Below the pieces are notes generated by a model. The model was not told the origin of the DNA. It searched no databases and saw only the letters and a list, made by a program, of their open reading frames with translations. The translations under genes were made by a program, and so were the position numbers. A stretch of DNA of 64,000 nucleotides from Martelella endophytica (GTDB taxonomy: Bacteria; Pseudomonadota; Alphaproteobacteria; Rhizobiales; Rhizobiaceae): assembly GCF_000960975.1 (NCBI RefSeq), contig NZ_CP010803.1, positions 3,396,273 to 3,460,272 of the forward strand, in the 5' to 3' direction. Shown piece by piece: positions 1 through 64,000 of this stretch. Within the stretch, counting starts at the first letter, position 1. Every line of letters starts with the position of its first letter.

Positions 1-16
1 TGCGGCAGTGGCCGCA
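1..16 (+). other. Short stem-loop at left edge
   Basis: A perfect 6-bp stem (TGCGGC/GCCGCA) with a four-base loop lies at the window edge, about 30 bases before the first ferredoxin start. It may be an intercistronic or terminator hairpin of a gene outside the window. No T-tract follows it. Confidence 0.35.
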
Positions 17-28
17 TCGCATCACTGA

Positions 29-337
<309 letters not shown>

Positions 338-364
338 CGGCCCATTTGCGGCAAGGAGAGAACC

Positions 365-739
365 ATGCCCAAGATCATATTCCAGCATCCGGACTTCGAT
401 GAAATCGAAATCTACGTGCCGGCGGCAAGCCACAAGCGCACGATTCTTTCGCTGGCAAAAGAGTTCAAGGTGCCGATCAACTTCGACTGTCAGGACGGTG
501 AATGCGGTACCTGCGTCATCCACGTCACCGATGCCGACGGAAACCCCACCAAAATGGGTGTGAACATGACGGAGAAGGAAAAGGCCGTCCTGCAGGAAAT
601 CGGCAAGATGTCGCGCGCCGAACTGGAACGGATCATCGTCGATGATCTGCCCGGCGAGTGGCGGCTCGCATGCCAGATGATCACGCGCGATGAGGATATC
701 CGCGTGACTTACGAGCGCATGCCGGAAGACCAGCCCTGA
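365..739 (+). CDS. FeSII (Shethna)-like [2Fe-2S] ferredoxin
   Basis: A 124-residue [2Fe-2S] protein with ligands C42, C47, C50 and C103. Between the third and fourth ligand it has a long charged helical insert (about residues 65-98, ending DDLPGEWRLAC). This length and insert match the FeSII/Shethna protein of Azotobacter, which binds oxidised nitrogenase and shields it from oxygen. Ordinary adrenodoxin-type ferredoxins are shorter and lack the insert. The protective role is inferred from this resemblance and from the nif context. A good RBS (AAGGAGA) precedes the ATG. Confidence 0.78.
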   Translation: MPKIIFQHPDFDEIEIYVPAASHKRTILSLAKEFKVPINFDCQDGECGTCVIHVTDADGNPTKMGVNMTEKEKAVLQEIGKMSRAELERIIVDDLPGEWRLACQMITRDEDIRVTYERMPEDQP

Positions 740-781
740 GCCAAGTTCAGGACCATCTTCGGGTCTTCCAACCGGCCGGAT

Positions 782-815
782 GCCGCAGCACGGTTTCCCC
801 TCCGCGTGCTACGGC
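782..815. terminator. Candidate bidirectional terminator hairpin
   Basis: Arms 782-792 (GCCGCAGCACG) and 805-815 (CGTGCTACGGC) pair in 10 of 11 positions around a 12-base loop. The hairpin lies between the convergent ferredoxin and apbE genes, and a short T run follows at about 826. Position and strength fit a terminator serving both strands. Confidence 0.45.
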
Positions 816-839
816 GCCGGCCATTTTCCGCATTAGGTT

Positions 840-1949
840 TCAGTTGATTGCCGTAGGCGAACCTGGTGCATCTGGCTTGCCGGCTTCCGGGGCATTCAGG
901 TCCTCGATGAAGATGGCGGTGGTTCCGGCATCCTCCTCCAGCCTGATGCGCTGGCGCATCTCCGGCGTCATGTGGATGGCCCCGTCACTGTCAACCAGAA
1001 GCACGAGGCTGAGGCCCATCAAGCGGGCCGTCTCACGCCAGTGCTCGGATCCGGCCACGGAAAGTGCTGTGGCCGCTGCATCGGCAAGGGCGCCGTTTTC
1101 GGCAATGACGCTCGCGGAAACGACGCCGCCCACCGGCCGGCCGGTGCGCGGATCGAGAATGTGGGAGTAGCGGATGCCGGCATCTTCGCGGTAGCGGAAG
1201 TAATTGCCAGAGGTGTAGAGCACCTCGCCGGGTTTGAGTTCGACAGAGGCGATTGCGCCCCAGCCGCTCGGGTCACGGATCGCGACCCGCCAGGCTTTCG
1301 CACCGTTGCGGCCGATGACGTTCACATCGCCGCCGGCATTGAGCACGGCATCAATCACGCCCGCATCCTGCAAGGTGCCGGCCGCCCAGTCCAGCGCCGT
1401 GCCCTTGGCAAAGCCGCCGAAATCGAGGCTGACGGCTGGATTGTTCGAATAGACCTCCTGGCCGTCAATGTGGATATCCGCCATGGAGGGGTGGGCTGCC
1501 ACGAGCGTCTCGATCGCTTCATCCGTTGGCGGAGGGCCGATGGGCAGATCATCGCTGTGAAAGCCCCAGAGACCGATGAGAGCCCCGATGGCCGGGTTGA
1601 ACAGGCCGCCGCTTGCGGCCTCAAGCTTTTGCCCCTGAAGGATCGCTTCGGCGAGGAGCGGGGAGACGGTCATGCTTTCGCCCGCCGCGAAGGCGGCATT
1701 CAGCCGCGTCATTTCACCGGGCTGCCAGGCATGCCAGTCGCGGTGCATGACGGTAAATTCCGCCGAGATCGCCGGCAGGATGCGTTCGGCCGCTCGTCGT
1801 TCGCTTTCCGGCACGACGATTTCCACCAGCGTGCCAAAGACATAGAGCGTATAATGCCGGTCGGGCGTCTCCCGCTGGAAGCCCCAACACGCCGCCGCGC
1901 CGGCAATCGACAGGGCAAGGGTTGCCGAAAGCAGGCGTTGCCGTCGCAT
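840..1949 (-). CDS. apbE: FAD:protein FMN transferase
   Basis: A 369-residue member of the ApbE family, which attaches FMN covalently to Thr or Ser in target proteins such as RnfG and RnfD. Family motifs are present: DFGGFAKG (usually DLGGIAKG), VLNAGGDVNVIG and SHILDPRTGRPV. The N-terminus is a hydrophobic export segment ending near a Cys (AGAAAC), so the protein is likely periplasmic and possibly a lipoprotein. Its start overlaps the rseC stop (TGATG). It is the third gene of an operon behind a NifA/sigma-54 promoter, which fits supply of flavin to the NifA-driven Rnf complex encoded at 23-28 kb. Confidence 0.93.
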   Translation of the reverse strand: MRRQRLLSATLALSIAGAAACWGFQRETPDRHYTLYVFGTLVEIVVPESERRAAERILPAISAEFTVMHRDWHAWQPGEMTRLNAAFAAGESMTVSPLLAEAILQGQKLEAASGGLFNPAIGALIGLWGFHSDDLPIGPPPTDEAIETLVAAHPSMADIHIDGQEVYSNNPAVSLDFGGFAKGTALDWAAGTLQDAGVIDAVLNAGGDVNVIGRNGAKAWRVAIRDPSGWGAIASVELKPGEVLYTSGNYFRYREDAGIRYSHILDPRTGRPVGGVVSASVIAENGALADAAATALSVAGSEHWRETARLMGLSLVLLVDSDGAIHMTPEMRQRIRLEEDAGTTAIFIEDLNAPEAGKPDAPGSPTAIN

Positions 1950-2446
1950 CAGCGCGCCTCGATGCGGATAGGAAGAAGCCTGGTGATGAGGCCTGGCATG
2001 CTGGCCACGCGCCGCGCCGCGAGGAAACCGATGACGAGACCGATAGCTGCGGCAAGAATGGTCATATCCTCGCTCGCCCCCGTCGAGGCCGCGACAACCG
2101 TCGCGAGGATCAAACCGGCGAGCGGCAGGAGGTAGGTCAGCATGGCGGCGGTCAGCAATCCGCTTTCTGGGACCGAAAGCGTGACGGCTTGGCCGATGGC
2201 GAGATCCCCCTCATGGGCGAGCTCAAGCCGGGTATCGGCTTTTCCGAGCATCTTGTGCAGGGATGATGAGCCACAATTCGTGGCGATTTCGCAGGCCGAG
2301 CAGGCGCTTTCCCGTCCGGTCTGGACGATCACCCGGTCGCGCCTGAAGCCGACCACCGTTGCGCGGGCCTCCACCAGCCTTTTGAGAGCGATACGGTCTT
2401 CCTGCGCGGGTTCGCAACAGTGGCCGCGTGTCATATGGTCGGTCAT
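1949..2446 (-). CDS. rseC: RseC/SoxR-reducing-system family membrane protein
   Basis: A 165-residue protein with an N-terminal Cys-rich part (CSACEIATNCG) and two closely spaced hydrophobic segments in the C-terminal half, the layout of RseC. In E. coli RseC works with the RsxABCDGE (Rnf) complex in keeping SoxR reduced, and RseC genes often accompany rnf genes. Here it is translationally coupled to both neighbours: its ATG overlaps the SIR2-like stop (ATGA) and its stop overlaps the apbE start. The Cys set suggests a metal or Fe-S site. A role in Rnf assembly or redox control is inferred. Confidence 0.82.
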   Translation of the reverse strand: MTDHMTRGHCCEPAQEDRIALKRLVEARATVVGFRRDRVIVQTGRESACSACEIATNCGSSSLHKMLGKADTRLELAHEGDLAIGQAVTLSVPESGLLTAAMLTYLLPLAGLILATVVAASTGASEDMTILAAAIGLVIGFLAARRVASMPGLITRLLPIRIEAR

Positions 2447-3291
2447 GATTGCACCAAAGCCTCCGTTTCAAGAAATTCGGATATGTCGGTTTCCACGATC
2501 TCGATGTTCTGCTTGGCGCAGTAGCGGCGCTCCTTGTCGCTGGGGTTTGCGATCAGCGCATAGCCGGCCGGCGTGCCGGCATCGTAGATGAGGTCACTCA
2601 TCACCATGCGCTCGGTATCGCGGATGAAACGCATGCCGCAGAACAGGTAGCGCTTGCCGCGCCGGGACGCCTTCAAAAAGGCTGGTATGGCGAAGCCCCC
2701 CATCAACTCCGTGATGTAGTCGACATAGTCGGCATCTGTCGCGATGTAGCCGGTGTCCGGCTCCGGCAAGCCCATGGGCTTGAACAGGACCGGCAGCGAT
2801 GGATCGGCGTCGTGGTTGTCGATCTGGCGATAGCTGCCGCCGTCATAATGAAAGAGCACATAGCGGAAGTCGGTGCCGCCGATACGTGCGAGCCCCTTGA
2901 TCAGAATATGCGGCGTATCGGCATAAATCTGCTGGAGCTGCAGGTCGCGATTGATGTCGATGATGTAGGGTGGCTTGAGCTGTGCCAGCCAGTCGAACAC
3001 GGCGCCACGAGTCCAGTTCTTCTGTCCATAGGTGTTGGTCAGGAACTGATAGACGGCCCGCCTGCCGCGTTTCAGCTCTATGTTCATCGCCGCGCGCGGG
3101 AATTCGAACATAAGTTTCGGCGCCATCGGCCGGCCCTTGTTCATCGCCAGGATCAGGCTGTCGCTGTCGGCGGGCATCGGCTCACCTGTCTCACGACCAC
3201 GAACATCTGCCAAAACGCCTGGCCCGAGATAGGGAACGATCTCGCCATCTGCGACGCCCTTCAGGATGTCGTCAAGGATCTGGTTGCGCAT
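2443..3291 (-). CDS. SIR2-like domain protein, NifA-regulated
   Basis: A 282-residue protein starting at the ATG at 3291, about 34 bases after the predicted sigma-54 start. The layout resembles the SIR2_2 type NAD-binding fold: an N-terminal PYLGPGVLADVRG loop (20-32), DINRD (112-116) where the family has TNYD, FKPMG (170-174) where it usually has F-K-x-H-G, then TDADYVDYI and a C-terminal LFCGMRF segment. By eye the catalytic His is Met, so it may bind NAD without normal sirtuin chemistry. It is the first gene of an operon with rseC and apbE, both Rnf partners. Function unknown. Such proteins occur in other nif regions as far as I recall. Confidence 0.7.
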   Translation of the reverse strand: MRNQILDDILKGVADGEIVPYLGPGVLADVRGRETGEPMPADSDSLILAMNKGRPMAPKLMFEFPRAAMNIELKRGRRAVYQFLTNTYGQKNWTRGAVFDWLAQLKPPYIIDINRDLQLQQIYADTPHILIKGLARIGGTDFRYVLFHYDGGSYRQIDNHDADPSLPVLFKPMGLPEPDTGYIATDADYVDYITELMGGFAIPAFLKASRRGKRYLFCGMRFIRDTERMVMSDLIYDAGTPAGYALIANPSDKERRYCAKQNIEIVETDISEFLETEALVQS

Positions 3292-3335
3292 CACGGCCTC
3301 GCTGGTTGTTGCAACAGAGCTTTCAACTTTGTCTA

Positions 3336-3351
3336 AGCAAGAACCGCGCCA
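3336..3351 (-). promoter_or_regulatory. Sigma-54 promoter for SIR2-like/rseC/apbE operon
   Basis: On the minus strand the bases read TGGCGC-N5-TTGCT, keeping the invariant GG (-24) and GC (-12) at the proper spacing. The transcript would start near 3325, 34 bases before the ATG at 3291. Confidence 0.78.
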
Positions 3352-3410
3352 GTGACGGTGTTTCCTTATAAGGAATTGAAATATATGTATTAAGGTGAGG
3401 TATGTTGTGA

Positions 3411-3426
3411 TGTCGCGTTTGCGACA
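3411..3426. promoter_or_regulatory. NifA upstream activator site (leftward operon)
   Basis: TGTCGCGTTTGCGACA is a TGT-N10-ACA NifA site, itself nearly a perfect palindrome. It lies about 60 bases upstream of the leftward -24/-12 promoter. Confidence 0.78.
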
Positions 3427-3477
3427 AAGCGAGTTTTGAGCATTGTCCTTCGATGATACTCTATCCCATCGGAGCGC

Positions 3478-3506
3478 GTCATCCTCGGGCTTGACCCGAG
3501 GATCCA
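3478..3506 (+). repeat. Palindromic intergenic repeat, copy 1
   Basis: A 29-base unit whose core is the inverted repeat CCTCGGG-CTTGA-CCCGAGG. An exact reverse-complement copy lies at 3597-3625 and further copies at 10549 and 10666. Such units are common between genes in Rhizobiales and can form hairpins in RNA. Confidence 0.85.
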
Positions 3507-3596
3507 ATCAGGGCGTTCGCGAGCAGAGTCAGCGGGCTCCAGACACAGCTCGTGCTACCTTAAGCCCCTTTTGTCGTCAGTTGCGTCAAGATTGCC

Positions 3597-3625
3597 TGGA
3601 TCCTCGGGTCAAGCCCGAGGATGAC
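3597..3625 (-). repeat. Palindromic intergenic repeat, copy 2 (inverted)
   Basis: Exact reverse complement of the unit at 3478-3506, with 90 bases between them. The pair sits directly upstream of the nifH NifA site. Confidence 0.85.
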
Positions 3626-3713
3626 GCCGGGGAAGAGGAAGCGCTGGGGCAGGATGCCCCCAGGTAGGGCGAAATGCTGGCCAGCCCTTTGGTCATTCCC
3701 TTCCACCGAATTC

Positions 3714-3729
3714 TGTTGGCTATCCGACA
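3714..3729. promoter_or_regulatory. NifA upstream activator site for nifH
   Basis: TGTTGGCTATCCGACA matches TGT-N10-ACA exactly and lies 99 bases before the nifH -24 element, the usual distance for looping activation by NifA. Confidence 0.82.
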
Positions 3730-3828
3730 AAATACCCTTGCGATTGTTGTTCTTATAACGTTGCTGTATAGGGCGAAGGTTTTTACAAAATATATAAAAA
3801 ACAATGGGATAGTAATAAGAATAACAAC

Positions 3829-3844
3829 TGGCACGGTGCTTGCA
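3829..3844 (+). promoter_or_regulatory. Sigma-54 promoter of nifH
   Basis: TGGCACGGTGCTTGCA is a full consensus -24/-12 promoter. The predicted start is near 3855, giving a leader of about 68 bases before the nifH ATG. Confidence 0.93.
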
Positions 3845-3862
3845 GAGATGTGGATAGCATGA

Positions 3863-4801
<939 letters not shown>

Positions 4802-4808
4802 GGGCGTC

Positions 4809-4834
4809 GCCGGCACGTGGTGGGGACGTGCGGC
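4809..4834 (+). other. nifH-nifD intercistronic stem-loop
   Basis: GCC plus GCACGT (4809-4818, one bulged G) pairs with ACGTGC plus GGC (4826-4834) around a 7-base loop, 8 bases after the nifH stop. A hairpin here could protect nifH mRNA and raise NifH over NifDK, as described for other diazotrophs. That role is inferred. Confidence 0.55.
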
Positions 4835-4881
4835 CTTGACCCGCATTTCCCACGCCGCCGCCGCAACAAAGGACACGAGAT

Positions 4882-6354
4882 ATGTCGACAATGACCAAAG
4901 AGGAAACCGAGGCCCTCATCCAGGAAGTTCTCGAGATCTATCCCGAAAAGGCCAGGAAGGATCGCGCCAAGCACCTGATGGTCAATGACCAGTCGCTGGA
5001 AAAGTCCAACAAGTGCATCACCTCAAACCGCAAGTCGCAGCCGGGCATGATGACCATTCGCGGCTGCTCCTATGCCGGGTCCAAGGGCGTGGTCTGGGGC
5101 CCCGTCAAGGATATGGTGCATGTCTCCCACGGGCCGGTCGGCTGCGGTCAGTATTCCCGCGCCGGGCGCCGCAACTATTATGTCGGCTCCACCGGTGTCG
5201 ATACGTTCGGCACGATGAACTTCACCTCGGATTTCCAGGAAAAGGACATCGTTTTCGGCGGCGACAAGAAGCTTGAGAAGATCCTGGACGAGATCGATAT
5301 GCTGTTTCCGCTGGCGAAGGGCATTTCGGTTCAGTCCGAATGTCCGATCGGGCTCATCGGTGACGATATCGAGGCGGTTTCGAAGAAGAAGTCGGAAGAG
5401 CTCAGCAAGCCGATTGTGCCGGTGCGTTGCGAAGGTTTTCGCGGCGTGTCGCAATCGCTCGGCCACCACATCGCCAATGATGCGATCCGTGACTGGGTGA
5501 TCGATCCGGCAGCCGATAAGCCCTTCGAATCCACGCCGTATGATGTTGCCATTCTCGGCGACTACAATATCGGCGGCGACGCCTGGTCCTCGCGCATCCT
5601 GCTGGAGGAGATGGGTCTCAGGGTCATCGCACAATGGTCCGGCGACGGCACGCTGGCCGAGATGGAAAATACGCCGAAGGCCAAGCTCAACCTTCTGCAT
5701 TGCTACCGCTCGATGAACTACATCTCCCGTCACATGGAAGAGAAGTTTGGCGTGCCGTGGATGGAATACAACTTCTTCGGCCCGACCAAGATCGCCGAGA
5801 GCCTGCGGGCGATTGCCCAACACTTCGACGACCGGATCAAGGACGGCGCCGAGCGGGTCATTGCCAAGTATGAGGCCGAGTGGACGGCCGTGGTCGAAAA
5901 GTACCGTCCGCGCCTCCAGGGCAAGCGCGTCATGCTCTATGTCGGCGGCCTTCGTCCACGCCACATCATCGGCGCCTATGAAGATCTCGGCATGGAAGTC
6001 GTGGGCACGGGCTACGAGTTCGGCCACAATGACGATTACGATCGCACCATTCCCGAAATGAACAATGCAACGCTGATCTATGACGACATCACCGGCTACG
6101 AATTCGAGGAATTCGTGAAGCGGGTGAAGCCCGATCTGATCGGCTCCGGCGTCAAGGAAAAGTACATCTTCCAGAAGATGGGCATCCCGTTCCGGCAGAT
6201 GCATTCCTGGGACTATTCCGGCCCGTACCACGGCTATGACGGCTTCGCCATCTTCGCCCGCGATATGGACATGACCCTGAACAATCCGTGTTGGGACAAC
6301 ATGACGCCGCCGTGGAAGCGGGGCTCTGAGCCGGTCGCGATGGCGGCTGAATAA
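4882..6354 (+). CDS. nifD: Nitrogenase molybdenum-iron protein alpha chain NifD
   Basis: A 490-residue alpha subunit of dinitrogenase. P-cluster ligands are C62, C88 and C154. FeMo-cofactor ligands are C274 (LLHCYRS) and H441 (RQMHSWD), one residue off Azotobacter numbering. The [11 protein letters not shown] and RRNYY segments are intact. It forms the alpha2-beta2 protein with NifK and reduces N2 to ammonia. Length and ligands mark a molybdenum enzyme, not a V or Fe alternative, which would need a delta-subunit gene that is absent here. The gap from nifH is 80 bases and contains a stem-loop. Confidence 0.99.
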
Positions 6355-6418
6355 ACCCGACTTTCGGTTCAACCAAAGCTTCGTTTGTCCACGGATGGGT
6401 GGCGCGAAGGAGGATATG

Positions 6419-7990
6419 ATGAGCCAGACTATAGACGATATCAAACAGAGCTATCCGCTCTTCAGAAGCGACGACTACAAGAAATCGCTTGGCGATAAGC
6501 GCGCTCTTTTCGAGAACACGGTCGACCAGCAGAAAATCGACGAGATCTTCGAGTGGACGACCAGCGCCGAATACAAGGACCTCAACTTCTCCCGCGAGGC
6601 GCTGACGATCAATCCGGCCAAGGCCTGTCAGCCGCTCGGCTCGGTGCTGTGCTCGCTGGGCTTTGAAAAGACGCTGCCCTATGTGCACGGCAGCCAGGGC
6701 TGCGTTGCCTATTTCCGCACCTATTTCAACCGCCACTTCAAGGAGCCGATTGCGTGCGTTTCCGACAGCATGACGGAAGACGCGGCCGTTTTCGGCGGCC
6801 AGAAGAACATGTTCGACGGGTTGGCGAACGCCAAGGCGCTCTACAAGCCTGACATGATCATGGTTTCGACCACCTGTATGGCCGAAGTGATCGGCGACGA
6901 CCTCAACGCCTTCATCGGCAACGCGAAGAAGGAAGGGCATATCGAGGAGGATTTCCCGATCCCGTTTGCCCACACGCCAAGCTTCGTCGGCTCCCACACC
7001 ACCGGCTGGGACAACATGTTCGAAGGCGTGATCCGTTACTTCACGCTGAACGCGATGGAGGACAAGACGGTCGGTTCCAACGGCAAGATCAATATCGTGC
7101 CGGGTTTCGAGACCTATCTCGGCAATTACCGCCTTCTGCACCGCTACATGCAGGAAATGGGCGTGGACTACACGCTTCTCTGCGATCCCTCGGAGGTGCT
7201 GGATACGCCCGCTGACGGCACCTACCGGATGTATTCCGGCGGCACCACGCAGGATGAGGTGAAGGACGCGCCGAATGCTATCGACACCTTGCTTCTGCAG
7301 CCCTGGCAGTTGGTCAAGACGCGCAAATACACGACCGCGACCTGGAACCACGAAACCCCGGCGATCAACATTCCGATGGGGCTCAAGAGCACCGACGATT
7401 TCCTGATGAAGGTTGCCGAGCTGACCGGAAAGGAAATCCCGGCCTCGCTGGAAAAGGAACGTGGCCGCCTTGTCGACATGATGACCGACAGCCATGCCTG
7501 GCTGCATGGCAAGAAATACGCCATCTGGGGCGATGCCGACTTCGTCATGGGCATGGTGGCATTCCTGCTGGAGCTCGGCGCGGAGCCACGCCACATTGTC
7601 TGCAGCCACGCCAACAAGCGCTGGAAGAAGGCCGTCGAGGCCATGCTGGCGGAAAGCCCCTATGGCGCCGGTTGCGAGGTTCATGTTGGCTGCGACTTGT
7701 GGCACCTGCGCTCGCTGATCTTCACCGACCGACCGGACTTCATGATCGGCAATTCCTACGGCAAGTTCATCGAACGCGACACCCGCCGCAAGGGCGAGGA
7801 TTTCCAGGTGCCGCTGATCCGCATCGGCTTCCCGATCTTCGACCGCCATCACCTGCATCGCGCAACGACGCTCGGCTATGAGGGCGCGATGACGATCCTG
7901 ACCACGCTGGTGAACGCGGTCCTCGAAAAGCTTGATGCCGACACGATGGAAATGGGCGTGACCGACTTCAACTACGATCTCGTCCGGTGA
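6419..7990 (+). CDS. nifK: Nitrogenase molybdenum-iron protein beta chain NifK
   Basis: A 523-residue beta subunit. The start at 6419 is preferred over in-frame ATGs at 6395 and 6416 because AAGGAGG lies 5 bases upstream, and because the P-cluster ligands then fall at C70, C95 and C153 as in Azotobacter. The HGSQGCVAYFR, STTCMAEVIGDD and HTPSFVGSH segments are present. It pairs with NifD and shares the P-cluster at the subunit interface. It follows nifD by 64 bases in the nifHDK operon. Confidence 0.98.
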   Translation: MSQTIDDIKQSYPLFRSDDYKKSLGDKRALFENTVDQQKIDEIFEWTTSAEYKDLNFSREALTINPAKACQPLGSVLCSLGFEKTLPYVHGSQGCVAYFRTYFNRHFKEPIACVSDSMTEDAAVFGGQKNMFDGLANAKALYKPDMIMVSTTCMAEVIGDDLNAFIGNAKKEGHIEEDFPIPFAHTPSFVGSHTTGWDNMFEGVIRYFTLNAMEDKTVGSNGKINIVPGFETYLGNYRLLHRYMQEMGVDYTLLCDPSEVLDTPADGTYRMYSGGTTQDEVKDAPNAIDTLLLQPWQLVKTRKYTTATWNHETPAINIPMGLKSTDDFLMKVAELTGKEIPASLEKERGRLVDMMTDSHAWLHGKKYAIWGDADFVMGMVAFLLELGAEPRHIVCSHANKRWKKAVEAMLAESPYGAGCEVHVGCDLWHLRSLIFTDRPDFMIGNSYGKFIERDTRRKGEDFQVPLIRIGFPIFDRHHLHRATTLGYEGAMTILTTLVNAVLEKLDADTMEMGVTDFNYDLVR

Positions 7991-8001
7991 CGTTTGAGCC
8001 C

Positions 8002-8032
8002 TCTCCGCTACGGTCTTTCAGCCCGGCGGAGA
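8002..8032 (+). other. nifK-nifT intercistronic stem-loop
   Basis: A perfect 7-bp stem (TCTCCGC/GCGGAGA) with a 17-base loop lies just after the nifK stop. Flanking CCC and GGG could extend it past a mismatch. It may stabilise the 3' end of nifHDK mRNA or lower expression of the genes after it. Confidence 0.35.
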
Positions 8033-8056
8033 CGGGAGCACTTAAGGGGTAAGCCG

Positions 8057-8269
8057 ATGCCGAACGTCATGCTGCGCTTCAGCGACCGGGGAGAACTTCT
8101 CTTCTACGTCGCCAAGAAGGATCTCGAGGAAACCGTGGTTTCCGTCGAGACCGATACCGAGAACGCCTGGGGCGGAACCGTCGAGCTTTCCGATGGATCC
8201 AAATATTTCATCGAGCCCATCAGTCCGCCGCCAGCATTCCCGACAACCCTGCGGTTCAACCGCGCCTGA
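8057..8269 (+). CDS. nifT: Nitrogen fixation protein NifT/FixU
   Basis: A 70-residue protein of the NifT/FixU family, starting MPNVMLRF. The start at 8057 follows AAGGGG. An upstream in-frame ATG at 7994 would add an unconserved Arg-rich tail. The family is small and beta-rich, is almost always encoded just after nifK, and its exact role is not established. Here it is followed closely by a ferredoxin gene. Confidence 0.88.
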   Translation: MPNVMLRFSDRGELLFYVAKKDLEETVVSVETDTENAWGGTVELSDGSKYFIEPISPPPAFPTTLRFNRA

Positions 8270-8299
8270 ACTCACTTGAGAAACAAGGGGAATGAAACC

Positions 8300-8491
8300 A
8301 TGGCCATGAAAATTCTCGCCGACATGTGCACCGCCTGCGGCGATTGCGAGCCCAACTGTCCGACCGACGCGATCAGCCCGAAAAAGGGTGTCTACGCCAT
8401 CGATCCCGACGTCTGCACCGAATGCGAAGGCGTGTCCGACACGCCGAAATGCATGCAGGCCTGCATGGACGACTGCATCGAGCCGGCCTGA
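8300..8491 (+). CDS. nif-associated 2x[4Fe-4S] ferredoxin
   Basis: A 63-residue ferredoxin. The first motif is CTACGDCEPNCP and the second starts at CTEC, with an 8-residue insert before CMQACMDDC, a layout common in FdxN-like nif ferredoxins. Two [4Fe-4S] clusters are expected. The ATG at 8300 follows AAGGGGAATGAAACC; an earlier ATG at 8276 would add eight unconserved residues. Likely a low-potential donor in nitrogen fixation or in cofactor assembly (NifB, off-window), inferred from context. Confidence 0.88.
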   Translation: MAMKILADMCTACGDCEPNCPTDAISPKKGVYAIDPDVCTECEGVSDTPKCMQACMDDCIEPA

Positions 8492-8578
8492 TCAAGACCA
8501 TTGGCAGGATCGGCGCGTTGGAGTGCCGGTTCTGCCGCTGGCTTGCGCTGTCGGTGACAGGATTTGAGGAGACAACTC

Positions 8579-9277
8579 ATGAATACCACGCTCGATCGCA
8601 ATCTTGCGCTGAAGGTTGGCCTTGCCGCGCGTCAGTTGCCGGACATCGGCATCGCCACGCTTCTATCCGTGCTGGACAAGGCCGTGTCGTTGCCGCTGAC
8701 GGAGGAAAAGCTGCAGGGCCTGACCATGAAGGCTTTCCGATCCGCCGGCGGCCAGGAATTTCTGGCGATCCCCGGTGACCGGCAGAAGGCGGCTTTCGCC
8801 TGTTTGAAGGAACCCGTTGCTTCCGGTGCTGACGATCCCATCATCGAAACCTATCACGATGGCGATATGCGGGCTTCGCTGAGGATCGCCTGCGGCTCGA
8901 ATGGCGCAGAGCGGCTCGACGGCCATTTCGGCTCCTGCAGCCGGTTTCTGATTTACCAGGTCTCCGCGACTGAGTGCCGGTTGATCGACGTTCGCCGTAC
9001 CGATGGCGAGCGTGACGCGGAGGACAAAAATGTCTGGCGCGCGGGCCTGATTTCGGACTGTCAGGTGTTGCATGTTCTGGCGATCGGCGGTCCGGCCGCC
9101 GCCAAGGTGGTGCGGGCGAACATACTGCCGCTGAAGCATGCCGCACCCATCGCCGCCCGCGATGTCATGGCCGGCATGCAGAAGGTGATTGCCGGAACGC
9201 CGCCGCCGTGGCTGGCGCGCGCCATGGGGCGCGAGGCCGAAACGCTGAAAGGTTTTCTGGAGGAGGTCGCAACATGA
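8579..9277 (+). CDS. NafY/NifY-family FeMo-co binding chaperone
   Basis: A 232-residue protein with an N-terminal helical part (about 1-95) and a C-terminal NifX/NafY-type domain starting near GHFGSCSRFLIYQV. This two-part layout is that of NafY/NifY, which hold FeMo-cofactor or apo-NifDK during nitrogenase maturation. The ATG at 8579 follows TTGAGGAGA. Its stop overlaps the next start (ATGA). The symbol could be nifY or nafY; the family does not decide it by eye. Confidence 0.85.
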   Translation: MNTTLDRNLALKVGLAARQLPDIGIATLLSVLDKAVSLPLTEEKLQGLTMKAFRSAGGQEFLAIPGDRQKAAFACLKEPVASGADDPIIETYHDGDMRASLRIACGSNGAERLDGHFGSCSRFLIYQVSATECRLIDVRRTDGERDAEDKNVWRAGLISDCQVLHVLAIGGPAAAKVVRANILPLKHAAPIAARDVMAGMQKVIAGTPPPWLARAMGREAETLKGFLEEVAT

Positions 9278-9567
9278 TCGTGAAGGACGATATCACGGAA
9301 ATTACCCGCTATACAGAGCAGGCCGGAGCCAGCGAAAAGACGGTTGAGAGGCTGCGTTCGGCCTTCCCCGAGTATCATTTTACCTGGTGCCTTGATGACG
9401 ATGTCACTGCTGCTAAGCCGGTGCATGAAAGCCGGGATTTCAATCTCTATCTGGTGAGCGGCAACGGCGGATGCATCGGCTTTACCGGTGAGCCGGAAAT
9501 GGCCACCGGTCTCGTCATCGCGGTTCTGGACGATGACTGGTCGCCGTTGCTTGCACAGCAATCTTGA
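9274..9567 (+). CDS. Small nif-associated protein (DUF6129-like)
   Basis: A 97-residue acidic protein coupled to the upstream nafY-like gene by an ATGA overlap. The core reads LRSAFPEYHFTWCLDDDV, then FNLYLV and ATGLVIAVLDDD. It resembles small conserved proteins found beside nifY/nafY in gammaproteobacterial nif clusters, placed in DUF6129 as I recall. No cofactor motif is visible apart from one Cys. Function unknown; a role in nitrogenase maturation is guessed from position only. Confidence 0.7.
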   Translation: MIVKDDITEITRYTEQAGASEKTVERLRSAFPEYHFTWCLDDDVTAAKPVHESRDFNLYLVSGNGGCIGFTGEPEMATGLVIAVLDDDWSPLLAQQS

Positions 9568-9578
9568 CGGGGTGATGG

Positions 9579-10529
9579 ATGTTTCACGACACCTTCCCCG
9601 AGGCCGGGCTTGTCGAACTCTGCAGCCGCGTCACGCCGGAGGCAGACCACGGCACATTTCTGGCTGCCATCAATGCCGAGGCCGGCGACACGCCTTTCTA
9701 TCATGTGGTGACGCGTGGCGGCTGGTATCGCGTCGGTGGCGTCGTCAGCAGGACGGGCGAGCGCGTGGCCCCCAGTTTGAGGAAATGGGCCGAAGCCGAG
9801 AGTGATGGCGACATGATTGCGCTTTACGCCGCCCATGCCGATGAAGACCTTCTGACCACGCGGCTCGACGGGCGGATGCATTATTTCGTGGCGCCCTGCG
9901 GCGAGCGCTCGCGCGATTTCGTTCAGCTCGAGGTCGAGGAGCTGGTCGAGGTGGTCGATCGGCCGCTGTTCGTCGATGATCATGTGCCCGATGATGTCGA
10001 AGAGCTCCTCGATCCGCCTGGCGCCTACCAGGCGCGGGTGGAGCCGCAGGTGCTGACGCCGCCGGCTTATGTCTTCCACGGCCTCAACGATGTCGCCCGG
10101 CTGGTCGATGATCAGGGCCGGACAGGGGGAAGCGACCGACGCTATATCCGCCTGCTGGAGGAGTGGGACGTCAGTTCCGCAGGTACGCAGGCGCGGTTCT
10201 GCGACCACTTCGTGCTGCGGCTCTTGCCGTTTCTCGATCGTTTCGGGGAGCACAAGATCGAGGCGACGCCGCTGCCGGTGAAGCTTGTGCCCGAGCCTTC
10301 CGTAGAGGTGCTGTCACTGAGCGGCGCCCCGCTTGCCAACTACCTCCAGCAGTATAATCGCGACGCAGGTTTCCCGCTCGCATGGTATTTCCAGATGCTG
10401 TTGCAGAAGAAGCGGATGGTGACGCTCGCCCAGACGGTCTACGTCGACTATCAGCGCAGCTACCGCTACCTCGCCGACCGCGATCTCGCCGTGCTCGAAA
10501 ACTGGATCCGCAATCCCTACAGTTTTTGA
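9579..10529 (+). CDS. Conserved nif-cluster protein of unknown function
   Basis: A 316-residue soluble protein with no signal peptide, no membrane segment and no Cys cluster. It is acidic in its first half and ends with a Tyr/Arg-rich part (VYVDYQRSYRYLADRD). It begins 12 bases after the DUF6129-like gene and so ends the nifHDKT operon. I do not recognise a functional family. As far as I recall, similar proteins lie between nifY and nifE in Azotobacter and P. stutzeri type clusters. Expression under nitrogen-fixing conditions is expected from the operon. Confidence 0.7.
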   Translation: MFHDTFPEAGLVELCSRVTPEADHGTFLAAINAEAGDTPFYHVVTRGGWYRVGGVVSRTGERVAPSLRKWAEAESDGDMIALYAAHADEDLLTTRLDGRMHYFVAPCGERSRDFVQLEVEELVEVVDRPLFVDDHVPDDVEELLDPPGAYQARVEPQVLTPPAYVFHGLNDVARLVDDQGRTGGSDRRYIRLLEEWDVSSAGTQARFCDHFVLRLLPFLDRFGEHKIEATPLPVKLVPEPSVEVLSLSGAPLANYLQQYNRDAGFPLAWYFQMLLQKKRMVTLAQTVYVDYQRSYRYLADRDLAVLENWIRNPYSF

Positions 10530-10548
10530 GGACCAATTACCCTCAGTT

Positions 10549-10577
10549 GTCATCCTCGGGCTTGACCCGAGGATCCA
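10549..10577 (+). repeat. Palindromic intergenic repeat, copy 3
   Basis: Identical over 29 bases to the unit at 3478-3506. It begins 20 bases after the preceding gene's stop, so in RNA its hairpin could help end or trim the nifHDKT transcript. Confidence 0.85.
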
Positions 10578-10665
10578 GGCAAGCTTCCACAGGCCGGCAT
10601 GGCTGGTGTCTTTTTTCGGCGGCCTATGACATGAAACCACATACATTGCTCACAACGCAGATGAT

Positions 10666-10694
10666 TGGCCCCTCGGGTCAAGCCCGAGGGTGAC
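10666..10694 (-). repeat. Palindromic intergenic repeat, copy 4 (inverted)
   Basis: Reverse complement of the unit with three changed bases, two of them paired so the palindrome core is kept. It lies 88 bases from copy 3, almost the same spacing as copies 1 and 2. Confidence 0.8.
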
Positions 10695-10755
10695 GCGAGT
10701 GGACATGCCGGTAGGCCGACAGGCGAATGTGGCTCTTTGTCTGAAACCCTCGCTT

Positions 10756-10771
10756 TGTTGGCTTTGCGACA
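10756..10771. promoter_or_regulatory. NifA upstream activator site for nifE
   Basis: TGTTGGCTTTGCGACA fits TGT-N10-ACA. It lies 45 bases before the -24 element, which is close but within the range seen for enhancer sites. Confidence 0.75.
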
Positions 10772-10816
10772 ACTCGTCCGCCACGGAAAATATCATAAAA
10801 TCAGAAAGATAAAAAC

Positions 10817-10832
10817 TGGCACGCCGTTTGCA
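10817..10832 (+). promoter_or_regulatory. Sigma-54 promoter of nifE
   Basis: TGGCACGCCGTTTGCA is a full consensus -24/-12 promoter with predicted start near 10843. The open frame's apparent TTG start at 10828 lies inside the -12 element, so it cannot be the true start. Confidence 0.92.
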
Positions 10833-10872
10833 AGTTCCTCTGTTGATCGAACACAGCACGGGGATTGTCGTC

Positions 10873-12276
10873 TTGAAACGAAGTGAGATTGCGGAGCTGC
10901 TCAATGAGCCCGCCTGCGAGCACAACGCGAAGTCCAAATCCGGCTGTTCGCGTCCCAAACCGGGAGCGGCCTCGGGGGGATGCTGTTTTGACGGGGCGCA
11001 GATCACGCTTTTGCCGATTGCCGATGTCGTGCATCTCGTTCACGGCTCGATCGCCTGTGCGGGAAGCTCCTGGGATAATCGCGGCAGTCGCTCGTCCGGA
11101 TCGACGCTGTACAAGCGCGGCTTCACAACCGACCTGACCGAGCAGGACGTGATCATGGGCCGCAGCGAGAAGCGGCTGTTTCTTGCCATCAAGCAAGCCG
11201 TCGATGAACATGCGCCGGCGGCCGTCTTTGTCTACAATACCTGCGTTCCGGCACTCATCGGCGACGATCTCGAAGCCCTCTGCAAGGCGGCGGCAACGCG
11301 CTGGGGCGTGCCGGTGGTCCCTGTCGATGCGGCGGGCTTTTATGGCAGCAAGAACCTCGGCAATCGCCTGGCCGGGGAGGCGATGGTCAAATATGTCATC
11401 GGCACACGCGAGCCGGAGCCCGTGCCCGACCATCTGCAGCGCGCCGGTATCACCGTGCACGACATCGCGCTGATCGGCGAGTACAATATTGCCGGCGAGT
11501 TATGGCATGTCATGCCGCTGCTCGACGAACTCGGCCTCAGGGTTCTCGGCTCGCTTTCCGGTGACGCGCGCTTTGCCGATGTGCAGACCATGCACCGGTC
11601 TGAAGTCAACATGATGGTCTGCGCCAAGGCGCTTTTAAACGTCGCGCGCAAGCTGAAGGCGAGTTATGGCACGCTGTGGTTCGAAGGGTCCTTCTACGGC
11701 ATTCGCGACATGGGGCAGGCGCTGCGCGACATCGCCAGCCATATCGGTGACCCCGGCCTTACGGCGCGCACCGAAGCGCTGATTGCCCGCGAGGAGACCC
11801 GCGTTCATGCGGGACTTGTGCCTTATCGCCGAAGGCTGAAGGGCAAGCGCGCGCTGCTTTATACCGGCGGCGTCAAGGCATGGTCGATCGTCTCGGCGCT
11901 GCAGGATCTCGGCATGGATGTGGTCGCCACCTCGACCCGCAAGTCGACCGAGGACGACAAGGCCAAGATCCGGGCGCTGATGGGAGAAAACACCCGCATG
12001 CTCGAGGAGAGCCAAGGGGCTCGGGCGCTGATCGACATGGTCAACGAGACCGGCACGGATGTGCTGATTGCCGGCGGGCGCAACATGTATACCGCGCTGA
12101 AGGCGCGCATTCCCTTCGTCCATATCAACCAGGAGCGCGAGCATGCCTATGCCGGCTATCAGGGCATGATCACCTTTGCAGAACAGATCGCGCAGACCAT
12201 CGACTGTCCCATCTGGCGCGCAGTGCGCGCGCCTGCCCCGTGGGATATCGAGCAGCCGGCGATCGCCGCGGAGTAG
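10873..12276 (+). CDS. nifE: FeMo-cofactor scaffold subunit NifE
   Basis: NifE forms the NifEN scaffold, related to NifDK, on which the NifB-cofactor is matured to FeMo-cofactor. The likely start is TTG at 10873, 9 bases after CGGGGA and 30 bases after the predicted transcription start, giving 467 residues that begin like other NifE proteins ([15 protein letters not shown]). Conserved parts are [41 protein letters not shown] and [15 protein letters not shown]. Any start further upstream would lie within the promoter. The next gene, nifN, starts 3 bases after the stop. Confidence 0.95.
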
Positions 12277-12279
12277 GCC

Positions 12280-13644
12280 ATGACGACGATCTTCAAACGC
12301 AACAAGGCCCTTTCCGTCAGCCCGCTGAAGGCGAGCGCCACCATGGGCGCCGCGCTGGCCTTTCTCGGTATTCGCGATGCGATGGCCATGCTGCATGGCG
12401 CCCAGGGGTGCACGGCCTATGGCAAGGTTTTCCTCATCGGCCATTTTCGCGAGCCGGTGGCGCTGCAGACGACGGCGATGGATCAGGTGACCACCGTCAT
12501 GGGCGCGGATGACAATGTCATCGAAGGGCTTGCCGCCATCTGTAAGAAGAACCGTCCGGCGCTGATCGGTGTGCCGACGACCGGTCTTTCGGAAACGCAG
12601 GGGTCCGATGTGAACGGGGCGGTGTCGCTGTTCAGGCAGCAATATCCCGAATTTGCCGGCACAGCCGTCATACCGGTGGAAACGCCGGATTATGCGGGTT
12701 CGATGGAAACCGGGTTTGCGAAAGCGATGACCGCAATGATCGATCGGCTGGTGCCGGAAGGCGCGGGGGCAGATCCGGCATCGCCAAGGATCAATGTTCT
12801 CGTCAATAGCACGTCTTCGCCGGGTGACGTCGAGGAACTGAAGGTGCTTGTCGAAACCTTCGGCCTTGAGCCGGTCATCCTGCCCGACCTTTCCGACAGT
12901 CTCGACGGTCACCTCGATGACTTCGATCACAAGGCGCTGACCACTGGCGGCACTGGCGTCGGCGATATCCGGCGCATGGGGAAGGCACGGGCGAGCATCA
13001 TCATCGGCAGCAGTCTTGCGGCGGCCGCCGATCTGCTTGCTGCCCGTACCGGCGTTCCCGACCATCGCTTCGACCACCTGATGGGTCTTGATGCGGTGGA
13101 TGGTTTTGTCGACTGCCTGCGAAGGCTTTCGGGAAGGCCGGTTCCGGATCGGATCCGGCGCCAGCGCCGGCAGCTGCAGGATGCGATGCTTGATACCCAC
13201 TTTCATCTCGCGGCCATGTCGGCGGCGATAGCGGCAGAGCCGGATCTTCTGAAGGGTTTCGGCGATCTGCTGGCCGGCATGGGAGCGCGGGTTTGCGCGG
13301 CCGTGGCACCCGTCAATGCACCGGTGTTAAGCCGCTTGGCCTGCGAAAGCGTCAAGATCGGCGATCTCGAAGACCTGGAAGCCGCGGTGTTCGAGCATGG
13401 GACCGACATCGTCATCGGCAACGCCCATTGCCGAGCTGCGGCCGAACGCCTGGAAAAGCCGCTTCTTGGCGCGGGGTTTCCGCAGCATGACCGGTTCGGT
13501 GCTCCGGCGTCTGTTTCCATCGGCTATCGCGGCTCCCGCCGCCTTCTTTTCGATATGGCCAATCTCCTGCTCGAGGCCGAGCCGCAGGCAGTCAAGCCGT
13601 ATCGCTCGATTTACGCCAGCAGCGAAACCCGAGGGAGTGCCTGA
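12280..13644 (+). CDS. nifN: FeMo-cofactor scaffold subunit NifN
   Basis: A 454-residue NifK-like partner of NifE in the NifEN scaffold. The N-terminal part has SPLKASATMGAALAFLGI, HGAQGCTAYGKVF and TTAMDQVTTVMGADDN, typical of NifN. It starts 3 bases after the nifE stop, suggesting translational coupling for a 1:1 complex. The C-terminal part (FGAPASVSIGYRG) is also family-like. No frameshift or missing segment is seen. Confidence 0.96.
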   Translation: MTTIFKRNKALSVSPLKASATMGAALAFLGIRDAMAMLHGAQGCTAYGKVFLIGHFREPVALQTTAMDQVTTVMGADDNVIEGLAAICKKNRPALIGVPTTGLSETQGSDVNGAVSLFRQQYPEFAGTAVIPVETPDYAGSMETGFAKAMTAMIDRLVPEGAGADPASPRINVLVNSTSSPGDVEELKVLVETFGLEPVILPDLSDSLDGHLDDFDHKALTTGGTGVGDIRRMGKARASIIIGSSLAAAADLLAARTGVPDHRFDHLMGLDAVDGFVDCLRRLSGRPVPDRIRRQRRQLQDAMLDTHFHLAAMSAAIAAEPDLLKGFGDLLAGMGARVCAAVAPVNAPVLSRLACESVKIGDLEDLEAAVFEHGTDIVIGNAHCRAAAERLEKPLLGAGFPQHDRFGAPASVSIGYRGSRRLLFDMANLLLEAEPQAVKPYRSIYASSETRGSA

Positions 13645-13646
13645 TC

Positions 13647-14144
13647 ATGGTTGCCTCAGTCGCCCGCAGATTGACCCTTGTCGAGACAATGAAACAGGAG
13701 CGTTTCATGGATGACGTCGCCAAACTTGCCTTTGCCACCTCTGATCACAGCACCATCGATCAGCATTTCGGCTCGGCCGAGAGCATTGTCATCTACAAGG
13801 TGACGCCGGAAGACGCGGTGTTCAGCGAAATCATCGTGTTCGATACCGCCGAACATGATGGCAACGAGGACAAGCTGAAGTCCCGTATCGCCGCCGTCGA
13901 GGATTGCGCCGTTGTCTATTGCCGCGCCATTGGCGGGTCGGCGGTCATGCAGCTCGATGCGCTTGGCATCCAGCCCGCCAAGGTTTCGCCGGGAACGACG
14001 ATCAGGGGCCAGATCGCACTGCTGCAGACGCAGATGCGCAAGGACCCGGTGCTGTGGCTTCTGCTGAAAAACAGGGGCGGCAAGCCGGCCGAAAAGCCGG
14101 CCTCGCGTTTTGACGACATGGAGCGGAGCGGTTGGGTCGAATAG
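13647..14144 (+). CDS. nifX: Nitrogen fixation protein NifX
   Basis: A 165-residue carrier of NifB-co and other cofactor precursors during FeMo-cofactor synthesis. The NifX core is VAKLAFATSDHSTIDQHFGSAES, continuing to a conserved CRAIGGSAVMQL segment. The ATG at 13647, 2 bases after the nifN stop, keeps the short VARRLTLVE leader found in related proteins. A later ATG (13707) is possible. The order nifE-nifN-nifX-DUF269 is standard. Confidence 0.93.
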   Translation: MVASVARRLTLVETMKQERFMDDVAKLAFATSDHSTIDQHFGSAESIVIYKVTPEDAVFSEIIVFDTAEHDGNEDKLKSRIAAVEDCAVVYCRAIGGSAVMQLDALGIQPAKVSPGTTIRGQIALLQTQMRKDPVLWLLLKNRGGKPAEKPASRFDDMERSGWVE

Positions 14145-14168
14145 GCCTGTAGCTGAAGGAGGGTTGCA

Positions 14169-14645
14169 ATGAGCGATTGGGACGAACTGGCGATCGAAAA
14201 GGACGACGCGCTGCTGGCGACACCTTTCATGGTGGAGATGCTGCGCCAGATGCGCGCAGTCGACCGCTACGGGATCTGGGATCAGGCGGGCGACCATGAA
14301 ATTCTCGATCCCTTCATCATGACGAGTGAGCGCAAGCGCTGCATCCCGGTGGTCGGCGATCCGGATGAGGATGTGCTGGCGCGGGTCAGCGCCTGGTACA
14401 ACGGCCTTGCTGCGGCCATCGAGCGGGGAGGCGGCAGGATGGCCGTTCCCTTCATTCATCTGAGCCATGAAGGCTTTGGCCGGGCGCTGGTCACCGTCGG
14501 CAGGCTGATCGTCGTCGACAACACGCTGCGCGACGTTCATCGTTTCGGCTTCCGCTCGCTGGATGCGATGGTGGAAGAGGCCAACAACACTGTCGCGCGG
14601 GCGGTTCAGCTGATCACCGATCACGACGATGTGGCTTCCCTTTGA
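14169..14645 (+). CDS. NifX-associated protein (DUF269)
   Basis: A 158-residue protein of the DUF269/NifX-associated family. Recognisable segments are FMVEMLRQMRAVDRYGIWD and FGRALVTVGRLIVVDNTLRDVHRFGF. The family is confined to nif clusters, directly after nifX, and is thought to help cofactor handling, though its biochemistry is not settled. It has a strong RBS (AAGGAGGG). Confidence 0.92.
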   Translation: MSDWDELAIEKDDALLATPFMVEMLRQMRAVDRYGIWDQAGDHEILDPFIMTSERKRCIPVVGDPDEDVLARVSAWYNGLAAAIERGGGRMAVPFIHLSHEGFGRALVTVGRLIVVDNTLRDVHRFGFRSLDAMVEEANNTVARAVQLITDHDDVASL

Positions 14646-14672
14646 GCTAACCCGAAAAAAACGGAGGATTGC

Positions 14673-14885
14673 ATGAACGATGACAATCAAGACCTGCTGC
14701 GAAGGGCAGTGCTGAAGGCCAAACGGATTGCTGGTGAAAAGGCGATGGAACTGCATGATCTGGTCGAGGATCGGCTGCCCGCCGCCTATGAGGATCTTCC
14801 GGCACTGGCGGAGGAAACCTATGCCGCCTGCCGGAGCTGGGCCGAGGCGGAGGCCGCCCTTGCAGCAGTCTCGAGGGAGGCCTGA
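14673..14885 (+). CDS. CCE_0567/DUF683-type small nif protein
   Basis: A 70-residue, mostly helical protein with a LRRAVLKAKRIAGEKAMELHDLVEDRLP core. This matches the DUF683/CCE_0567 family, a small helical putative metal-binding protein encoded between DUF269 and the nif ferredoxin in many diazotrophs. RBS CGGAGG precedes the ATG. Its role is unknown. Confidence 0.88.
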   Translation: MNDDNQDLLRRAVLKAKRIAGEKAMELHDLVEDRLPAAYEDLPALAEETYAACRSWAEAEAALAAVSREA

Positions 14886-14888
14886 ACC

Positions 14889-15230
14889 ATGTCGGAGCAG
14901 ATTGTCGGGCAAACGCTGGGTGGCGCCGAATGGCTGCCGAAATTCGTCCAGAAGCTGGATGCCGGTCGGTGTATCGGGTGCGGACGCTGCTACAAGGTCT
15001 GTTCGCGTGCCGTGCTGGAACTGGTGGAGCGCGCAGAACTGGCCGCCTATGAGGACGATTGCGACGACCCCTTCGGGGACGATGACGAGGATGACGGTTT
15101 TGCCGATGACACCGCGATGGTGATGTCGCTCAAGAATCGGCTTGATTGTATCGGCTGTGAGGCCTGTTCGAAGATCTGTCCGAAGAACTGCTTCAGCCTG
15201 GCCGCAGCACCGCGCGCCGAAGCTGCCTGA
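14889..15230 (+). CDS. fdxB: nif-specific ferredoxin III FdxB
   Basis: A 113-residue 2x[4Fe-4S] ferredoxin. The first cluster motif is CIGCGRCYKVC and the second CIGCEACSKICP, separated by a long acidic insert (about residues 53-78) typical of FdxB. It starts 3 bases after the previous stop and is followed by nifQ. FdxB-type ferredoxins supply electrons in nitrogenase cofactor assembly or function; which applies here is not visible. Confidence 0.92.
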   Translation: MSEQIVGQTLGGAEWLPKFVQKLDAGRCIGCGRCYKVCSRAVLELVERAELAAYEDDCDDPFGDDDEDDGFADDTAMVMSLKNRLDCIGCEACSKICPKNCFSLAAAPRAEAA

Positions 15231-15246
15231 GGTTTCAGCGGCGAAG

Positions 15247-15891
15247 ATGAAGCGGCGAGAGCAGGAGACCGTTGCCGAAAGCATCTATCGCCAGCTCATG
15301 GCGGGGCAACCGCTATGCGTCGATGACGGGCATGATTTTGATCGGCACGTGCTGGCCTCCGTCCTTGCCATTTCCTGCGAAGAAGTGTCGTCACGGGAGG
15401 CTGGCTCGCTCAGCGAAGCCTGCGGCCTCTCGCAAGAGGCGCTGGAATATCTGTCTGCCGCATGGTTCTGCGCGGCGGGGCAGGGGCTGCTTGCCGGCTT
15501 TGCCGGGAAGGCATTTAAGACCGATGACGAGGTGCTGCTGCTGGTCGACCTGCTGTCAGGTTTTGCCGACCTGCCGCTGTCGCCGCTCATGGCGACGCTC
15601 GTCGCACGGCGAGCGATGCAGGACAATCACCTCTGGCAGGACCTCGGGCTTCGCAACCGTGCGGAGCTTTCGCGATTGCTGTTCCGCCATTTTCCTGCGC
15701 TGGCGGCCGGCAACACGCAGAACATGAAGTGGAAGAAATACTTCTACCGAGCGCTCTGCGAGGCGGAGGGCTCGGTACTCTGCACCGCCCCGACGTGTCG
15801 CCAGTGTACCGATTTTTCCGATTGTTTCGGTTCGGAAGACGGCGAAAGCCGGATGGCCTACATCCGCAATGGCTATCCGTTGTCAGTGTGA
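15247..15891 (+). CDS. nifQ: Molybdenum-processing protein NifQ
   Basis: A 214-residue protein that delivers molybdenum to NifEN/NifH for FeMo-cofactor. The C-terminal Cys motif CTAPTCRQCTDFSDC (Cx4Cx2Cx5C) binds its Mo-Fe-S cluster. The ATG at 15247 is chosen; the frame runs further upstream but overlaps fdxB without conserved sequence. The gene ends the nifE operon and is followed directly by the molybdate uptake operon, so molybdenum import and use are adjacent. Confidence 0.94.
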   Translation: MKRREQETVAESIYRQLMAGQPLCVDDGHDFDRHVLASVLAISCEEVSSREAGSLSEACGLSQEALEYLSAAWFCAAGQGLLAGFAGKAFKTDDEVLLLVDLLSGFADLPLSPLMATLVARRAMQDNHLWQDLGLRNRAELSRLLFRHFPALAAGNTQNMKWKKYFYRALCEAEGSVLCTAPTCRQCTDFSDCFGSEDGESRMAYIRNGYPLSV

Positions 15892-15926
15892 TCCCGGCGG
15901 TTTGTCGTGTTGTCGCCAAAAATGAC

Positions 15927-15954
15927 GATCTTTGTCGGGTTTGCGACAAAGATC
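15927..15954. repeat. 11-bp inverted repeat enclosing a NifA site
   Basis: GATCTTTGTCG and CGACAAAGATC are perfect 11-base inverted arms with a 6-base spacer, 36 bases after the nifQ stop. The repeat contains the mod-operon NifA site and could also form a terminator-like hairpin for nifE-nifQ mRNA. Confidence 0.7.
15933..15948. promoter_or_regulatory. NifA upstream activator site for modE-modABC
   Basis: TGTCGGGTTTGCGACA fits TGT-N10-ACA and lies 120 bases before the sigma-54 promoter ahead of modE. Confidence 0.75.
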
Positions 15955-16009
15955 GCGCTGTCTTGTGTCCGACGCCAATTCCCGCTTGAAGGTGTCATCC
16001 GGCGTTTGA

Positions 16010-16024
16010 CCCAGGAATCCTGGG
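16010..16024. other. Short palindrome downstream of nifQ
   Basis: CCCAGGA and TCCTGGG are 7-base arms around a single base. With the preceding GTCATCC...TTGACCC bases this looks like a degenerate copy of the 29-base intergenic repeat. It may add to termination after nifQ. Confidence 0.35.
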
Positions 16025-16068
16025 CGGCGTAGCGCCAGGCAAGGATCGCCGGCGCTGAAAATCCGTTC

Positions 16069-16084
16069 TGGCATGGCGATTGCT
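16069..16084 (+). promoter_or_regulatory. Sigma-54 promoter for modE-modABC
   Basis: TGGCAT-GGCGA-TTGCT keeps GG and GC at -24/-12 spacing, with a predicted start near 16095, 47 bases before the modE ATG. A weak sigma-70 promoter (TTGCTT at 16080, TATGCA at 16102) overlaps and could give basal transcription. Confidence 0.72.
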
Positions 16085-16098
16085 TTCCTTGTTTTATG

Positions 16099-16123
16099 CG
16101 TTATGCATTTTAACTACATAACG
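16099..16123. promoter_or_regulatory. ModE (Mo-box) operator
   Basis: CGTTATGCA and TACATAACG are inverted 9-base arms (8 of 9 match) with a 7-base spacer, closely fitting the ModE consensus. The site spans about +5 to +29 of the predicted transcript, so Mo-bound ModE would block its own operon. Confidence 0.8.
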
Positions 16124-16141
16124 AAACTTGAAGGTTGGACC

Positions 16142-16945
16142 ATGAGCAGGCTTTCGCCCGCATTGACATTCGAAACCCCGTCCGGCGATCGCGCCGGAGA
16201 GGCACGCTTCGCGCTTCTCGCCGAAATCGACCGACTCGGCTCGATCTCGGCCGCCGCCAAGGCTACCGGCTTCTCCTACAAGGGCGCCTGGGATGCGGTG
16301 AATGCGATGAACAACCTGTTTCCGCGGCCGTTGATCGTCAAGCATGCGGGCGGAGCCAGTGGTGGCGGGGCGGAGGTGACGGAAGAGGGCCGACGCGCCC
16401 TTGACGCACACCGCCAGCTGACGGCAGCGCTTGGCGATGTCATGGCGCGGCTCGAAACCGTCATATCGGAAACCCCCGGCCTTTCGATCCCCACCGAGAA
16501 CTTGTTCTGGAGCCCCCTCATGCGCACAAGTGCACGCAATTGCTATCATGGCGTTGTCGAGGCCGTGTCCCACGGCGCGGTCAACGCGGAAATCCTGCTG
16601 AAAATCGCGCCCGACGTGACGCTTGCCGTGATCGTCACCGAAGCGAGCGTTGCCAATCTCGGGCTCGAGCCCGGTCGTGAGGCCTACGCTCTGATCAAGG
16701 CTTCGACGCCGATCCTGCTTGAAGACGGCGACCACGTTCTCTCGTCGGCCCGCAACCGGATCACCGGTACGGTGATTTCCGTGGAGCCCGGCGCCGTCAA
16801 TGCGGAAGTTGTGCTCGATATCGGCGGCGGCAAGACGCTCTGCGCGATCATCACCGGCAAGAGTGCCGAAGCGATGGCGCTTGTCACCGGCAAGCGCATG
16901 ACCGCCCTCATCAAGGCCTCCCAGATCATTCTGGCTCTCGGCTGA
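16142..16945 (+). CDS. modE: Molybdate-responsive regulator ModE
   Basis: A 267-residue ModE. The N-terminal winged HTH (about 15-100) includes LGSISAAAKATGFSYKGAWDAVNAMNN. Two C-terminal Mop/TOBE molybdate-binding repeats follow, with GVVEAVSHGAVNAEILLKI and GTVISVEPGAVNAEVVLDI. Molybdate-bound ModE normally represses modABC and, in Rhodobacter, alternative nitrogenase genes. The ATG at 16142 lies after the Mo-box; the frame extends upstream through the operator and promoter and cannot start there. It is the first gene of modE-modABC. Confidence 0.95.
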   Translation: MSRLSPALTFETPSGDRAGEARFALLAEIDRLGSISAAAKATGFSYKGAWDAVNAMNNLFPRPLIVKHAGGASGGGAEVTEEGRRALDAHRQLTAALGDVMARLETVISETPGLSIPTENLFWSPLMRTSARNCYHGVVEAVSHGAVNAEILLKIAPDVTLAVIVTEASVANLGLEPGREAYALIKASTPILLEDGDHVLSSARNRITGTVISVEPGAVNAEVVLDIGGGKTLCAIITGKSAEAMALVTGKRMTALIKASQIILALG

Positions 16946-16979
16946 CAGTCCAAACGCAAATCTCAACGAAGGAAAATCC

Positions 16980-17729
16980 ATGAAACCGATGCTTTCGCTG
17001 CTGGCGACCTCCGCCATCATTCTTTCCGCTGGCCTTGCCAACGCCGCGGAGATCAATGTTGCCGTCGCGGCCAACTTTACCGATGCGGCGACCGACATTG
17101 CCAAGGCTTTCGAAGCGGAAACGGGCGATACCGTGCTGCTTTCGTTCGGTTCGACCGGCAAGCTCTATACCCAGATCGCCAATGGCGCCCCCTTCACCGT
17201 TTTTCTCGCCGCCGACCAGGCACGTGCGAAAAAGGCCGTCGATGAAGGCTTCGCCGTCGCGGGTAGCGAGTTCACCTATGCAATCGGCAAGCTGGTGCTG
17301 TTCAGCGAGGATGCTGACCTCGTTGATGCTGACGGCGCGGTGCTGAAGGCGCCCGACGGTTTCAGCAAGATCGCCATCGCCAATCCGACGGCGGCGCCAT
17401 ACGGTTCGGCAGCGGTCGAAACCATGAAATCGCTCGGTCTCTATGAAACGCTCGAACCGAAGATCGTGCAGGGCGACAGCATTTCGCAGACCTTTCAGTT
17501 CGTCGCCACCGGCAACGCTGAACTCGGCTTCGTCGCCCTCTCTCAGGTGATCGGTGAGGATAGTGGATCCAAATGGGTTGTGCCTGCCGACCTCTATAGC
17601 CCGATTGCACAGGATGCCGTGCTGACGAACAAGGGGGCCGATGATGAGACATCCAAGGCCTTTCTTGAATTCCTGAAGGGTGACAAGGCCGAGGCAATCA
17701 TCGCAAGCTACGGTTACGCGACCGAATAG
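16980..17729 (+). CDS. modA: Molybdate ABC transporter substrate-binding protein
   Basis: A 249-residue periplasmic molybdate-binding protein. A cleavable signal peptide (about 1-23, ending ANA) is followed by EINVAVAANFTDAATDIAKAFE and LLSFGSTGKLYTQI, the ModA ligand-contact region. It binds molybdate or tungstate and feeds ModBC. RBS GAAGGAAA precedes the ATG. The position between modE and modB supports the assignment. Confidence 0.96.
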   Translation: MKPMLSLLATSAIILSAGLANAAEINVAVAANFTDAATDIAKAFEAETGDTVLLSFGSTGKLYTQIANGAPFTVFLAADQARAKKAVDEGFAVAGSEFTYAIGKLVLFSEDADLVDADGAVLKAPDGFSKIAIANPTAAPYGSAAVETMKSLGLYETLEPKIVQGDSISQTFQFVATGNAELGFVALSQVIGEDSGSKWVVPADLYSPIAQDAVLTNKGADDETSKAFLEFLKGDKAEAIIASYGYATE

Positions 17730-17764
17730 AACCGAAATAAGCATCACAGAAAGCCCGGAACCTG

Positions 17765-18430
17765 ATGGCCGAAGCTGTCTTCCTCACTCTGAAACTGGCG
17801 ACCCTGACCACCATATTGCTGATGGTGGTCGGTATCCCGATCGCCTGGTGGCTGGCCCGCTCGAAAGTCTGGTGGAAGGAGGCGATCGGCGCGATCGTCT
17901 CCCTGCCGCTGGTGCTGCCACCCACGGTTCTGGGCTTCTACCTGTTGCTTTCGCTCGGTCCCCAAAGCCCGCTCGGGCAGGCGATCAAGTCGGTCGTCGG
18001 CTTCACGCTTCCGTTCACCTTCACCGGACTTGTCGTCGGCTCGGTCATCTATTCGCTGCCATTTGCCGTCCAGCCGATCCGCAATGCGTTCGAGGCCTTC
18101 GGCGAGGATCCGCTGGAGGCTGCGGCCACACTGCGATCCTCGCCGCTCGATCGGTTCTTCACCGTAGCTCTGCCGCTGGCCCGGCCGGGTATCCTGACCG
18201 GTGCCATCCTCGGCTTTGCCCATACAGTCGGCGAATTCGGCGTGGTCCTGATGATCGGCGGCAATATTCCGGGCGAAACCAAGGTTCTGTCGGTGGCGAT
18301 CTACGATTATGTGGAGACCCTGCAATGGGGCAAGGCCCATGTGCTTGCCGGTGGCATGGTGGTATTTTCCTTCATCGTCATCCTGTCGATGATGCTGATT
18401 GAGCGGCGCATGCGGGAGCGGCTGACATGA
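17765..18430 (+). CDS. modB: Molybdate ABC transporter permease
   Basis: A 221-residue inner-membrane permease with about five or six hydrophobic segments. The EAA-type loop reads [25 protein letters not shown], which contacts ModC, followed by [18 protein letters not shown], typical of ModB. Its stop overlaps the modC start (ATGA). Confidence 0.96.
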
Positions 18431-19521
18431 CCGCAGGCGAAGACACGCTTTCCGCTCGGTTCAGGGGCTCGCTCGGCGCCTTCGAACTCGATGTCGACCT
18501 CACCTTTCCGGCCAATGGCGTCACCGCGCTTTTCGGCCCTTCGGGCTGCGGCAAGACCTCGCTTCTGCGCTGTTTCGCCGGGCTCAACCGCCTCGAAACG
18601 GGAGATTTCGCCATTCGTGGCGAGATCTGGCAGGATGGGAATACATTCCTGCCGGCGCATCGCAGGGCGATCGGCTATGTCTTCCAGCAGGCCAATCTCT
18701 TTCCGCATCTTTCCGTTCACGACAATCTCGTCTTCGGCATGAAGCGGCTGGCACGCGCAGAGCGCGACGCGGCCAGGACGCGATTCGATGAACTCGTTTC
18801 ATTGCTGGGCATCGCCCACCTTCTCGACCGGGCGCCACGCAAGCTTTCCGGCGGCGAACGCCAGCGCGTTGCCATTGGCCGCGCGCTTTTGACCTCTCCG
18901 AAACTGCTGCTGATGGACGAGCCGCTATCGGCGCTTGATTTTGAGGCCAAGCGGGAAATCCTGCCCTATCTGGAGACGCTGCGGAAAACCCTGTCGGTTC
19001 CGGTCTTGTACGTGACCCATGCGCCGAACGAGGTGGCACGCCTTGCCGATCACGTCGCGGTCATGGAAAACGGGTGTGTTCTCGCCTCCGGTCCGCTGAC
19101 GGAGACGCTTGCTCGTCTTGATCTTCCGATCCGCCGGGAGGAGGGGGCTGGTGTCGCCATTGATGCGCAGGTCGTGGAGGTCGATCACCAATGGCATCTG
19201 GCACGGGTTACTTTTCCAGGCGGTTCGCTCTGGGTCCGAGATCCGAACAAGCCTGTCGGCACAAGCGTCAGGGTCATGGTGCTGGCACGCGACGTCTCGC
19301 TGGCGCTCGCCCCGTCCGAAAATGTCTCGATCGTCAACCATCTGCCGGCGACGGTGCTGGAAATCGCTAAAGGCGATCACCCTGCCGTTGTTGCGGTCAA
19401 GGTGGATGTCGGGGGAACGCCGCTGATTGCGCGGCTGACGGCGCGCTCGGCAGCCGCCCTCGAGCTTCAGCCGGGCAAGCCGGTTTCCGCGCAGATCAAA
19501 TCTGTCGCGATCGTCGAGTAG
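18427..19521 (+). CDS. modC: Molybdate ABC transporter ATPase
   Basis: A 364-residue ATPase. The Walker A is GPSGCGKTS (about 36-44), the signature LSGGERQR, and Walker [14 protein letters not shown]-terminal Mop/TOBE domain (about 290-360) senses molybdate in ModC proteins. It is coupled to modB by an ATGA overlap and is the last gene of the operon, ending 24 bases before the convergent nifA. Confidence 0.96.
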
Positions 19522-19545
19522 GAGGCAGGCATGAACAACAAGGCG

Positions 19546-21192
19546 TCAGATCTTGCGCATCCGGATATCGAGGATCTTGATCCGGTAGGCGATCTGGCGC
19601 GGTGTCATGTCGAGAAGGCGCGCCGCGCGGGCCTGCACCCAGCCGGCCTCTTCCAGCGCCGCGATCACCCGCTCGCGCTCGCCGATATCCTCGTTCTCCC
19701 AATCGGGTGGGGCGGAATTGGGCATGCTGTCTGCCGGTGGCGAGGCCGGACGAGGGGCGGCGGGCTGTCGGGGCGCCGGCGGAGGGCCGCCGGTCATCTT
19801 GTCGGACGGCCCGGCAAGCGAAATGGCATCGCGATCGATCACGCCGTCACGGCTCATGATCGCCGCACGTTCGAGACAGTTTTCGAGCTCGCGCACATTG
19901 CCCGGCCAGGCGTGGCGCATCAGAAGTCGGATGGCGCTGTCGGTCAGCTTCAAGGGCCGCCCCTGTTTGGCCGAAACCTTGCCGACGAGAAAGTGCGCGA
20001 GATCGGGAATATCATCGATCCGCTCGCGAAGTGCAGGCATGGTCAGCGCCATGACGTTCAGCCGGTAATAGAGATCTTCGCGGAAATCGCCGTTCTCGAC
20101 GGCCGTTTCGAGGTCCTTGTTGGTGGCCGCGATGATGCGGACATCGACCTTCAGCGTGCGGTTGCCGCCAACGCGTTCGAATTCGCCCTCCTGCAGAACG
20201 CGTAGGAGCTTCGACTGGAAGGCCGGCGAAATCTCGCCGATCTCGTCGAGGAAAAGCGTGCCCCCGTCGGCCTGTTCGAACCGTCCCTTTCGCTGGGCTG
20301 TTGCGCCGGTAAAGGCGCCTTTCTCATGGCCGAAAAGTTCAGATTCCAGAAGGTTGTCGGGAAGTGCAGCGCAGTTCAGCTTCAGGAACTGGGCGCTCGA
20401 CCGCGGCGAGTTGTAGTGGATCGCATTGGCGATCAGCTCCTTGCCCGTGCCGGATTCACCGCGGATCAGAACGGTGGTGTTCCACTTGGCCACGACGCGA
20501 ACCTGGTCGAAGACGACACGCATGCTCTCCGTCGCGCCAATGATGTTGTCGAAGCCGTGCTGCTGTTTGACATGGCGGCGAAGCTGGTCGCGTTCGGTTC
20601 GCAAAAGGTCCTGTTCGCGCTCGATGGAGCGGGCGAGGTGCAGGTTCTGAGCGATCAGGGAGGCGATCATCTCCATCAGCTTGGCATGGTCGCCGAGATG
20701 CTTCACGGGGCCGCGCGGTTGCGCCGCCAGCACGCCGAGAGGGCCTTCGGCGCCATAGGAAATCGGCACGGCGATGAAGGGCAGGTTCGGATCGTAGACG
20801 CGCAGCCGGTCGAGAAAGCGCGGCTCCTCGGCAATGCGCGGAACGACGATCGAGTTTCCGTCCCTAAGGATGGCGCCGACGATGCCTTCGCCCGACTGAT
20901 AGCGGGTCTTTTCCATCAGCCCGCCACTGTCGCGATAGACGTCGATGATTTCCAGTTCGCGATTGTCCTCGCCGGCAAGACAGATCATGCCGGAGTGAAG
21001 GCGGCCCTCCTCGTGGAGAAGTTTGAGCACCGCGCGCGCGGTCTGCCGCAGGTTCAGTGACCGGCCGAGCACCTGGCTGACCTGATAGAGCGTTTCCAGC
21101 TCGTCCTTGTAGAACGCACAGAAACGCGGCGTGGGACAGATGCCATCCGATCCGTCGAGGTGAGTGTCTCGCCTTCCCATCCTATCCTGCAT
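19546..21192 (-). CDS. nifA: Nitrogenase transcriptional activator NifA
   Basis: A 548-residue sigma-54 activator. An N-terminal GAF domain (about 35-190) is followed by an AAA+ domain with Walker A GESGTGKE (245-252), GAFTGA (292-297) and DEIGE (316-320), and a C-terminal Fis-type HTH (about 505-545). The linker (460-500) is Pro-rich and has no Cys. Most alphaproteobacterial NifA proteins carry a C-x4-C oxygen-sensing motif there; its absence matches NifA types controlled by NifL. nifL lies directly upstream. It would act on the TGT-N10-ACA sites listed here. Confidence 0.97.
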   Translation of the reverse strand: MQDRMGRRDTHLDGSDGICPTPRFCAFYKDELETLYQVSQVLGRSLNLRQTARAVLKLLHEEGRLHSGMICLAGEDNRELEIIDVYRDSGGLMEKTRYQSGEGIVGAILRDGNSIVVPRIAEEPRFLDRLRVYDPNLPFIAVPISYGAEGPLGVLAAQPRGPVKHLGDHAKLMEMIASLIAQNLHLARSIEREQDLLRTERDQLRRHVKQQHGFDNIIGATESMRVVFDQVRVVAKWNTTVLIRGESGTGKELIANAIHYNSPRSSAQFLKLNCAALPDNLLESELFGHEKGAFTGATAQRKGRFEQADGGTLFLDEIGEISPAFQSKLLRVLQEGEFERVGGNRTLKVDVRIIAATNKDLETAVENGDFREDLYYRLNVMALTMPALRERIDDIPDLAHFLVGKVSAKQGRPLKLTDSAIRLLMRHAWPGNVRELENCLERAAIMSRDGVIDRDAISLAGPSDKMTGGPPPAPRQPAAPRPASPPADSMPNSAPPDWENEDIGERERVIAALEEAGWVQARAARLLDMTPRQIAYRIKILDIRMRKI

Positions 21193-21195
21193 GCC

Positions 21196-22836
21196 TCAAG
21201 TCCCGTTCTTCAATGCTCCGCATGTCGGCAGCGCTACGCACATGCCAAATCCGGGCTGATGCGCCGTTTCGATCATCATCTCGCCGCCGAGTTCGCTGAC
21301 AATCTGCTGGCCAATGGCAAGCCCCATGCCCGCGCCCCGGCGCTTCGGGCTCCAGGCCGAAAAGAAAGGCTCGAAGATCTGCGAGCGAATGGCCTTGTCG
21401 ACGCCCGGTCCCCGGTCCCGCACGAAGATCTCGATCATCGAAGGGCCCTCGATCCGTGTTGCGATCAGGATCTCGCGGGCATAGGCGCCCGGCTCGCCGA
21501 CGGCGGTGATCGCATTGTCGAGCAGCAGCTTCATCAGTATGCGCAGCAGGTTTTCATGTCCGTAGATCGACGGCAGCTCTCGCTCGGGCCTCCAGTCGAC
21601 GACGACGCCGCTCGCCGAAAGCCGGTTTGCCGAAAGCACCAGCACATCGCGCAGCACCTGATTGAGGTTGATCGGCGCAGGCGCAAGCTGCGGGAGCGGC
21701 GGCTGCGACAGTTTCAGCCGATCGATGGCGCGGTTTCCGGATGAAAGCGCTTCGTCAATCGCCATCCCCATATGGCTGTCTTCGCCCTCGCGCCGTTTCA
21801 CCATGCCGCTCATGGCCTGCATGACGTTGAGCGGACCCTGAAGCTGATAGAGCGCGCCTTCGATGATCTCGTTCGTGCCGCGCCTCAAAGCCAGTTCGGC
21901 CATCTGCGCGCGCACGGCATTGAGCCGGACCTGCTCGTACTGCCATTTCAGACTGGTGATTTCGCTGCAGACCAGCAGGAGCGCATTCTTCACGTCGCTT
22001 TCGAAATAGCTTTCGGCCGTGATTTCCAGTTCGCGCACCCACAATGCAGAACAGGAGAACCAGCGCGAACCGTGCGAGCCCTTCGGCTTGTAGCAGACCT
22101 CGATCCCGGAAAGGGTTCGCTCCTCGGCGCATGCGCTGATGAGGTCCTCGCCGATCAGGGGTGCGAGCTCGCTGAGGAAAAACTGGATCGGGGATCCTTC
22201 CTCCATATCGGCTGCGAGCGCCTTGTAGGTCCGGTTCTCAAACAGGACCGCACCGCTGGTGTCGACCAGCGCCATCACGACCGGTGCGCTGTCGAGAATA
22301 TTCTCGATCAGATTCTTCTGGTTTTCCGAACGCCGCTGCAGATGGTGCATCTCGGTGATGTCGCGGTGCATGCCGAGGAAGTAGCGGATCTCGCCGGCCT
22401 GCGACTTGACCGGAACGATCGTGACCTCCGCAAGGTAGCGTTCGCCGTCCTTCTTCCTGTTGATCAGGCGCCCGTTCCAGACATGGCCGTTGCTGATTGT
22501 GGTCCAGAGGTCGACGTAAACGGCCTTGGGCGTGCGCCTGTTGGACAGGATCGATTCATTGCGGCCACGCACTTCCTCGATCGTGTAGCCGGTCAGCGCC
22601 TCGAAGGCCGCGTTGACGTAAAGAATATCGGCATTGCAGTCGGTAATCGAGATTGCCACCGAAATCTGTTCAACGGCATCCTGATAGAGCCGCGGCGGCA
22701 GACCGTCCGCGAGCTGCATCTCGAGTTCGAACACGCGTCTGAGTTCCGGAGGAAGATCCTCCGGCAGTGATTTCAGGATTGCTGCCAGCCCGCTTGAGCC
22801 GGAAATGTATTCGTCTTTTGCGTCCGGTGTCGTCAT
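21196..22836 (-). CDS. nifL: NifA-antagonist redox/nitrogen sensor NifL
   Basis: A 546-residue sensor that binds and inhibits NifA under oxygen or fixed nitrogen. PAS1 (about 52-162) has LTGYTIEEVRGRN and VWNGRLINRKKDG, the FAD-binding type; PAS2 is at about 172-300. A histidine-kinase-like transmitter has the N box LLDNAITAVG (438-447), DRGPG (474-478) and GAGMGLAIG (501-509). The H-box region (GALYQLQGPLN, 327-337) has no His, consistent with NifL acting by protein contact and not phosphotransfer. It precedes nifA with a 3-base gap. NifL is unusual in alphaproteobacteria. Confidence 0.93.
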   Translation of the reverse strand: MTTPDAKDEYISGSSGLAAILKSLPEDLPPELRRVFELEMQLADGLPPRLYQDAVEQISVAISITDCNADILYVNAAFEALTGYTIEEVRGRNESILSNRRTPKAVYVDLWTTISNGHVWNGRLINRKKDGERYLAEVTIVPVKSQAGEIRYFLGMHRDITEMHHLQRRSENQKNLIENILDSAPVVMALVDTSGAVLFENRTYKALAADMEEGSPIQFFLSELAPLIGEDLISACAEERTLSGIEVCYKPKGSHGSRWFSCSALWVRELEITAESYFESDVKNALLLVCSEITSLKWQYEQVRLNAVRAQMAELALRRGTNEIIEGALYQLQGPLNVMQAMSGMVKRREGEDSHMGMAIDEALSSGNRAIDRLKLSQPPLPQLAPAPINLNQVLRDVLVLSANRLSASGVVVDWRPERELPSIYGHENLLRILMKLLLDNAITAVGEPGAYAREILIATRIEGPSMIEIFVRDRGPGVDKAIRSQIFEPFFSAWSPKRRGAGMGLAIGQQIVSELGGEMMIETAHQPGFGMCVALPTCGALKNGT

Positions 22837-22937
22837 AGGAACGCTTCCTCCTTGCGCCTACCGGTGCAGGCCGATGCCTTCATCGTCAGGTCCTTCTCGT
22901 TTTCAGTGCATCGGGCACCAGTTCCTGATTTCTTCCC

Positions 22938-22953
22938 TGCAAAATTCATGCCT
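22938..22953 (-). promoter_or_regulatory. Candidate sigma-54 promoter for nifLA
   Basis: On the minus strand the bases are AGGCAT-GAATT-TTGCA. The GG and GC invariants and spacing are kept, but the first base departs from consensus. The predicted start near 22927 gives a leader of about 91 bases. Confidence 0.55.
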
Positions 22954-23048
22954 GTTGGGGCCCATAGAGCGAAAAGCCAGGAATTCCGGGGCCTGCCGAA
23001 GGCTCATTGTTGCCTTTCCCACGGGGAAACGGTTTGAGACATCGCAAT

Positions 23049-23064
23049 TGTCGCAAAACCGACA
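23049..23064. promoter_or_regulatory. NifA upstream activator site shared by nifL and rnfA
   Basis: TGTCGCAAAACCGACA fits TGT-N10-ACA. It lies 78 bases from the rnfA -24 element and 95 bases from the nifL one, so it could serve both directions. Confidence 0.75.
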
Positions 23065-23142
23065 ATCTTTCAGCCGCGATGAAATGCGCGAAATCATTGA
23101 AACCACCCGGAATTTTGTTGAGTAGCGGCTGCGACGGCGAAC

Positions 23143-23158
23143 TGGCACGCTTGATGCA
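23143..23158 (+). promoter_or_regulatory. Sigma-54 promoter of the rnf operon
   Basis: TGGCAC-GCTTG-ATGCA keeps GG and GC; only the first T of TTGCA is changed. The predicted start is near 23169, about 57 bases before rnfA. Confidence 0.8.
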
Positions 23159-23225
23159 AGGTGAAAACCATCGACAACGCCGGTTGCTGGCCTTGGCCAA
23201 ACCGGCAGCCGCAATGGTTCGACCG

Positions 23226-23807
23226 ATGGAACATTATCTCGTTATTCTTTTGGGCACGGCGCTCGTCAACAATGTGGTGCTGGTCAAATTCCTGGGGCTT
23301 TGCCCCTTCATGGGCGTGTCGAACAAGATCACGGCCGCGGTGGGCATGGGACTCGCCACCACCTTCGTGCTGACGATCGCCGCCACGGCCGGCTGGCTGG
23401 TCGAGCATTTCCTGCTGGCGCCCTTCGGCCTGACCTATCTGCGCATCCTCACCTTCATTCTGGTGATCGCGGCCGTCGTGCAGTTTACCGAAATGGTGAT
23501 GCGCAAGGTGTCGCCGATGCTGCATCAGGTGCTCGGCATCTACCTGCCGTTGATCACGACAAACTGCGCCGTGCTCGGCGTGGCGCTGCTCAATGTCCAG
23601 GAGAACCACAGTTTCGTCGAGAGCATGCTCTTCGGCTTCGGCTCGGCAGCGGGCTTTGCCATCGTGCTGGTGATCTTTGCGGGGTTGCGCGAGCGGCTTC
23701 GGCTTACCGCCGTGCCACCGTCCTTTTCCGGCGCGCCGATTGCATTTCTGACAGCGGGCTTCCTGTCGCTCGCCTTCATGGGCTTTGCCGGTCTGGTGAG
23801 CGGCTGA
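23226..23807 (+). CDS. rnfA: Rnf complex membrane subunit RnfA
   Basis: A 193-residue, six-helix membrane protein of the Rnf ion-translocating NADH:ferredoxin oxidoreductase, which drives electrons to low-potential ferredoxin for nitrogenase. Conserved parts are [22 protein letters not shown] and [12 protein letters not shown], whose Cys residues hold the membrane [2Fe-2S] cluster with RnfE. The ATG at 23226 gives the usual RnfA length; 23214 is an alternative. It is the first gene of rnfABCDGEH. Confidence 0.95.
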
Positions 23808-23835
23808 TGACGAAAACACATTCAGGAGTTCCCTA

Positions 23836-24372
23836 ATGATTGCAGCGATGCTCATTCTTCTGATGCTCGGGATCGCCCTTGGCGGCGGGCTCGGCGTGTC
23901 ATCTCGATTGCTGAAGGTTGAAACCAGTTCGGTCGTTGCCGAGCTCGAGGAAATCCTGCCCGGCACCAATTGCGGCCAATGCGGCTATCCCGGCTGCTCC
24001 GCTGCAGCCCAGGCATTGAGCGAGGGCACGGTGCCAGCCAATTTCTGTCCGCCGGGCGGCCGGAGCGTTGCCAGGGAGGTGGCTGCCAGGCTTGGCATCG
24101 ACCTCGACGTGTCAGCTGTGGCCGACAAGGGACCGGTGATCGCCTTCGTCATGGAAGACCTCTGCATCGGCTGCACCAAGTGCCTGAAGCGCTGCCCGAC
24201 CGACGCGATCGTCGGCGCTTCAAGGCAGATGCATGGCGTTGTCGATGACGCCTGCACGGGCTGCGAAGTCTGCGCATCGATTTGCCCGACCGGCGCCATC
24301 GTGCTGAGGCCGGAAGCGGCAACGCTACAAACCTGGTACTGGCCGAAGCCGGTCGCGCCGCTGGCTGCCTAA
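23836..24372 (+). CDS. rnfB: Rnf complex Fe-S subunit RnfB
   Basis: A 178-residue subunit: an N-terminal membrane anchor (about 1-25), a [4Fe-4S] domain with TNCGQCGYPGCSAAAQAL and a later Cys in FCPPGG, then a ferredoxin domain with CIGCTKCLKRCP and CTGCEVCASICP. It hands electrons from the complex to soluble ferredoxin. The length and Cys pattern are complete. Confidence 0.95.
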   Translation: MIAAMLILLMLGIALGGGLGVSSRLLKVETSSVVAELEEILPGTNCGQCGYPGCSAAAQALSEGTVPANFCPPGGRSVAREVAARLGIDLDVSAVADKGPVIAFVMEDLCIGCTKCLKRCPTDAIVGASRQMHGVVDDACTGCEVCASICPTGAIVLRPEAATLQTWYWPKPVAPLAA

Positions 24373-24382
24373 GGGGAACATC

Positions 24383-25876
24383 ATGAAGATTTTCCGCATA
24401 TCAGGGGGCATCCACCCCAAGGGCAACAAGGAGCTGAGCGCCGAAAAGGCGATCGAACCCGTGCCGATGCCAAGCGTGCTGCGCATTCCCTTGCAGCAGC
24501 ATATCGGTGCACCCGCCGTACCGATCGTGGCAAAGGGGGATGTGGTGAAGAAGGGCCAGCTTCTGGCCATCGCCCGTGGCGCTGTTTCCGCCCCCGTCCA
24601 TGCGCCCACCTCGGGCCGCATTGTCGCGATCGGCCGGTTTGTCGCCCCGCATGCCTCCGGGCTGCCGGGCGCGACCATCACCATGCGGCCGGATAGGCGC
24701 GATGAATGGGGAGAGCGCCTGCCGGCACTTGATCCGGCGACGGCCGAACCCTCGGCGCTTGCTGAACGGGTGGGAAGCTGCGGCATTGTCGGCATGGGCG
24801 GCGCAACCTTCCCTTCGGCCGTCAAGCTCAACCTGCGCAGCCGCCACGCGCTGCACACGCTGGTCATCAATGCCGCCGAGTGCGAGCCGTACCTGACCTG
24901 CGACGATCGCCTGATGCGGGAACGGACGGATGACGTTTTCGATGGAATTCGCATCATGGCGAAGGCATTGGGCGTCGCCAAAGTGCTCATCGCGATCGAG
25001 GGCAACAAGCCCGAGGCGCTTGCCGCATTGACCGGGGCCGCTCGCGCGACGGGCGACAAGTCGGTCGCCGTCGTCAAGGTGCCGACCCGCTATCCGATGG
25101 GTTCTGAAAAGCATCTCGTCCAGACGCTGACCGGGCTTGAAACCCCGGCTCGCGCCCTGACGGCGGATATCGGCATCGTCGTCCACAACGTCGCCACCGC
25201 CTATGCCGTTTACAAGGCCGTACGCCTTGGTGAACCGTTGATTTCGCGCATCGTCACCGTCAGCGGCAAGGCGATGGTCCGTACCGGCAATTTCGAAGTG
25301 CTGATCGGCACGCCGATTCACCACCTGATCAGCCATTGCGGCGGCCATGTTGAAGAGCCCGCACGGCTGCTGCTGGGCGGCCCGATGATGGGCCAGCCGA
25401 TTTCCAGCACCCGCGCTTCCATCGTCAAGGGCAGCAACGGGGTCCTGGCGCTCGCCGAAAGCGAAGTGCCATCGGGCAAGACCATGCCCTGCATTCGCTG
25501 CACCGCCTGTGTGGTGGCCTGTCCCTGCGGGCTGGCGCCGTTCGACATGGCGCAGCGCATTCGCAATGACGAACTGGACGGCGCGGTGAAGATCGGTCTG
25601 CTCGACTGTCTTTCCTGCGGCTCCTGCGCCTGGGTCTGTCCTTCGCACGTGCCGCTTGTCCAGTATTTCAACTACGCCAAGGGCAAGCTGACGGCCGAAC
25701 AACGGGCCAAGCACAAGCAGGAGGAAACCAAACGCCTGTCGCAATTCCGCGACATGCGGATGGACAAGCTGAAGAAGGCCAAGCAGGAAGCCATGGCGAA
25801 GATGATGGCTGAACGCGAGGCGAAGAAGAAAGCCGAGTTGGCTGAGGCTGCTGATGAAGCGAAGGTCACCGAATGA
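24383..25876 (+). CDS. rnfC: Rnf complex NADH-binding subunit RnfC
   Basis: A 497-residue subunit that binds FMN and NADH. GGIHPKGNKELS opens the protein. The NADH/FMN region includes GIVGMGGATFPSAVKL and NAAECEPYLTCDD. Two [4Fe-4S] motifs follow (CIRCTACVVACP and CLSCGSCAWVCP), then a charged, Lys/Ala-rich helical tail. It is the entry point of electrons. Its stop overlaps the rnfD start (ATGA). Confidence 0.95.
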   Translation: MKIFRISGGIHPKGNKELSAEKAIEPVPMPSVLRIPLQQHIGAPAVPIVAKGDVVKKGQLLAIARGAVSAPVHAPTSGRIVAIGRFVAPHASGLPGATITMRPDRRDEWGERLPALDPATAEPSALAERVGSCGIVGMGGATFPSAVKLNLRSRHALHTLVINAAECEPYLTCDDRLMRERTDDVFDGIRIMAKALGVAKVLIAIEGNKPEALAALTGAARATGDKSVAVVKVPTRYPMGSEKHLVQTLTGLETPARALTADIGIVVHNVATAYAVYKAVRLGEPLISRIVTVSGKAMVRTGNFEVLIGTPIHHLISHCGGHVEEPARLLLGGPMMGQPISSTRASIVKGSNGVLALAESEVPSGKTMPCIRCTACVVACPCGLAPFDMAQRIRNDELDGAVKIGLLDCLSCGSCAWVCPSHVPLVQYFNYAKGKLTAEQRAKHKQEETKRLSQFRDMRMDKLKKAKQEAMAKMMAEREAKKKAELAEAADEAKVTE

Positions 25877-26946
25877 GCATGGCGACACCGCTTGGCGGCC
25901 CCTTCACCCATTCCGGCGCCAGCATTTCGCGCACCATGACGCTGGTGATGGCCGCGCTTTTGCCCGCGACGATTTTCGGTCTGTATCAGTTCGGCTGGCC
26001 CGCGATTTTCCTGTTTCTGGTAACCGTCGTTTCGGCAGTACTTGCGGAATTTCTCGCGCTCAGAATGGCGGGAAAGCCGGTCATGCCGTTTATCAGCGAT
26101 GGCTCGGCGATGCTGACGGGCTGGCTGATCGCCATGTCGCTGCCACCATGGGCGCCGTGGTGGGTTGGCGTGCTCGGCTCTTTCATCGCCATTCTCCTGG
26201 CAAAGCATCCCTTCGACGGCATCGGTCAGAACCTGTTCAACCCGGCCATGGTGGCGCGCACCGTGCTGCTGATCTCGTTTCCCGTCGAGATGACCCGCTT
26301 TGTCGCACCCATGCCACTCGGCTCTGCGGATGCGCCCGGCTTCATCAGCGCGCTGGAGATCACGTTCGGGCTCGGCTCGCATTTCGATGCCATGTCCAGC
26401 GCCTCGTTCCTGGGCTCGGTGAAAACCCAGCTCGGGCAGGCTGAACGCCTGCCGGATATCCTGGCAAGCGGGTATCATCCCTTCGCGCTGGCCTTTGGAA
26501 CGGTGTCCGGGTCCACCGGGGAAACGTCTGCCCTGTTCCTGCTGGCCGGCGGCCTCTTCCTGCTCGCCACTCGGATCATCTCCTGGCATATCCCGATCGC
26601 GATGATCATCACGATGGTCGCGCTTTCCGGCATCTTCCACTTCATCGATCCCAACCATTTCCTCGGGCCGGTGATGGAGCTTTCCTCCGGCACCTTCATC
26701 TTCGCGACCTTCTTCATCGCGACCGATTACGTCACCGCGCCGTCGACCCCGTTGGGCAAGCTGATCTTTGGGGCAGGGGTGGCCGCACTCACCTTCCTGA
26801 TCCGCACATTCGCCGCCTATCCGGAAGGGGTGGCCTTCTCCATCCTGCTGATGAATGCCACCGTGCCGATCATTGACCACACCATCCGCCCCCGCATCTA
26901 TGGCCGCACCCGCAAGGGCGTGCCGATCCAGCACAAGCCGAAGTGA
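25873..26946 (+). CDS. rnfD: Rnf complex membrane subunit RnfD
   Basis: A 357-residue multi-spanning subunit with covalently bound FMN in characterised homologues. Conserved segments include LFNPAMVARTVLLISFP and FFIATDYVTAPST. The expected flavin acceptor region reads DAMSSAS (172-178), where relatives have Thr in the last position (DxxS/T-x-A-T), so the acceptor would be Ser178. It is coupled to rnfC by ATGA. ApbE, which attaches the flavin, is encoded at 840-1949. Confidence 0.94.
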   Translation: MSMATPLGGPFTHSGASISRTMTLVMAALLPATIFGLYQFGWPAIFLFLVTVVSAVLAEFLALRMAGKPVMPFISDGSAMLTGWLIAMSLPPWAPWWVGVLGSFIAILLAKHPFDGIGQNLFNPAMVARTVLLISFPVEMTRFVAPMPLGSADAPGFISALEITFGLGSHFDAMSSASFLGSVKTQLGQAERLPDILASGYHPFALAFGTVSGSTGETSALFLLAGGLFLLATRIISWHIPIAMIITMVALSGIFHFIDPNHFLGPVMELSSGTFIFATFFIATDYVTAPSTPLGKLIFGAGVAALTFLIRTFAAYPEGVAFSILLMNATVPIIDHTIRPRIYGRTRKGVPIQHKPK

Positions 26947-26953
26947 GGTCGCA

Positions 26954-27661
26954 ATGTCAAAGACAGAGAGCACCAGCCGGCGCCTGCTGAAAAATCCCTT
27001 CAAAAGAGAGAGCGAAGCCTCGCAGCGGGCCGAACGTCAACCGCGCAAGGCGCGCTCGCCCTGGTACCTCGCGGGGCTTCTGGGCGCCTTTTCGGTTGTC
27101 GGAGCGGCGCTGCTCGGAAGCGGGTTCGCGGCCACCGAAGAGGCGGTGCAAAACCGCCAGCGCGAGGATCTTTTGTCCTCGCTTTCGCTCGTCATTCCGC
27201 CAGCCATGCACGACAACGACATCGTTGCCGACAGCTTTGTGCTGGCGCTCGGCGATGGCCGGACCCTGACGGTCTATCCGGCGCGCGAGAAGGCGGTCAT
27301 TCAGGCGGTGGCCTATGAGGTGACGGGGCAAGGCTATGGCGGGGCCATCCGTATTCTGATGGGGATCGGCGCGGACGGCACCATTCTCGGCGTTCGGGTG
27401 CTGCAGCATGCCGAAACGCCCGGCCTTGGCGACAGGGTGGAGGCCGCCAAGAGCGACTGGATCGAGGCCTTTTCCGGAACCTCGCTCACCAATGTTTCGG
27501 CAAGTGGCTGGGCGGTAAGGAAGGACGGTGGCCGCTTCGACCAGTTTTCCGGCGCGACCATCACGCCGCGCGCCGTCGTCAAGGCGGTGCACGAGGGGCT
27601 CGAGTTCTTTCAGATCCACCGCGATGCGCTGACCGCAATGCCAATGGAGAACCAGTCATGA
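26954..27661 (+). CDS. rnfG: Rnf complex flavoprotein subunit RnfG
   Basis: A 235-residue protein with a basic N-terminal tail, one membrane helix (about 38-60) and a periplasmic FMN-binding domain. The acceptor motif SGATIT (199-204) predicts FMN on T202 through ApbE. HAETPGLGD is the usual RnfG/NqrC segment. The ATG at 26954 follows the rnfD stop by 7 bases. The N-terminal extension (about 35 residues) is longer than in E. coli RsxG. The stop overlaps rnfE (ATGA). Confidence 0.94.
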   Translation: MSKTESTSRRLLKNPFKRESEASQRAERQPRKARSPWYLAGLLGAFSVVGAALLGSGFAATEEAVQNRQREDLLSSLSLVIPPAMHDNDIVADSFVLALGDGRTLTVYPAREKAVIQAVAYEVTGQGYGGAIRILMGIGADGTILGVRVLQHAETPGLGDRVEAAKSDWIEAFSGTSLTNVSASGWAVRKDGGRFDQFSGATITPRAVVKAVHEGLEFFQIHRDALTAMPMENQS

Positions 27662-28353
27662 CAACGCCCTATCGTCGCATCATCGCCGACGGCCTCTGGT
27701 CCAACAATGTCATCTTCTCGCAGATGCTGGCACTTTGTCCGCTGATGGCGGTGACGGGGACGGCGACCAACGGACTTGGCATGGGGCTCGCAACAACGGC
27801 GGTATTGATCGCGACCGGCAGCTCGGTGGCGGCACTGCGGAGGATCATCGAGCCGGAGATCCGCATTCCCGCCTTTGTGCTGATCATCGCCGTTATCGTT
27901 ACGCTCGTCGAGATGGCGATGAACGCCTGGCTTCATGATCTCTACAAGGTGCTCGGCCTGTTCATTCCGCTGATCGTGACCAATTGCGCCATTTTCGGGC
28001 GGGCGGAGGCGTTTGCCTCCCGCGAAGGGGTGCTGGCATCTGCCGTAGACGGAATGATGATGGGCCTCGGCTTCACGCTGGCGCTTGTCGTGGTTGGCGC
28101 CGTTCGCGAAATCCTCGGCTCCGGCACGATCTTTGCCAATGCCTCGCTCCTGCTTGGCGCGCGTTTCGGCTTTCTGCAGACGACCGTCATTCCGGACTAC
28201 AAGGGCTTCCTGCTGCTGGTGCTGCCGCCCGGCGGCTTCTTCGTGCTCGGTCTGCTGCTGGCGGCAAAGCGCGCGGTCGAGCGGCGGCGCGGGCAGGCGC
28301 GCGTGACTGGCGCCGAAGCGCCACAGGCCGAAATCCAGCAGATAACGCTTTGA
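27658..28353 (+). CDS. rnfE: Rnf complex membrane subunit RnfE
   Basis: A 231-residue membrane protein related to RnfA. LWSNNVIFSQMLALCPLMAVT near the N-terminus and TNCAIFGRAEAFAS carry the Cys residues that share the intramembrane cluster with RnfA. It is coupled to rnfG by an ATGA overlap. Confidence 0.95.
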   Translation: MTTPYRRIIADGLWSNNVIFSQMLALCPLMAVTGTATNGLGMGLATTAVLIATGSSVAALRRIIEPEIRIPAFVLIIAVIVTLVEMAMNAWLHDLYKVLGLFIPLIVTNCAIFGRAEAFASREGVLASAVDGMMMGLGFTLALVVVGAVREILGSGTIFANASLLLGARFGFLQTTVIPDYKGFLLLVLPPGGFFVLGLLLAAKRAVERRRGQARVTGAEAPQAEIQQITL

Positions 28354-28387
28354 TCGAAGGCCCGCAGGCAAAGGGAGCGCAACGGTG

Positions 28388-28663
28388 ATGAATATCGGAA
28401 TTGCCTATGTCACGCCGCGCCACAAGGTCTGGCTGAAGATGGATATGCCGGACGTCTGCACCGTGCGCGAGGCGATCGAGCGGTCGGGCGTTCTGGAACA
28501 GTTTCCCGAGATCGTTCTTGAAAACCAGAAGGTCGGTGTCTTCGGTCGGGTCGTCAGGCTCGATGCGACACTTGAAGATGGCGACCGCGTGGAGATCTAC
28601 CGCCCGATCACGGCGGACCCCGAACAGGTCGAACGGCGTGATCAGAAGAGTGACGATGATTGA
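28388..28663 (+). CDS. rnfH: RnfH family protein
   Basis: A 91-residue ubiquitin-fold protein of the RnfH family, starting MNIGIAYVTPRHKVWLKMD. It is encoded last in rnf operons of diazotrophs. The role is not established; a chaperone-like function has been suggested for the family. The ATG at 28388 is chosen over GTG at 28385. It is the last gene of the nif-rnf block. Confidence 0.9.
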   Translation: MNIGIAYVTPRHKVWLKMDMPDVCTVREAIERSGVLEQFPEIVLENQKVGVFGRVVRLDATLEDGDRVEIYRPITADPEQVERRDQKSDDD

Positions 28664-28677
28664 GATTGGCTGCCCTG

Positions 28678-29448
28678 CTACTGGCGCTCGGGCTGCAGCC
28701 GGTGGAACAGGCGCTCGACCCGGGCGACGAGGGCGAAAAAGGCGATACCGGACAAGGACGCCACAATCACGGCGGCAAAGAGCCTGTCCGCCTGGTAGTT
28801 GAAGCTCGACTGGATGATGACGGCTCCCAAGCCGGCGTTGGAGCCGATCCATTCGCCGACGATCGCTCCGATCACCGAAGTGGTGGCAGCGATGCGCAGC
28901 GACGCGAACAGCATCGGTGCGGAGCGCGGCGCGCGCAGACGCCAGAAGGTCTCCCATCCGCTTGCCGAGAGCACGTGCATCAGTTCCAGCTCGTTCGGCG
29001 TGGCCAGATTGAGGCCGCGCGCGGTATTCACGAGCGTCGGAAAGAAGCAGAGAAGGGCGGCGATGATGACCTTCGGCAGTATGCCGAGGCCGAAGATGAG
29101 GATGATGATCGGTGCGAGCGCCAGCACCGGGATCGTGTTGAAGAGCAGCACAATCGGAAAATAGGCAGCCCTCAGGCGCGGATTGTAGGCAAAGGTCACG
29201 GCCATGACGATGGCCATCGCGTTGCCAAGCAGGAAGCCAAGCGCCGCTTCGCACAAGGTCGGCAGTGCGTTCTGAAACAGGAAATTCCGTTCGGTCGCGA
29301 GCGTCTGCATCACGGCAAGCGGCGTCGGAACGATGTAGGCGGGAACGCCAAGCGCCGGCACCAGCCATTGCCAGGCTGCGATCAGTGTCAGCGCCCCGAT
29401 GACGGGAAGCGCGATGGTTTCTGTGGTCGTAAGATGGCCGCGTCTCAT
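28678..29448 (-). CDS. ABC transporter permease, SsuC/TauC type
   Basis: A 256-residue inner-membrane permease with about six hydrophobic segments and the family segment SASGWETFWRLRAPRSAPMLF, the EAA-like loop. It is the last gene of a leftward set (binding protein, ATPase, permease) and is coupled to the ATPase by ATGA. Members carry nitrate, sulfonates, taurine or thiamine precursors; the substrate is not readable here. It converges with rnfH 14 bases away. Confidence 0.9.
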   Translation of the reverse strand: MRRGHLTTTETIALPVIGALTLIAAWQWLVPALGVPAYIVPTPLAVMQTLATERNFLFQNALPTLCEAALGFLLGNAMAIVMAVTFAYNPRLRAAYFPIVLLFNTIPVLALAPIIILIFGLGILPKVIIAALLCFFPTLVNTARGLNLATPNELELMHVLSASGWETFWRLRAPRSAPMLFASLRIAATTSVIGAIVGEWIGSNAGLGAVIIQSSFNYQADRLFAAVIVASLSGIAFFALVARVERLFHRLQPERQ

Positions 29449-30263
29449 GCCTCACCGCTTCCTTCTTGCAACAATCGACGCAGTTGGGCTGCGGTTTCCT
29501 GAACGGCGGCGCTTTCGCGCCGACAGCCGCCATTTTCATCCTTGAGCGGGGCAAGATCGATCAAGGCCTGAACGCGCCCTGGATTGGCAGCCAGAACAAG
29601 CACGCGCCCGCCGAGATAGATCGCCTCGATAATGCTGTGGGTGACGAACAGGATGGTTGTGCCGGTCCTGCGCCAGATGGAAAGCAGTTCGTCGTTGAGG
29701 CGGTCGCGCGTGATCTCGTCAAGTGCGCCGAACGGTTCATCCATGAGCAATACCTCCGGCTCGCATTGAAGCGCGCGGGCGATCGAGACGCGCTGCCGCT
29801 GGCCGCCGGAAAGCTCGTGCGGATAGCGGTCGGCAAATCCCGAAAGGCCGACCAGTTCAAGCCAGTGCTCGGGTCTCGCCTCGACCGGTCGTGAAACGCT
29901 TCTCCGGCCGACCTGCAGCGGCAGGGCTACGTTTTCCTGGACGGTACGCCATGGCAGCAAGGTTGCTTCCTGAAACACGAAGCCCACTTCACGGCTTTTG
30001 CGGGCCTCTGTCGGCGTCCGGTCTAAGACGGACAGGCTACCGCCCGTGGCCGGCAGCAGGTCCGCCACCGCCCTGAGGAGGGTGGACTTGCCGCAGCCGG
30101 AAGGGCCGAGAATGGTCAGAAACTCACCTTTGCCAATCGTCAGATCAAGATCGTTGAGGACGCGGATCGGCCCGTTCTCTCCTTCATAACCGAGGGACAG
30201 GCCCGCCGCTTCAATTGCTACTGCTCCAGGCAACGGCCCCTCACGCGATCTTCGGGCGATCAT
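29445..30263 (-). CDS. ABC transporter ATPase, SsuB/TauB type
   Basis: A 272-residue ATPase: Walker A GPSGCGKST, signature LSGGQRQR, Walker B VLLMDEPFGALDE. The proposed ATG overlaps the end of the binding-protein gene by 23 bases; a shorter TTG start is possible since the conserved part begins at about residue 17. It powers the SsuC/TauC-type permease encoded next. Confidence 0.92.
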   Translation of the reverse strand: MIARRSREGPLPGAVAIEAAGLSLGYEGENGPIRVLNDLDLTIGKGEFLTILGPSGCGKSTLLRAVADLLPATGGSLSVLDRTPTEARKSREVGFVFQEATLLPWRTVQENVALPLQVGRRSVSRPVEARPEHWLELVGLSGFADRYPHELSGGQRQRVSIARALQCEPEVLLMDEPFGALDEITRDRLNDELLSIWRRTGTTILFVTHSIIEAIYLGGRVLVLAANPGRVQALIDLAPLKDENGGCRRESAAVQETAAQLRRLLQEGSGEA

Positions 30264-31284
30264 CCGCCGTCATGTCCAGTATCGTCTCAGAATAGCAGTC
30301 CTCCAGCTTCGGCGCACCGGATTTGAACTGGCCGATCGTGTTGTAAATGGAAATCTGCTCGGCGATGGCGGCAGAGTCAAACGTACCCCAGCCGTTTTTG
30401 CCGGTTGCTTCGTCGAAGCTCAGCGACAGGACACGGGGAATGGTCTTGAGCTCAAGATCGAGGTCGAGCTGAGGGTAGGCCTCGACCGCCACCCGGACGG
30501 CCTCCTCGGGGTTGGCGTGCGTCCAGCCCCATCCCTTTGCGATGGCCCGCAAAGCCGCCGCAAGCATTTCGGCATTATCCTGCAGGGCGTCGTCGGTGGC
30601 GAAATAGACATTGGCGTAGGAAGGCAGGCCCGTATCCTTCATCATAAGGTCAATGCGATCGGGGCCGATGACGGAGAGTGCCTGGGTGTTGGTGATCCAT
30701 CCGGTAACGGCATCGACCTGGCCCGTGGTGAGCGGCGTCATGTCGAAACCGATGTTGGTAATGGTCAGGCTGGACGGATCGATCTTGTTCTTGAGCAGAA
30801 TGGCATCGAGCACAAAGCGCGCCGTTGGCTGGATGCCGATGCGTTTGCCGACCATGTCCTGAACGCTGCGGATCGGCGCCTTCGGCAGCGAGTAGAAGGC
30901 GAACGGTGCCATGCGGAACCCGCAGGCGAAGATCTTCACCGGCACGCCGGAAGCGCGGGCAAGAAGCAGCTGGGCGGAATCCGAGAACTGGCCGAACTGC
31001 GCCTGTCCGGTCACGACCGGCGGCACGGTCGCCGAATTCGGCCCGCCGGGCGAGAATTCGACCTCCAGACCTTCTTCCTCGAAGAAACCTTTCCTGGCCG
31101 CGACGATGTCGCCGATCTGGCCGTTGCTCATCAGCCAGTCATACTTGATGACGACCTTTGCGGCCGCGCTGGAATTGCGCGGGGTGAAAAGGCTGAAGCC
31201 CGCCGCCGTGGCGGCCAGTGTGAAGGCGCCGGCCTTCAGGACCGCCCGCCTTCCGGGCATTGTCGCATTCTTATTTTCTGTCAT
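30241..31284 (-). CDS. ABC transporter substrate-binding protein, NMT1/SsuA type
   Basis: A 347-residue periplasmic protein with a twin-arginine signal (GRRAVLKAGAFTLAATAAGF). The mature part reads KYDWLMSNGQIGDIVAARKGFF, a typical NMT1/THI5-like fold opening. Relatives bind sulfonates, nitrate-like ions or pyrimidine precursors. The neighbouring VOC and AraC genes do not settle the substrate. It is likely first in the transporter set or second after the VOC gene. Confidence 0.88.
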   Translation of the reverse strand: MTENKNATMPGRRAVLKAGAFTLAATAAGFSLFTPRNSSAAAKVVIKYDWLMSNGQIGDIVAARKGFFEEEGLEVEFSPGGPNSATVPPVVTGQAQFGQFSDSAQLLLARASGVPVKIFACGFRMAPFAFYSLPKAPIRSVQDMVGKRIGIQPTARFVLDAILLKNKIDPSSLTITNIGFDMTPLTTGQVDAVTGWITNTQALSVIGPDRIDLMMKDTGLPSYANVYFATDDALQDNAEMLAAALRAIAKGWGWTHANPEEAVRVAVEAYPQLDLDLELKTIPRVLSLSFDEATGKNGWGTFDSAAIAEQISIYNTIGQFKSGAPKLEDCYSETILDMTADDRPKIA

Positions 31285-31328
31285 TGCGTTCCCCTATTTG
31301 TTTTTGAACGTATGCAGCAGATTGGTGG

Positions 31329-31760
31329 TCAGTCGATGTCGCCGACAGGGCCGCCATCGGCCCAGGCGTAGAGTTCCCAGAGATTGTCGTCCGGATCGGC
31401 GAAATAGCAGCAGCGGGCATTCCAGCCATAGTCCTGCGGCGGTCCCTGAAAGGCGACGCCGGCGGCCTTCAGCTCTTCATAGGCATGATCCACCGCCGCG
31501 GGCGAGGAAAGCTCGATGGCGGCGCAGGCCTTGTGGACGCCTGCAGGGGCTTTGCGGCCTGAAACGCCGGTATTCTCGGAGATATGCGCGATCTCCCACA
31601 GCGCCAGCGTCACGCCCGCGCCGCTGAAATCGGCGAAGCCCGGCGCCCGGCGCCGCGGCTTGAAACCCATGCATCCGACGTAGAAGGACGAGGCCTTTTC
31701 AATGTCTTCGACCAGAAAACAGATGTCGGTTATGGCGTGGCGCTGGGCAAATGCTGTCAT
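31329..31760 (-). CDS. VOC (glyoxalase/bleomycin resistance) family protein
   Basis: A 143-residue single-module VOC protein. It opens with HAITDICFLVEDIEKASSFYVGCMGF and ends with YFADPDDNLWELYAW, the typical beta-alpha-beta fold with a His and Glu metal pair (H8, E137 region). The reaction is unknown. It lies 44 bases upstream of the binding-protein gene on the same strand, so it may belong to that operon. Confidence 0.85.
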   Translation of the reverse strand: MTAFAQRHAITDICFLVEDIEKASSFYVGCMGFKPRRRAPGFADFSGAGVTLALWEIAHISENTGVSGRKAPAGVHKACAAIELSSPAAVDHAYEELKAAGVAFQGPPQDYGWNARCCYFADPDDNLWELYAWADGGPVGDID

Positions 31761-31869
31761 GATGCGATCTCCTGATGCAGGGAGATTCGCACATCACTGA
31801 ACCGCAGGCTTTCAGATTCCTGCTCGGCTCTTTCGCAAAACTGCTGTCCTGCACATTCTCAGTCTGCCG

Positions 31870-32727
31870 TCATGCCTGAAACGAGCGTCTGTATTCGCGC
31901 GGCGTGGTGCCGGTCAGGCGGCGGAAGACGCTCGAAAAGTGCGCCTGGCTCGAAAAGCCCGTGTTATAGGCAATATCGGCCATTGGCCTGCGGCGATCGG
32001 CCAGCTGGAGCTTGGCCCGTTCGACACGACGCATCACCACGAAGCTGTGCGGCGCGTGGCCGGTGGTTTTCTTGAATTCGCGGCTGAAATGGAACGGGCT
32101 CATATGGGCGACGCCAGCCAGTTCCTCGATGCTGAGATCGGATTTCCCGAGCATGCTTTCGATATAGTCGATAACCCGTCGGAGACTGTCCGATGTCAAT
32201 GCGCTGCCCGCCGCTGCCGGTTTTGCGCCCAGAAGGCTGACGACGCAGCAGGCAAGGGAAATCCCCAGATGCTCCAGAAGCAGAGGATCGCTCCCGTCGG
32301 CCTCCACGGCGAGCGCCATCGCCTGGGCAACCTGCAGGGTGGTGGGGTCGGTGATCGCGCTCAGCTCGTCGCGCCGGTAGTCGGGACTGAAGCGGTCGCC
32401 GCCGACGCTTTGATAAAGGGCAGGGGGCTGGAAGATCGAAATGTAGTCAGCAGCGTCACCGTCAACCTCGAGCGCCATGCCCGCCGGCTGGAACCCCAGC
32501 GTGAAGGCCGGCCGTTCAACCCTTCGGAACGCGCCGTCGCCCAGTCGGTAGGCATATTGGTCGTGCGGTGTGCGATTGATCGAGATGCGATGCAACGCCC
32601 CCTTCGAAACCATCTGGCCGGCATCGCTGTGATAGCTCTCGACGATCATATCGTGGCGGACGAACGACCGGTAGCGGGCGAGGAAAGGGCGGCTTATCGA
32701 GAAAATCTGCGGATCGATGTCTGACAT
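31870..32727 (-). CDS. AraC-family transcriptional regulator
   Basis: A 285-residue regulator with an N-terminal cupin-like sensing part and a C-terminal double HTH (about 185-285) including IEELAGVAHMSPFHFSREFKK and DIAYNTGFSSQAHFSSVFRRLTG-like segments. The ATG at 32727 follows AGGAGAAC. The frame extends upstream without conserved sequence. It may control the neighbouring transporter/VOC genes on the same strand. Confidence 0.87.
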   Translation of the reverse strand: MSDIDPQIFSISRPFLARYRSFVRHDMIVESYHSDAGQMVSKGALHRISINRTPHDQYAYRLGDGAFRRVERPAFTLGFQPAGMALEVDGDAADYISIFQPPALYQSVGGDRFSPDYRRDELSAITDPTTLQVAQAMALAVEADGSDPLLLEHLGISLACCVVSLLGAKPAAAGSALTSDSLRRVIDYIESMLGKSDLSIEELAGVAHMSPFHFSREFKKTTGHAPHSFVVMRRVERAKLQLADRRRPMADIAYNTGFSSQAHFSSVFRRLTGTTPREYRRSFQA

Positions 32728-32939
32728 GGCGGTTCTCCTGCGGAAAACAGAAGCAATTTTCACGCCAAACCATTGTCGCCAATACCGATCTTTCCGGGAG
32801 TCCTTCCGCAGGCTCGCCACATCGCACAGCGGTGTGACGAGCCAGGTCAGCTTGCCACTGGCAGACCGATGAGCGGAACACCGCTCATCGTGGCAATGGT
32901 TTGCCCTGTCACGCAGTGACATCGACCAACGGTCGGTTT

Positions 32940-33641
32940 CTAGCGTTGCAGGTCAAAAAGGAGGGCCTGTCCCTGCGTGATCCATTCGAGCGGCGGGATT
33001 TCCTCGCCGGCGATCTGCAGTCCTGTACCGGGGCCGAGTCGTTCCCCGTCGACCATGGCGAGCCCGCTGACGATCTGCACGAAGGTCAGCCGGTCTGGAT
33101 GATGCGGGATGGCAAGCGTGTCGTCTTCATGCGGATTGGCGATGTAGACGCGCGTATCCGAAATCAGCTTCAGCATATCGTCACCGGCATTGTTGCTGGC
33201 GATCAGCGTCCAGTCGCGGGCGGTTTGCGGCGCGGGCAGCGGTTTTTGCTGATAGGTCGGATCGCCGCCGACAGTGTCGGGAATGATCCAGATCTGCAGG
33301 AAATGTGCCGTGTCTTCGTCCGAGGCGTTCATTTCCTCGTGACGAAGGCCGCTCCCGGCCGACATGAGCTGCGCGTCGCCGGCGCTGATGATCGACGTAT
33401 TGCCGAGCGTATCGCGATGGCGCAGTTTGCCGGACAGAACAATGGTCAGGATGTCCATGTTGTCATGAGCGTGTTCGGAGAAACCCGCACCCGGAATCAC
33501 CCGGTCTTCATTAATGACGCGGAGTGCGCCGAAGCCCATCCTGGTCGGGTCCTGGAAGCCGCCGAAGGAGAAGGTGTGATGGCTATCGAGCCAGCCTTGT
33601 CTTGTATGGCCGCGATGGGCGGTGTCGTGGATCAGGATCAT
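32940..33641 (-). CDS. Pirin family protein
   Basis: A 233-residue double-cupin protein of the pirin/YhhW group, some of which act as quercetin dioxygenases. Metal ligands fit H57, H59, H101 and E103 (SEHAHDNMD, GLRHEEMN). It lies in a leftward set with an MhqD-like hydrolase and an MhqO-like dioxygenase, a combination seen in responses to quinones and aromatic stress. The activity itself is inferred from the family. Confidence 0.9.
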   Translation of the reverse strand: MILIHDTAHRGHTRQGWLDSHHTFSFGGFQDPTRMGFGALRVINEDRVIPGAGFSEHAHDNMDILTIVLSGKLRHRDTLGNTSIISAGDAQLMSAGSGLRHEEMNASDEDTAHFLQIWIIPDTVGGDPTYQQKPLPAPQTARDWTLIASNNAGDDMLKLISDTRVYIANPHEDDTLAIPHHPDRLTFVQIVSGLAMVDGERLGPGTGLQIAGEEIPPLEWITQGQALLFDLQR

Positions 33642-33716
33642 GGTATCAGTCTCCAGCCGTCTCCAGAGTCTTGATGTCAGCTGGAGACGGCCTGTTGGAA
33701 TGACAGGGCTCTGTCA

Positions 33717-34322
33717 TCAGCCATTGAGAAACCGGGTGATGGCAGAAATTTCATCGGGGCGGAGTTCGTGGCCGCCGCCATGCATTACGGACTGTACGTC
33801 GGCATTCTGTGCCTTGAGGTAGGCGATCAGCGAGGCCGAGAGTTCTGGCGGGCAGATCGGATCACGTTCGCCGCCTGTCACCAGTATCTTGCGGCCGGAA
33901 AGTCCGGCGTTGTTATCCGGCTTCCACGGGATCAGCGGATGCAGCAGTACGACGCGGTCAAAGAGTTCCGGTCGCTGGAACAGCACCGAAGCCAGGATGT
34001 TGGCGCCGTTGGAATAGCCAAGCGCATAGACATCACGACCAGGATTGGCCGCCTCCTGCGCGGCAATGAAGCGGGCCATGTTTTCCGTGCGGCGGGCAAG
34101 GTCATCCATGTCATAGACGCCTTCGCCGGTGCGTCGGAAGAAACGCAGCGCGCCATATTCGGACACATCGCCGCGCGGCGAGACGATGGCAGCGCCCGGC
34201 AGAAGCTCGTCCACCAGTGGCACGAACTGGTTCTCGTTTCCGCCCGTCCCGTGGAAGGTAAACACCAGCGGCTTTCCGCTCTCGCCTTTTCTGACATAGG
34301 CTTGATAGAGATCTTCGGTCAT
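33717..34322 (-). CDS. Alpha/beta hydrolase, MhqD-like
   Basis: A 201-residue serine hydrolase of the phospholipase/carboxylesterase family. The oxyanion region is TFHGTGGNE, the nucleophile elbow GYSNG (S104), with likely D154 and H185 completing the triad. Its placement 53 bases after an MhqO-like dioxygenase matches the mhq (methylhydroquinone resistance) pairing known in Bacillus. Confidence 0.87.
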   Translation of the reverse strand: MTEDLYQAYVRKGESGKPLVFTFHGTGGNENQFVPLVDELLPGAAIVSPRGDVSEYGALRFFRRTGEGVYDMDDLARRTENMARFIAAQEAANPGRDVYALGYSNGANILASVLFQRPELFDRVVLLHPLIPWKPDNNAGLSGRKILVTGGERDPICPPELSASLIAYLKAQNADVQSVMHGGGHELRPDEISAITRFLNG

Positions 34323-34375
34323 CGTTCTAAACCTCCGGCGGGCGGACCACCCGGTCCGCCGCCTTGAATGTCGTT

Positions 34376-35311
34376 TCAGTCTTCGATCGGTGTGAGGATT
34401 TCCTCGATCTTGGCGCGGTAGCTCTCATACTGCGGGGGCAGCTTGAGTGCTTCGCCGAGATGGGCCGTATCTTCGTCGGCATCGAAGCCGGGCTCGTTCG
34501 TGGCGATTTCGAACAGCACACCGCCCGGCGTGCGGAAGTAGATCGCCCAGAAGTAATTGCGGTCGATGACCGGCGTGACGTTGTAGCCGGTATCCATCAG
34601 CGCCTTGCGGACTTCGAGTTGAGCGGCACGGTCTTCAACGGCAAAGGCGATGTGATGGACCGAGCCGGCCCCCTGACGGGCCGCATCGACGGAGGGCAGC
34701 GTCTGGATGTCGATGAAATCGGCACCGTTACCGTCCTTGATCGCGTACCGGCTCCAGTCATCCTTGCTGTCGACCTTCTCGTAACCCATGAAGCCGAGCA
34801 GTTCGGAGGTCGCGCCGCTGTCTCTCAGGCGCAGGCTTGCGCCATGAAAACCGCGGATTGCTTCCGCCTCGGCCACACTGCCCTTCAGCCAGCCGGCGCG
34901 GTCGTCATTGTCGACCTCGACCAGTGCGAAAGCATCGTGGTCGGGACCGACGAAGTGCAGCCGCTTTTCACCGAAAACGTCGCTTTCGCTTATCTCGCCG
35001 ACGTTCAGCGCAGAAAGCCGTTCCCTCCAGAAGGGGAGCGAACCTTTCGGTACCGCGAAAAGTGTCTCGCCGACTTCACCCGTGCCAGGCCTGCCCTTGG
35101 CAATGTGGGGGAAGGGGAAATAGGTCAGCACCGAGCCGGGGGTTCCGACCTCATCACCGTAATAGAGGTGATAGACATCGGGTGCATCGAAGTTGACCGT
35201 CTTCTTGACGCGGCGTAGGCCAAGCGTCTTGGTAAAGAAGTCGCTGTTCTTCTGGGCGTCGCCCGCCATCGAGGTGATGTGATGCAGGCCTTTGATTTGC
35301 TGTAACATCAT
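34376..35311 (-). CDS. Ring-cleaving VOC dioxygenase, MhqO-like
   Basis: A 311-residue two-module VOC protein. Module one opens with GLHHITSMAGDAQKNSDFF and module two carries HHIAFAVEDRAAQ, with a late Glu (VLFEIATNEPG), giving a His-His-Glu metal site. MhqO-type enzymes are thought to open hydroquinone rings. It is first in the leftward set with the hydrolase and pirin genes and is divergent from a LysR gene. Confidence 0.88.
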   Translation of the reverse strand: MMLQQIKGLHHITSMAGDAQKNSDFFTKTLGLRRVKKTVNFDAPDVYHLYYGDEVGTPGSVLTYFPFPHIAKGRPGTGEVGETLFAVPKGSLPFWRERLSALNVGEISESDVFGEKRLHFVGPDHDAFALVEVDNDDRAGWLKGSVAEAEAIRGFHGASLRLRDSGATSELLGFMGYEKVDSKDDWSRYAIKDGNGADFIDIQTLPSVDAARQGAGSVHHIAFAVEDRAAQLEVRKALMDTGYNVTPVIDRNYFWAIYFRTPGGVLFEIATNEPGFDADEDTAHLGEALKLPPQYESYRAKIEEILTPIED

Positions 35312-35407
35312 ACTGTTCCTTCATTCCTGCGAGGCCTACGGACCTCGTTTCTGGGCAGTAAGATGATGGCGACACCGCCAAACGTGAATAGGAATAAAAT
35401 TGACGAT

Positions 35408-35430
35408 ATTATTGCAATTGTCGTAATAAT
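35408..35430. promoter_or_regulatory. Candidate LysR-type operator (quinone set)
   Basis: ATTATT and AATAAT are inverted arms with an 11-base spacer, in the 125-base gap between the divergent MhqO-like and LysR genes and 6 bases before the LysR start. Confidence 0.45.
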
Positions 35431-35436
35431 GATCCG

Positions 35437-36336
35437 ATGAAGGATCTGAATGACATTCGCGTCTTCCTAAACGTTGCGGAACTGGGCAGCTTTGCCGCAG
35501 CCGCCCGCATCCTGTCGATGACCGCCCCCAGCGTGACACGCGCTGTCGGCGCGCTGGAGGAACGCCTCGGCGTACAACTTTTCGTGCGCACCACGCGGCA
35601 GGTTTCGTTGACGTCGGCAGGCGCTGTCTATGCCGCTCGGATGCGGCCGCTGCTGCAGGCATTCGACGACGCCGCCGAGGAGGTGCGAGAGCAGGAAGCC
35701 GCCGTGAGTGGGCACATACGGCTGAACGCGCCGCTGTCGCTCGGCCAGCAGGTTCTGCCGGATGTCGTGTCCGGCTTCCGAGCGGAAAACCCGGCGATCA
35801 GCCTGTCGGTGACGTTGACGGACAGCTTCGTCGACATTGTCACTGCACCCTATGATCTTGCGATCCGCATTTCCGGGCCACCTGATGACAAATCGACGAT
35901 CTGGCGCAAGCTTTGCCCGATCAGGCGGGTTCTGGTTGCCTCTCCCGGCTATCTTGCCGCCAATGGGACGCCGGAGGATCCGGACGCGCTTGAGGCAACG
36001 GCCTGCCTTGCCTTTGATGCGGGAGCGGCTTCCGAAAACTGGGAATTGACCAATGCCGGCCGGCGGCGACGCCTGCGGGCGGGATCGGTCATTGCCGGCA
36101 ACAATGGCGAGCTGTTGGCGCGGCTCGCTGAAAACGGGGAAGGGGTGGCGCTTCTGCCCTATTTCATTGTCGAGACGGCGCTTGAGGAAGGGCGGCTGGT
36201 TCAGGTTCTGGAGGCGTGGACGCCGAGCGAGCTCTGGCTGACGCTTTACTATCCGCCCTATGAACGCCTGCCGATGCGCATTGCCCGCTTCTCCGATTTC
36301 TTCGAAGCCTATGTGACGCGTGTCAGATTGCTCTAG
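35437..36336 (+). CDS. LysR-family regulator (quinone set)
   Basis: A 299-residue LysR protein. The N-terminal winged HTH has FAAAARILSMTAPSVTRAVGALEERLGVQLF, and a substrate-binding domain follows (about 90-290). It is divergent from the MhqO-hydrolase-pirin genes and is the probable regulator of them. The inducer is likely a quinone or related aromatic, inferred from the neighbours. Confidence 0.9.
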   Translation: MKDLNDIRVFLNVAELGSFAAAARILSMTAPSVTRAVGALEERLGVQLFVRTTRQVSLTSAGAVYAARMRPLLQAFDDAAEEVREQEAAVSGHIRLNAPLSLGQQVLPDVVSGFRAENPAISLSVTLTDSFVDIVTAPYDLAIRISGPPDDKSTIWRKLCPIRRVLVASPGYLAANGTPEDPDALEATACLAFDAGAASENWELTNAGRRRRLRAGSVIAGNNGELLARLAENGEGVALLPYFIVETALEEGRLVQVLEAWTPSELWLTLYYPPYERLPMRIARFSDFFEAYVTRVRLL

Positions 36337-36433
36337 GCAGACGGACAGGGGCTCAGTCGACTATGCGTCATCCACCCAAGCCGGCTGCTCAGCCCAGTCT
36401 TTTCGACAGGCCGGCGAAGGTGACATTCGACGC

Positions 36434-37537
36434 CTAACCGATAGCGCTTGAGCTTTCCAGGCGCCTTTGCCGTGGCACTGCCAGCCCGTCCGCATCGAAG
36501 AGATGCATCGCTTCCGGGCTGAACGTGAGCGCCGCGACATCGCCGACGCTGTATCTTCTGTGATTCGGCGCCTTTGCAATGATGATATCGCCGTCGGGGC
36601 GGCGAACATGAAGAAGGGTTGTTTCGCCGATATATTCCACGAGGTCGATCTCGCCAGAGATCTGGTGAGCCTCCTCGCCAGTTGCAAGCCGCATATCCTC
36701 CGGCCGGACGCCGATCGTGCCGGTACCCGCCGGCAGGCGGGCCTGACCCGTGACAACTTCGAGGCCGTCGCCGAGCACTGCGCGGCCATCCTCCAGGAAC
36801 TCCCCCTTCAGGAAATTCATCTTCGGCGAACCAATGAAGCTTGCGACAAACAGGTTGCGCGGTTGCTCATAGAGCTCCTCGGGTGTGCCGATCTGCTCGA
36901 CCCGTCCCTTGTTCAGCACGGTAATTCGGTCGGCGAGCGTCATGGCCTCGATCTGGTCATGGGTGACGTAGACCATGGTCGTCTCCGGTAGGGCAACCTT
37001 CAGCTTGGCGATCTCGGCGCGGGTTGAGACCCGGAGCGCGGCGTCGAGGTTCGACAGTGGTTCGTCGAACAGAAAGATATCGGCATCGCGGGTGATGGCC
37101 CTTCCGATCGCGACGCGCTGGCGCTGGCCGCCAGAGAGCTGGCGCGGCCGGCGTTTCAGGTAGTCGGTGAGCTGCAGCATATCGGCGGCCTTGCGGATGC
37201 GTTCCTCGCGCTCCTTTTTCGGGACGCCGGCGATCTTGAGGCTGAACGCCATGTTGTCGGCGACTGTCATGTGCGGATAAAGCGCGTAGGACTGGAACAC
37301 CATGGCCACACCCCGGCGCGACGCACGCACCTCGTTGACCACCTTGCCCTCGATCTCGATGGTGCCGTCGGTGATATCCTCAAGGCCGGCGATCATCCGG
37401 AGCAGCGTCGACTTCCCGCAGCCGGACGGGCCAACGAAGACCATGAGTTCGCCACGGGCGATTTCCATGGCGATGTCGTGCATCACCTCCAGCGCACCGT
37501 AGGATTTGCAGACATTCTTGAGTGTGATGGCTGACAT
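36434..37537 (-). CDS. Sugar ABC transporter ATPase, MalK/UgpC type
   Basis: A 367-residue ATPase with Walker A GPSGCGKST, signature LSGGQRQR, Walker B IFLFDEPLSNLDA and a C-terminal TOBE/MalK regulatory domain (about 240-350). It is the last gene of a leftward operon (binding protein, two permeases, sulfatase, ATPase). It drives the MalFG-type permeases. Confidence 0.93.
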   Translation of the reverse strand: MSAITLKNVCKSYGALEVMHDIAMEIARGELMVFVGPSGCGKSTLLRMIAGLEDITDGTIEIEGKVVNEVRASRRGVAMVFQSYALYPHMTVADNMAFSLKIAGVPKKEREERIRKAADMLQLTDYLKRRPRQLSGGQRQRVAIGRAITRDADIFLFDEPLSNLDAALRVSTRAEIAKLKVALPETTMVYVTHDQIEAMTLADRITVLNKGRVEQIGTPEELYEQPRNLFVASFIGSPKMNFLKGEFLEDGRAVLGDGLEVVTGQARLPAGTGTIGVRPEDMRLATGEEAHQISGEIDLVEYIGETTLLHVRRPDGDIIIAKAPNHRRYSVGDVAALTFSPEAMHLFDADGLAVPRQRRLESSSAIG

Positions 37538-37547
37538 GGAGCTCTCC

Positions 37548-39035
37548 TTACCAGTCGGCGCGGCGGCGCGGGCGCGGATCGATCGTGCCGGCCATGCGGT
37601 TGCTGAGGCGAACGAGCATGGCTGTCTTCAGGGCGGCAGCCTCCGGTGCGTCCCAGAGATTGCGATGCTCACCCGGGTCGGCGTCAAGATCGTAGAGCTC
37701 GCCGCCGCCATGGCCGTGATCGACCACGATCTTGGCGTTCTGGCTGCGCACCATGGTCGCCCACGCGCCGCCATCCCGGTCGTGCCAGGGCATGGCATTG
37801 TAGTATTCGCAGTAGATGTCCTGGCGCGGCGTGATGGCGTCCGTTCCGGAGAGCAATGGCCAGAGCGATCGCCCCTGAATGCCGTATTCGATCTCGATGC
37901 CGGCCGCATCGAGCAGCGTTGGGACGAGATCGGTAAGCTCGACGAGTTCGCTGACCGTCTGCGCCGCGATCTGGCCGGGCCAGTTGAAGGCAAGCGGAAC
38001 GTGAACGCTGGGCTCGTAGAAGAACGGGCCCTTCAGGTAGATGCCATGGTCGCCGAGAAGTTCGCCATGGTCGGACATGAACACGACCAGCGTGTCCTGG
38101 CGCTGCCCCGTCGCATCGAGTGCGGCGACCATCCGTCCGACCTGATCCGAAATCAGGTCGCACATGGCGAAATAGGCCGCGCGGACATAGCGGTGGTCGC
38201 GTTCGCTCATGCCGTCATAGGCAAAGCCCGCGCCGCCGCCATAGGCGCCATTGTGGTCAACCTTCTGGGCGCGTGGCTTGTCGTCGAGTTCGCCGGGCGC
38301 GTAGTCGGGGAGGGGGATGTCATCGAGGCGATCGAGGTAGCGGTCGAGATATTCGGCAGGCGGATCGAAAGGATGATGCGGATCGAAGATGTTCACCTGA
38401 AACATCCACGGCGCCTTCGAGCCCTGATGGGCCTCGATGAAGCTGATAGCGCGCTCCGCGCAAAAAGTCGTCTGGTGAAATCTTGCCTCCGGCCCGATCT
38501 GGATGTGAGCGCAATCGGGGTGCGGGACGGTGTCATAGTGTCCATCCCGTTCGGCGAGCCACAGATTGTAGTCATTCAGCGGCCAGTTTGGTGCATGGTT
38601 CCTGACCGTGCCCGCGGCTTGGTCGGCGCAGGAGGAGGCCGGCTGATGAGACCAGTTGAACACTCTGAACCCATCATCGATCCGGCGCTCCTGAATGGGT
38701 TCCGCCGAGGGATTACATGCCGAAAGATGCAGCTTGCCGGACAACCCGCAGGTATAACCGTGATCCGCGAGGATGCGGCTCAGCAGTCGCTCGCGGTCGT
38801 CGATGTCCTGGCCGTTCTGATAGGCCCCGGTGATGCTTGGATAGCGACCGGTCATGAAGCCCGACCGGCTCGGGGTGCAGACGGGGCTCTGGCAATAGGC
38901 CTGTTCGACTACGGCGCCGGTGTCGTATAGCGCATCGATATCGGGCGTGTTGACGAAGGGATTGCCGGTTGCCCCCAGCGTGTCCCAACGCTGCTGGTCG
39001 GTACAAATGATGAGAATATTGGGACGGTCGGTCAT
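37548..39035 (-). CDS. Type I sulfatase (CxPxR motif)
   Basis: A 495-residue sulfatase. NILIICTDQQRWDTLG gives the N-terminal metal site; C53-T-P-S-R57 is the motif whose Cys is converted to formylglycine; FMSDHGELLGDHG is the second metal segment. No signal peptide is seen, so it is likely cytoplasmic and acts after import. It is embedded in a sugar ABC transporter operon between permease and ATPase genes, overlapping the permease start (ATGA), so its substrate is probably a sulfated sugar. Choline sulfatase relatives are an alternative. Confidence 0.9.
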   Translation of the reverse strand: MTDRPNILIICTDQQRWDTLGATGNPFVNTPDIDALYDTGAVVEQAYCQSPVCTPSRSGFMTGRYPSITGAYQNGQDIDDRERLLSRILADHGYTCGLSGKLHLSACNPSAEPIQERRIDDGFRVFNWSHQPASSCADQAAGTVRNHAPNWPLNDYNLWLAERDGHYDTVPHPDCAHIQIGPEARFHQTTFCAERAISFIEAHQGSKAPWMFQVNIFDPHHPFDPPAEYLDRYLDRLDDIPLPDYAPGELDDKPRAQKVDHNGAYGGGAGFAYDGMSERDHRYVRAAYFAMCDLISDQVGRMVAALDATGQRQDTLVVFMSDHGELLGDHGIYLKGPFFYEPSVHVPLAFNWPGQIAAQTVSELVELTDLVPTLLDAAGIEIEYGIQGRSLWPLLSGTDAITPRQDIYCEYYNAMPWHDRDGGAWATMVRSQNAKIVVDHGHGGGELYDLDADPGEHRNLWDAPEAAALKTAMLVRLSNRMAGTIDPRPRRRADW

Positions 39036-39868
39036 TGCTTGACGGCTCCTGCGATGCCTTCAACGAAGTAACGTTGCATGATGAAAAAGAAGATCACCAC
39101 CGGCAGCAGTGAAATGGTCGCCGCCGCCGCCATACCGGGCCAGTCGGTTTCGTTGGAACCGACGAAAGCCAGCATGCCGACCGGCAGCGTGCGCATGGAG
39201 GGCGTGCCGAAGGTGAAGACGAGAGGTATGAGGAATGTGTTCCAGGCGTAGAGGAAGGTGAGCACGCTGACGGTCGCCGTAACCGGCCCGGCCAGAGGAA
39301 GCATCACGGAAAAGAAGGTCCGGAAGAAGCCGGCACCATCGAGCTCGGCGCTCTCCTCAAGCTCCTTCGGAATACCCGCGAAATAGCCCGCATAGAGAAG
39401 GATGGCGGCGGCCTGGCCGGAACCCGCGAGCGCGAGGATGATGCCCCAGCGGCTGGAAATGAGGCCGAGGTTGCTGGCGATATCGACGATCGGGATGACC
39501 GTGACGCCTGCAGGCACCACCATGGTCGCGACAAGAACGCCGATGACGATGCGTTTTCCTGGAAAGGCATAACGTCCGAGAACATATCCGGTCAGGGCCG
39601 TGTGGAAGATCACGACGACGAGCGTGCCAAGCGTGATCAGCACCGTGTTCATCATGTAATGGCTGAAGCCCCCCTGTATCCAGGCGCGGGCATAATTTCC
39701 CCAGAGGAACGTGTCGGGAACGAGGTCGAGGCCCTTGGAGAAAATCTCCATCTGGCCTTTCAGCGATGCCGAAACCAGCCATGCGAACGGGTAGCACCAT
39801 ACGATCACCAGCACGAACAGCGCGACAAAGCGGATGATTGACCAAGGATTCTTGAACATGCGGCTCAT
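39032..39868 (-). CDS. Sugar ABC transporter permease, MalG type
   Basis: A 278-residue permease with about six hydrophobic segments; the EAA loop reads KELEESAELDGAGFFRTFFSVMLPL. It pairs with the MalF-type permease encoded just upstream (ATGA overlap) and uses the ATPase at the end of the operon. Confidence 0.92.
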   Translation of the reverse strand: MSRMFKNPWSIIRFVALFVLVIVWCYPFAWLVSASLKGQMEIFSKGLDLVPDTFLWGNYARAWIQGGFSHYMMNTVLITLGTLVVVIFHTALTGYVLGRYAFPGKRIVIGVLVATMVVPAGVTVIPIVDIASNLGLISSRWGIILALAGSGQAAAILLYAGYFAGIPKELEESAELDGAGFFRTFFSVMLPLAGPVTATVSVLTFLYAWNTFLIPLVFTFGTPSMRTLPVGMLAFVGSNETDWPGMAAAATISLLPVVIFFFIMQRYFVEGIAGAVKQ

Positions 39869-40779
39869 GATGCCGGCCTCCGGTCTGCGAGATGACGGAC
39901 GACGAGAAGCTGGAGCACGGCGGCGATGGCAACGGCGACACCGAAGAAGATTGCCGCCGCCGAAGCATAGCCGAGGCGTGGCATCGAGGACGTGAAGGCA
40001 TTGCGGTACACGAAGATGTCGATGACCTCGGTTCCGTAGAACGGTCCGCCATTGGTCAGCGTCAGCATCAGGTCGAAGACATTGGTGGCGTCGATGACTG
40101 TTATCAGGGTGATGATGATGGTGAAGGGCGTCAGCATCGGCAACGTTATGCTGACGAACTTCCTGAGTGCGCCGGCGCCATCGATTTCCGCGGCCTCGTA
40201 GAGATCATTCGGAATGGTCTGTAGCGCGGCCAGCCAATAGATCACCGTAATGCCGAGCCATTTCCAGACCCAGACGCCGATTGCGCTCGAGAGGGCAAGT
40301 TTGGCATTGCCGAGGAAATTGATCGGGTTGGAGATCGCACCGGTATCGAGCAGGAAGGTGTTGATCGGCCCACCCGTCGGATCGAGAATATAGCGCATCA
40401 CGACGCCGACGATGGCCGCCGTTGTCACCACCGGAAGGAAAATGCCGGTGCGGAACACCCGTACAAACGGAAAGCGTCCGTTGAGAATGACGGCCAGAAG
40501 CAGGCCAAGGCCCACGCGCAAGGGCACTGCGACCACAAGGAAAATCAGCGTGTTCGAGAAAGCGTTCCAGAACAGTCGGTCGCCCCAGAGTTCACGGAAA
40601 TTGGCGAAGCCGATGAAACGGCCCGCCGCCGAAAAACCGTTCCAGTCCAGCATTGCGTACCAAAGCGAGGCGAGGACCGGATAGACGGTGAACATGCCGA
40701 GCAGGATCGTCGTCGGCGCTAGAAACGCGTAGATGGCGCGGTGCGCCCATATCCGATGTGCGAGCGAGCGGGAAGCCAT
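39865..40779 (-). CDS. Sugar ABC transporter permease, MalF type
   Basis: A 304-residue permease with about six hydrophobic segments and EAA loop NDLYEAAEIDGAGALRKFVSI. It forms a heterodimer with the MalG-type permease. It lies 70 bases after the binding-protein gene. Confidence 0.92.
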   Translation of the reverse strand: MASRSLAHRIWAHRAIYAFLAPTTILLGMFTVYPVLASLWYAMLDWNGFSAAGRFIGFANFRELWGDRLFWNAFSNTLIFLVVAVPLRVGLGLLLAVILNGRFPFVRVFRTGIFLPVVTTAAIVGVVMRYILDPTGGPINTFLLDTGAISNPINFLGNAKLALSSAIGVWVWKWLGITVIYWLAALQTIPNDLYEAAEIDGAGALRKFVSITLPMLTPFTIIITLITVIDATNVFDLMLTLTNGGPFYGTEVIDIFVYRNAFTSSMPRLGYASAAAIFFGVAVAIAAVLQLLVVRHLADRRPAS

Positions 40780-40849
40780 AGGGATTCCAGTGCGGATGGG
40801 CCGCCGTCAAAGGCGGCCCGGGTTGAATGTGAAGGGATGAAACCGGCCG

Positions 40850-42268
40850 TCAGCCAGTGTAGTTTTCGCCGCGGACCCAGTTCGGGAATACCCAGTCATC
40901 CGCAGAAACGTCGAAGCCGTCAGCCTTGGCTGCGCTGATGGCACGTTCGCGCTCGGCGGTCATGGCATCGTTATATTGCTGGAGATACGGCTTGACGTCC
41001 GAAAACGCGCCGGCAAATGCGCCCTGGATAATCTCGCCCAGGCCGGGCTCGATGGTGCGCATGCGGGAGAATACCTGTGCGGTGCTGGGATTGGCGACGA
41101 GTGGGTCGGGCAGGCGCACCATTGTGGTCGAGAAGTTGTTCACCACGGTCTTGTAGGTCGGGTGGACATTGGCGCGCTCGACCGCGGAAAGATCGAGTGG
41201 CGGCTGATCCATGCCCTCGGCGATCGCGACATAGTAATCGTCGGTGGTCAGGTTCTGCAGCAATTCGACCACGAGCTCCGGATGTTCGGACTGGCCGGAC
41301 ATGTAGAAACTGCCTGGTTGCACGCCACGGCCGATAATGGGCGGCACGCCGCCCGGTGTCGGCACATTCGAGACGCCAGAGGAATCGAGCACCTCGGGCG
41401 CGCTGCTGGCAAGGACGCCGCTGTTCCATGGGCCATCGAAGAAGAACAGCGCTTCGCCGGCCGCCCAGCGCGAACGGCCCTGACGGGCGTCGAGCGAGGA
41501 TGAGGCAGGGTGCAGCGAGCCGTCCTTCTGGAACGACATGAGAAAGGCGATGGTTTCAACGAATGGCTCCGATGCGTAGGCATACTCGCCCGTCTTCGGG
41601 TCAAAGATGCCCGGCGCGCCGGCGGCCATCGCCATGTCGATAACCATGTCGGCCATTCGGGTCGTGAATTGCAGCGGCAGCAGAAGGCCGTATTTCCCGC
41701 CGGTCGTTGCCTTGGCGGCAATCGCGCGCATGTCCTCCCAGCTGGCGACACCGGCCTCGACGTCGCCGCCGGCGGCCGACATGGCCTCTGCGTGATACCA
41801 GAGATTGTCGTTGTGCCAGAGGTTTGAGAAGATCGGCAGGCTGCATTGCTTGCCGTCGAAAACGGTTTGCCCCTCGACCAAGGTGTCCTTCTGGAACGGC
41901 TTGTCGAAAACCAGCCCGTCCATGGGCGCAAACCAACCGGCTTCATAGAGCGCAGCCAGCTGGGCCGGGTCTCCACCCATGTCATAGACGTCCGGCAGTT
42001 CACCGCTGCGGAAGGCGAGCTGAAGCGATTGCATCGCGCTCGCCGGATTGGTGTGGGTGTAGACCACCCGCGCCTTGCCTTCGGCTGCGAAGGCATCCCA
42101 GATTTCCTGGTGGACGTCGGTCAGCGTGCCGAACACATCCCACCAGTCGAGCACCGGAAGGTCATCGGCGAAGGCACGCAACGGCAGGGCTGTCGCCGCC
42201 GCCGCGGCTGTCCCGGCGATAAGCAATTGTCTGCGGCTGATGCCGCCTGGGTGAATGGAAAATGTCAT
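40850..42268 (-). CDS. Sugar ABC transporter substrate-binding protein
   Basis: A 472-residue extracellular solute-binding protein (family 1 type). The signal is twin-arginine (SRRQLLIAGTAAAAATALPL), with cleavage near ALRAFA-D by eye. Many aromatic residues in the mature protein fit carbohydrate binding. It is first in the leftward operon, divergent from a LacI regulator, and close to two sulfatases, so a sulfated sugar or sugar ester is the likely ligand. Confidence 0.9.
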   Translation of the reverse strand: MTFSIHPGGISRRQLLIAGTAAAAATALPLRAFADDLPVLDWWDVFGTLTDVHQEIWDAFAAEGKARVVYTHTNPASAMQSLQLAFRSGELPDVYDMGGDPAQLAALYEAGWFAPMDGLVFDKPFQKDTLVEGQTVFDGKQCSLPIFSNLWHNDNLWYHAEAMSAAGGDVEAGVASWEDMRAIAAKATTGGKYGLLLPLQFTTRMADMVIDMAMAAGAPGIFDPKTGEYAYASEPFVETIAFLMSFQKDGSLHPASSSLDARQGRSRWAAGEALFFFDGPWNSGVLASSAPEVLDSSGVSNVPTPGGVPPIIGRGVQPGSFYMSGQSEHPELVVELLQNLTTDDYYVAIAEGMDQPPLDLSAVERANVHPTYKTVVNNFSTTMVRLPDPLVANPSTAQVFSRMRTIEPGLGEIIQGAFAGAFSDVKPYLQQYNDAMTAERERAISAAKADGFDVSADDWVFPNWVRGENYTG

Positions 42269-42296
42269 CTGAGCTCCTCCTCGGCGGCGAGTATAG

Positions 42297-42336
42297 GTTA
42301 TTTATAACTTCGGTCAACGATGAATTATAAATAACC
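42297..42336. promoter_or_regulatory. Perfect 12-bp inverted repeat, LacI-type operator candidate
   Basis: GGTTATTTATAA and TTATAAATAACC are perfect inverted arms with a 16-base spacer, in the gap between the divergent binding-protein and LacI genes. It is AT-rich against GC-rich surroundings and is the best candidate for LacI control of both directions. Confidence 0.6.
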
Positions 42337-42404
42337 AGATCGCGTTGACCGTGAGCTCTGCAACGGCTATGCCGTAGGGCAAAGCGACGAAACCGGAAGA
42401 GACG

Positions 42405-43451
42405 ATGCTGGACGAGCAGAAGAAGAACGGGCCGCGCAAGAAGCGACAGAGGCGGCCGACCATGGGGGATGTCGCGCAGCTTGCCGGTGTCAGCCAGGCG
42501 ACCGTGTCGCTCGTCCTCAACGACGTCGGCGGTTCGCGTGTTCAGGCCAGCACGGTGGAAGCCGTGCGCAAGGCCGCCCGCGATGTCGGCTATTCGCTGA
42601 CCCGACGCTCGCGTGTCGGCCGCGGCACCACCCAGACGATCGGCTATGTGATCGAGGACACGTTCACCAACCCGATGGTCAACATCGCCATCGAGGCCGC
42701 GCGTCAGGCCGCATGGGAAGCAGATGCCGTGCTGTTCGTTCTGCCGACACTCGGCGACTCGCAACTTCGCTCGGCTGCCCTCGACGTCCTGCTCGAGCAG
42801 CGGCTGGTTGGCGTTATCCTGTCGTCCTTCTTCACCAACCGCATTCGTCCGCCTTCGGCATTGCGCAATATCGCCTCTGTGCTCGTCAATTGTTATGACG
42901 AAAGGGGCCAGCTCCCGGCGCTGCTTCCCGCCCATGCAGATGGCGCGCGGCGCGGTGTCGCCCATCTTGTCTCCCGCGGACACCGTCGCATAGCCATGAT
43001 CAACGGCGATCGCGCGCTGGATGCCTTTCGCGACCGCGTGGCGGGCTATAAGGGCGCGTTGAAAAGCGCCGGCCTGAGTTTTGACAATGGTCTCTTCATT
43101 CAGGATTGCTCCGATGTCACCGGCGGCCGAGAGGCGACCGCGCGACTGATGGATTTGCCGGACCCGCCGAGCGCGATTTTCTGCGCCACCGACACGATCG
43201 CGATCGGAGCCTATGAGGAGCTTCAGCGTCGGGGCATCGTCGTCGGGCGCGATGTCGCGATCCTTGGCTTCGACAATGACCCCAAGGCGCGCTGGCTCGA
43301 TCCCGGCCTCTCGACCGTCGAGGTGCCGCACGCCGAAATGGGGCGACGGGCCGTGCAGCATCTGCTGGCCGTCCGCGATCATGAGGAGGAGATCTGCGTT
43401 TCGGGAAATCTGCGGGTTGCGACACCGCTGATCCTCAGGGGATCGACATGA
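42405..43451 (+). CDS. LacI-family transcriptional regulator
   Basis: A 348-residue LacI/GalR repressor. A Lys/Arg-rich lead is followed by the HTH and hinge (TMGDVAQLAGVSQATVSLVLN), then a periplasmic-binding-like sugar domain with CATDTIAIGAYEELQRRGI and LGFDNDPKARW. It lies between a divergent sugar transporter and a downstream sulfatase gene, and so probably controls both in response to the imported sugar. Confidence 0.93.
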   Translation: MLDEQKKNGPRKKRQRRPTMGDVAQLAGVSQATVSLVLNDVGGSRVQASTVEAVRKAARDVGYSLTRRSRVGRGTTQTIGYVIEDTFTNPMVNIAIEAARQAAWEADAVLFVLPTLGDSQLRSAALDVLLEQRLVGVILSSFFTNRIRPPSALRNIASVLVNCYDERGQLPALLPAHADGARRGVAHLVSRGHRRIAMINGDRALDAFRDRVAGYKGALKSAGLSFDNGLFIQDCSDVTGGREATARLMDLPDPPSAIFCATDTIAIGAYEELQRRGIVVGRDVAILGFDNDPKARWLDPGLSTVEVPHAEMGRRAVQHLLAVRDHEEEICVSGNLRVATPLILRGST

Positions 43452-43469
43452 AACGGGAGGAAAACAGTC

Positions 43470-44912
43470 ATGGGCAATCGCCCGAACCTTATCTACGTCT
43501 TTGCCGATCAGCTCCGTTATGATGCCCTCGGCTGCACTGGTTTCGATCGCGCCGCCACCCCCAATATCGATCGGTTTCGGCAACAGGCCGTTTCGCTTTC
43601 CAACGCCGTTTCCAACACGCCCGTCTGCACCGCCTACCGTGCCTCGCTGATGACCGGCAAGCATCAGACCTCGACAGGGATGGTGATCAACGAGCTCCGC
43701 ATCCATCCGGGTCAGCGCTGCCTTGGCCACGTGCTGACGGATGCGGGTTATGAGACGGCCTATATTGGCAAGTGGCATCTCTTCGCCAACGCTTTCGGCA
43801 ATCATACCGATCCGCGGAACTCCTTCGTCCCCTGCGGACCGCATCGGCTGGGCTTTGACGGTGAGTGGGCAGCCTATAATTTCCACCACGAGAACTATTC
43901 CCCGGCCGCCTACTATCATACGGAATCGCCCGAGAAGATTTTCTACGGAGACGGCGTCTACGAGCCGACTGCGCAGACCGACCTCGCGATCGATTTTCTG
44001 CGGCGCAAGGCAGACGCCCCTTTTGCAATAGTGCTTTCCTGGGGGCCGCCGCATCTTCCGTGGCGACCGGACAACGTGCCGGAGCAATTCTATCGGCTCT
44101 TCCGTGATGCGGAATTTGCCCACCCGCCCAATTACCGTGATCGCGACGATGGTCACGCCGACGACTGGCAACGTTTTCGCTCGAGCGAAGAACGTGCCGC
44201 GCTCACGGCCTGGCAGCGCGGCTATCACGCGCAGGTCGCTTCGCTGGATGTCGAGTTCGGCCGTCTCATGGCTGCACTGCAGGCCAGCGGCGCGGCAGAC
44301 AACACCATCGTGGTGTTCACCTCCGACCATGGCGAGATGTTCGGGGCGCAGGGCCGGCACGCGAAGCTCACCTTCTACGAGGAGGCTGCACGGGTTCCCT
44401 TCTTCCTGCGCTGGCCCGCCGGCCTCGACGCGGGAACCGATGTCGATGTGCCATTCGGCGCGGTCGATATCCTGCCAACGCTTTGCGGGCTGATGGGGCT
44501 TGATGCGCCCGAAAGCGCGGATGGTCTTGATCTGGCCGCAGCGCTTCGTGGCCAAGCCGGCGCCGAACCGGAGGCAAGCCTGTTGATGTGCTGCGGCGCG
44601 ACAGCCGCCTGGGGCGACGGATACGAATGGCGCGCCGCGCGCAGCCGGCGCTACACTTATGCCATCTACCGGTCAGACGGCAGCGAGCACTTTTACGATC
44701 GGGGTACCGATCCGTTCCAGACTGTCAACCTCGCCGACGATCCCGCGCATTCCGACGAAAAGCAACGGCTTCGCGCATGGATGCTCGCCGAGATGCTTCG
44801 GATCGGCGATGACTTCCGGCCCAACAGTTGGTATGAAGCCAACTGGACCGACGGGAACCGCAACGTGATCCGCTCCGCGATCGCCGAATTTGGCATGCCG
44901 GTACCACCATGA
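43470..44912 (+). CDS. Type I sulfatase (CxAxR motif)
   Basis: A 480-residue sulfatase. NLIYVFADQLRYDALG gives the first metal site, C53-T-A-Y-R57 the formylglycine motif in its CxAxR form, and FTSDHGEMFGAQGRHAK the later metal segment. It lacks a signal peptide. It starts 18 bases after the LacI stop, so the two are co-transcribed. It differs enough from the sulfatase at 37548 to suggest a distinct sulfate position or substrate. Confidence 0.9.
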   Translation: MGNRPNLIYVFADQLRYDALGCTGFDRAATPNIDRFRQQAVSLSNAVSNTPVCTAYRASLMTGKHQTSTGMVINELRIHPGQRCLGHVLTDAGYETAYIGKWHLFANAFGNHTDPRNSFVPCGPHRLGFDGEWAAYNFHHENYSPAAYYHTESPEKIFYGDGVYEPTAQTDLAIDFLRRKADAPFAIVLSWGPPHLPWRPDNVPEQFYRLFRDAEFAHPPNYRDRDDGHADDWQRFRSSEERAALTAWQRGYHAQVASLDVEFGRLMAALQASGAADNTIVVFTSDHGEMFGAQGRHAKLTFYEEAARVPFFLRWPAGLDAGTDVDVPFGAVDILPTLCGLMGLDAPESADGLDLAAALRGQAGAEPEASLLMCCGATAAWGDGYEWRAARSRRYTYAIYRSDGSEHFYDRGTDPFQTVNLADDPAHSDEKQRLRAWMLAEMLRIGDDFRPNSWYEANWTDGNRNVIRSAIAEFGMPVPP

Positions 44913-45073
44913 TGTGTTACGGTGAGTGCTTGCGGCGGAACAGCGATTTTACGAGCACCGTCGAAATCGCAACTCCGGCCATGTTTGCTGCGCCAATGCG
45001 CTCCGATTGTCCGGATGGCTTCGCCCAGGCGCCCGCTTTCTATGATCTGTGCCGCAGCTTGCCGCAGAGGTTA

Positions 45074-45682
45074 TCAATTGTGCTCGCTCGGCCCCATGAT
45101 GACGATGTTTTCCGTTTTTTCGACATGGCGCACGAAGATGTATTTGTCCTCGCGTCCGTCGGAATGCTTGCGACGGATATCCGGGGCGACGTCGCCGGAG
45201 ACCTTGGCGATGATCACGAACGGTTCCTTTGCCACCAGACCTTCCCGGCAGAGACGCCCGAAACTCTCCAGATCGCGCGCCGTATGTGCCTGACTGATAC
45301 CTGCCCCGCGGGCGATGGCGGCAAGGTCGACGGTCCCTGAAGCCGTGTGCGTCGGCGGGCCGCCGATCGACTGGTAGCATTCATTGTCCCAGACGATCAC
45401 AAGCAGGTTCTCGGGTTTCTCGTTGCCGAGCGTCGCCAGAATGCCGAGGTTGAACATCATGCCGCCGTCGGTGTCGAGCGAGACGATACGACGATGCGGC
45501 AACCCGACGGCAAGCCCGAAGGCCTCGGGTGTGACGCAGCCGAGCTGCTGCTGGAACAGGCTGCCCTCGCGCATATGTGGCGCTGCATTGTACCATTCAT
45601 CGACCGAGGCGCCGAGCGAAAGGATGACAAGCTCGTCGCTGAGCTTTTCGGCGAGCGTTTTCATGCAGTCAAAACGTTTCAT
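45074..45682 (-). CDS. ThDP enzyme beta subunit, sulfopyruvate decarboxylase-like
   Basis: A 202-residue protein like ComE, the C-terminal half of ThDP-dependent decarboxylases. The ThDP-binding part reads SLDTDGGMMFNLGILATLG and then VWDNECYQSIGG, a variant of GDG-x25-N. The start at 45682 overlaps the alpha-subunit stop (ATGA); a later ATG at 45664 is possible. Sulfopyruvate and phosphonopyruvate decarboxylases are both two-part enzymes of this type. No other sulfonate gene is close enough to decide. Confidence 0.78.
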   Translation of the reverse strand: MKRFDCMKTLAEKLSDELVILSLGASVDEWYNAAPHMREGSLFQQQLGCVTPEAFGLAVGLPHRRIVSLDTDGGMMFNLGILATLGNEKPENLLVIVWDNECYQSIGGPPTHTASGTVDLAAIARGAGISQAHTARDLESFGRLCREGLVAKEPFVIIAKVSGDVAPDIRRKHSDGREDKYIFVRHVEKTENIVIMGPSEHN

Positions 45683-46179
45683 CGGACAATGCTTCCCGAT
45701 AGGGCCACAGCGGTGTGGTAGTAGCTGGAATAGGCGAGTTCGTAAGCGTCGGTGATGGCGCGCTCGATGTCGTCTTCGTGGCGCTGGACGCTGTAGGGGA
45801 TCCTGAGCGCCTGGAGCACCGGCTCCATGGTGATGCCATGTGGTACGGCCCACCAGTTGTTCTCGCCGATATCGCCACGATAACTCATGATCATGACAAC
45901 CGGGATGCCGGCGCCGAGCCCCATGCGGGCAAGCGGCTCGACGGAGGCCCTGAGGCCGGAATTCTCCATGATCAGCGCCGCGCGCTTGCCTGAAAGGAAC
46001 AGGCCGCCGCAGATCGCAGCACCTTCTCCCTCGTTGGTAACTCTTATGGTCCGGATGTCGGGGTCATTGTCCAGCGCCGGATAGAGCTCCTTGAACAGCG
46101 AGTCCGGAAGATAGCAGACAACGCTCACCCCGGCGGCCTTCAGACCCCGGATGACGGCATCGACAGCCGTGGATTTCAT
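45679..46179 (-). CDS. ThDP enzyme alpha subunit, sulfopyruvate decarboxylase-like
   Basis: A 166-residue protein like ComD, the N-terminal (PYR) half of ThDP-dependent decarboxylases. The conserved glutamate lies in VTNEGEGAAICGG, followed by AALIMENSGLR. With the beta subunit it should form a complete active site. It is preceded on the same strand by a deaminase and an ABC transporter, so the operon may import and break down a nitrogen-containing compound. Confidence 0.8.
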   Translation of the reverse strand: MKSTAVDAVIRGLKAAGVSVVCYLPDSLFKELYPALDNDPDIRTIRVTNEGEGAAICGGLFLSGKRAALIMENSGLRASVEPLARMGLGAGIPVVMIMSYRGDIGENNWWAVPHGITMEPVLQALRIPYSVQRHEDDIERAITDAYELAYSSYYHTAVALSGSIVR

Positions 46180-46260
46180 GTGATCAACCTCTCTGATGAA
46201 GCAGATGGCTGCAGACCAAAGCCAGAGAAAAGGGGCTTCGCAGCGGAACGAGAATGTGGG

Positions 46261-46737
46261 TCAGCGGGTCAGCTCGACGGCAGCCGTGCGATAGAGATCG
46301 ACACATTCCTCATGCATCACGCCGGTCACCACCGCCAGGTCCCAGCCAACCATCTTCGCGAAACTCTCTGCGCTGTAGTCGCCGAAATTGAAAGCCAGCG
46401 TCGCAAGCTGCTTGATGTCCTCGTTGCGGGCGCCGAGCACCAGCGTCTTGATACCGGAATTCAGGATGGCGCCAAGGCACATCGGGCAAGGCTCGCAAGT
46501 CGCGTAGAACACAGCTTCGGGAATATGTCGGCGGCCAAGCTTCTGCGTTGCCATGCCGACGGCGAGTGTTTCCGAGTGGGCCGTGCAATCGCAGCGGCTG
46601 ACCTTGAGCGACGGCGTGCTGACCACCACCTCGCCGTCGATGACGACAGCGGCGCCAAACGGCTGTTCGCCCATCGCCCGGCCTTTCTCGGCTTCTTCGA
46701 TGGCGATGCACATGAATTTGTCGTGTTCGCTTTCCAT
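46261..46737 (-). CDS. CMP/dCMP-type zinc deaminase family protein
   Basis: A 158-residue zinc deaminase. H54-x-E56 (CTAHSETLAV) and P83-C84-x2-C87 (CEPCPMC) form the zinc and catalytic site shared by guanine, cytosine and tRNA-adenosine deaminases. Its C-terminal half does not clearly match TadA. The neighbouring THI5-like binding protein suggests a pyrimidine or purine-like substrate. The ATG at 46737 is chosen; the frame extends upstream without conserved sequence. Confidence 0.85.
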   Translation of the reverse strand: MESEHDKFMCIAIEEAEKGRAMGEQPFGAAVVIDGEVVVSTPSLKVSRCDCTAHSETLAVGMATQKLGRRHIPEAVFYATCEPCPMCLGAILNSGIKTLVLGARNEDIKQLATLAFNFGDYSAESFAKMVGWDLAVVTGVMHEECVDLYRTAAVELTR

Positions 46738-46795
46738 AGTCTTGCTCCGGAGGGCACCGGCTCTGGCCGGTCCCTCTTCTTGTTTTCTTCGGTAA

Positions 46796-47824
46796 TCAGT
46801 TGGTGGTCGGAAGCATGCGTTCCGCCTTTTCCGGCAGGAAGCTTGCGTCGAAGATGGCGCTGGCTTCCGGAACCGTATCGAAGGTCTCCAGGCTCGCATT
46901 CATCTCGATCGAGTTTTCCAGACGCTCCATGTCGAGATCGCCAAGCCCGATTTCAGCCGTTTCGGTGGTCTCGAGCTGGTTGTCGATCGTGTACTGCAGA
47001 CGCTCGGTTTCCAGCTTGGTATCGGTCAGCGGTTCGACCTTCACCAGCGCGTCGATGCCTTCCTGCGGATCGGCTACGACATCCATGATAGCCCTGTTGA
47101 TCGCGGCGACGAGACCTTTCACCGCCTCGGGATGATCCTCGATCAGCTCACGAGAAACGATCACGCCGTTCGAATAGAGGTCGAGGCCGTGGTCGGAATA
47201 GTAGAACCAGTTGAAGTCCTCGTTCGGATCGAGGCCCATGGCGATGAAGTTCATGTAGCTGGTCTGGCCGAACTGGGCGATGGCATCGGCCTGGCCGCGC
47301 ACAAGCATCTGCTCGATCAGGTTCTGCGAGGCGTTCAGAAGCTCGACCTTGCTGGCATCGAAGCCGTTGGCTTCCGCAAGCGCGGGAAACAGCTGGAATG
47401 TCGCAGATCCGGTTGGGGCGGCAACGGTCTTGCCCTCAAGATCCGTCAGCGACTGCACGTCGCCATCCTTTTCGGAGATGATGGCGAATGGGGCGCCGTT
47501 ATAGACGAGGTAAACCATGACCGGTGCCTCGTCCGGCGCCTTGGCAGCGGCGCGGATCACGGCGTTGATATCGCCGAAGCCGGCATCATAGGCGCCAGAC
47601 ATCACCCGCGTGACGGCAGCTGACGAGCCTTCGCCCTGATCGATGGTGACGTCGAGCCCTTCATCGGCGAAATAGCCCTTCTCCTTGGCGAGATAGAACC
47701 AGGAATGCGGTCCCTGAGCCTTCCAGTCGAGGGTGAACTTGATCGGCAGGTTTTCGGCAAAGGCCGAGCCGGCCGTAAAGCTTAAGGATGCTGCGAGCAG
47801 CAGAGATTTGATCAGCGTTTTCAT
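46796..47824 (-). CDS. ABC transporter substrate-binding protein, NMT1/THI5 type
   Basis: A 342-residue periplasmic protein with a Sec signal (about 1-23, ending AFA-E). The mature part opens FTLDWKAQGPHSWFYLAKEKG, strongly like THI5/ThiY-type binders of pyrimidine precursors, and contains a GEGSSAAVTRVMSG ligand loop. It feeds the permease and ATPase encoded upstream in the leftward order. The adjacent deaminase supports a heterocyclic nitrogen compound as ligand. Confidence 0.88.
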   Translation of the reverse strand: MKTLIKSLLLAASLSFTAGSAFAENLPIKFTLDWKAQGPHSWFYLAKEKGYFADEGLDVTIDQGEGSSAAVTRVMSGAYDAGFGDINAVIRAAAKAPDEAPVMVYLVYNGAPFAIISEKDGDVQSLTDLEGKTVAAPTGSATFQLFPALAEANGFDASKVELLNASQNLIEQMLVRGQADAIAQFGQTSYMNFIAMGLDPNEDFNWFYYSDHGLDLYSNGVIVSRELIEDHPEAVKGLVAAINRAIMDVVADPQEGIDALVKVEPLTDTKLETERLQYTIDNQLETTETAEIGLGDLDMERLENSIEMNASLETFDTVPEASAIFDASFLPEKAERMLPTTN

Positions 47825-47862
47825 TGCAGGTTCCCTTTCTGTTGTGAGGTTTTTAGGCGCGT

Positions 47863-48636
47863 TTATCTGGTCTTCTTGTTGCGTTGCGCCCAGCCGGTCA
47901 TGCGGTTTTCGAGCATGACAAAGAGGAAGTAGAAAATGACCCCCGTGATCGAGATCAGCATCAGGGCCGCGAATGCGAGCGGCATGTCGAAATTCGTGGT
48001 CGCGATCAGCATGGCATTGCCGATGCCACGGTTGGAGGCGATCGTCTCCGAGGTGATCGAGCCAATGAAGGCGATCGAGATCGCCACTTTCATTGCGGCG
48101 AAAAGGTAAGGCATGGTGCGTGGCAGGCCGACGTTCCAGAAGATGTCGAGTTTCGAGGCGTTCAGCGACTGCAGGATGTCCTCGAGTTCCGGCTCCGTGG
48201 TGGCAAGCCCGGTCGCGACATTGACGACGATGGGAAAGAACGAAATCACGCAGGCGGTCAGAATGGCCGGGCCCGTGCCGGCTCCGAGCCAGACCACGAA
48301 AATCGGGATCAACGCCACTTTCGGGATTGAAGAGATACCGACAAGGATCGGGTAGAGCGCATCATAGGCAAGCCGCGACATTCCGATCAGAGCACCGAAG
48401 AAGATGCCGATGGCAAGGCTGAGCGCGAAGCCGATCGTGGTGGTGACGATCGTCTGCCAAAGGTTGGGCCAGAGCGCCGGGAAACGCTCGACCATGGTGA
48501 CGAAGATCGCGCTCGGTTTCGGCAGAATGAAGCTCGATATGTCGAAGACGCGGCAGGATGCTTCCCAGACCACAAACAGCGCGACGACGATGAGAAGCGG
48601 CGCGGCCACTCGCCGCCAGTACACGTTGTCCGTCAT
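47863..48636 (-). CDS. ABC transporter permease, SsuC/ThiX type
   Basis: A 257-residue permease with about six hydrophobic segments and the loop LQSLNASKLDIFWNVGLPRTMPYLF. It is coupled to the ATPase gene (ATGA) and followed by the binding protein 38 bases later. Substrate is as for the transporter: possibly a pyrimidine-like compound. Confidence 0.9.
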   Translation of the reverse strand: MTDNVYWRRVAAPLLIVVALFVVWEASCRVFDISSFILPKPSAIFVTMVERFPALWPNLWQTIVTTTIGFALSLAIGIFFGALIGMSRLAYDALYPILVGISSIPKVALIPIFVVWLGAGTGPAILTACVISFFPIVVNVATGLATTEPELEDILQSLNASKLDIFWNVGLPRTMPYLFAAMKVAISIAFIGSITSETIASNRGIGNAMLIATTNFDMPLAFAALMLISITGVIFYFLFVMLENRMTGWAQRNKKTR

Positions 48637-49454
48637 CGGTCTGCCCCCTTTTCAGGATCGGAAATGAGATGCCGAAGCTGGCGGCAGAATTCGATCGCCT
48701 CTGCAGAATAGCTCTGCTCGTTGGTGCGCGGCCGTGAAAGCGGCACCTCCATATCGGAGATGATCCGTCCGGGCCTGGGGCTCATGACGATTGTCCGGCT
48801 CGCGAGGAAGGCGGCCTCTCTCAGATCATGGGTCACGAGCAGGACTGTCGGGTGCCGGGTCTGCCAGATGTTCTGCATGATTTCCCAGAGCTCTTCGCGG
48901 GTGAACTGGTCGAGTGCGCCGAAGGGCTCATCGAGCAACAGCAGTTCCGGCTCATGGATCAGCGCACGACAGAGATTGGCGCGCTGCAGCATGCCGCCCG
49001 AAAGCTGCCACGGATAATGCTGCGAAAACTGCTCAAGCCCGACCAGCTTCAAGAGATCGTTGACCTTGTCGCGAAAGGCACCGTTGCGTTCCTTGCGATA
49101 GGAATGGCGGAACGGTGGCACGACCTTGAGCGGCAGCATGATATTGCGTTCGATGGTCAGCCAGGGAAGCATGGTCGGGTTCTGGAAGGCCAGCCCCACA
49201 GAAACCGCATTGGCCGCGCGTTCGCGCCCACCAATGAACAGGTGGCCGCAGGTCGGCGTCTGCAGCCCGGCCACAAGCCGCAAGATGGACGACTTGCCGC
49301 AGCCTGACGGGCCGATGAGCGCAACGAAGTCACCTTTCCCGACCTTGAGCGAGATATCCTCGAGGGCCGTGACCGGATGGCTGTCGGCGCTGAAGGTAAG
49401 GCCGAGGTTCTCCAGTTCTAGAACGCTCTGTCGGGATGGAGATTGCTGCTGCAT
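48633..49454 (-). CDS. ABC transporter ATPase, SsuB/ThiZ type
   Basis: A 273-residue ATPase: Walker A GPSGCGKSS, signature LSGGMLQR (the family usually has LSGGMRQR), Walker B LLLLDEPFGALDQ. It is the first gene of the leftward set and lies 132 bases after a LysR gene on the same strand. The changed signature residue (Leu for Arg) is unusual but lies outside the key SGG. Confidence 0.9.
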   Translation of the reverse strand: MQQQSPSRQSVLELENLGLTFSADSHPVTALEDISLKVGKGDFVALIGPSGCGKSSILRLVAGLQTPTCGHLFIGGRERAANAVSVGLAFQNPTMLPWLTIERNIMLPLKVVPPFRHSYRKERNGAFRDKVNDLLKLVGLEQFSQHYPWQLSGGMLQRANLCRALIHEPELLLLDEPFGALDQFTREELWEIMQNIWQTRHPTVLLVTHDLREAAFLASRTIVMSPRPGRIISDMEVPLSRPRTNEQSYSAEAIEFCRQLRHLISDPEKGADR

Positions 49455-49586
49455 GAAGATGTTGCTGTACCCTGAAACCGCGTTTCATCCATCGGACGAA
49501 CGACCTTGAAGAAGACGCTAGCATGTGGGTTATGTTCGGAATAGAAGGCAAATTTCGAACCGAGTGTTGTGCTCAACGCAACAAAA

Positions 49587-50516
49587 TCACGCTTTTCCCT
49601 CGTCCAGACCGTCGAACCGTGCTGAAAGCTGCTGGGCGAGTGCGGAGGGGCCATGCGGCAACTGCTGTTCCGAACGGCAGATCATCACCAGTTCGCGCGG
49701 TTTCAGTCCCGGCTCGGCGAGAGGTATGAAGCAAAGGCGGCCGGTGGCGATCTCGGTCTCGGCGCCAAGTCTCGTCTGTAAAGTGACGCCGTGCCCCATC
49801 TCTGTCAGACGCAGCAGCGTGTCGATCGAGTTCGAGACGGCCCTTATTCTCAGCTCGAAGCCCAATTTCGACAAGGCCTGATTGAGCACCTGTCCGAGCG
49901 TCAGGCTGGCGTTGGCCATCAGAAGGTTCTCGCCCTGCAGATCGCGCAGCCTGAGTGACTTTCGACCGGCAAGCGGATGTTCCGGCGGCAACAGGATGCC
50001 GAGGTTGAGAAACGCGCCGGCAATCTTGCGCGCCTTGACCGGAACCGGGGTATCGAAGGCGATGGCGAGATCGTAATGGCCATCGGCGACGCCGTCGAAG
50101 GCGTCCTGAGAGCCGGAGACGAAGCTTTCGACCCTGATACCCGGCTGATACTCCCAGAACCGATCGAGTTCCTGCAGCATGAGATTGCGCATGACGCTTT
50201 CGATAACCGCGATCTTGACCTCGCCACGCTTCAGCCCCTGGAGATCCTCGATAAAGGAAATGCCCGACGAGAGCTGACGTTGGCTGAGGCGCGCGTGATG
50301 CAGCAGCATCTCGCCGGCACTGCTGAGCCGCATCCGCCGTCCCACCCGCTCAAACAGCAAGGCACCCAGCTCCGCCTCCAGATCAGAAATGCTGCGACTG
50401 ATCGAAGATGGGGCGACATTCAGCTCCAGCGCGGCCCGGCGGATCGACCCTTTCTCGGCGACGGCCTGAAAATAGATCAGCCGGTTGGAAAAAAGTCCAA
50501 GACGTCTCAGTTCCAT
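49587..50516 (-). CDS. LysR-family regulator (THI5-type transporter set)
   Basis: A 309-residue LysR protein with HTH EKGSIRRAALELNVAPSSISRSISDLEAELGALLF and an effector domain of usual length. It lies directly upstream of the ATPase-permease-binding protein genes and may regulate them. The effector is unknown. Confidence 0.88.
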   Translation of the reverse strand: MELRRLGLFSNRLIYFQAVAEKGSIRRAALELNVAPSSISRSISDLEAELGALLFERVGRRMRLSSAGEMLLHHARLSQRQLSSGISFIEDLQGLKRGEVKIAVIESVMRNLMLQELDRFWEYQPGIRVESFVSGSQDAFDGVADGHYDLAIAFDTPVPVKARKIAGAFLNLGILLPPEHPLAGRKSLRLRDLQGENLLMANASLTLGQVLNQALSKLGFELRIRAVSNSIDTLLRLTEMGHGVTLQTRLGAETEIATGRLCFIPLAEPGLKPRELVMICRSEQQLPHGPSALAQQLSARFDGLDEGKA

Positions 50517-50708
50517 CGCAATCCGCCACCGCAGTTAGGCACCATATCGCTTAACCTTACCTTATGCGTCTGTACATCTTGCAAGGAAGAAACGCGTTAT
50601 TTGAAGTATATGAACAGGACGCCAGCCGGAGCATGGCCGAAGCAGCGTTCGCATTTGCTCAACGCGCGGAAACGCGGTCGCATCGTCATTCGCTTTGTCG
50701 CCCAAAGC

Positions 50709-51623
50709 CTAATCAACGCTGGGCTCGGAGCCATCGACGTCGTAGCGCTGGAGCTCCGTCCGCAGCACCTCCACAATCCGTTCTGTTGCAAGTGAAGGTG
50801 GACGCAACGCCGGCAGCATGATCCAGACGCTCATCGTTGTAAGTGGGACGATGGGCCGTCGGACAAGCTTGTCTTCGGAATACCCCAACCCCACGAAAGG
50901 CGGCACGATCGACACGCCGGCGCCGCCGGCGACGAAATCGCAGACGGTTTCGGACATCGGCACTTCGACGATCGCCCGTTTCTGGACGCCGCGCAGCTGG
51001 AAGGCCCTGTCGATCGTCATGATCGAGCAATCGTCACGCATCAGACCGATAAAAGGCTCGTTCTTGAGGTCTTCCACCCGGATAAGGCGCTGCGAAGCGA
51101 GGCGGTGGTTTGCAGGCAGAACACAGATCATCGCGAAACGCATCACCAGTTCGGAGCGGACATTGGCATGTTCGAACGGCTGGACGGAAAGGCCGATATC
51201 GATCTGCTGGCCTTCCACCAGCTCGGCGACCCGCGGACTTGGCTGGCTTGAAATCGCGATATGCATCTTGTTCTGCCCGGCCATCATCGGACCCAGGGCC
51301 AGTGCCAGAAAGCGTGCGGAAAGGGCAGGCGGTGCGGCAATTGTCACTTCACCCCATTCCCGGTCGCGCACCGCATGGGCAAGCTTCTGGATCCGGTCCG
51401 TTCCCGAGAAAAGCCTTGAGACTTCCGACGCCAGCAGTTGTGCATCGGATGTCGGCAGCATGCGTCCGCCACTGCGGGTGAAAAGCTGGAAGCCGCAACT
51501 TTCGCCAAAGGCCTTCAGCAGTTTACTGACGGCCGGCTGGGAAATGCCCAGCCTCTCACCGGCCAGAGTGACCGAGCCGGTCTCCATCACCGCGTGAAAA
51601 GCCTCAAGCTGGCGAATGTTCAT
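50709..51623 (-). CDS. LysR-family regulator (Dpp/oxidoreductase set)
   Basis: A 304-residue LysR protein. The HTH is METGSVTLAGERLGISQPAVSKLLKAF, like NocR/OccR-type regulators of opine and amino-acid catabolism. It is divergent from the peptide-type transporter operon with a likely operator between them, and so is the probable regulator of that operon. Confidence 0.88.
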   Translation of the reverse strand: MNIRQLEAFHAVMETGSVTLAGERLGISQPAVSKLLKAFGESCGFQLFTRSGGRMLPTSDAQLLASEVSRLFSGTDRIQKLAHAVRDREWGEVTIAAPPALSARFLALALGPMMAGQNKMHIAISSQPSPRVAELVEGQQIDIGLSVQPFEHANVRSELVMRFAMICVLPANHRLASQRLIRVEDLKNEPFIGLMRDDCSIMTIDRAFQLRGVQKRAIVEVPMSETVCDFVAGGAGVSIVPPFVGLGYSEDKLVRRPIVPLTTMSVWIMLPALRPPSLATERIVEVLRTELQRYDVDGSEPSVD

Positions 51624-51647
51624 ATCAGTGGCCCTGTTTCGCGTTGC

Positions 51648-51668
51648 AACATGAGTTTTGGTTATGTT
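51648..51668. promoter_or_regulatory. LysR-type T-N11-A operator
   Basis: AACAT and ATGTT are perfect inverted arms with an 11-base spacer, 25 bases upstream of the LysR start and in the gap before the divergent transporter operon. This is the standard LysR box form. Confidence 0.6.
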
Positions 51669-51784
51669 GATCGGATAAATACTGATTTGACAATCATACT
51701 AGGTTTGCTCTCTCTTACAATCATCAAAAAAACGGCCGGGAAAACGGCTTTGCGGTTTTCCAAACCAAGCAAGAAGGGAACGAA

Positions 51785-53392
51785 ATGAATAAGCTGAAAT
51801 ATCTTTGCGGAGCAGCAATGCTGATGCTGGCTCCGGCTGCTCATGCCGCCGTTCTGACCGTGTGCATCGAAGGTGCTCCCGAAACTTTCAATCCGGAACT
51901 GACCAGCAACGGCACGACCGCCTATGTGCTTGGCCAGATCTACGACGGCCTGGTGTCGGTTGAGCGCGGCGGATCGGAAATCGAGCCGGCGCTGGCAGAG
52001 AGCTGGGACATTTCCGACGACGGCAAGACCTACACGTTTCATCTGCGTCATGACGTCGCCTGGCAGTCAAACGACAGTTTCACGCCGACACGGCCGATGG
52101 ATGCCGACGATGTGATCTTCACCTTTGACCGGATGATGAACAAAGACGCCCCGTATCACGATGTCTCCGGCGGCACCTATGTGACGTTCAACGCCAAGCT
52201 CGCTGACAATATCGACTCTATCGAGAAGATTGACGACTACACTGTTGCCTTCAAGCTGAAACAGCCGCTGGCCGCCTTCCTTGGCACCATGGCCCATGGT
52301 TCGATCGTCATCACTTCGGCCGAATATGCCGATGCAATGATGGACGCGGGTACGCCTGAGCAGTTTGACCTCGATCCGATCGGAACGGGTCCCTTCGGGC
52401 TGCAGGCCTACCAGACGGATGCGGTGGTGCGTCTTACGCCGTTTGCCGATACCTGGGGCGCCAAGATCGGCGACGACGCGCGTACGCCGATGGTCGACGC
52501 CGTCGTCATGGCGATCTCGGGTGATGCTACGGTGCGTCTACAGCGGGCTGAGGCGAATGAGTGCCTGATCAGCCTTTATCCGAACCTTGCTGATCGCGCC
52601 GAGATCGAGGAGGCGGATAATCTCGATGCCGTGCAGACGCCGGTCGCCTCTACAGGAATGCTGCATTTCAATTTCCGGGATGAGCGTCTGAAGAAGCAGG
52701 AGGTCCGTCAGGCGCTTGCCGAGGCGATCGACATGGATAATCTCGTCGACGTCGTCTACAGCGGCATGGGTCACGTCACCGGCGCAGTCGTACCGCCGGC
52801 GCTGTGGGGTTCCGCCACGGACATCAAGCCGTGGTCTCATGATCCCGAGGACGCGAAGAAGCTTTTGGCCGATGCCGGTTACCCGGATGGTTTTGAGATT
52901 GATCTCTGGGCCGTTCCGGTGTCGCGTCCCTACATGCCGAATGGTCGCCGTGCCGCCGAAATGATCCAGGCAGACTGGGCCGAGATTGGCGTCAAGGCGA
53001 ACATCATGACCTATGAATGGGCCGAGTACATCCAGCGCGCCCGCAATGGCGAAGCTCAAGTCGGCATGTTCGGTGGCATCTACGATTTTCCCGATCCGAG
53101 CCAGATCCCCAACAACTACCTGACCTGCAATGCCGACGGAACGCCGGCCCCCTCCAATATCGGCGCATGGTGTGATTCTGACTTCAATGAAGTGATGCAG
53201 GAAGCGGGCTCGATCTCCGATCAGGATGAGCGCATCAAGCTTTATCATCAGGCGCAGCAGATCGCGCACGATGAAGTGCCGGTCGTTGTTCTCGGCGGCG
53301 CCGACACGATCACTGCCGTCAACAGGAAGGTGCATGGCTACGTGCCGGCTATCTTCGGCTCGTCCCGTCTTTCGGGAGTGACGGTCGAATGA
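51785..53392 (+). CDS. Peptide/opine-type ABC transporter substrate-binding protein
   Basis: A 535-residue family 5 binding protein (DppA/OppA type) with a Sec signal (about 1-21, ending AHA-A) and CIEGAPETFNPELTSNGTTAYVLGQIYDGL at the mature start, very like DppA. It opens a rightward operon with two DAO-family oxidoreductases, RidA and DppBCDF. Its stop overlaps the next start (ATGA). The enzyme set suggests a modified amino acid or small peptide as ligand. Confidence 0.9.
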   Translation: MNKLKYLCGAAMLMLAPAAHAAVLTVCIEGAPETFNPELTSNGTTAYVLGQIYDGLVSVERGGSEIEPALAESWDISDDGKTYTFHLRHDVAWQSNDSFTPTRPMDADDVIFTFDRMMNKDAPYHDVSGGTYVTFNAKLADNIDSIEKIDDYTVAFKLKQPLAAFLGTMAHGSIVITSAEYADAMMDAGTPEQFDLDPIGTGPFGLQAYQTDAVVRLTPFADTWGAKIGDDARTPMVDAVVMAISGDATVRLQRAEANECLISLYPNLADRAEIEEADNLDAVQTPVASTGMLHFNFRDERLKKQEVRQALAEAIDMDNLVDVVYSGMGHVTGAVVPPALWGSATDIKPWSHDPEDAKKLLADAGYPDGFEIDLWAVPVSRPYMPNGRRAAEMIQADWAEIGVKANIMTYEWAEYIQRARNGEAQVGMFGGIYDFPDPSQIPNNYLTCNADGTPAPSNIGAWCDSDFNEVMQEAGSISDQDERIKLYHQAQQIAHDEVPVVVLGGADTITAVNRKVHGYVPAIFGSSRLSGVTVE

Positions 53393-54492
53393 AAGTAACA
53401 GTCATTGGCGCCGGGATCCTCGGCGCCAGCACCGCCTATCATCTGGCGCTTGCCGGCCATGATGTGACGATCGTTGATCAGGAACATCAGGGCAAGGCGA
53501 CGCTTGCGGGGGCAGGCATTGTTTGCCCCTGGGCGACCAAGGTCGATGAACCTGAATGGTACAGGATGTATGCCGCAGGCGCCCGCTACTACGAAGAGCT
53601 TGTCTCCGGTCTTGCGGGCAGGGGCGAAACCAATGTCGGCTACCGCAAGGTCGGTGCTCTGGTGACGGCGGAAGATCCGGTCGAATACGATGCTGCCGGT
53701 GAGCGTCTCGCGCTGCGCACGGCGGATGCCCCGGAATCCGGTGGTTTCGAGGAGATCACGCCGGCACAGGCGCAGACGCACTTCCCGCCGATCAACAAGG
53801 CCTATAAGGCCTTCTACGTTCCGGGTGGTGCGCGGGTGAATGCCCGCCAGTTGGCCCCAGCCATGGTGCGGGCGGCCGTCAAGCTTGGCGCAACCTTCGT
53901 AAGCGATCTGGCAACGCTGCAGCTCGACGGCAGCAAGGCACTGGTGCTCGACGGGCGCGGGCAGTCGATACCGTCAGATCAGGTCATCGTCACGGCCGGT
54001 GCCTGGGCTTCGCAGATCCTCGCGCCGCTCGGTCTTCTCCATCCGGTGAAGCCGCAGCGCGGGCAGATCCTTCACTTCGGCATGAAGGGGGCGGATACGT
54101 CCCGCTGGTCAGTTCTGCTGCCCATGGCAAGCCATTATCTGCTCGCCTTTGACGACAGCCGCGTCGTGGTCGGTGCAACGCGCGAAGATGGCAAGGGCTT
54201 CGATTATCGCACGACCTGCGAGGGTCAGCACGAGGTTCTGACCGCAGCGCTGCGCTATGCTCCGGGCCTCGCCGATGCAACGCTCATTGAAACGCGGATC
54301 GGCTTCCGCCCGGCGCCGCCGGGACTCCGGCCGATCCTCGGCCCGGTACCCGGCATTGAAGGGCTTGTTATCGGCAATGGTCTGGGCGCCGCCGGCCTGA
54401 CGATCGGTCCTTACGCGGGCCGCCAACTGGCCCGTATTGCGACAGGGGAGGCGGCGGAAGTGCCGATTGAGCCCTACAAACCCGCCGCCTGA
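53389..54492 (+). CDS. FAD-dependent oxidoreductase, DAO family (1)
   Basis: A 367-residue DAO-type flavoenzyme. The FAD Rossmann motif VIGAGILGASTAYHLALAGHD is at the N-terminus and the C-terminal GNGLGAAGLTIGPYAG closes the FAD site. Relatives are D-amino acid dehydrogenase (DadA), glycine oxidase and opine oxidases. It is coupled to the binding-protein gene and followed by RidA, which removes the reactive imine such enzymes form. Confidence 0.9.
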   Translation: MKVTVIGAGILGASTAYHLALAGHDVTIVDQEHQGKATLAGAGIVCPWATKVDEPEWYRMYAAGARYYEELVSGLAGRGETNVGYRKVGALVTAEDPVEYDAAGERLALRTADAPESGGFEEITPAQAQTHFPPINKAYKAFYVPGGARVNARQLAPAMVRAAVKLGATFVSDLATLQLDGSKALVLDGRGQSIPSDQVIVTAGAWASQILAPLGLLHPVKPQRGQILHFGMKGADTSRWSVLLPMASHYLLAFDDSRVVVGATREDGKGFDYRTTCEGQHEVLTAALRYAPGLADATLIETRIGFRPAPPGLRPILGPVPGIEGLVIGNGLGAAGLTIGPYAGRQLARIATGEAAEVPIEPYKPAA

Positions 54493-54523
54493 CAGCGGCT
54501 GCGGCAACTACCAAGGAAAAACA

Positions 54524-54874
54524 ATGATCAAACGCCTGAATTCCCGTCCCCACCTGCATGGCGGGGTCGTCCACAATGGTGTGCTCTACGCATCCGGCCA
54601 TGCGGCCACCGATCTGAGCCTCGACATGAAGGGCCAGACTGCCGAGATCTGCGCCAAGCTCGACGCGCTGCTTGCCCAGGCCGGCAGCGACAAGTCCCGG
54701 CTTCTGCATGCCCGCGTGTATCTCACCGACATGTCCGGCAAGGCCGCGATGACGGAAGCCTGGACCGAATGGCTGGATGCTGCCGATCTGCCGTCGCGTG
54801 CTGCCATCGGCGTCGCGGATCTCGGCGACCCACGGCGCCTCGTTGAGATCGTGATTACGGCTGCGGCCGACTGA
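54524..54874 (+). CDS. RidA family enamine/imine deaminase
   Basis: A 116-residue RidA/YjgF-type protein. GVVHNGVLYASGHAATD and LLHARVYLTDMSGKAAMTEAW are typical; the late Arg (SRAAIGVADLGDPRRLVEI) matches the imine-binding position. It hydrolyses 2-imino acids to keto acids and ammonia. The placement right after a DAO enzyme supports an imine-forming pathway. The ATG at 54524 follows AAGGAAAAACA. Confidence 0.9.
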   Translation: MIKRLNSRPHLHGGVVHNGVLYASGHAATDLSLDMKGQTAEICAKLDALLAQAGSDKSRLLHARVYLTDMSGKAAMTEAWTEWLDAADLPSRAAIGVADLGDPRRLVEIVITAAAD

Positions 54875-54938
54875 TCGCATCGATCGCGGTTTCCGGGTGG
54901 CGGTTCTCCGTCATCCGGCTCTTTGAAAGGAGTGTCGC

Positions 54939-55946
54939 TTGCTTCGCTATCTCGTCGGAAAGCTTCTGGTACTGATCCCGACCTTCTTCGGTATCACTAT
55001 CGTCGCGTTTGGCTTCGTTCGGGTGCTGCCCGGCGATCCGATCATGCTGATGGCAGGCGAGCGCGGCATGACGCCGGAACGCCACGCCGAACTGATGCAC
55101 GAGTTCGGCTTCGACCGCCCGCTTTGGCAGCAATATCTCTCCTATCTGAACGACCTCTTTCACGGCAATCTTGGAACATCGCTGGTCACCCACCGTCCCG
55201 TGGTTGGCGATTTTCTGACCTTCTTCCCCGCCACGGTGGAGCTTGGCCTGTGTGCCATGTTTCTCGCCATCGTCATCGGCCTGCCGCTCGGCGTTTTCGC
55301 CGCGGTGAAACGTGGGAGTTGGTTCGAGCAGATTTCGATGACCTCAGCGCTGATCGGCTATTCGATGCCGATCTTCTGGTGGGGCCTTCTGATGATCATC
55401 TTCTTTTCCGGCACGCTCGGCTGGACGCCGGTTTCGGGCCGGATCGGGCTTGAATACTATTTCCCGCAGCCGACCGGCTTCATGCTGATCGATAGCCTTC
55501 TCTCCGGTCAGACGGGAGCTTTCCGTTCGGCCGTCTCGCATCTGATCCTGCCGACGATCGTGCTCGCAACGATCCCGATGGCGGTGATCGCCCGCCAGTC
55601 GCGCTCGGCAATGCTCGAGGTCCTGAGCGAAGACTATGTGCGAACTGCCCGCGCGAAAGGGCTCGGTCCCGCGCTGATCGTGGGGCGCCATGCCTTGCGC
55701 AATGCTCTGATTCCGGTGGTGACCGTCATCGGCCTTCAGGTCGGCTCGCTGATGGCGGGGGCCATCCTGACCGAAACCATCTTTTCGTGGCCCGGCATCG
55801 GCAAGTGGATCGTCGATTCCATTTCCAAGCGCGATTACCCGGTGGTTCAGGGCGGGCTGCTGGTCATCGCTGTCGTCGTCATGGTCGTGAACCTGATCGT
55901 CGATCTTCTCTATGCCGTCATCAACCCGAGGATCCGTCATGGCTGA
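54939..55946 (+). CDS. Dipeptide-type ABC transporter permease DppB-like
   Basis: A 335-residue permease that starts at TTG (54939), preceded by AAAGGAG. LRYLVGKLLVLIPTFFGITIV is the first helix; the EAA loop is EDYVRTARAKGLGPALIVGRHALRNALIP. It forms a pair with the DppC-like protein, whose gene overlaps it by 8 bases. Confidence 0.93.
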   Translation: MLRYLVGKLLVLIPTFFGITIVAFGFVRVLPGDPIMLMAGERGMTPERHAELMHEFGFDRPLWQQYLSYLNDLFHGNLGTSLVTHRPVVGDFLTFFPATVELGLCAMFLAIVIGLPLGVFAAVKRGSWFEQISMTSALIGYSMPIFWWGLLMIIFFSGTLGWTPVSGRIGLEYYFPQPTGFMLIDSLLSGQTGAFRSAVSHLILPTIVLATIPMAVIARQSRSAMLEVLSEDYVRTARAKGLGPALIVGRHALRNALIPVVTVIGLQVGSLMAGAILTETIFSWPGIGKWIVDSISKRDYPVVQGGLLVIAVVVMVVNLIVDLLYAVINPRIRHG

Positions 55947-56853
55947 GCCGCTCGCACCGACCACACCTGAAAGGGCTGAGGCAGGAACCACCCGCGCGGC
56001 ATTCCGTGCCTTCTGGCAAGACTTCCGGCGCAACCGCGGAGCCCTGATCGGCCTCGTCGTGATCTTTGTCCTCGTTGTCCTGGCGGTTCTGGCGCCGGTG
56101 CTTGCACCTTACGATCCGACACATCAGTTCCGCGAGAGCCGGCTTCTGCCGCCGTTCTGGGAGCATGGCGGAGAACTGGCCTTCCCGCTTGGCACGGATG
56201 CTGTCGGCCGCGACATGCTCTCCCGGCTGATCTTCGGGGCCCGCTATTCGCTGCTCATCGGCGCGATGGTGGTCACCATTGCGCTGATCGGGGGGATCAT
56301 CATCGGGCTTGTCTCCGGCTATTTCGGTGGCTGGATCGACAACACCATCATGCGGGTGATGGACATCATCCTCGCTTTTCCCTCGCTGCTGCTGGCGCTC
56401 GTTCTGGTGGCGGTCCTTGGTCCCGGTCTCGTCAATGCGATGATCGCCATTGCGCTGGTCCTGCAGCCGCATTTCGCCCGGCTTGCCCGCGCCAGCGTGA
56501 TGAACGAGAAGGCGCGGGAGTATGTGGTGGCCGACCGGATCGCCGGGGCTTCCGCCCTGAGACTGATGTTCGCAACCATCCTGCCCAATTGTCTGGCACC
56601 GCTGATCGTGCAGGCGACGCTGTCGTTTTCGACGGCGATCCTTGATGCCGCAGCCCTCGGCTTCCTCGGTCTCGGCGCGCAGCCGCCGACACCGGAATGG
56701 GGCACGATGCTGGCCGAGGCGCGCGAGTTCATTCTGCGCGCATGGTGGGTGGTCACCTTTCCCGGCATTGCCATTCTCGTCACCGTCGTGGCGATCAACC
56801 TTTGCGGCGATGGGCTGCGCGACGCCCTCGATCCACGTCTTAAGAGGAGTTGA
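55939..56853 (+). CDS. Dipeptide-type ABC transporter permease DppC-like
   Basis: A 304-residue permease. The N-terminus is followed by FWQDFRRNRGALIGLVVIF and the DppC segment LGTDAVGRDMLSRLIFGARYSL. The EAA loop is AREYVVADRIAGASALRLMF. The ATG at 55939 lies within the end of dppB. It pairs with the DppB-like permease. Confidence 0.93.
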   Translation: MAEPLAPTTPERAEAGTTRAAFRAFWQDFRRNRGALIGLVVIFVLVVLAVLAPVLAPYDPTHQFRESRLLPPFWEHGGELAFPLGTDAVGRDMLSRLIFGARYSLLIGAMVVTIALIGGIIIGLVSGYFGGWIDNTIMRVMDIILAFPSLLLALVLVAVLGPGLVNAMIAIALVLQPHFARLARASVMNEKAREYVVADRIAGASALRLMFATILPNCLAPLIVQATLSFSTAILDAAALGFLGLGAQPPTPEWGTMLAEAREFILRAWWVVTFPGIAILVTVVAINLCGDGLRDALDPRLKRS

Positions 56854-56855
56854 GC

Positions 56856-57674
56856 ATGGGACACCTCCTTGAAATCCGTAATCTCACTGTCAGTTTCGAG
56901 ACCGAAGACGGGCCGCTGCTGGCGGTCAGAGGAATCGATCTTCACGTCGATGCGGGGGAGGTTCTGGCCGTTGTCGGCGAGAGTGGCTCGGGAAAATCCG
57001 TCTCCATGCTGGCCGTCATGGGGCTTCTACCCGATACCGCAACCGTCAAGGCCGATGCGATCCTGTTTGACGGCATGGATATCGCTGGTCTGTCGCCGCG
57101 TGAGCGCCGAAAGATTATCGGTCGTGATATCGCGATGATCTTTCAGGAGCCGGTCGCTTCGCTGAACCCGGCCTATACTGTCGGCCTCCAGATCGGCGAG
57201 GTACTGAAAAAACATCGCGAGCTTGATCGTGCCGCGTGCCGGGAAAAGACGCTTGAGCTACTGCGCGCCGTCGGCATGCCGGAGCCCGAACAGAAGATCA
57301 GGGCCTTTCCGCATCAGATGTCCGGCGGCCAGTGCCAGCGCGTGATGATCGCCATGGCAATCGCCTGCCAGCCGAAACTGCTGATCGCCGATGAGCCGAC
57401 AACGGCGCTGGACGTCACCATCCAGAAGCAGATCCTCGACCTTCTTATAGACCTGCAGGAGCAAAGCGGCATGGGCCTGATCATCATCACCCACGATATG
57501 GGCGTGGTGGCCGAAACCGCCGACCGGGTGATCGTGCAATATCAGGGCCAGAAACGGGAAGAGACAGATGTGCTTTCGCTCTTCGTCTCGCCGCAGGATG
57601 CCTACACCAGGGCGCTGCTTTCAGCCTTGCCGGAGCGTAGCACTGGCGGGCCTTTGACGGGAGTGGATTTCTGA
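56856..57674 (+). CDS. Dipeptide-type ABC transporter ATPase DppD-like
   Basis: A 272-residue ATPase with Walker A GESGSGKS, signature MSGGQCQR and Walker [14 protein letters not shown]. It lacks most of the C-terminal oligopeptide domain found in DppD (about 330 residues). The ATG at 56856 follows AAGAGGAG. Its stop overlaps the next start. Confidence 0.92.
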
Positions 57675-58558
57675 TGGCCGGCGAAAAACCACCTGTTATC
57701 CTCGAAGGCATTGGCCTGGTACGGGAATACCCCGGCCGGGCAGGGCTGTTGCGCAGGGCGCAGCCCAACAGGGCGCTCAAGGGCGTTGATTTGCAGCTCA
57801 GAAGGGGCAGTACGCTTTCTGTCGTTGGCGAAACCGGCTGCGGCAAGTCGACTCTTGGGCGCATCCTGACGCTGATCGATCCGATGACCGATGGCGAACT
57901 GATCGTCGACGGCGAGCAGGTGGATATCCGGCGTCATCACCTTTCACGCGAACTCCGCCGAAAAGTCCGGATCGTCTTCCAGAGCCCTTATGGATCGCTG
58001 AACCCGCGCAAGAAGATCGGCGATGCGCTCGGCCAGGAGCTGCTGCTGAACACCTCGCTTGATGCGACCGAACGGCGCGTCCGGGTTGGCGATATGCTTG
58101 AGCGTGTCGGCCTTCAGCGCGATCATGCCGGGCGCTATCCGCATATGTTTTCCGGCGGCCAGCGCCAGCGTATCGCCATTGCCCGGGCGCTGATGGTCAA
58201 TCCGAAAATTCTGATACTCGATGAACCGGTGAGTGCGCTTGACCTTTCCGTGCAGGCGAAGGTGCTGAACCTGCTTGCCGACCTTCAGCGCGAATTTGGC
58301 CTTTCCTATGTCTTCATCAGCCACGATCTCAGCGTCGTTCGCCGGATTTCCGATGAGGTGATGGTGATGAATAGCGGAGAGGTGGTCGAGCGCGGCACGT
58401 GCGAGGACATCTTCGCAAACCCCAGCCATCCCTACACACGGCAATTGCTGGCCTCCACACCTTCCACCGATCCCGACGCCATCGCTGCACGTCTTGCCCG
58501 TCATGCCGAGCGAAGGGCGAGGGCGGCTTCCCAAACGACAGGAGATGAACGTGACTGA
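57674..58558 (+). CDS. Dipeptide-type ABC transporter ATPase DppF-like
   Basis: A 294-residue ATPase with Walker A GETGCGKST, signature FSGGQRQR and Walker B ILILDEPVSALDLSVQAKVLNL. The ATG overlaps the DppD-like stop (TGATG). Its C-terminus reaches HPYTRQLLASTP, the peptide-transporter marker. It works with the DppD-like ATPase. Confidence 0.92.
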   Translation: MAGEKPPVILEGIGLVREYPGRAGLLRRAQPNRALKGVDLQLRRGSTLSVVGETGCGKSTLGRILTLIDPMTDGELIVDGEQVDIRRHHLSRELRRKVRIVFQSPYGSLNPRKKIGDALGQELLLNTSLDATERRVRVGDMLERVGLQRDHAGRYPHMFSGGQRQRIAIARALMVNPKILILDEPVSALDLSVQAKVLNLLADLQREFGLSYVFISHDLSVVRRISDEVMVMNSGEVVERGTCEDIFANPSHPYTRQLLASTPSTDPDAIAARLARHAERRARAASQTTGDERD

Positions 58559-59669
58559 CAAGGACACGAACAGGGACGAAGAGGTCCGCCGCGACGACCG
58601 CTATGCAACGCGGGAAAAATACGCGTCCTTGCGCGGTATTCACGCGGCCGCGCGCGGCAATCTCTCGGACATGGTCTGGAACTACATGCATTGCGGCACG
58701 GGCGATGAGGTGACGGCGCGGGCGAATGTCTCGGCCTTCGACACCTATCTCTTCGATGCACCGCTCTTTGCCGGCATTTCCAATCCGGACACGAGCACGA
58801 ACGTGCTGGGATACGATCTTGCCTTTCCGGCTTTCACTGCGCCCTTCGGTGGTGGCGAGACGCTGTTTCATGCCGATGGCATGCTGGCGGTCGGTCGCGC
58901 CGCCCATGCCGCCGGTATTCGCCAGATGGTTCCGGTCGCGGCCGGGCATTCGCTGGAAGAAGTTCGCGCGGCATCGCCCGCGGCGGTGATCTTCCAGATG
59001 ACGTTTTGTGGCGAGGAGAGCCATGTCATCGACATGATGCACCGCGCCAAGGATGCCGGTTATGACCGTATCTGCGTGACCTATTCTCCGATCCGCCAGT
59101 GGCGTGAGCGGATGATGGAAGACCGGTTTTCGATGCCCGGGGCGGGCAAGCCTTCGAACTTCGGTCCGGGCAAGTCGGATCAGGCGATGATGCGCGAACT
59201 TCTGGATTTCACCAGGCCGCGCTGGGACTGGGCCAAGGCCGCGCGTGTTATCGCCGAGGCGCCGCTGCCCTGTATCGTCAAGGGTGTTTCCAGCAAAGCT
59301 GATGCACGGGCGGCGCTTTCGGCTGGTGCCGAAGGGCTCTACGTCTCGAATTACGGTGGACGCACGATCGATCGGGAGCCGGCGTCGATCGATACACTGG
59401 CAGAGGTCCGGGCGGAGGCCGGTCCGGATGTGCCGATCGTCTTCGACAGCGGCATTCGGCGGGGCAGCGACATCGCCACTGCAATTGCGCTTGGCGCAAA
59501 TGCTGTCGCGCTCGGGCGCAGCTGCGCGCTCGGCCTTGCAGCGGACGGCGATGCCGGCGTGAAGCGCGTTCTGGATCTGCTGCAGGACGAGTTCTGGACC
59601 ACGCTCGGCCATCTCGGCTGCTCGTCGGTCAGCGATCTTTCACCCGAAATCTTTCGGTCACGCCCATGA
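58551..59669 (+). CDS. FMN-dependent alpha-hydroxy-acid oxidase family protein, His-less
   Basis: A 372-residue TIM-barrel flavoprotein. The most likely start is GTG at 58551, 7 bases after CAGGAG; ATG at 58545 is an alternative. Family segments include NYMHCGTGDEVTARANVSAF, PCIVKGVSSKADARAAL and VFDSGIRRGSDIATAIALGA. The active-site segment reads SNYGGR (Tyr268) where lactate and glycolate oxidases have SNHGGR, so the catalytic His is lost. The substrate may differ. It overlaps the DppF-like gene and is followed by a second DAO enzyme. Confidence 0.85.
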   Translation: MTDKDTNRDEEVRRDDRYATREKYASLRGIHAAARGNLSDMVWNYMHCGTGDEVTARANVSAFDTYLFDAPLFAGISNPDTSTNVLGYDLAFPAFTAPFGGGETLFHADGMLAVGRAAHAAGIRQMVPVAAGHSLEEVRAASPAAVIFQMTFCGEESHVIDMMHRAKDAGYDRICVTYSPIRQWRERMMEDRFSMPGAGKPSNFGPGKSDQAMMRELLDFTRPRWDWAKAARVIAEAPLPCIVKGVSSKADARAALSAGAEGLYVSNYGGRTIDREPASIDTLAEVRAEAGPDVPIVFDSGIRRGSDIATAIALGANAVALGRSCALGLAADGDAGVKRVLDLLQDEFWTTLGHLGCSSVSDLSPEIFRSRP

Positions 59670-60751
59670 AGATAGCTGTTATTGGCGCTGGCGCGATCGG
59701 TGCCAACATCGCCTACCGCCTCAGGACGCAGGGTGCGGATGTCGTTCTGATCGACAAGGCCAGTCCAGGCGCAGGCACAAGCGGTGCTTCGTTTTCGTGG
59801 CTTTCCTCGTTTCCGCAACTGAGCTGGCCGGAAACGCCCGGCCGCCGGCAGCTTCGCCTTTCCGTCAATGGCCGCTTTGACCGGCTGGCAGAAGAACTGG
59901 GCGGGGACTGGCTGGACTGGTCCGGGACGCTGACCGTCGAGAGTGCCGTGCCAGATTTCGAGAGGGCGGTTGCGCTCAGCCGAGAGGCCGGTGCGCAGAT
60001 CGAGGTGCTTTCACCCGAAGAACTGCGGAAGATCGAGCCCCAATTGCGTCTGCCAGAAAATGAGCGTGTCGCCTTCGAACTGCGCTCGGGCTGGGTCGAT
60101 GCGCCGGCGATGATCGAGCAACTGGTCCGCGTTTTTGCACTGAGTGGCGGCGCATTGCTCGTCGGAAGCGGCGTTTCCGCGATCGAGCAGGGCGTCTCGG
60201 GCGTTACCGGCCTCATTTTGGAAGATGGTTCGCGGATCGTGGCAGATGTTGTCGTCAACGCTGCCGGCAGCCAAGCGACGCATGTCGCCGCCATGGCCGG
60301 GCTTGCCATGCCGCTTGAGCTGGTGCCCGGCGTCATGCTCTATGCCGGGGCAGGGCGCGCGTCATTGCCGCAGCACGTCATCAACGGCGCTAACTGGCTG
60401 GTGCGCCCCGACCGTGACCATGGCACGGCCATCCACTGGCGCGGCGAGGGCCTGACGGCGAGCCACGGGAGGAACGGCATTTCAGGATCGGACATGCTGG
60501 CCGATGTTGCCAGCGCCATTCCGGCGCTCGATGGGCTGGAGCCTTCGGCGATGCGGGTCGGAATTCGCGCGATACCGCCCGGCGGGCCGGTGATCGGCTT
60601 CCTGCCATGGCTCAACAGCTTCTATTTCGCCGTTTCTCATGGAGGTATCGGCTGGGGACCGGTCTGGGCCGATCTCGCCGTGCAGGAAATTCTGGAGGGC
60701 AAGGCGGTGGCTGAGCTGGAAGGGCTGCGGCCCGGCCGCTTCTACTTTTGA
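59666..60751 (+). CDS. FAD-dependent oxidoreductase, DAO family (2)
   Basis: A 361-residue DAO-type flavoenzyme with VIGAGAIGANIAYRLRTQGADVVLIDK and a C-terminal FAVSHGGIGWGPVWADL. It is distinct from the first DAO enzyme (53389) and shows DadA/glycine-oxidase-like features. Coupled to the preceding gene by an ATGA overlap, it ends the operon. Together the set fits stepwise oxidation of an imported N-substituted or D-amino acid; the compound is not identifiable. Confidence 0.88.
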   Translation: MKIAVIGAGAIGANIAYRLRTQGADVVLIDKASPGAGTSGASFSWLSSFPQLSWPETPGRRQLRLSVNGRFDRLAEELGGDWLDWSGTLTVESAVPDFERAVALSREAGAQIEVLSPEELRKIEPQLRLPENERVAFELRSGWVDAPAMIEQLVRVFALSGGALLVGSGVSAIEQGVSGVTGLILEDGSRIVADVVVNAAGSQATHVAAMAGLAMPLELVPGVMLYAGAGRASLPQHVINGANWLVRPDRDHGTAIHWRGEGLTASHGRNGISGSDMLADVASAIPALDGLEPSAMRVGIRAIPPGGPVIGFLPWLNSFYFAVSHGGIGWGPVWADLAVQEILEGKAVAELEGLRPGRFYF

Positions 60752-60752
60752 T

Positions 60753-60776
60753 CGCGAACCCTGATCTTCGTTCGCG
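60753..60776. terminator. Terminator-like hairpin after the DAO operon
   Basis: CGCGAAC and GTTCGCG are perfect 7-base arms with a 10-base loop immediately after the stop. No T-tract follows. Confidence 0.45.
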
Positions 60777-61038
60777 GAGCATGAGTTTGTTGGCCGGGCT
60801 TAGTCAGAGCCAGTCGATCGCACCGACAGGTCAAAGGCGACCGTGCGATGGTAGCTATCTGGACAGAAAGTCTGAGTCGTTGTGTGTTCGATGAACTCAC
60901 ATGTGGCCCGAGGTGCGCACGGGAGAAACCGCAAGAGCAGAGTAAGCGCCAAACACAAGTTCCCGGGCAGTTCTGGGTCGGTTTGGCCGATAGTCCCTCA
61001 GTCTCACGGAAGTGAGGTCTCTATTTCCGGTTCGCGAG

Positions 61039-61065
61039 CAGCGGGTCGGGAGTTCAAATCCGCTG
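61039..61065 (+). other. tRNA 3'-part-like fragment
   Basis: CAGCGG and CCGCTG are perfect 6-base arms enclosing GGGAGTTCAAATC, which has the T-loop form GTTCAAATC. The inner five bases do not pair as a T-stem should, so this is not a working tRNA. It may be a decayed tRNA fragment of an integration scar, or chance. Confidence 0.2.
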
Positions 61066-61101
61066 CCTCAGCGATAAATTAAAACTGTGCGGGAAGCATC
61101 G

Positions 61102-61191
61102 TGGCGGAGGAGGTGGGATTCGAACCCACGGTACGCTTTCACGCACGCCGGTTTTCAAGACCGGTGCCTTAAACCGCTCGGCCACTCCTCC
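61102..61191 (-). tRNA. tRNA-Ser (UGA)
   Basis: On the minus strand a 90-base tRNA including an encoded CCA: acceptor GGAGGAG pairs with CTCCTCC, the anticodon loop holds TGA, a long variable arm (CGTGCGTGAAAGCGTACC) is typical of class II tRNA-Ser, and the T-arm is GTGGGTTCGAATCCCAC. The anticodon UGA reads UCN serine codons. The gene lies at the change from accessory to core genes, with its 3' end facing the accessory side. Confidence 0.97.
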
Positions 61192-61474
61192 GGAGACGGC
61201 GCGTGTTGGGGCGCCGGGCGAAACGGGCTTTACCACCGGCTTCTGGCAATGGTCAATGGCGCTTGGGCGCGGTTGTGGTAAATTCCGGATGCACGCGGCA
61301 GCGGTCGGAAATCAGCCCTTGGCAATTGCGGGTTGCGCACCCGCTTCGATTTTGATATCCGCCACAAAGACGCCATTAAGGCTCTGCATAGGTCACGGTG
61401 ACAGAAATTCAAGTCCCTCAGCAGCCGGGAAGGAACTTCCACCGGCCACGAAAGTAGATGGAAGAACTGTTGGC

Positions 61475-62407
61475 ATGAAGGAATTCCGGTTTTCCGCCTC
61501 GGTCGCGATGCTGACCGTTACTGCATTGTTAACCGCGTGCGCGACGACTGGCGATGCTTCCGACAAGACGGAAGAAGACGCCAAGGAGATTGCCGCCGTC
61601 AAGCCTGTTTCTGACCCGCTTGCCTATCAGAAGATCGGCAAGCCCTACGAGGTCAAGGGCAAGTGGTATACGCCGAAGGCGGTGGACAGCTATAGCAAGA
61701 CCGGACAGGCCTCCTGGTACGGACCGCGCTTCAATGGCGGCAGCACGGCAAGCGGCGAAACCTACGACATGAACCACCTCTCGGCCGCGCACAAGACGCT
61801 GCCGCTGCCGAGCTATGTCAGGGTCACCAATCTCGACAACGACAGCTCCGTCATTGTCCGCGTCAACGATCGCGGTCCCTTCGTTTCGGGACGGATCATC
61901 GATCTCTCGAAGAAGGCTGCGGAAATGCTGGACATGACCGGCGCCGGTGTTGCCAATGTCCGCGTCGACTATGTCGGTCCGGCGCCCCAGAAGGCCAATG
62001 ACATGGATTACCTTCTCGCATCCTACGAGAAGGACACGCCAGCCGTGCCGGATGGCGTCGATCCTGGCCGCTTCGGCGAGGGCGCCATCCAGGTGGCCAG
62101 TGCCGCGCCGGCCGAAAAGCCGGTCCAGGCAACAGAGACTGCAGCTCCTGTGGAAGTCGCCGCTACCGAGGTCAAGGTGCCGATCCCGGTCAAGGCGCCG
62201 GGTGGCATGACCACGGCGACGGAAACCATCGAGGTCGCGAGCGCCGAAATCAAGACGGAATTGCCGGTTGCCAGCGACGTGCCGCTTGCGATGGTCGAAA
62301 GCCGGAACGCGGTTGAGAACAGCGCGGCCATCAAGGCGGCGAACGCCATCATCGCCAGCAATGACAGCCTGTTTCCGACAAACGCCCCGATTCCGCTGAA
62401 GCGTTAA
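61475..62407 (+). CDS. rlpA: Septal-ring lytic transglycosylase RlpA
   Basis: A 310-residue RlpA-like lipoprotein. The signal ends with lipobox LLTAC, so lipidation on that Cys is expected. The double-psi beta-barrel domain (about 75-160) has [19 protein letters not shown] and [19 protein letters not shown], with the usual His, Asp and Glu positions of RlpA. An Ala/Pro/Val-rich tail follows with no SPOR domain visible. It cleaves or binds denuded peptidoglycan at division sites. The ATG at 61475 is chosen because the frame upstream lacks any conserved sequence. Confidence 0.9.
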
Positions 62408-62495
62408 GCCTGCTGAGGGCTTTTTCAGCGCTTTGAATTGCTCTACACCCGAAGCGTCCGGCGAAATGCGCCGGCCATGCGGGAAAGGCTTCGGG

Positions 62496-63149
62496 TTGCA
62501 CAGCGGCATTTTCATCAGTTTCGAAGGCGGCGAGGGGGCAGGCAAGTCCACCCAGATCCGCCGCCTCGCGCACCGTCTTGAGGCAGACGGCCACGCTGTC
62601 GTCGTCACCCGCGAACCGGGGGGCTCCCCGGGCGCGGAAGCGGTGCGCCATTTGCTTCTGTCAGGGGCGGCCGAACCCTTCGGTGTCGGCATGGAAGTGC
62701 TGCTCTTCGCCGCCGCCCGCAATGATCACGTCGAGGAGATCATCCGTCCGGCGCTCGCCGCTGGTGCGGTCGTGCTCTGCGACCGGTTCATGGATTCCTC
62801 CCGCGTCTACCAGGGTGCCTCCGGCGGTCTTGCGCCGGAGTTCGTATCAACGGTCGAGCGGATCGCCGTCGATTCCGTGGTTCCAGATCTCACCGTGATG
62901 TTCGATCTCGATGCGCTGACCGGATTGCAGCGTGTCGCCGCGCGGTCTTCGGAGGGGCCGGACCGGTTCGAGAGGGACGATATCGCCATTCACGAGGCGC
63001 GCCGCGCCGCCTATCTCGACATTGCCCGGCGCGAGCCGGAGCGTTGCCGTGTCGTCGACGCAAGCGGCGATGCGGATACGGTGGAGCGACTGGTCTGGGA
63101 TGCTGTGGCGCCGGCGATCGGTCGCCTCGGGAGCGTTGCTCATGGCTGA
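62496..63149 (+). CDS. tmk: Thymidylate kinase
   Basis: dTMP kinase, making dTDP for DNA synthesis. P-loop [13 protein letters not shown](F) motif LCDRFMDSS, and a lid region with [12 protein letters not shown]. The TTG start at 62496 lies 7 bases after GGGAAAGG and gives 217 residues, a usual length. ATG starts at 62466 and 62433 would add unconserved residues. Its stop overlaps holB. Confidence 0.93.
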
Positions 63150-64000
63150 CGAACAACTGCTCGAAGGCGCGGTTCCACCCGCTGCCAACCGCCATCTTTT
63201 CGGGCATGAGCAGGCCGAGCACTATCTCGCCGAGGCCTACCGCAGCGGCAAGGGCCATCATGCCATCCTGCTTGAAGGCGCTGAGGGGATCGGCAAGGCG
63301 ACACTCGCCTTCCGCTTTGCCAACCATGTGCTGCACTTTCCGCATCCCCCCGATGCACCGGAAAAGCTCATCGTGCCCGACCATACCTCGACCATCACCC
63401 GGCAGGTGATTGCCGGGGCCTCGCACGATCTCATGCACCTGAAGCGGCCTGTGGACGCCAAGAGCGGCCGGTTGCGCACAGCGATCACGGTGGAGGAGGT
63501 GCGCCGCGCCGGCCACTTCCTGACACAGACCTCGGGTACCGGCAACTGGCGCATCGTCGTTGTCGATGCGGCCGACGACCTCAATCGCAATGCCGCAAAT
63601 GCAATCCTGAAGATCCTCGAGGAGCCGCCAAAGAACGCGATGTTCCTGCTGATCTCGCATGCTCCCGGCCGACTGCTGCCGACCATCCGGTCGCGCTGCC
63701 TGCCGCTGGCGCTGCGGCCCCTCGGCCCCCACGACCTCTCCGCGGCACTTTCGGCGCTCGGCATCGACACCGGTGGCGAGGATGCCGGAAAGCTTGCCGA
63801 TCTTGCCGGCGGCAGCGTCTCCGAGGCGCTGAAGCTCATCAATTACGGCGGTGGCGAGATCATTGAGGCTTATCACGAGACGCTCGCCGGCGGTGATGCC
63901 GAGGCGAGGGCGATCATGCACCGCCTGGCCGACACGCTCGCCAAGCGGGACAACGAGACCGTGCTCGCCTTTTTGCTTGGTCATATCGACGAGGACATCA
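63142..64000 (+). CDS. holB: DNA polymerase III delta' subunit (partial at window end)
   Basis: The clamp-loader delta' subunit; 286 residues are present and the 3' end lies outside the window. [20 protein letters not shown] and [14 protein letters not shown] (a P-loop variant), [11 protein letters not shown] and [14 protein letters not shown] are clear family segments. It overlaps the tmk stop by 8 bases. tmk-holB is a conserved pair in alphaproteobacteria. Confidence 0.94.

Follow-up and report, generated by a model that had tools for sequence, protein, structure and literature searches.

A predicted SIR2-fold protein, very probably PnfA, heads a putative NifA/sigma-54 operon with rseC and apbE in Martelella endophytica and belongs to a subtype that co-occurs with Rnf

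The nif cluster of Martelella endophytica carries a SIR2-like gene, very probably pnfA, at the head of a three-gene operon with rseC and apbE. The PnfA-type protein models confidently as the SIR2 NADase fold of ThsA and DSR2, and what is new here is the recognition of PnfA as a predicted member of this fold in which the catalytic Asn appears to be kept and the catalytic His lost. Moreover, the subtype to which it belongs (type I) has a tie to Rnf that is real as co-occurrence. The DNA analysed, referred to below as the window, is a stretch of 64,000 nucleotides in a genome that consists of one contig of 4.81 Mb.

All three genes lie on the reverse strand. The SIR2-like gene (positions 2443..3291), a putative pnfA orthologue of type I, encodes a protein of 282 amino acids and 31.85 kDa that matches Pfam SIR2_2 at 33.5 bits (cut-off 24.5) and was assigned no family by NCBIfam. 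It overlaps rseC (1949..2446; RseC/MucC family, PF04246 RseC_MucC, 88.6 bits) by 4 nt (ATGA), and rseC in turn overlaps apbE (840..1949; FAD:protein FMN transferase family, PF02424 ApbE, 219.5 bits) by 1 nt, both domain scores being above cut-off. Given these overlaps, translational coupling of the three genes is plausible. The divergent neighbour is nifH (3923..4801, forward strand), with its own promoter (3829-3843) and its own UAS (3714-3729), and two 2Fe-2S ferredoxin-like genes (PF00111; 47..739, forward strand) converge with apbE; genes similar to this pair were also seen downstream of many type I orthologues. A second ApbE is encoded elsewhere in the genome.

The operon is preceded by a putative sigma-54 promoter of the -24/-12 type, TGGCGCG-GTTC-TTGC (3337..3351, reverse strand), and, separated from it by 59 bp, by a putative palindromic NifA UAS of the form TGT-N10-ACA, TGTCGCGTTTGCGACA (3411..3426, reverse strand); both are pattern matches, and the promoter's position is conserved in orthologues. 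Within the window, the pattern TGGCRCG-N4-TTGC has three matches, the other two standing before nifH and nifE; 0.38 would be expected, and none of 100 shuffles reached three. Genome-wide, it gave 25 matches versus 13 for the reversed pattern, which is weak evidence by itself. TGT-N10-ACA occurs seven times in the window against 5.65 expected, a number reached in 36 of 100 shuffles, and because this frequency is at chance level and shows no enrichment, the motif counts by position alone: five of the seven sites lie upstream of the SIR2-like operon, nifH, nifE, rnfA, and a modE ORF (15933).

Among type I orthologues, a promoter was scored when at least 8 of 11 fixed positions matched, 70-130 bp ahead of the codons for PYLG, and a UAS when it lay 45-110 bp further upstream. 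With this threshold, picked after earlier promoter matches had been inspected, and with loci L107 and above plus L001, L082, and L109 (mostly duplicates) omitted, a -24/-12 match was found in 82 of 89 distinct upstream regions, versus 4.5% of random controls, and a match together with a UAS in 58 of 89, versus 0.43%; the controls were 24,600 random stretches drawn from the same 82 loci that had scored positive. The initial annotation had placed the three genes in one operon behind these elements, and the gene overlaps and the conserved promoter bear this out. The control by NifA and sigma-54 that it proposed is supported by the sites in the sequence here and by qRT-PCR on pnfA in the available part of PMC2820453.

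PnfA was published in 2010 as PST1325 of Pseudomonas stutzeri A1501, and the SIR2-like protein is very probably its counterpart, as judged by position, promoter, size, distribution, and annotation. According to the available part of that report (PMC2820453), pnfA is transcribed away from nifH, has an upstream -24/-12 element and TGT-N10-ACA, and is NifA/RpoN-dependent in its expression; its product is of 31.7 kDa, with homologues found by the authors in diazotrophs only and a second subfamily at ~20% identity. The window gene shares the divergence from nifH, both promoter elements, the restriction to diazotrophs (among 397 genomes of the order, all 17 that have type I also have nifD), and the SIR2 annotation, PST_1325 being labelled a SIR2 family protein in the portion available of PMC11332353. 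The two proteins are also close in size (31.7 and 31.85 kDa), although the likeness is by description and not by alignment, and the window gene, unlike PST1325, is followed in its operon by rseC and apbE. No Stutzerimonas or Azotobacter names occur among the 120 matches listed for a Pseudomonadales orthologue. The initial annotation knew of no description of a link to Rnf; the gene itself very probably has a published mutant phenotype. As far as the available text of PMC2820453 goes, nitrogenase activity at 0.5% O2 was down to 23% in a non-polar, complemented pnfA mutant, the weakest among nine mutants, with nifH transcription unaltered; this mutant was approximately like the wild type under strict anaerobiosis, where wild-type activity was itself low, and it lost nitrate-supported fixation but remained able to grow on nitrogen-free semisolid medium. 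In the same portion of the report, PnfA was likened to UspA and ETF-alpha, not SIR2, and oxygen protection was named as one option for its role.

Other SIR2 proteins of nif clusters are described in the accessible parts of further reports. Rcc03262 of Rhodobacter capsulatus, encoded in the operon nifB1-rcc03265-nifZT-rcc03262, was not found as a protein in a nifA double mutant (PMC6925177). In Zymomonas mobilis, the SIR2 protein ZMO1821 of the nif island was upregulated under N2-fixing conditions (PMC8600466, PMC8594446) and was supposed by the authors to be a deacetylase (PMC8600466), while Rhodovulum nif clusters have the gene order nifZ-nifT-SIR2 (PMC9412634). Within the largely open-access literature covered, no description was found that ties a PnfA-type protein to Rnf, rseC, or apbE.

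The fold prediction called for by the initial annotation yielded a modelled SIR2 fold whose pocket would keep the Asn and lack the His. A search with the SIR2-like protein gave 4412 homologues at E <= 1e-3, the best 120 of which have a mean column identity of 65%. In all 120, the catalytic Asn (N112 of ThsA) is kept as N114, the equivalence being drawn through a profile alignment of type I, type II, and ThsA rather than superposed coordinates. The position of the catalytic His (H152 of ThsA) is Met173 in the window protein, and the FKPMG that had been noted in place of the usual F-K-x-H-G was read correctly; the 120 closest homologues have Met (104), Leu (14), or Ile (2) here, and His in none. 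The window protein has only two Cys and therefore no four-Cys zinc module, so neither of the hallmarks of a sirtuin deacylase, the catalytic His and the Cys4 zinc module, is present. In searches of PDB sequences, type I profiles gave no match at E 1 or 10, and the type II profile matched ThsA.

A deacetylase or an active NADase was rejected as an identity for the window gene on account of the missing His and the two Cys, and a defence gene was rejected on account of the nif-bound distribution and the absence of a PADLOC match for the SIR2-like gene. Compared with the SIR2 NADases of defence (ThsA, DSR2, KomC), the window protein differs in having no catalytic His and no effector or sensor domain and in being nif-bound. 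It should be borne in mind that neither of the ThsA mutants N112A and H152A bound NAD+, and loss of the His may therefore also abolish NAD binding.

In the window's order, nifD was found in 67 of 397 genomes, and type I (485-522 bits) in 17 of the 397, all of them within the 67. When rnfC was sought among these 67 nif-positive genomes, it exceeded the cut-off in 17, the very ones with type I; an eighteenth match, in G266, fell below it. A type II profile (A3), built from weaker homologue hits and run on the nif-positive genomes lacking type I, revealed full-length type II in 47 of the other 50 and a fragment in G385, with nothing in G361 and G035, and type I or full-length type II is present in 64 of the 67. 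The two types belong to one family (hhalign probability of 99.9%). Type I often adjoins nifH. Type II differs from the window protein in standing mostly downstream of nifT (at 48 of 53 loci, it is preceded on the same strand, within 1.4 kb, by a nifT-like ORF), in having Trp at the Asn position (52 of 53 loci, with Gly in the other and Asn in none), and in keeping the His at 41 of 53. At one of these 53 loci, that of G281, the gene lies downstream of nifT and no nifD match was obtained at the threshold used. Rcc03262 and the Rhodovulum proteins, also nif-cluster members of the same family, were assigned to type II by gene order alone, and R. capsulatus also has rnf.

Beyond the order, 34 further nif-positive genomes drawn from the phylum included four with type I, all rnfC-positive, and five with type II, of which G539 alone was rnfC-positive; 25 had neither subtype, and 21 of these had rnfC, 19 with a single match. 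In the named type I genomes (the first 50 of 80 loci, three of which, L005, L013, and L040, repeat genomes of the order), rnfC was found in 50 of 50, with at least two matches, some partial, in 48, and housekeeping Rsx copies inflate such co-occurrence outside the order. Type I without Rnf was not seen in the genomes searched; Rnf without type I does occur. In G539, rnfC occurs together with type II, and fixC lies in the nif region; in G737, Rnf lies ~37 kb from nifD, that is, nif-linked, and neither subtype is present.

Since a single genus supplies 12 of the order's 17 type I genomes, the 17/17 match with rnfC represents five families and not 17 events. Against the window's NifK, seven type I loci scored 912-1128 bits and five type II loci 606-636, the lowest uncut type I score being 899; since NifK scores thus split two kinds of cluster, nif lineage is confounded with both subtype and donor module, and as subtype tracks the nifDK lineage, the match with Rnf may reflect shared cluster ancestry. 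Within loci no longer than 20.9 kb, fixC was found at 3 of 11 type II loci (L131, which is G539; L135, which is G281; and L136, which is G209) and at none of 95 type I loci, of which many are short contigs and a few repeat one genome. The link between the SIR2-like protein and Rnf that had been proposed at the outset therefore stands in part: co-occurrence with rnfC holds for type I in the order (17/17), the phylum draw (4/4), and the named genomes (50/50), and fails for type II without rnfC, for G539, and for G737. These same cases led to the rejection of the protein as a partner of Rnf only, and they place the family as nif-linked first and Rnf-linked by subtype only.

RseC carries CX2CX5C at residues 49-58, followed by hydrophobic stretches that start near residues 95-107 and 124-131, and ApbE has a hydrophobic N-terminus. 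The available part of PMC11729352 relates RseC and ApbE by partial homology to RnfF of R. capsulatus, RseC to its N-terminal part and ApbE to its C-terminal part, and reports conservation of the final three cysteines in the RseC motif of E. coli. On this basis, rseC-apbE is a split RnfF, in keeping with the earlier view of both proteins as known Rnf partners and with their published place in the Rnf/Rsx systems. The window and R. capsulatus share an RseC-like part with CX2CX5C and an ApbE part in a nif cluster beside a NifA-type rnf, the difference being that RnfF is a single protein in R. capsulatus, whereas the window has two overlapping genes downstream of the SIR2-like gene. The rnfABCDGE genes (23226..28353, forward strand; NCBIfam matches) are themselves preceded by a putative NifA site (23049-23064) and a -24/-12 element (23143-23157, a 10/11 match), both pattern matches (together 23049..23157, forward strand) that agree with the NifA-driven rnf predicted in the initial annotation. 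The RnfG of the window carries SGAT, which we take to be the ApbE-type FMN attachment motif; no such motif was found in its RnfD except for SGAS near the N-terminus.

Comparison of the neighbourhoods of homologues, which had been expected to join the SIR2-like gene to rseC, apbE, and rnf, revealed that the rseC-apbE junction is local. Among the 67 nif-positive genomes of the order, rseC was found in five, all with type I and rnfC and each time with apbE adjacent, and it is absent from 12 of the 17 type I genomes, namely the twelve of one genus. The order SIR2-like ... rseC-apbE occurs in four genomes from three families (f1, f13, f49), always divergent from nifHDK and facing ferredoxin genes; in G014, contig ends cut off the arrangement. 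In G060, G086, and G097, the SIR2-like gene is separated from rseC-apbE by a haemerythrin-family gene (PF01814 in G097 and G086, by similar sequence in G060), with an extra small ORF in G060 and G097. In these three genomes, rnf lies beyond the ferredoxin genes, whereas in the window it lies on the nifHDK side, ~20 kb away, so the surroundings are not fixed. Finally, the flanks of 80 named orthologue loci gave no ApbE and one weak RseC (L038, 41 bits) by phmmer with single window sequences at E 1e-3, a search in which distant RseC may be missed.

Our preferred reading, to which we would give slightly less than an even chance, is that the operon is a NifA/sigma-54 electron-supply unit in which PnfA would be a non-hydrolysing, NAD(H)-responsive protein acting with the nif Rnf, while RseC and ApbE would mature that complex. 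The unit would be an accessory one, driven by NifA and sigma-54, that helps to supply nitrogenase with electrons. PnfA, with N114 in its pocket and Met173 in place of the catalytic His, would bind NAD(H), or some related nucleotide, but leave it unhydrolysed, and would keep NADH-driven flow through a nif-dedicated Rnf going while respiration competes for electrons. ApbE would attach FMN at the SGAT of RnfG, RseC would assist through its CX2CX5C cysteines, and the two together would act as a split RnfF. For PnfA itself, we infer nucleotide binding, lack of catalysis, and action on Rnf from fold and co-occurrence. Several observations count against this reading, including G737 and G539, the occurrence of type I and Rnf without RseC in 12 of 17 genomes, the agreement of subtype with nifDK lineage, the failure of the ThsA mutants to bind NAD+, and the growth of the pnfA mutant on nitrogen-free semisolid medium (PMC2820453, available part).

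Nearly as likely is a general protective or maturation role, in which PnfA would help nitrogenase against oxygen or reactive species, or in the maturation or stability of NifH or NifDK, with Rnf, rseC, and apbE present alongside only through shared nif-cluster lineage and the NifA regulon. The nif-wide spread of the family, the proximity of type I to nifH and of type II to nifT, the tracking of NifK similarity by subtype, and the haemerythrin-family gene in the operon of 3 of 17 order genomes would all fit such a role, and oxygen protection is among the options in the part of PMC2820453 available; it fails, however, to explain the defect that the same text gives for the mutant under nitrate respiration without oxygen. 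Local patchiness could also mean that the SIR2-like gene has no functional connection with rseC-apbE and merely, in a few lineages, came to stand before a split rnfF, as the bare flanks of the 80 named loci, the intervening genes of G060, G086, and G097, and the varying side of rnf might suggest; we consider this improbable, in that the same order recurs with the same orientation in four genomes of three families. More improbable still is an active, NAD+-consuming deacylase or NADase working on nif proteins. The modelled SIR2 fold and the deacetylase supposed for ZMO1821 (PMC8600466, available part) would speak for it, but all 120 closest homologues lack the His, the window protein lacks the zinc module, and the second subtype lacks the Asn at all 53 loci.

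A broader and rather unlikely extension of the electron-supply reading is that proteobacterial nif clusters carry a catalytically disarmed SIR2-fold gauge of NAD(H) that tunes electron delivery to nitrogenase and that comes in two forms, each paired with its own low-potential, NADH-driven donor: type I, without the His, with Rnf, and type II, with Trp for the Asn and the His mostly retained, with FixABCX. If this were true, it would represent the re-use of a fold that phage defence employs to destroy NAD+. A putatively disarmed SIR2 fold, whose two subtypes divide within one order precisely along the presence of rnfC, provides a testable idea on NADH-driven electron supply. PnfA is also a candidate part for the transfer of nitrogenase into new hosts, and the split rnfF beside it suggests ApbE and RseC as parts to transfer together with a nif-type Rnf.

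A second subtype of SIR2-like gene is also linked to nif, occurring at loci L127-L131 and L142-L181 of the genomes compared, mostly in a position 3′ of nifT, and its product has the catalytic Asn replaced by Trp. This subtype was present in 47 of the 50 nif-positive, rnfC-negative genomes of the Rhizobiales.

Among relatives, the operon itself can carry a further gene, as a haemerythrin-family member (PF01814) lies between the SIR2-like gene and rseC at two loci (L115, positions 6228-6740; L122, positions 12677-13402) that belong to different families. The arrangement would suit an oxygen-binding protein under NifA control. An RseC-like gene (41 bits) was found at position 5596 of locus L038, from a Thiohalocapsa genome, flanked by nifX on one side and a DUF269-like gene on the other. 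In Azoarcus BH72, too, the nif cluster includes a gene for a "sigma E factor regulatory protein" (PMC3916325).

Within the window, a UAS-like site, TGTCGGGTTTGCGACA (15933-15948), precedes the modE ORF (16073), and no good −24/−12 match was found downstream of it, the best agreeing at 6 of 11 positions. Separately, in the interval between the SIR2-like gene and nifH, a tcctcgggcttgacccgagga element occurs twice, as inverted copies (3477-3632) that resemble dispersed repeats of alphaproteobacteria.

Finally, the nif cluster of one compared genome, G737 (L138-L140), possesses its own rnf operon, ~37 kb from nifD, and neither SIR2-like subtype was found in that cluster, making it a natural test case.
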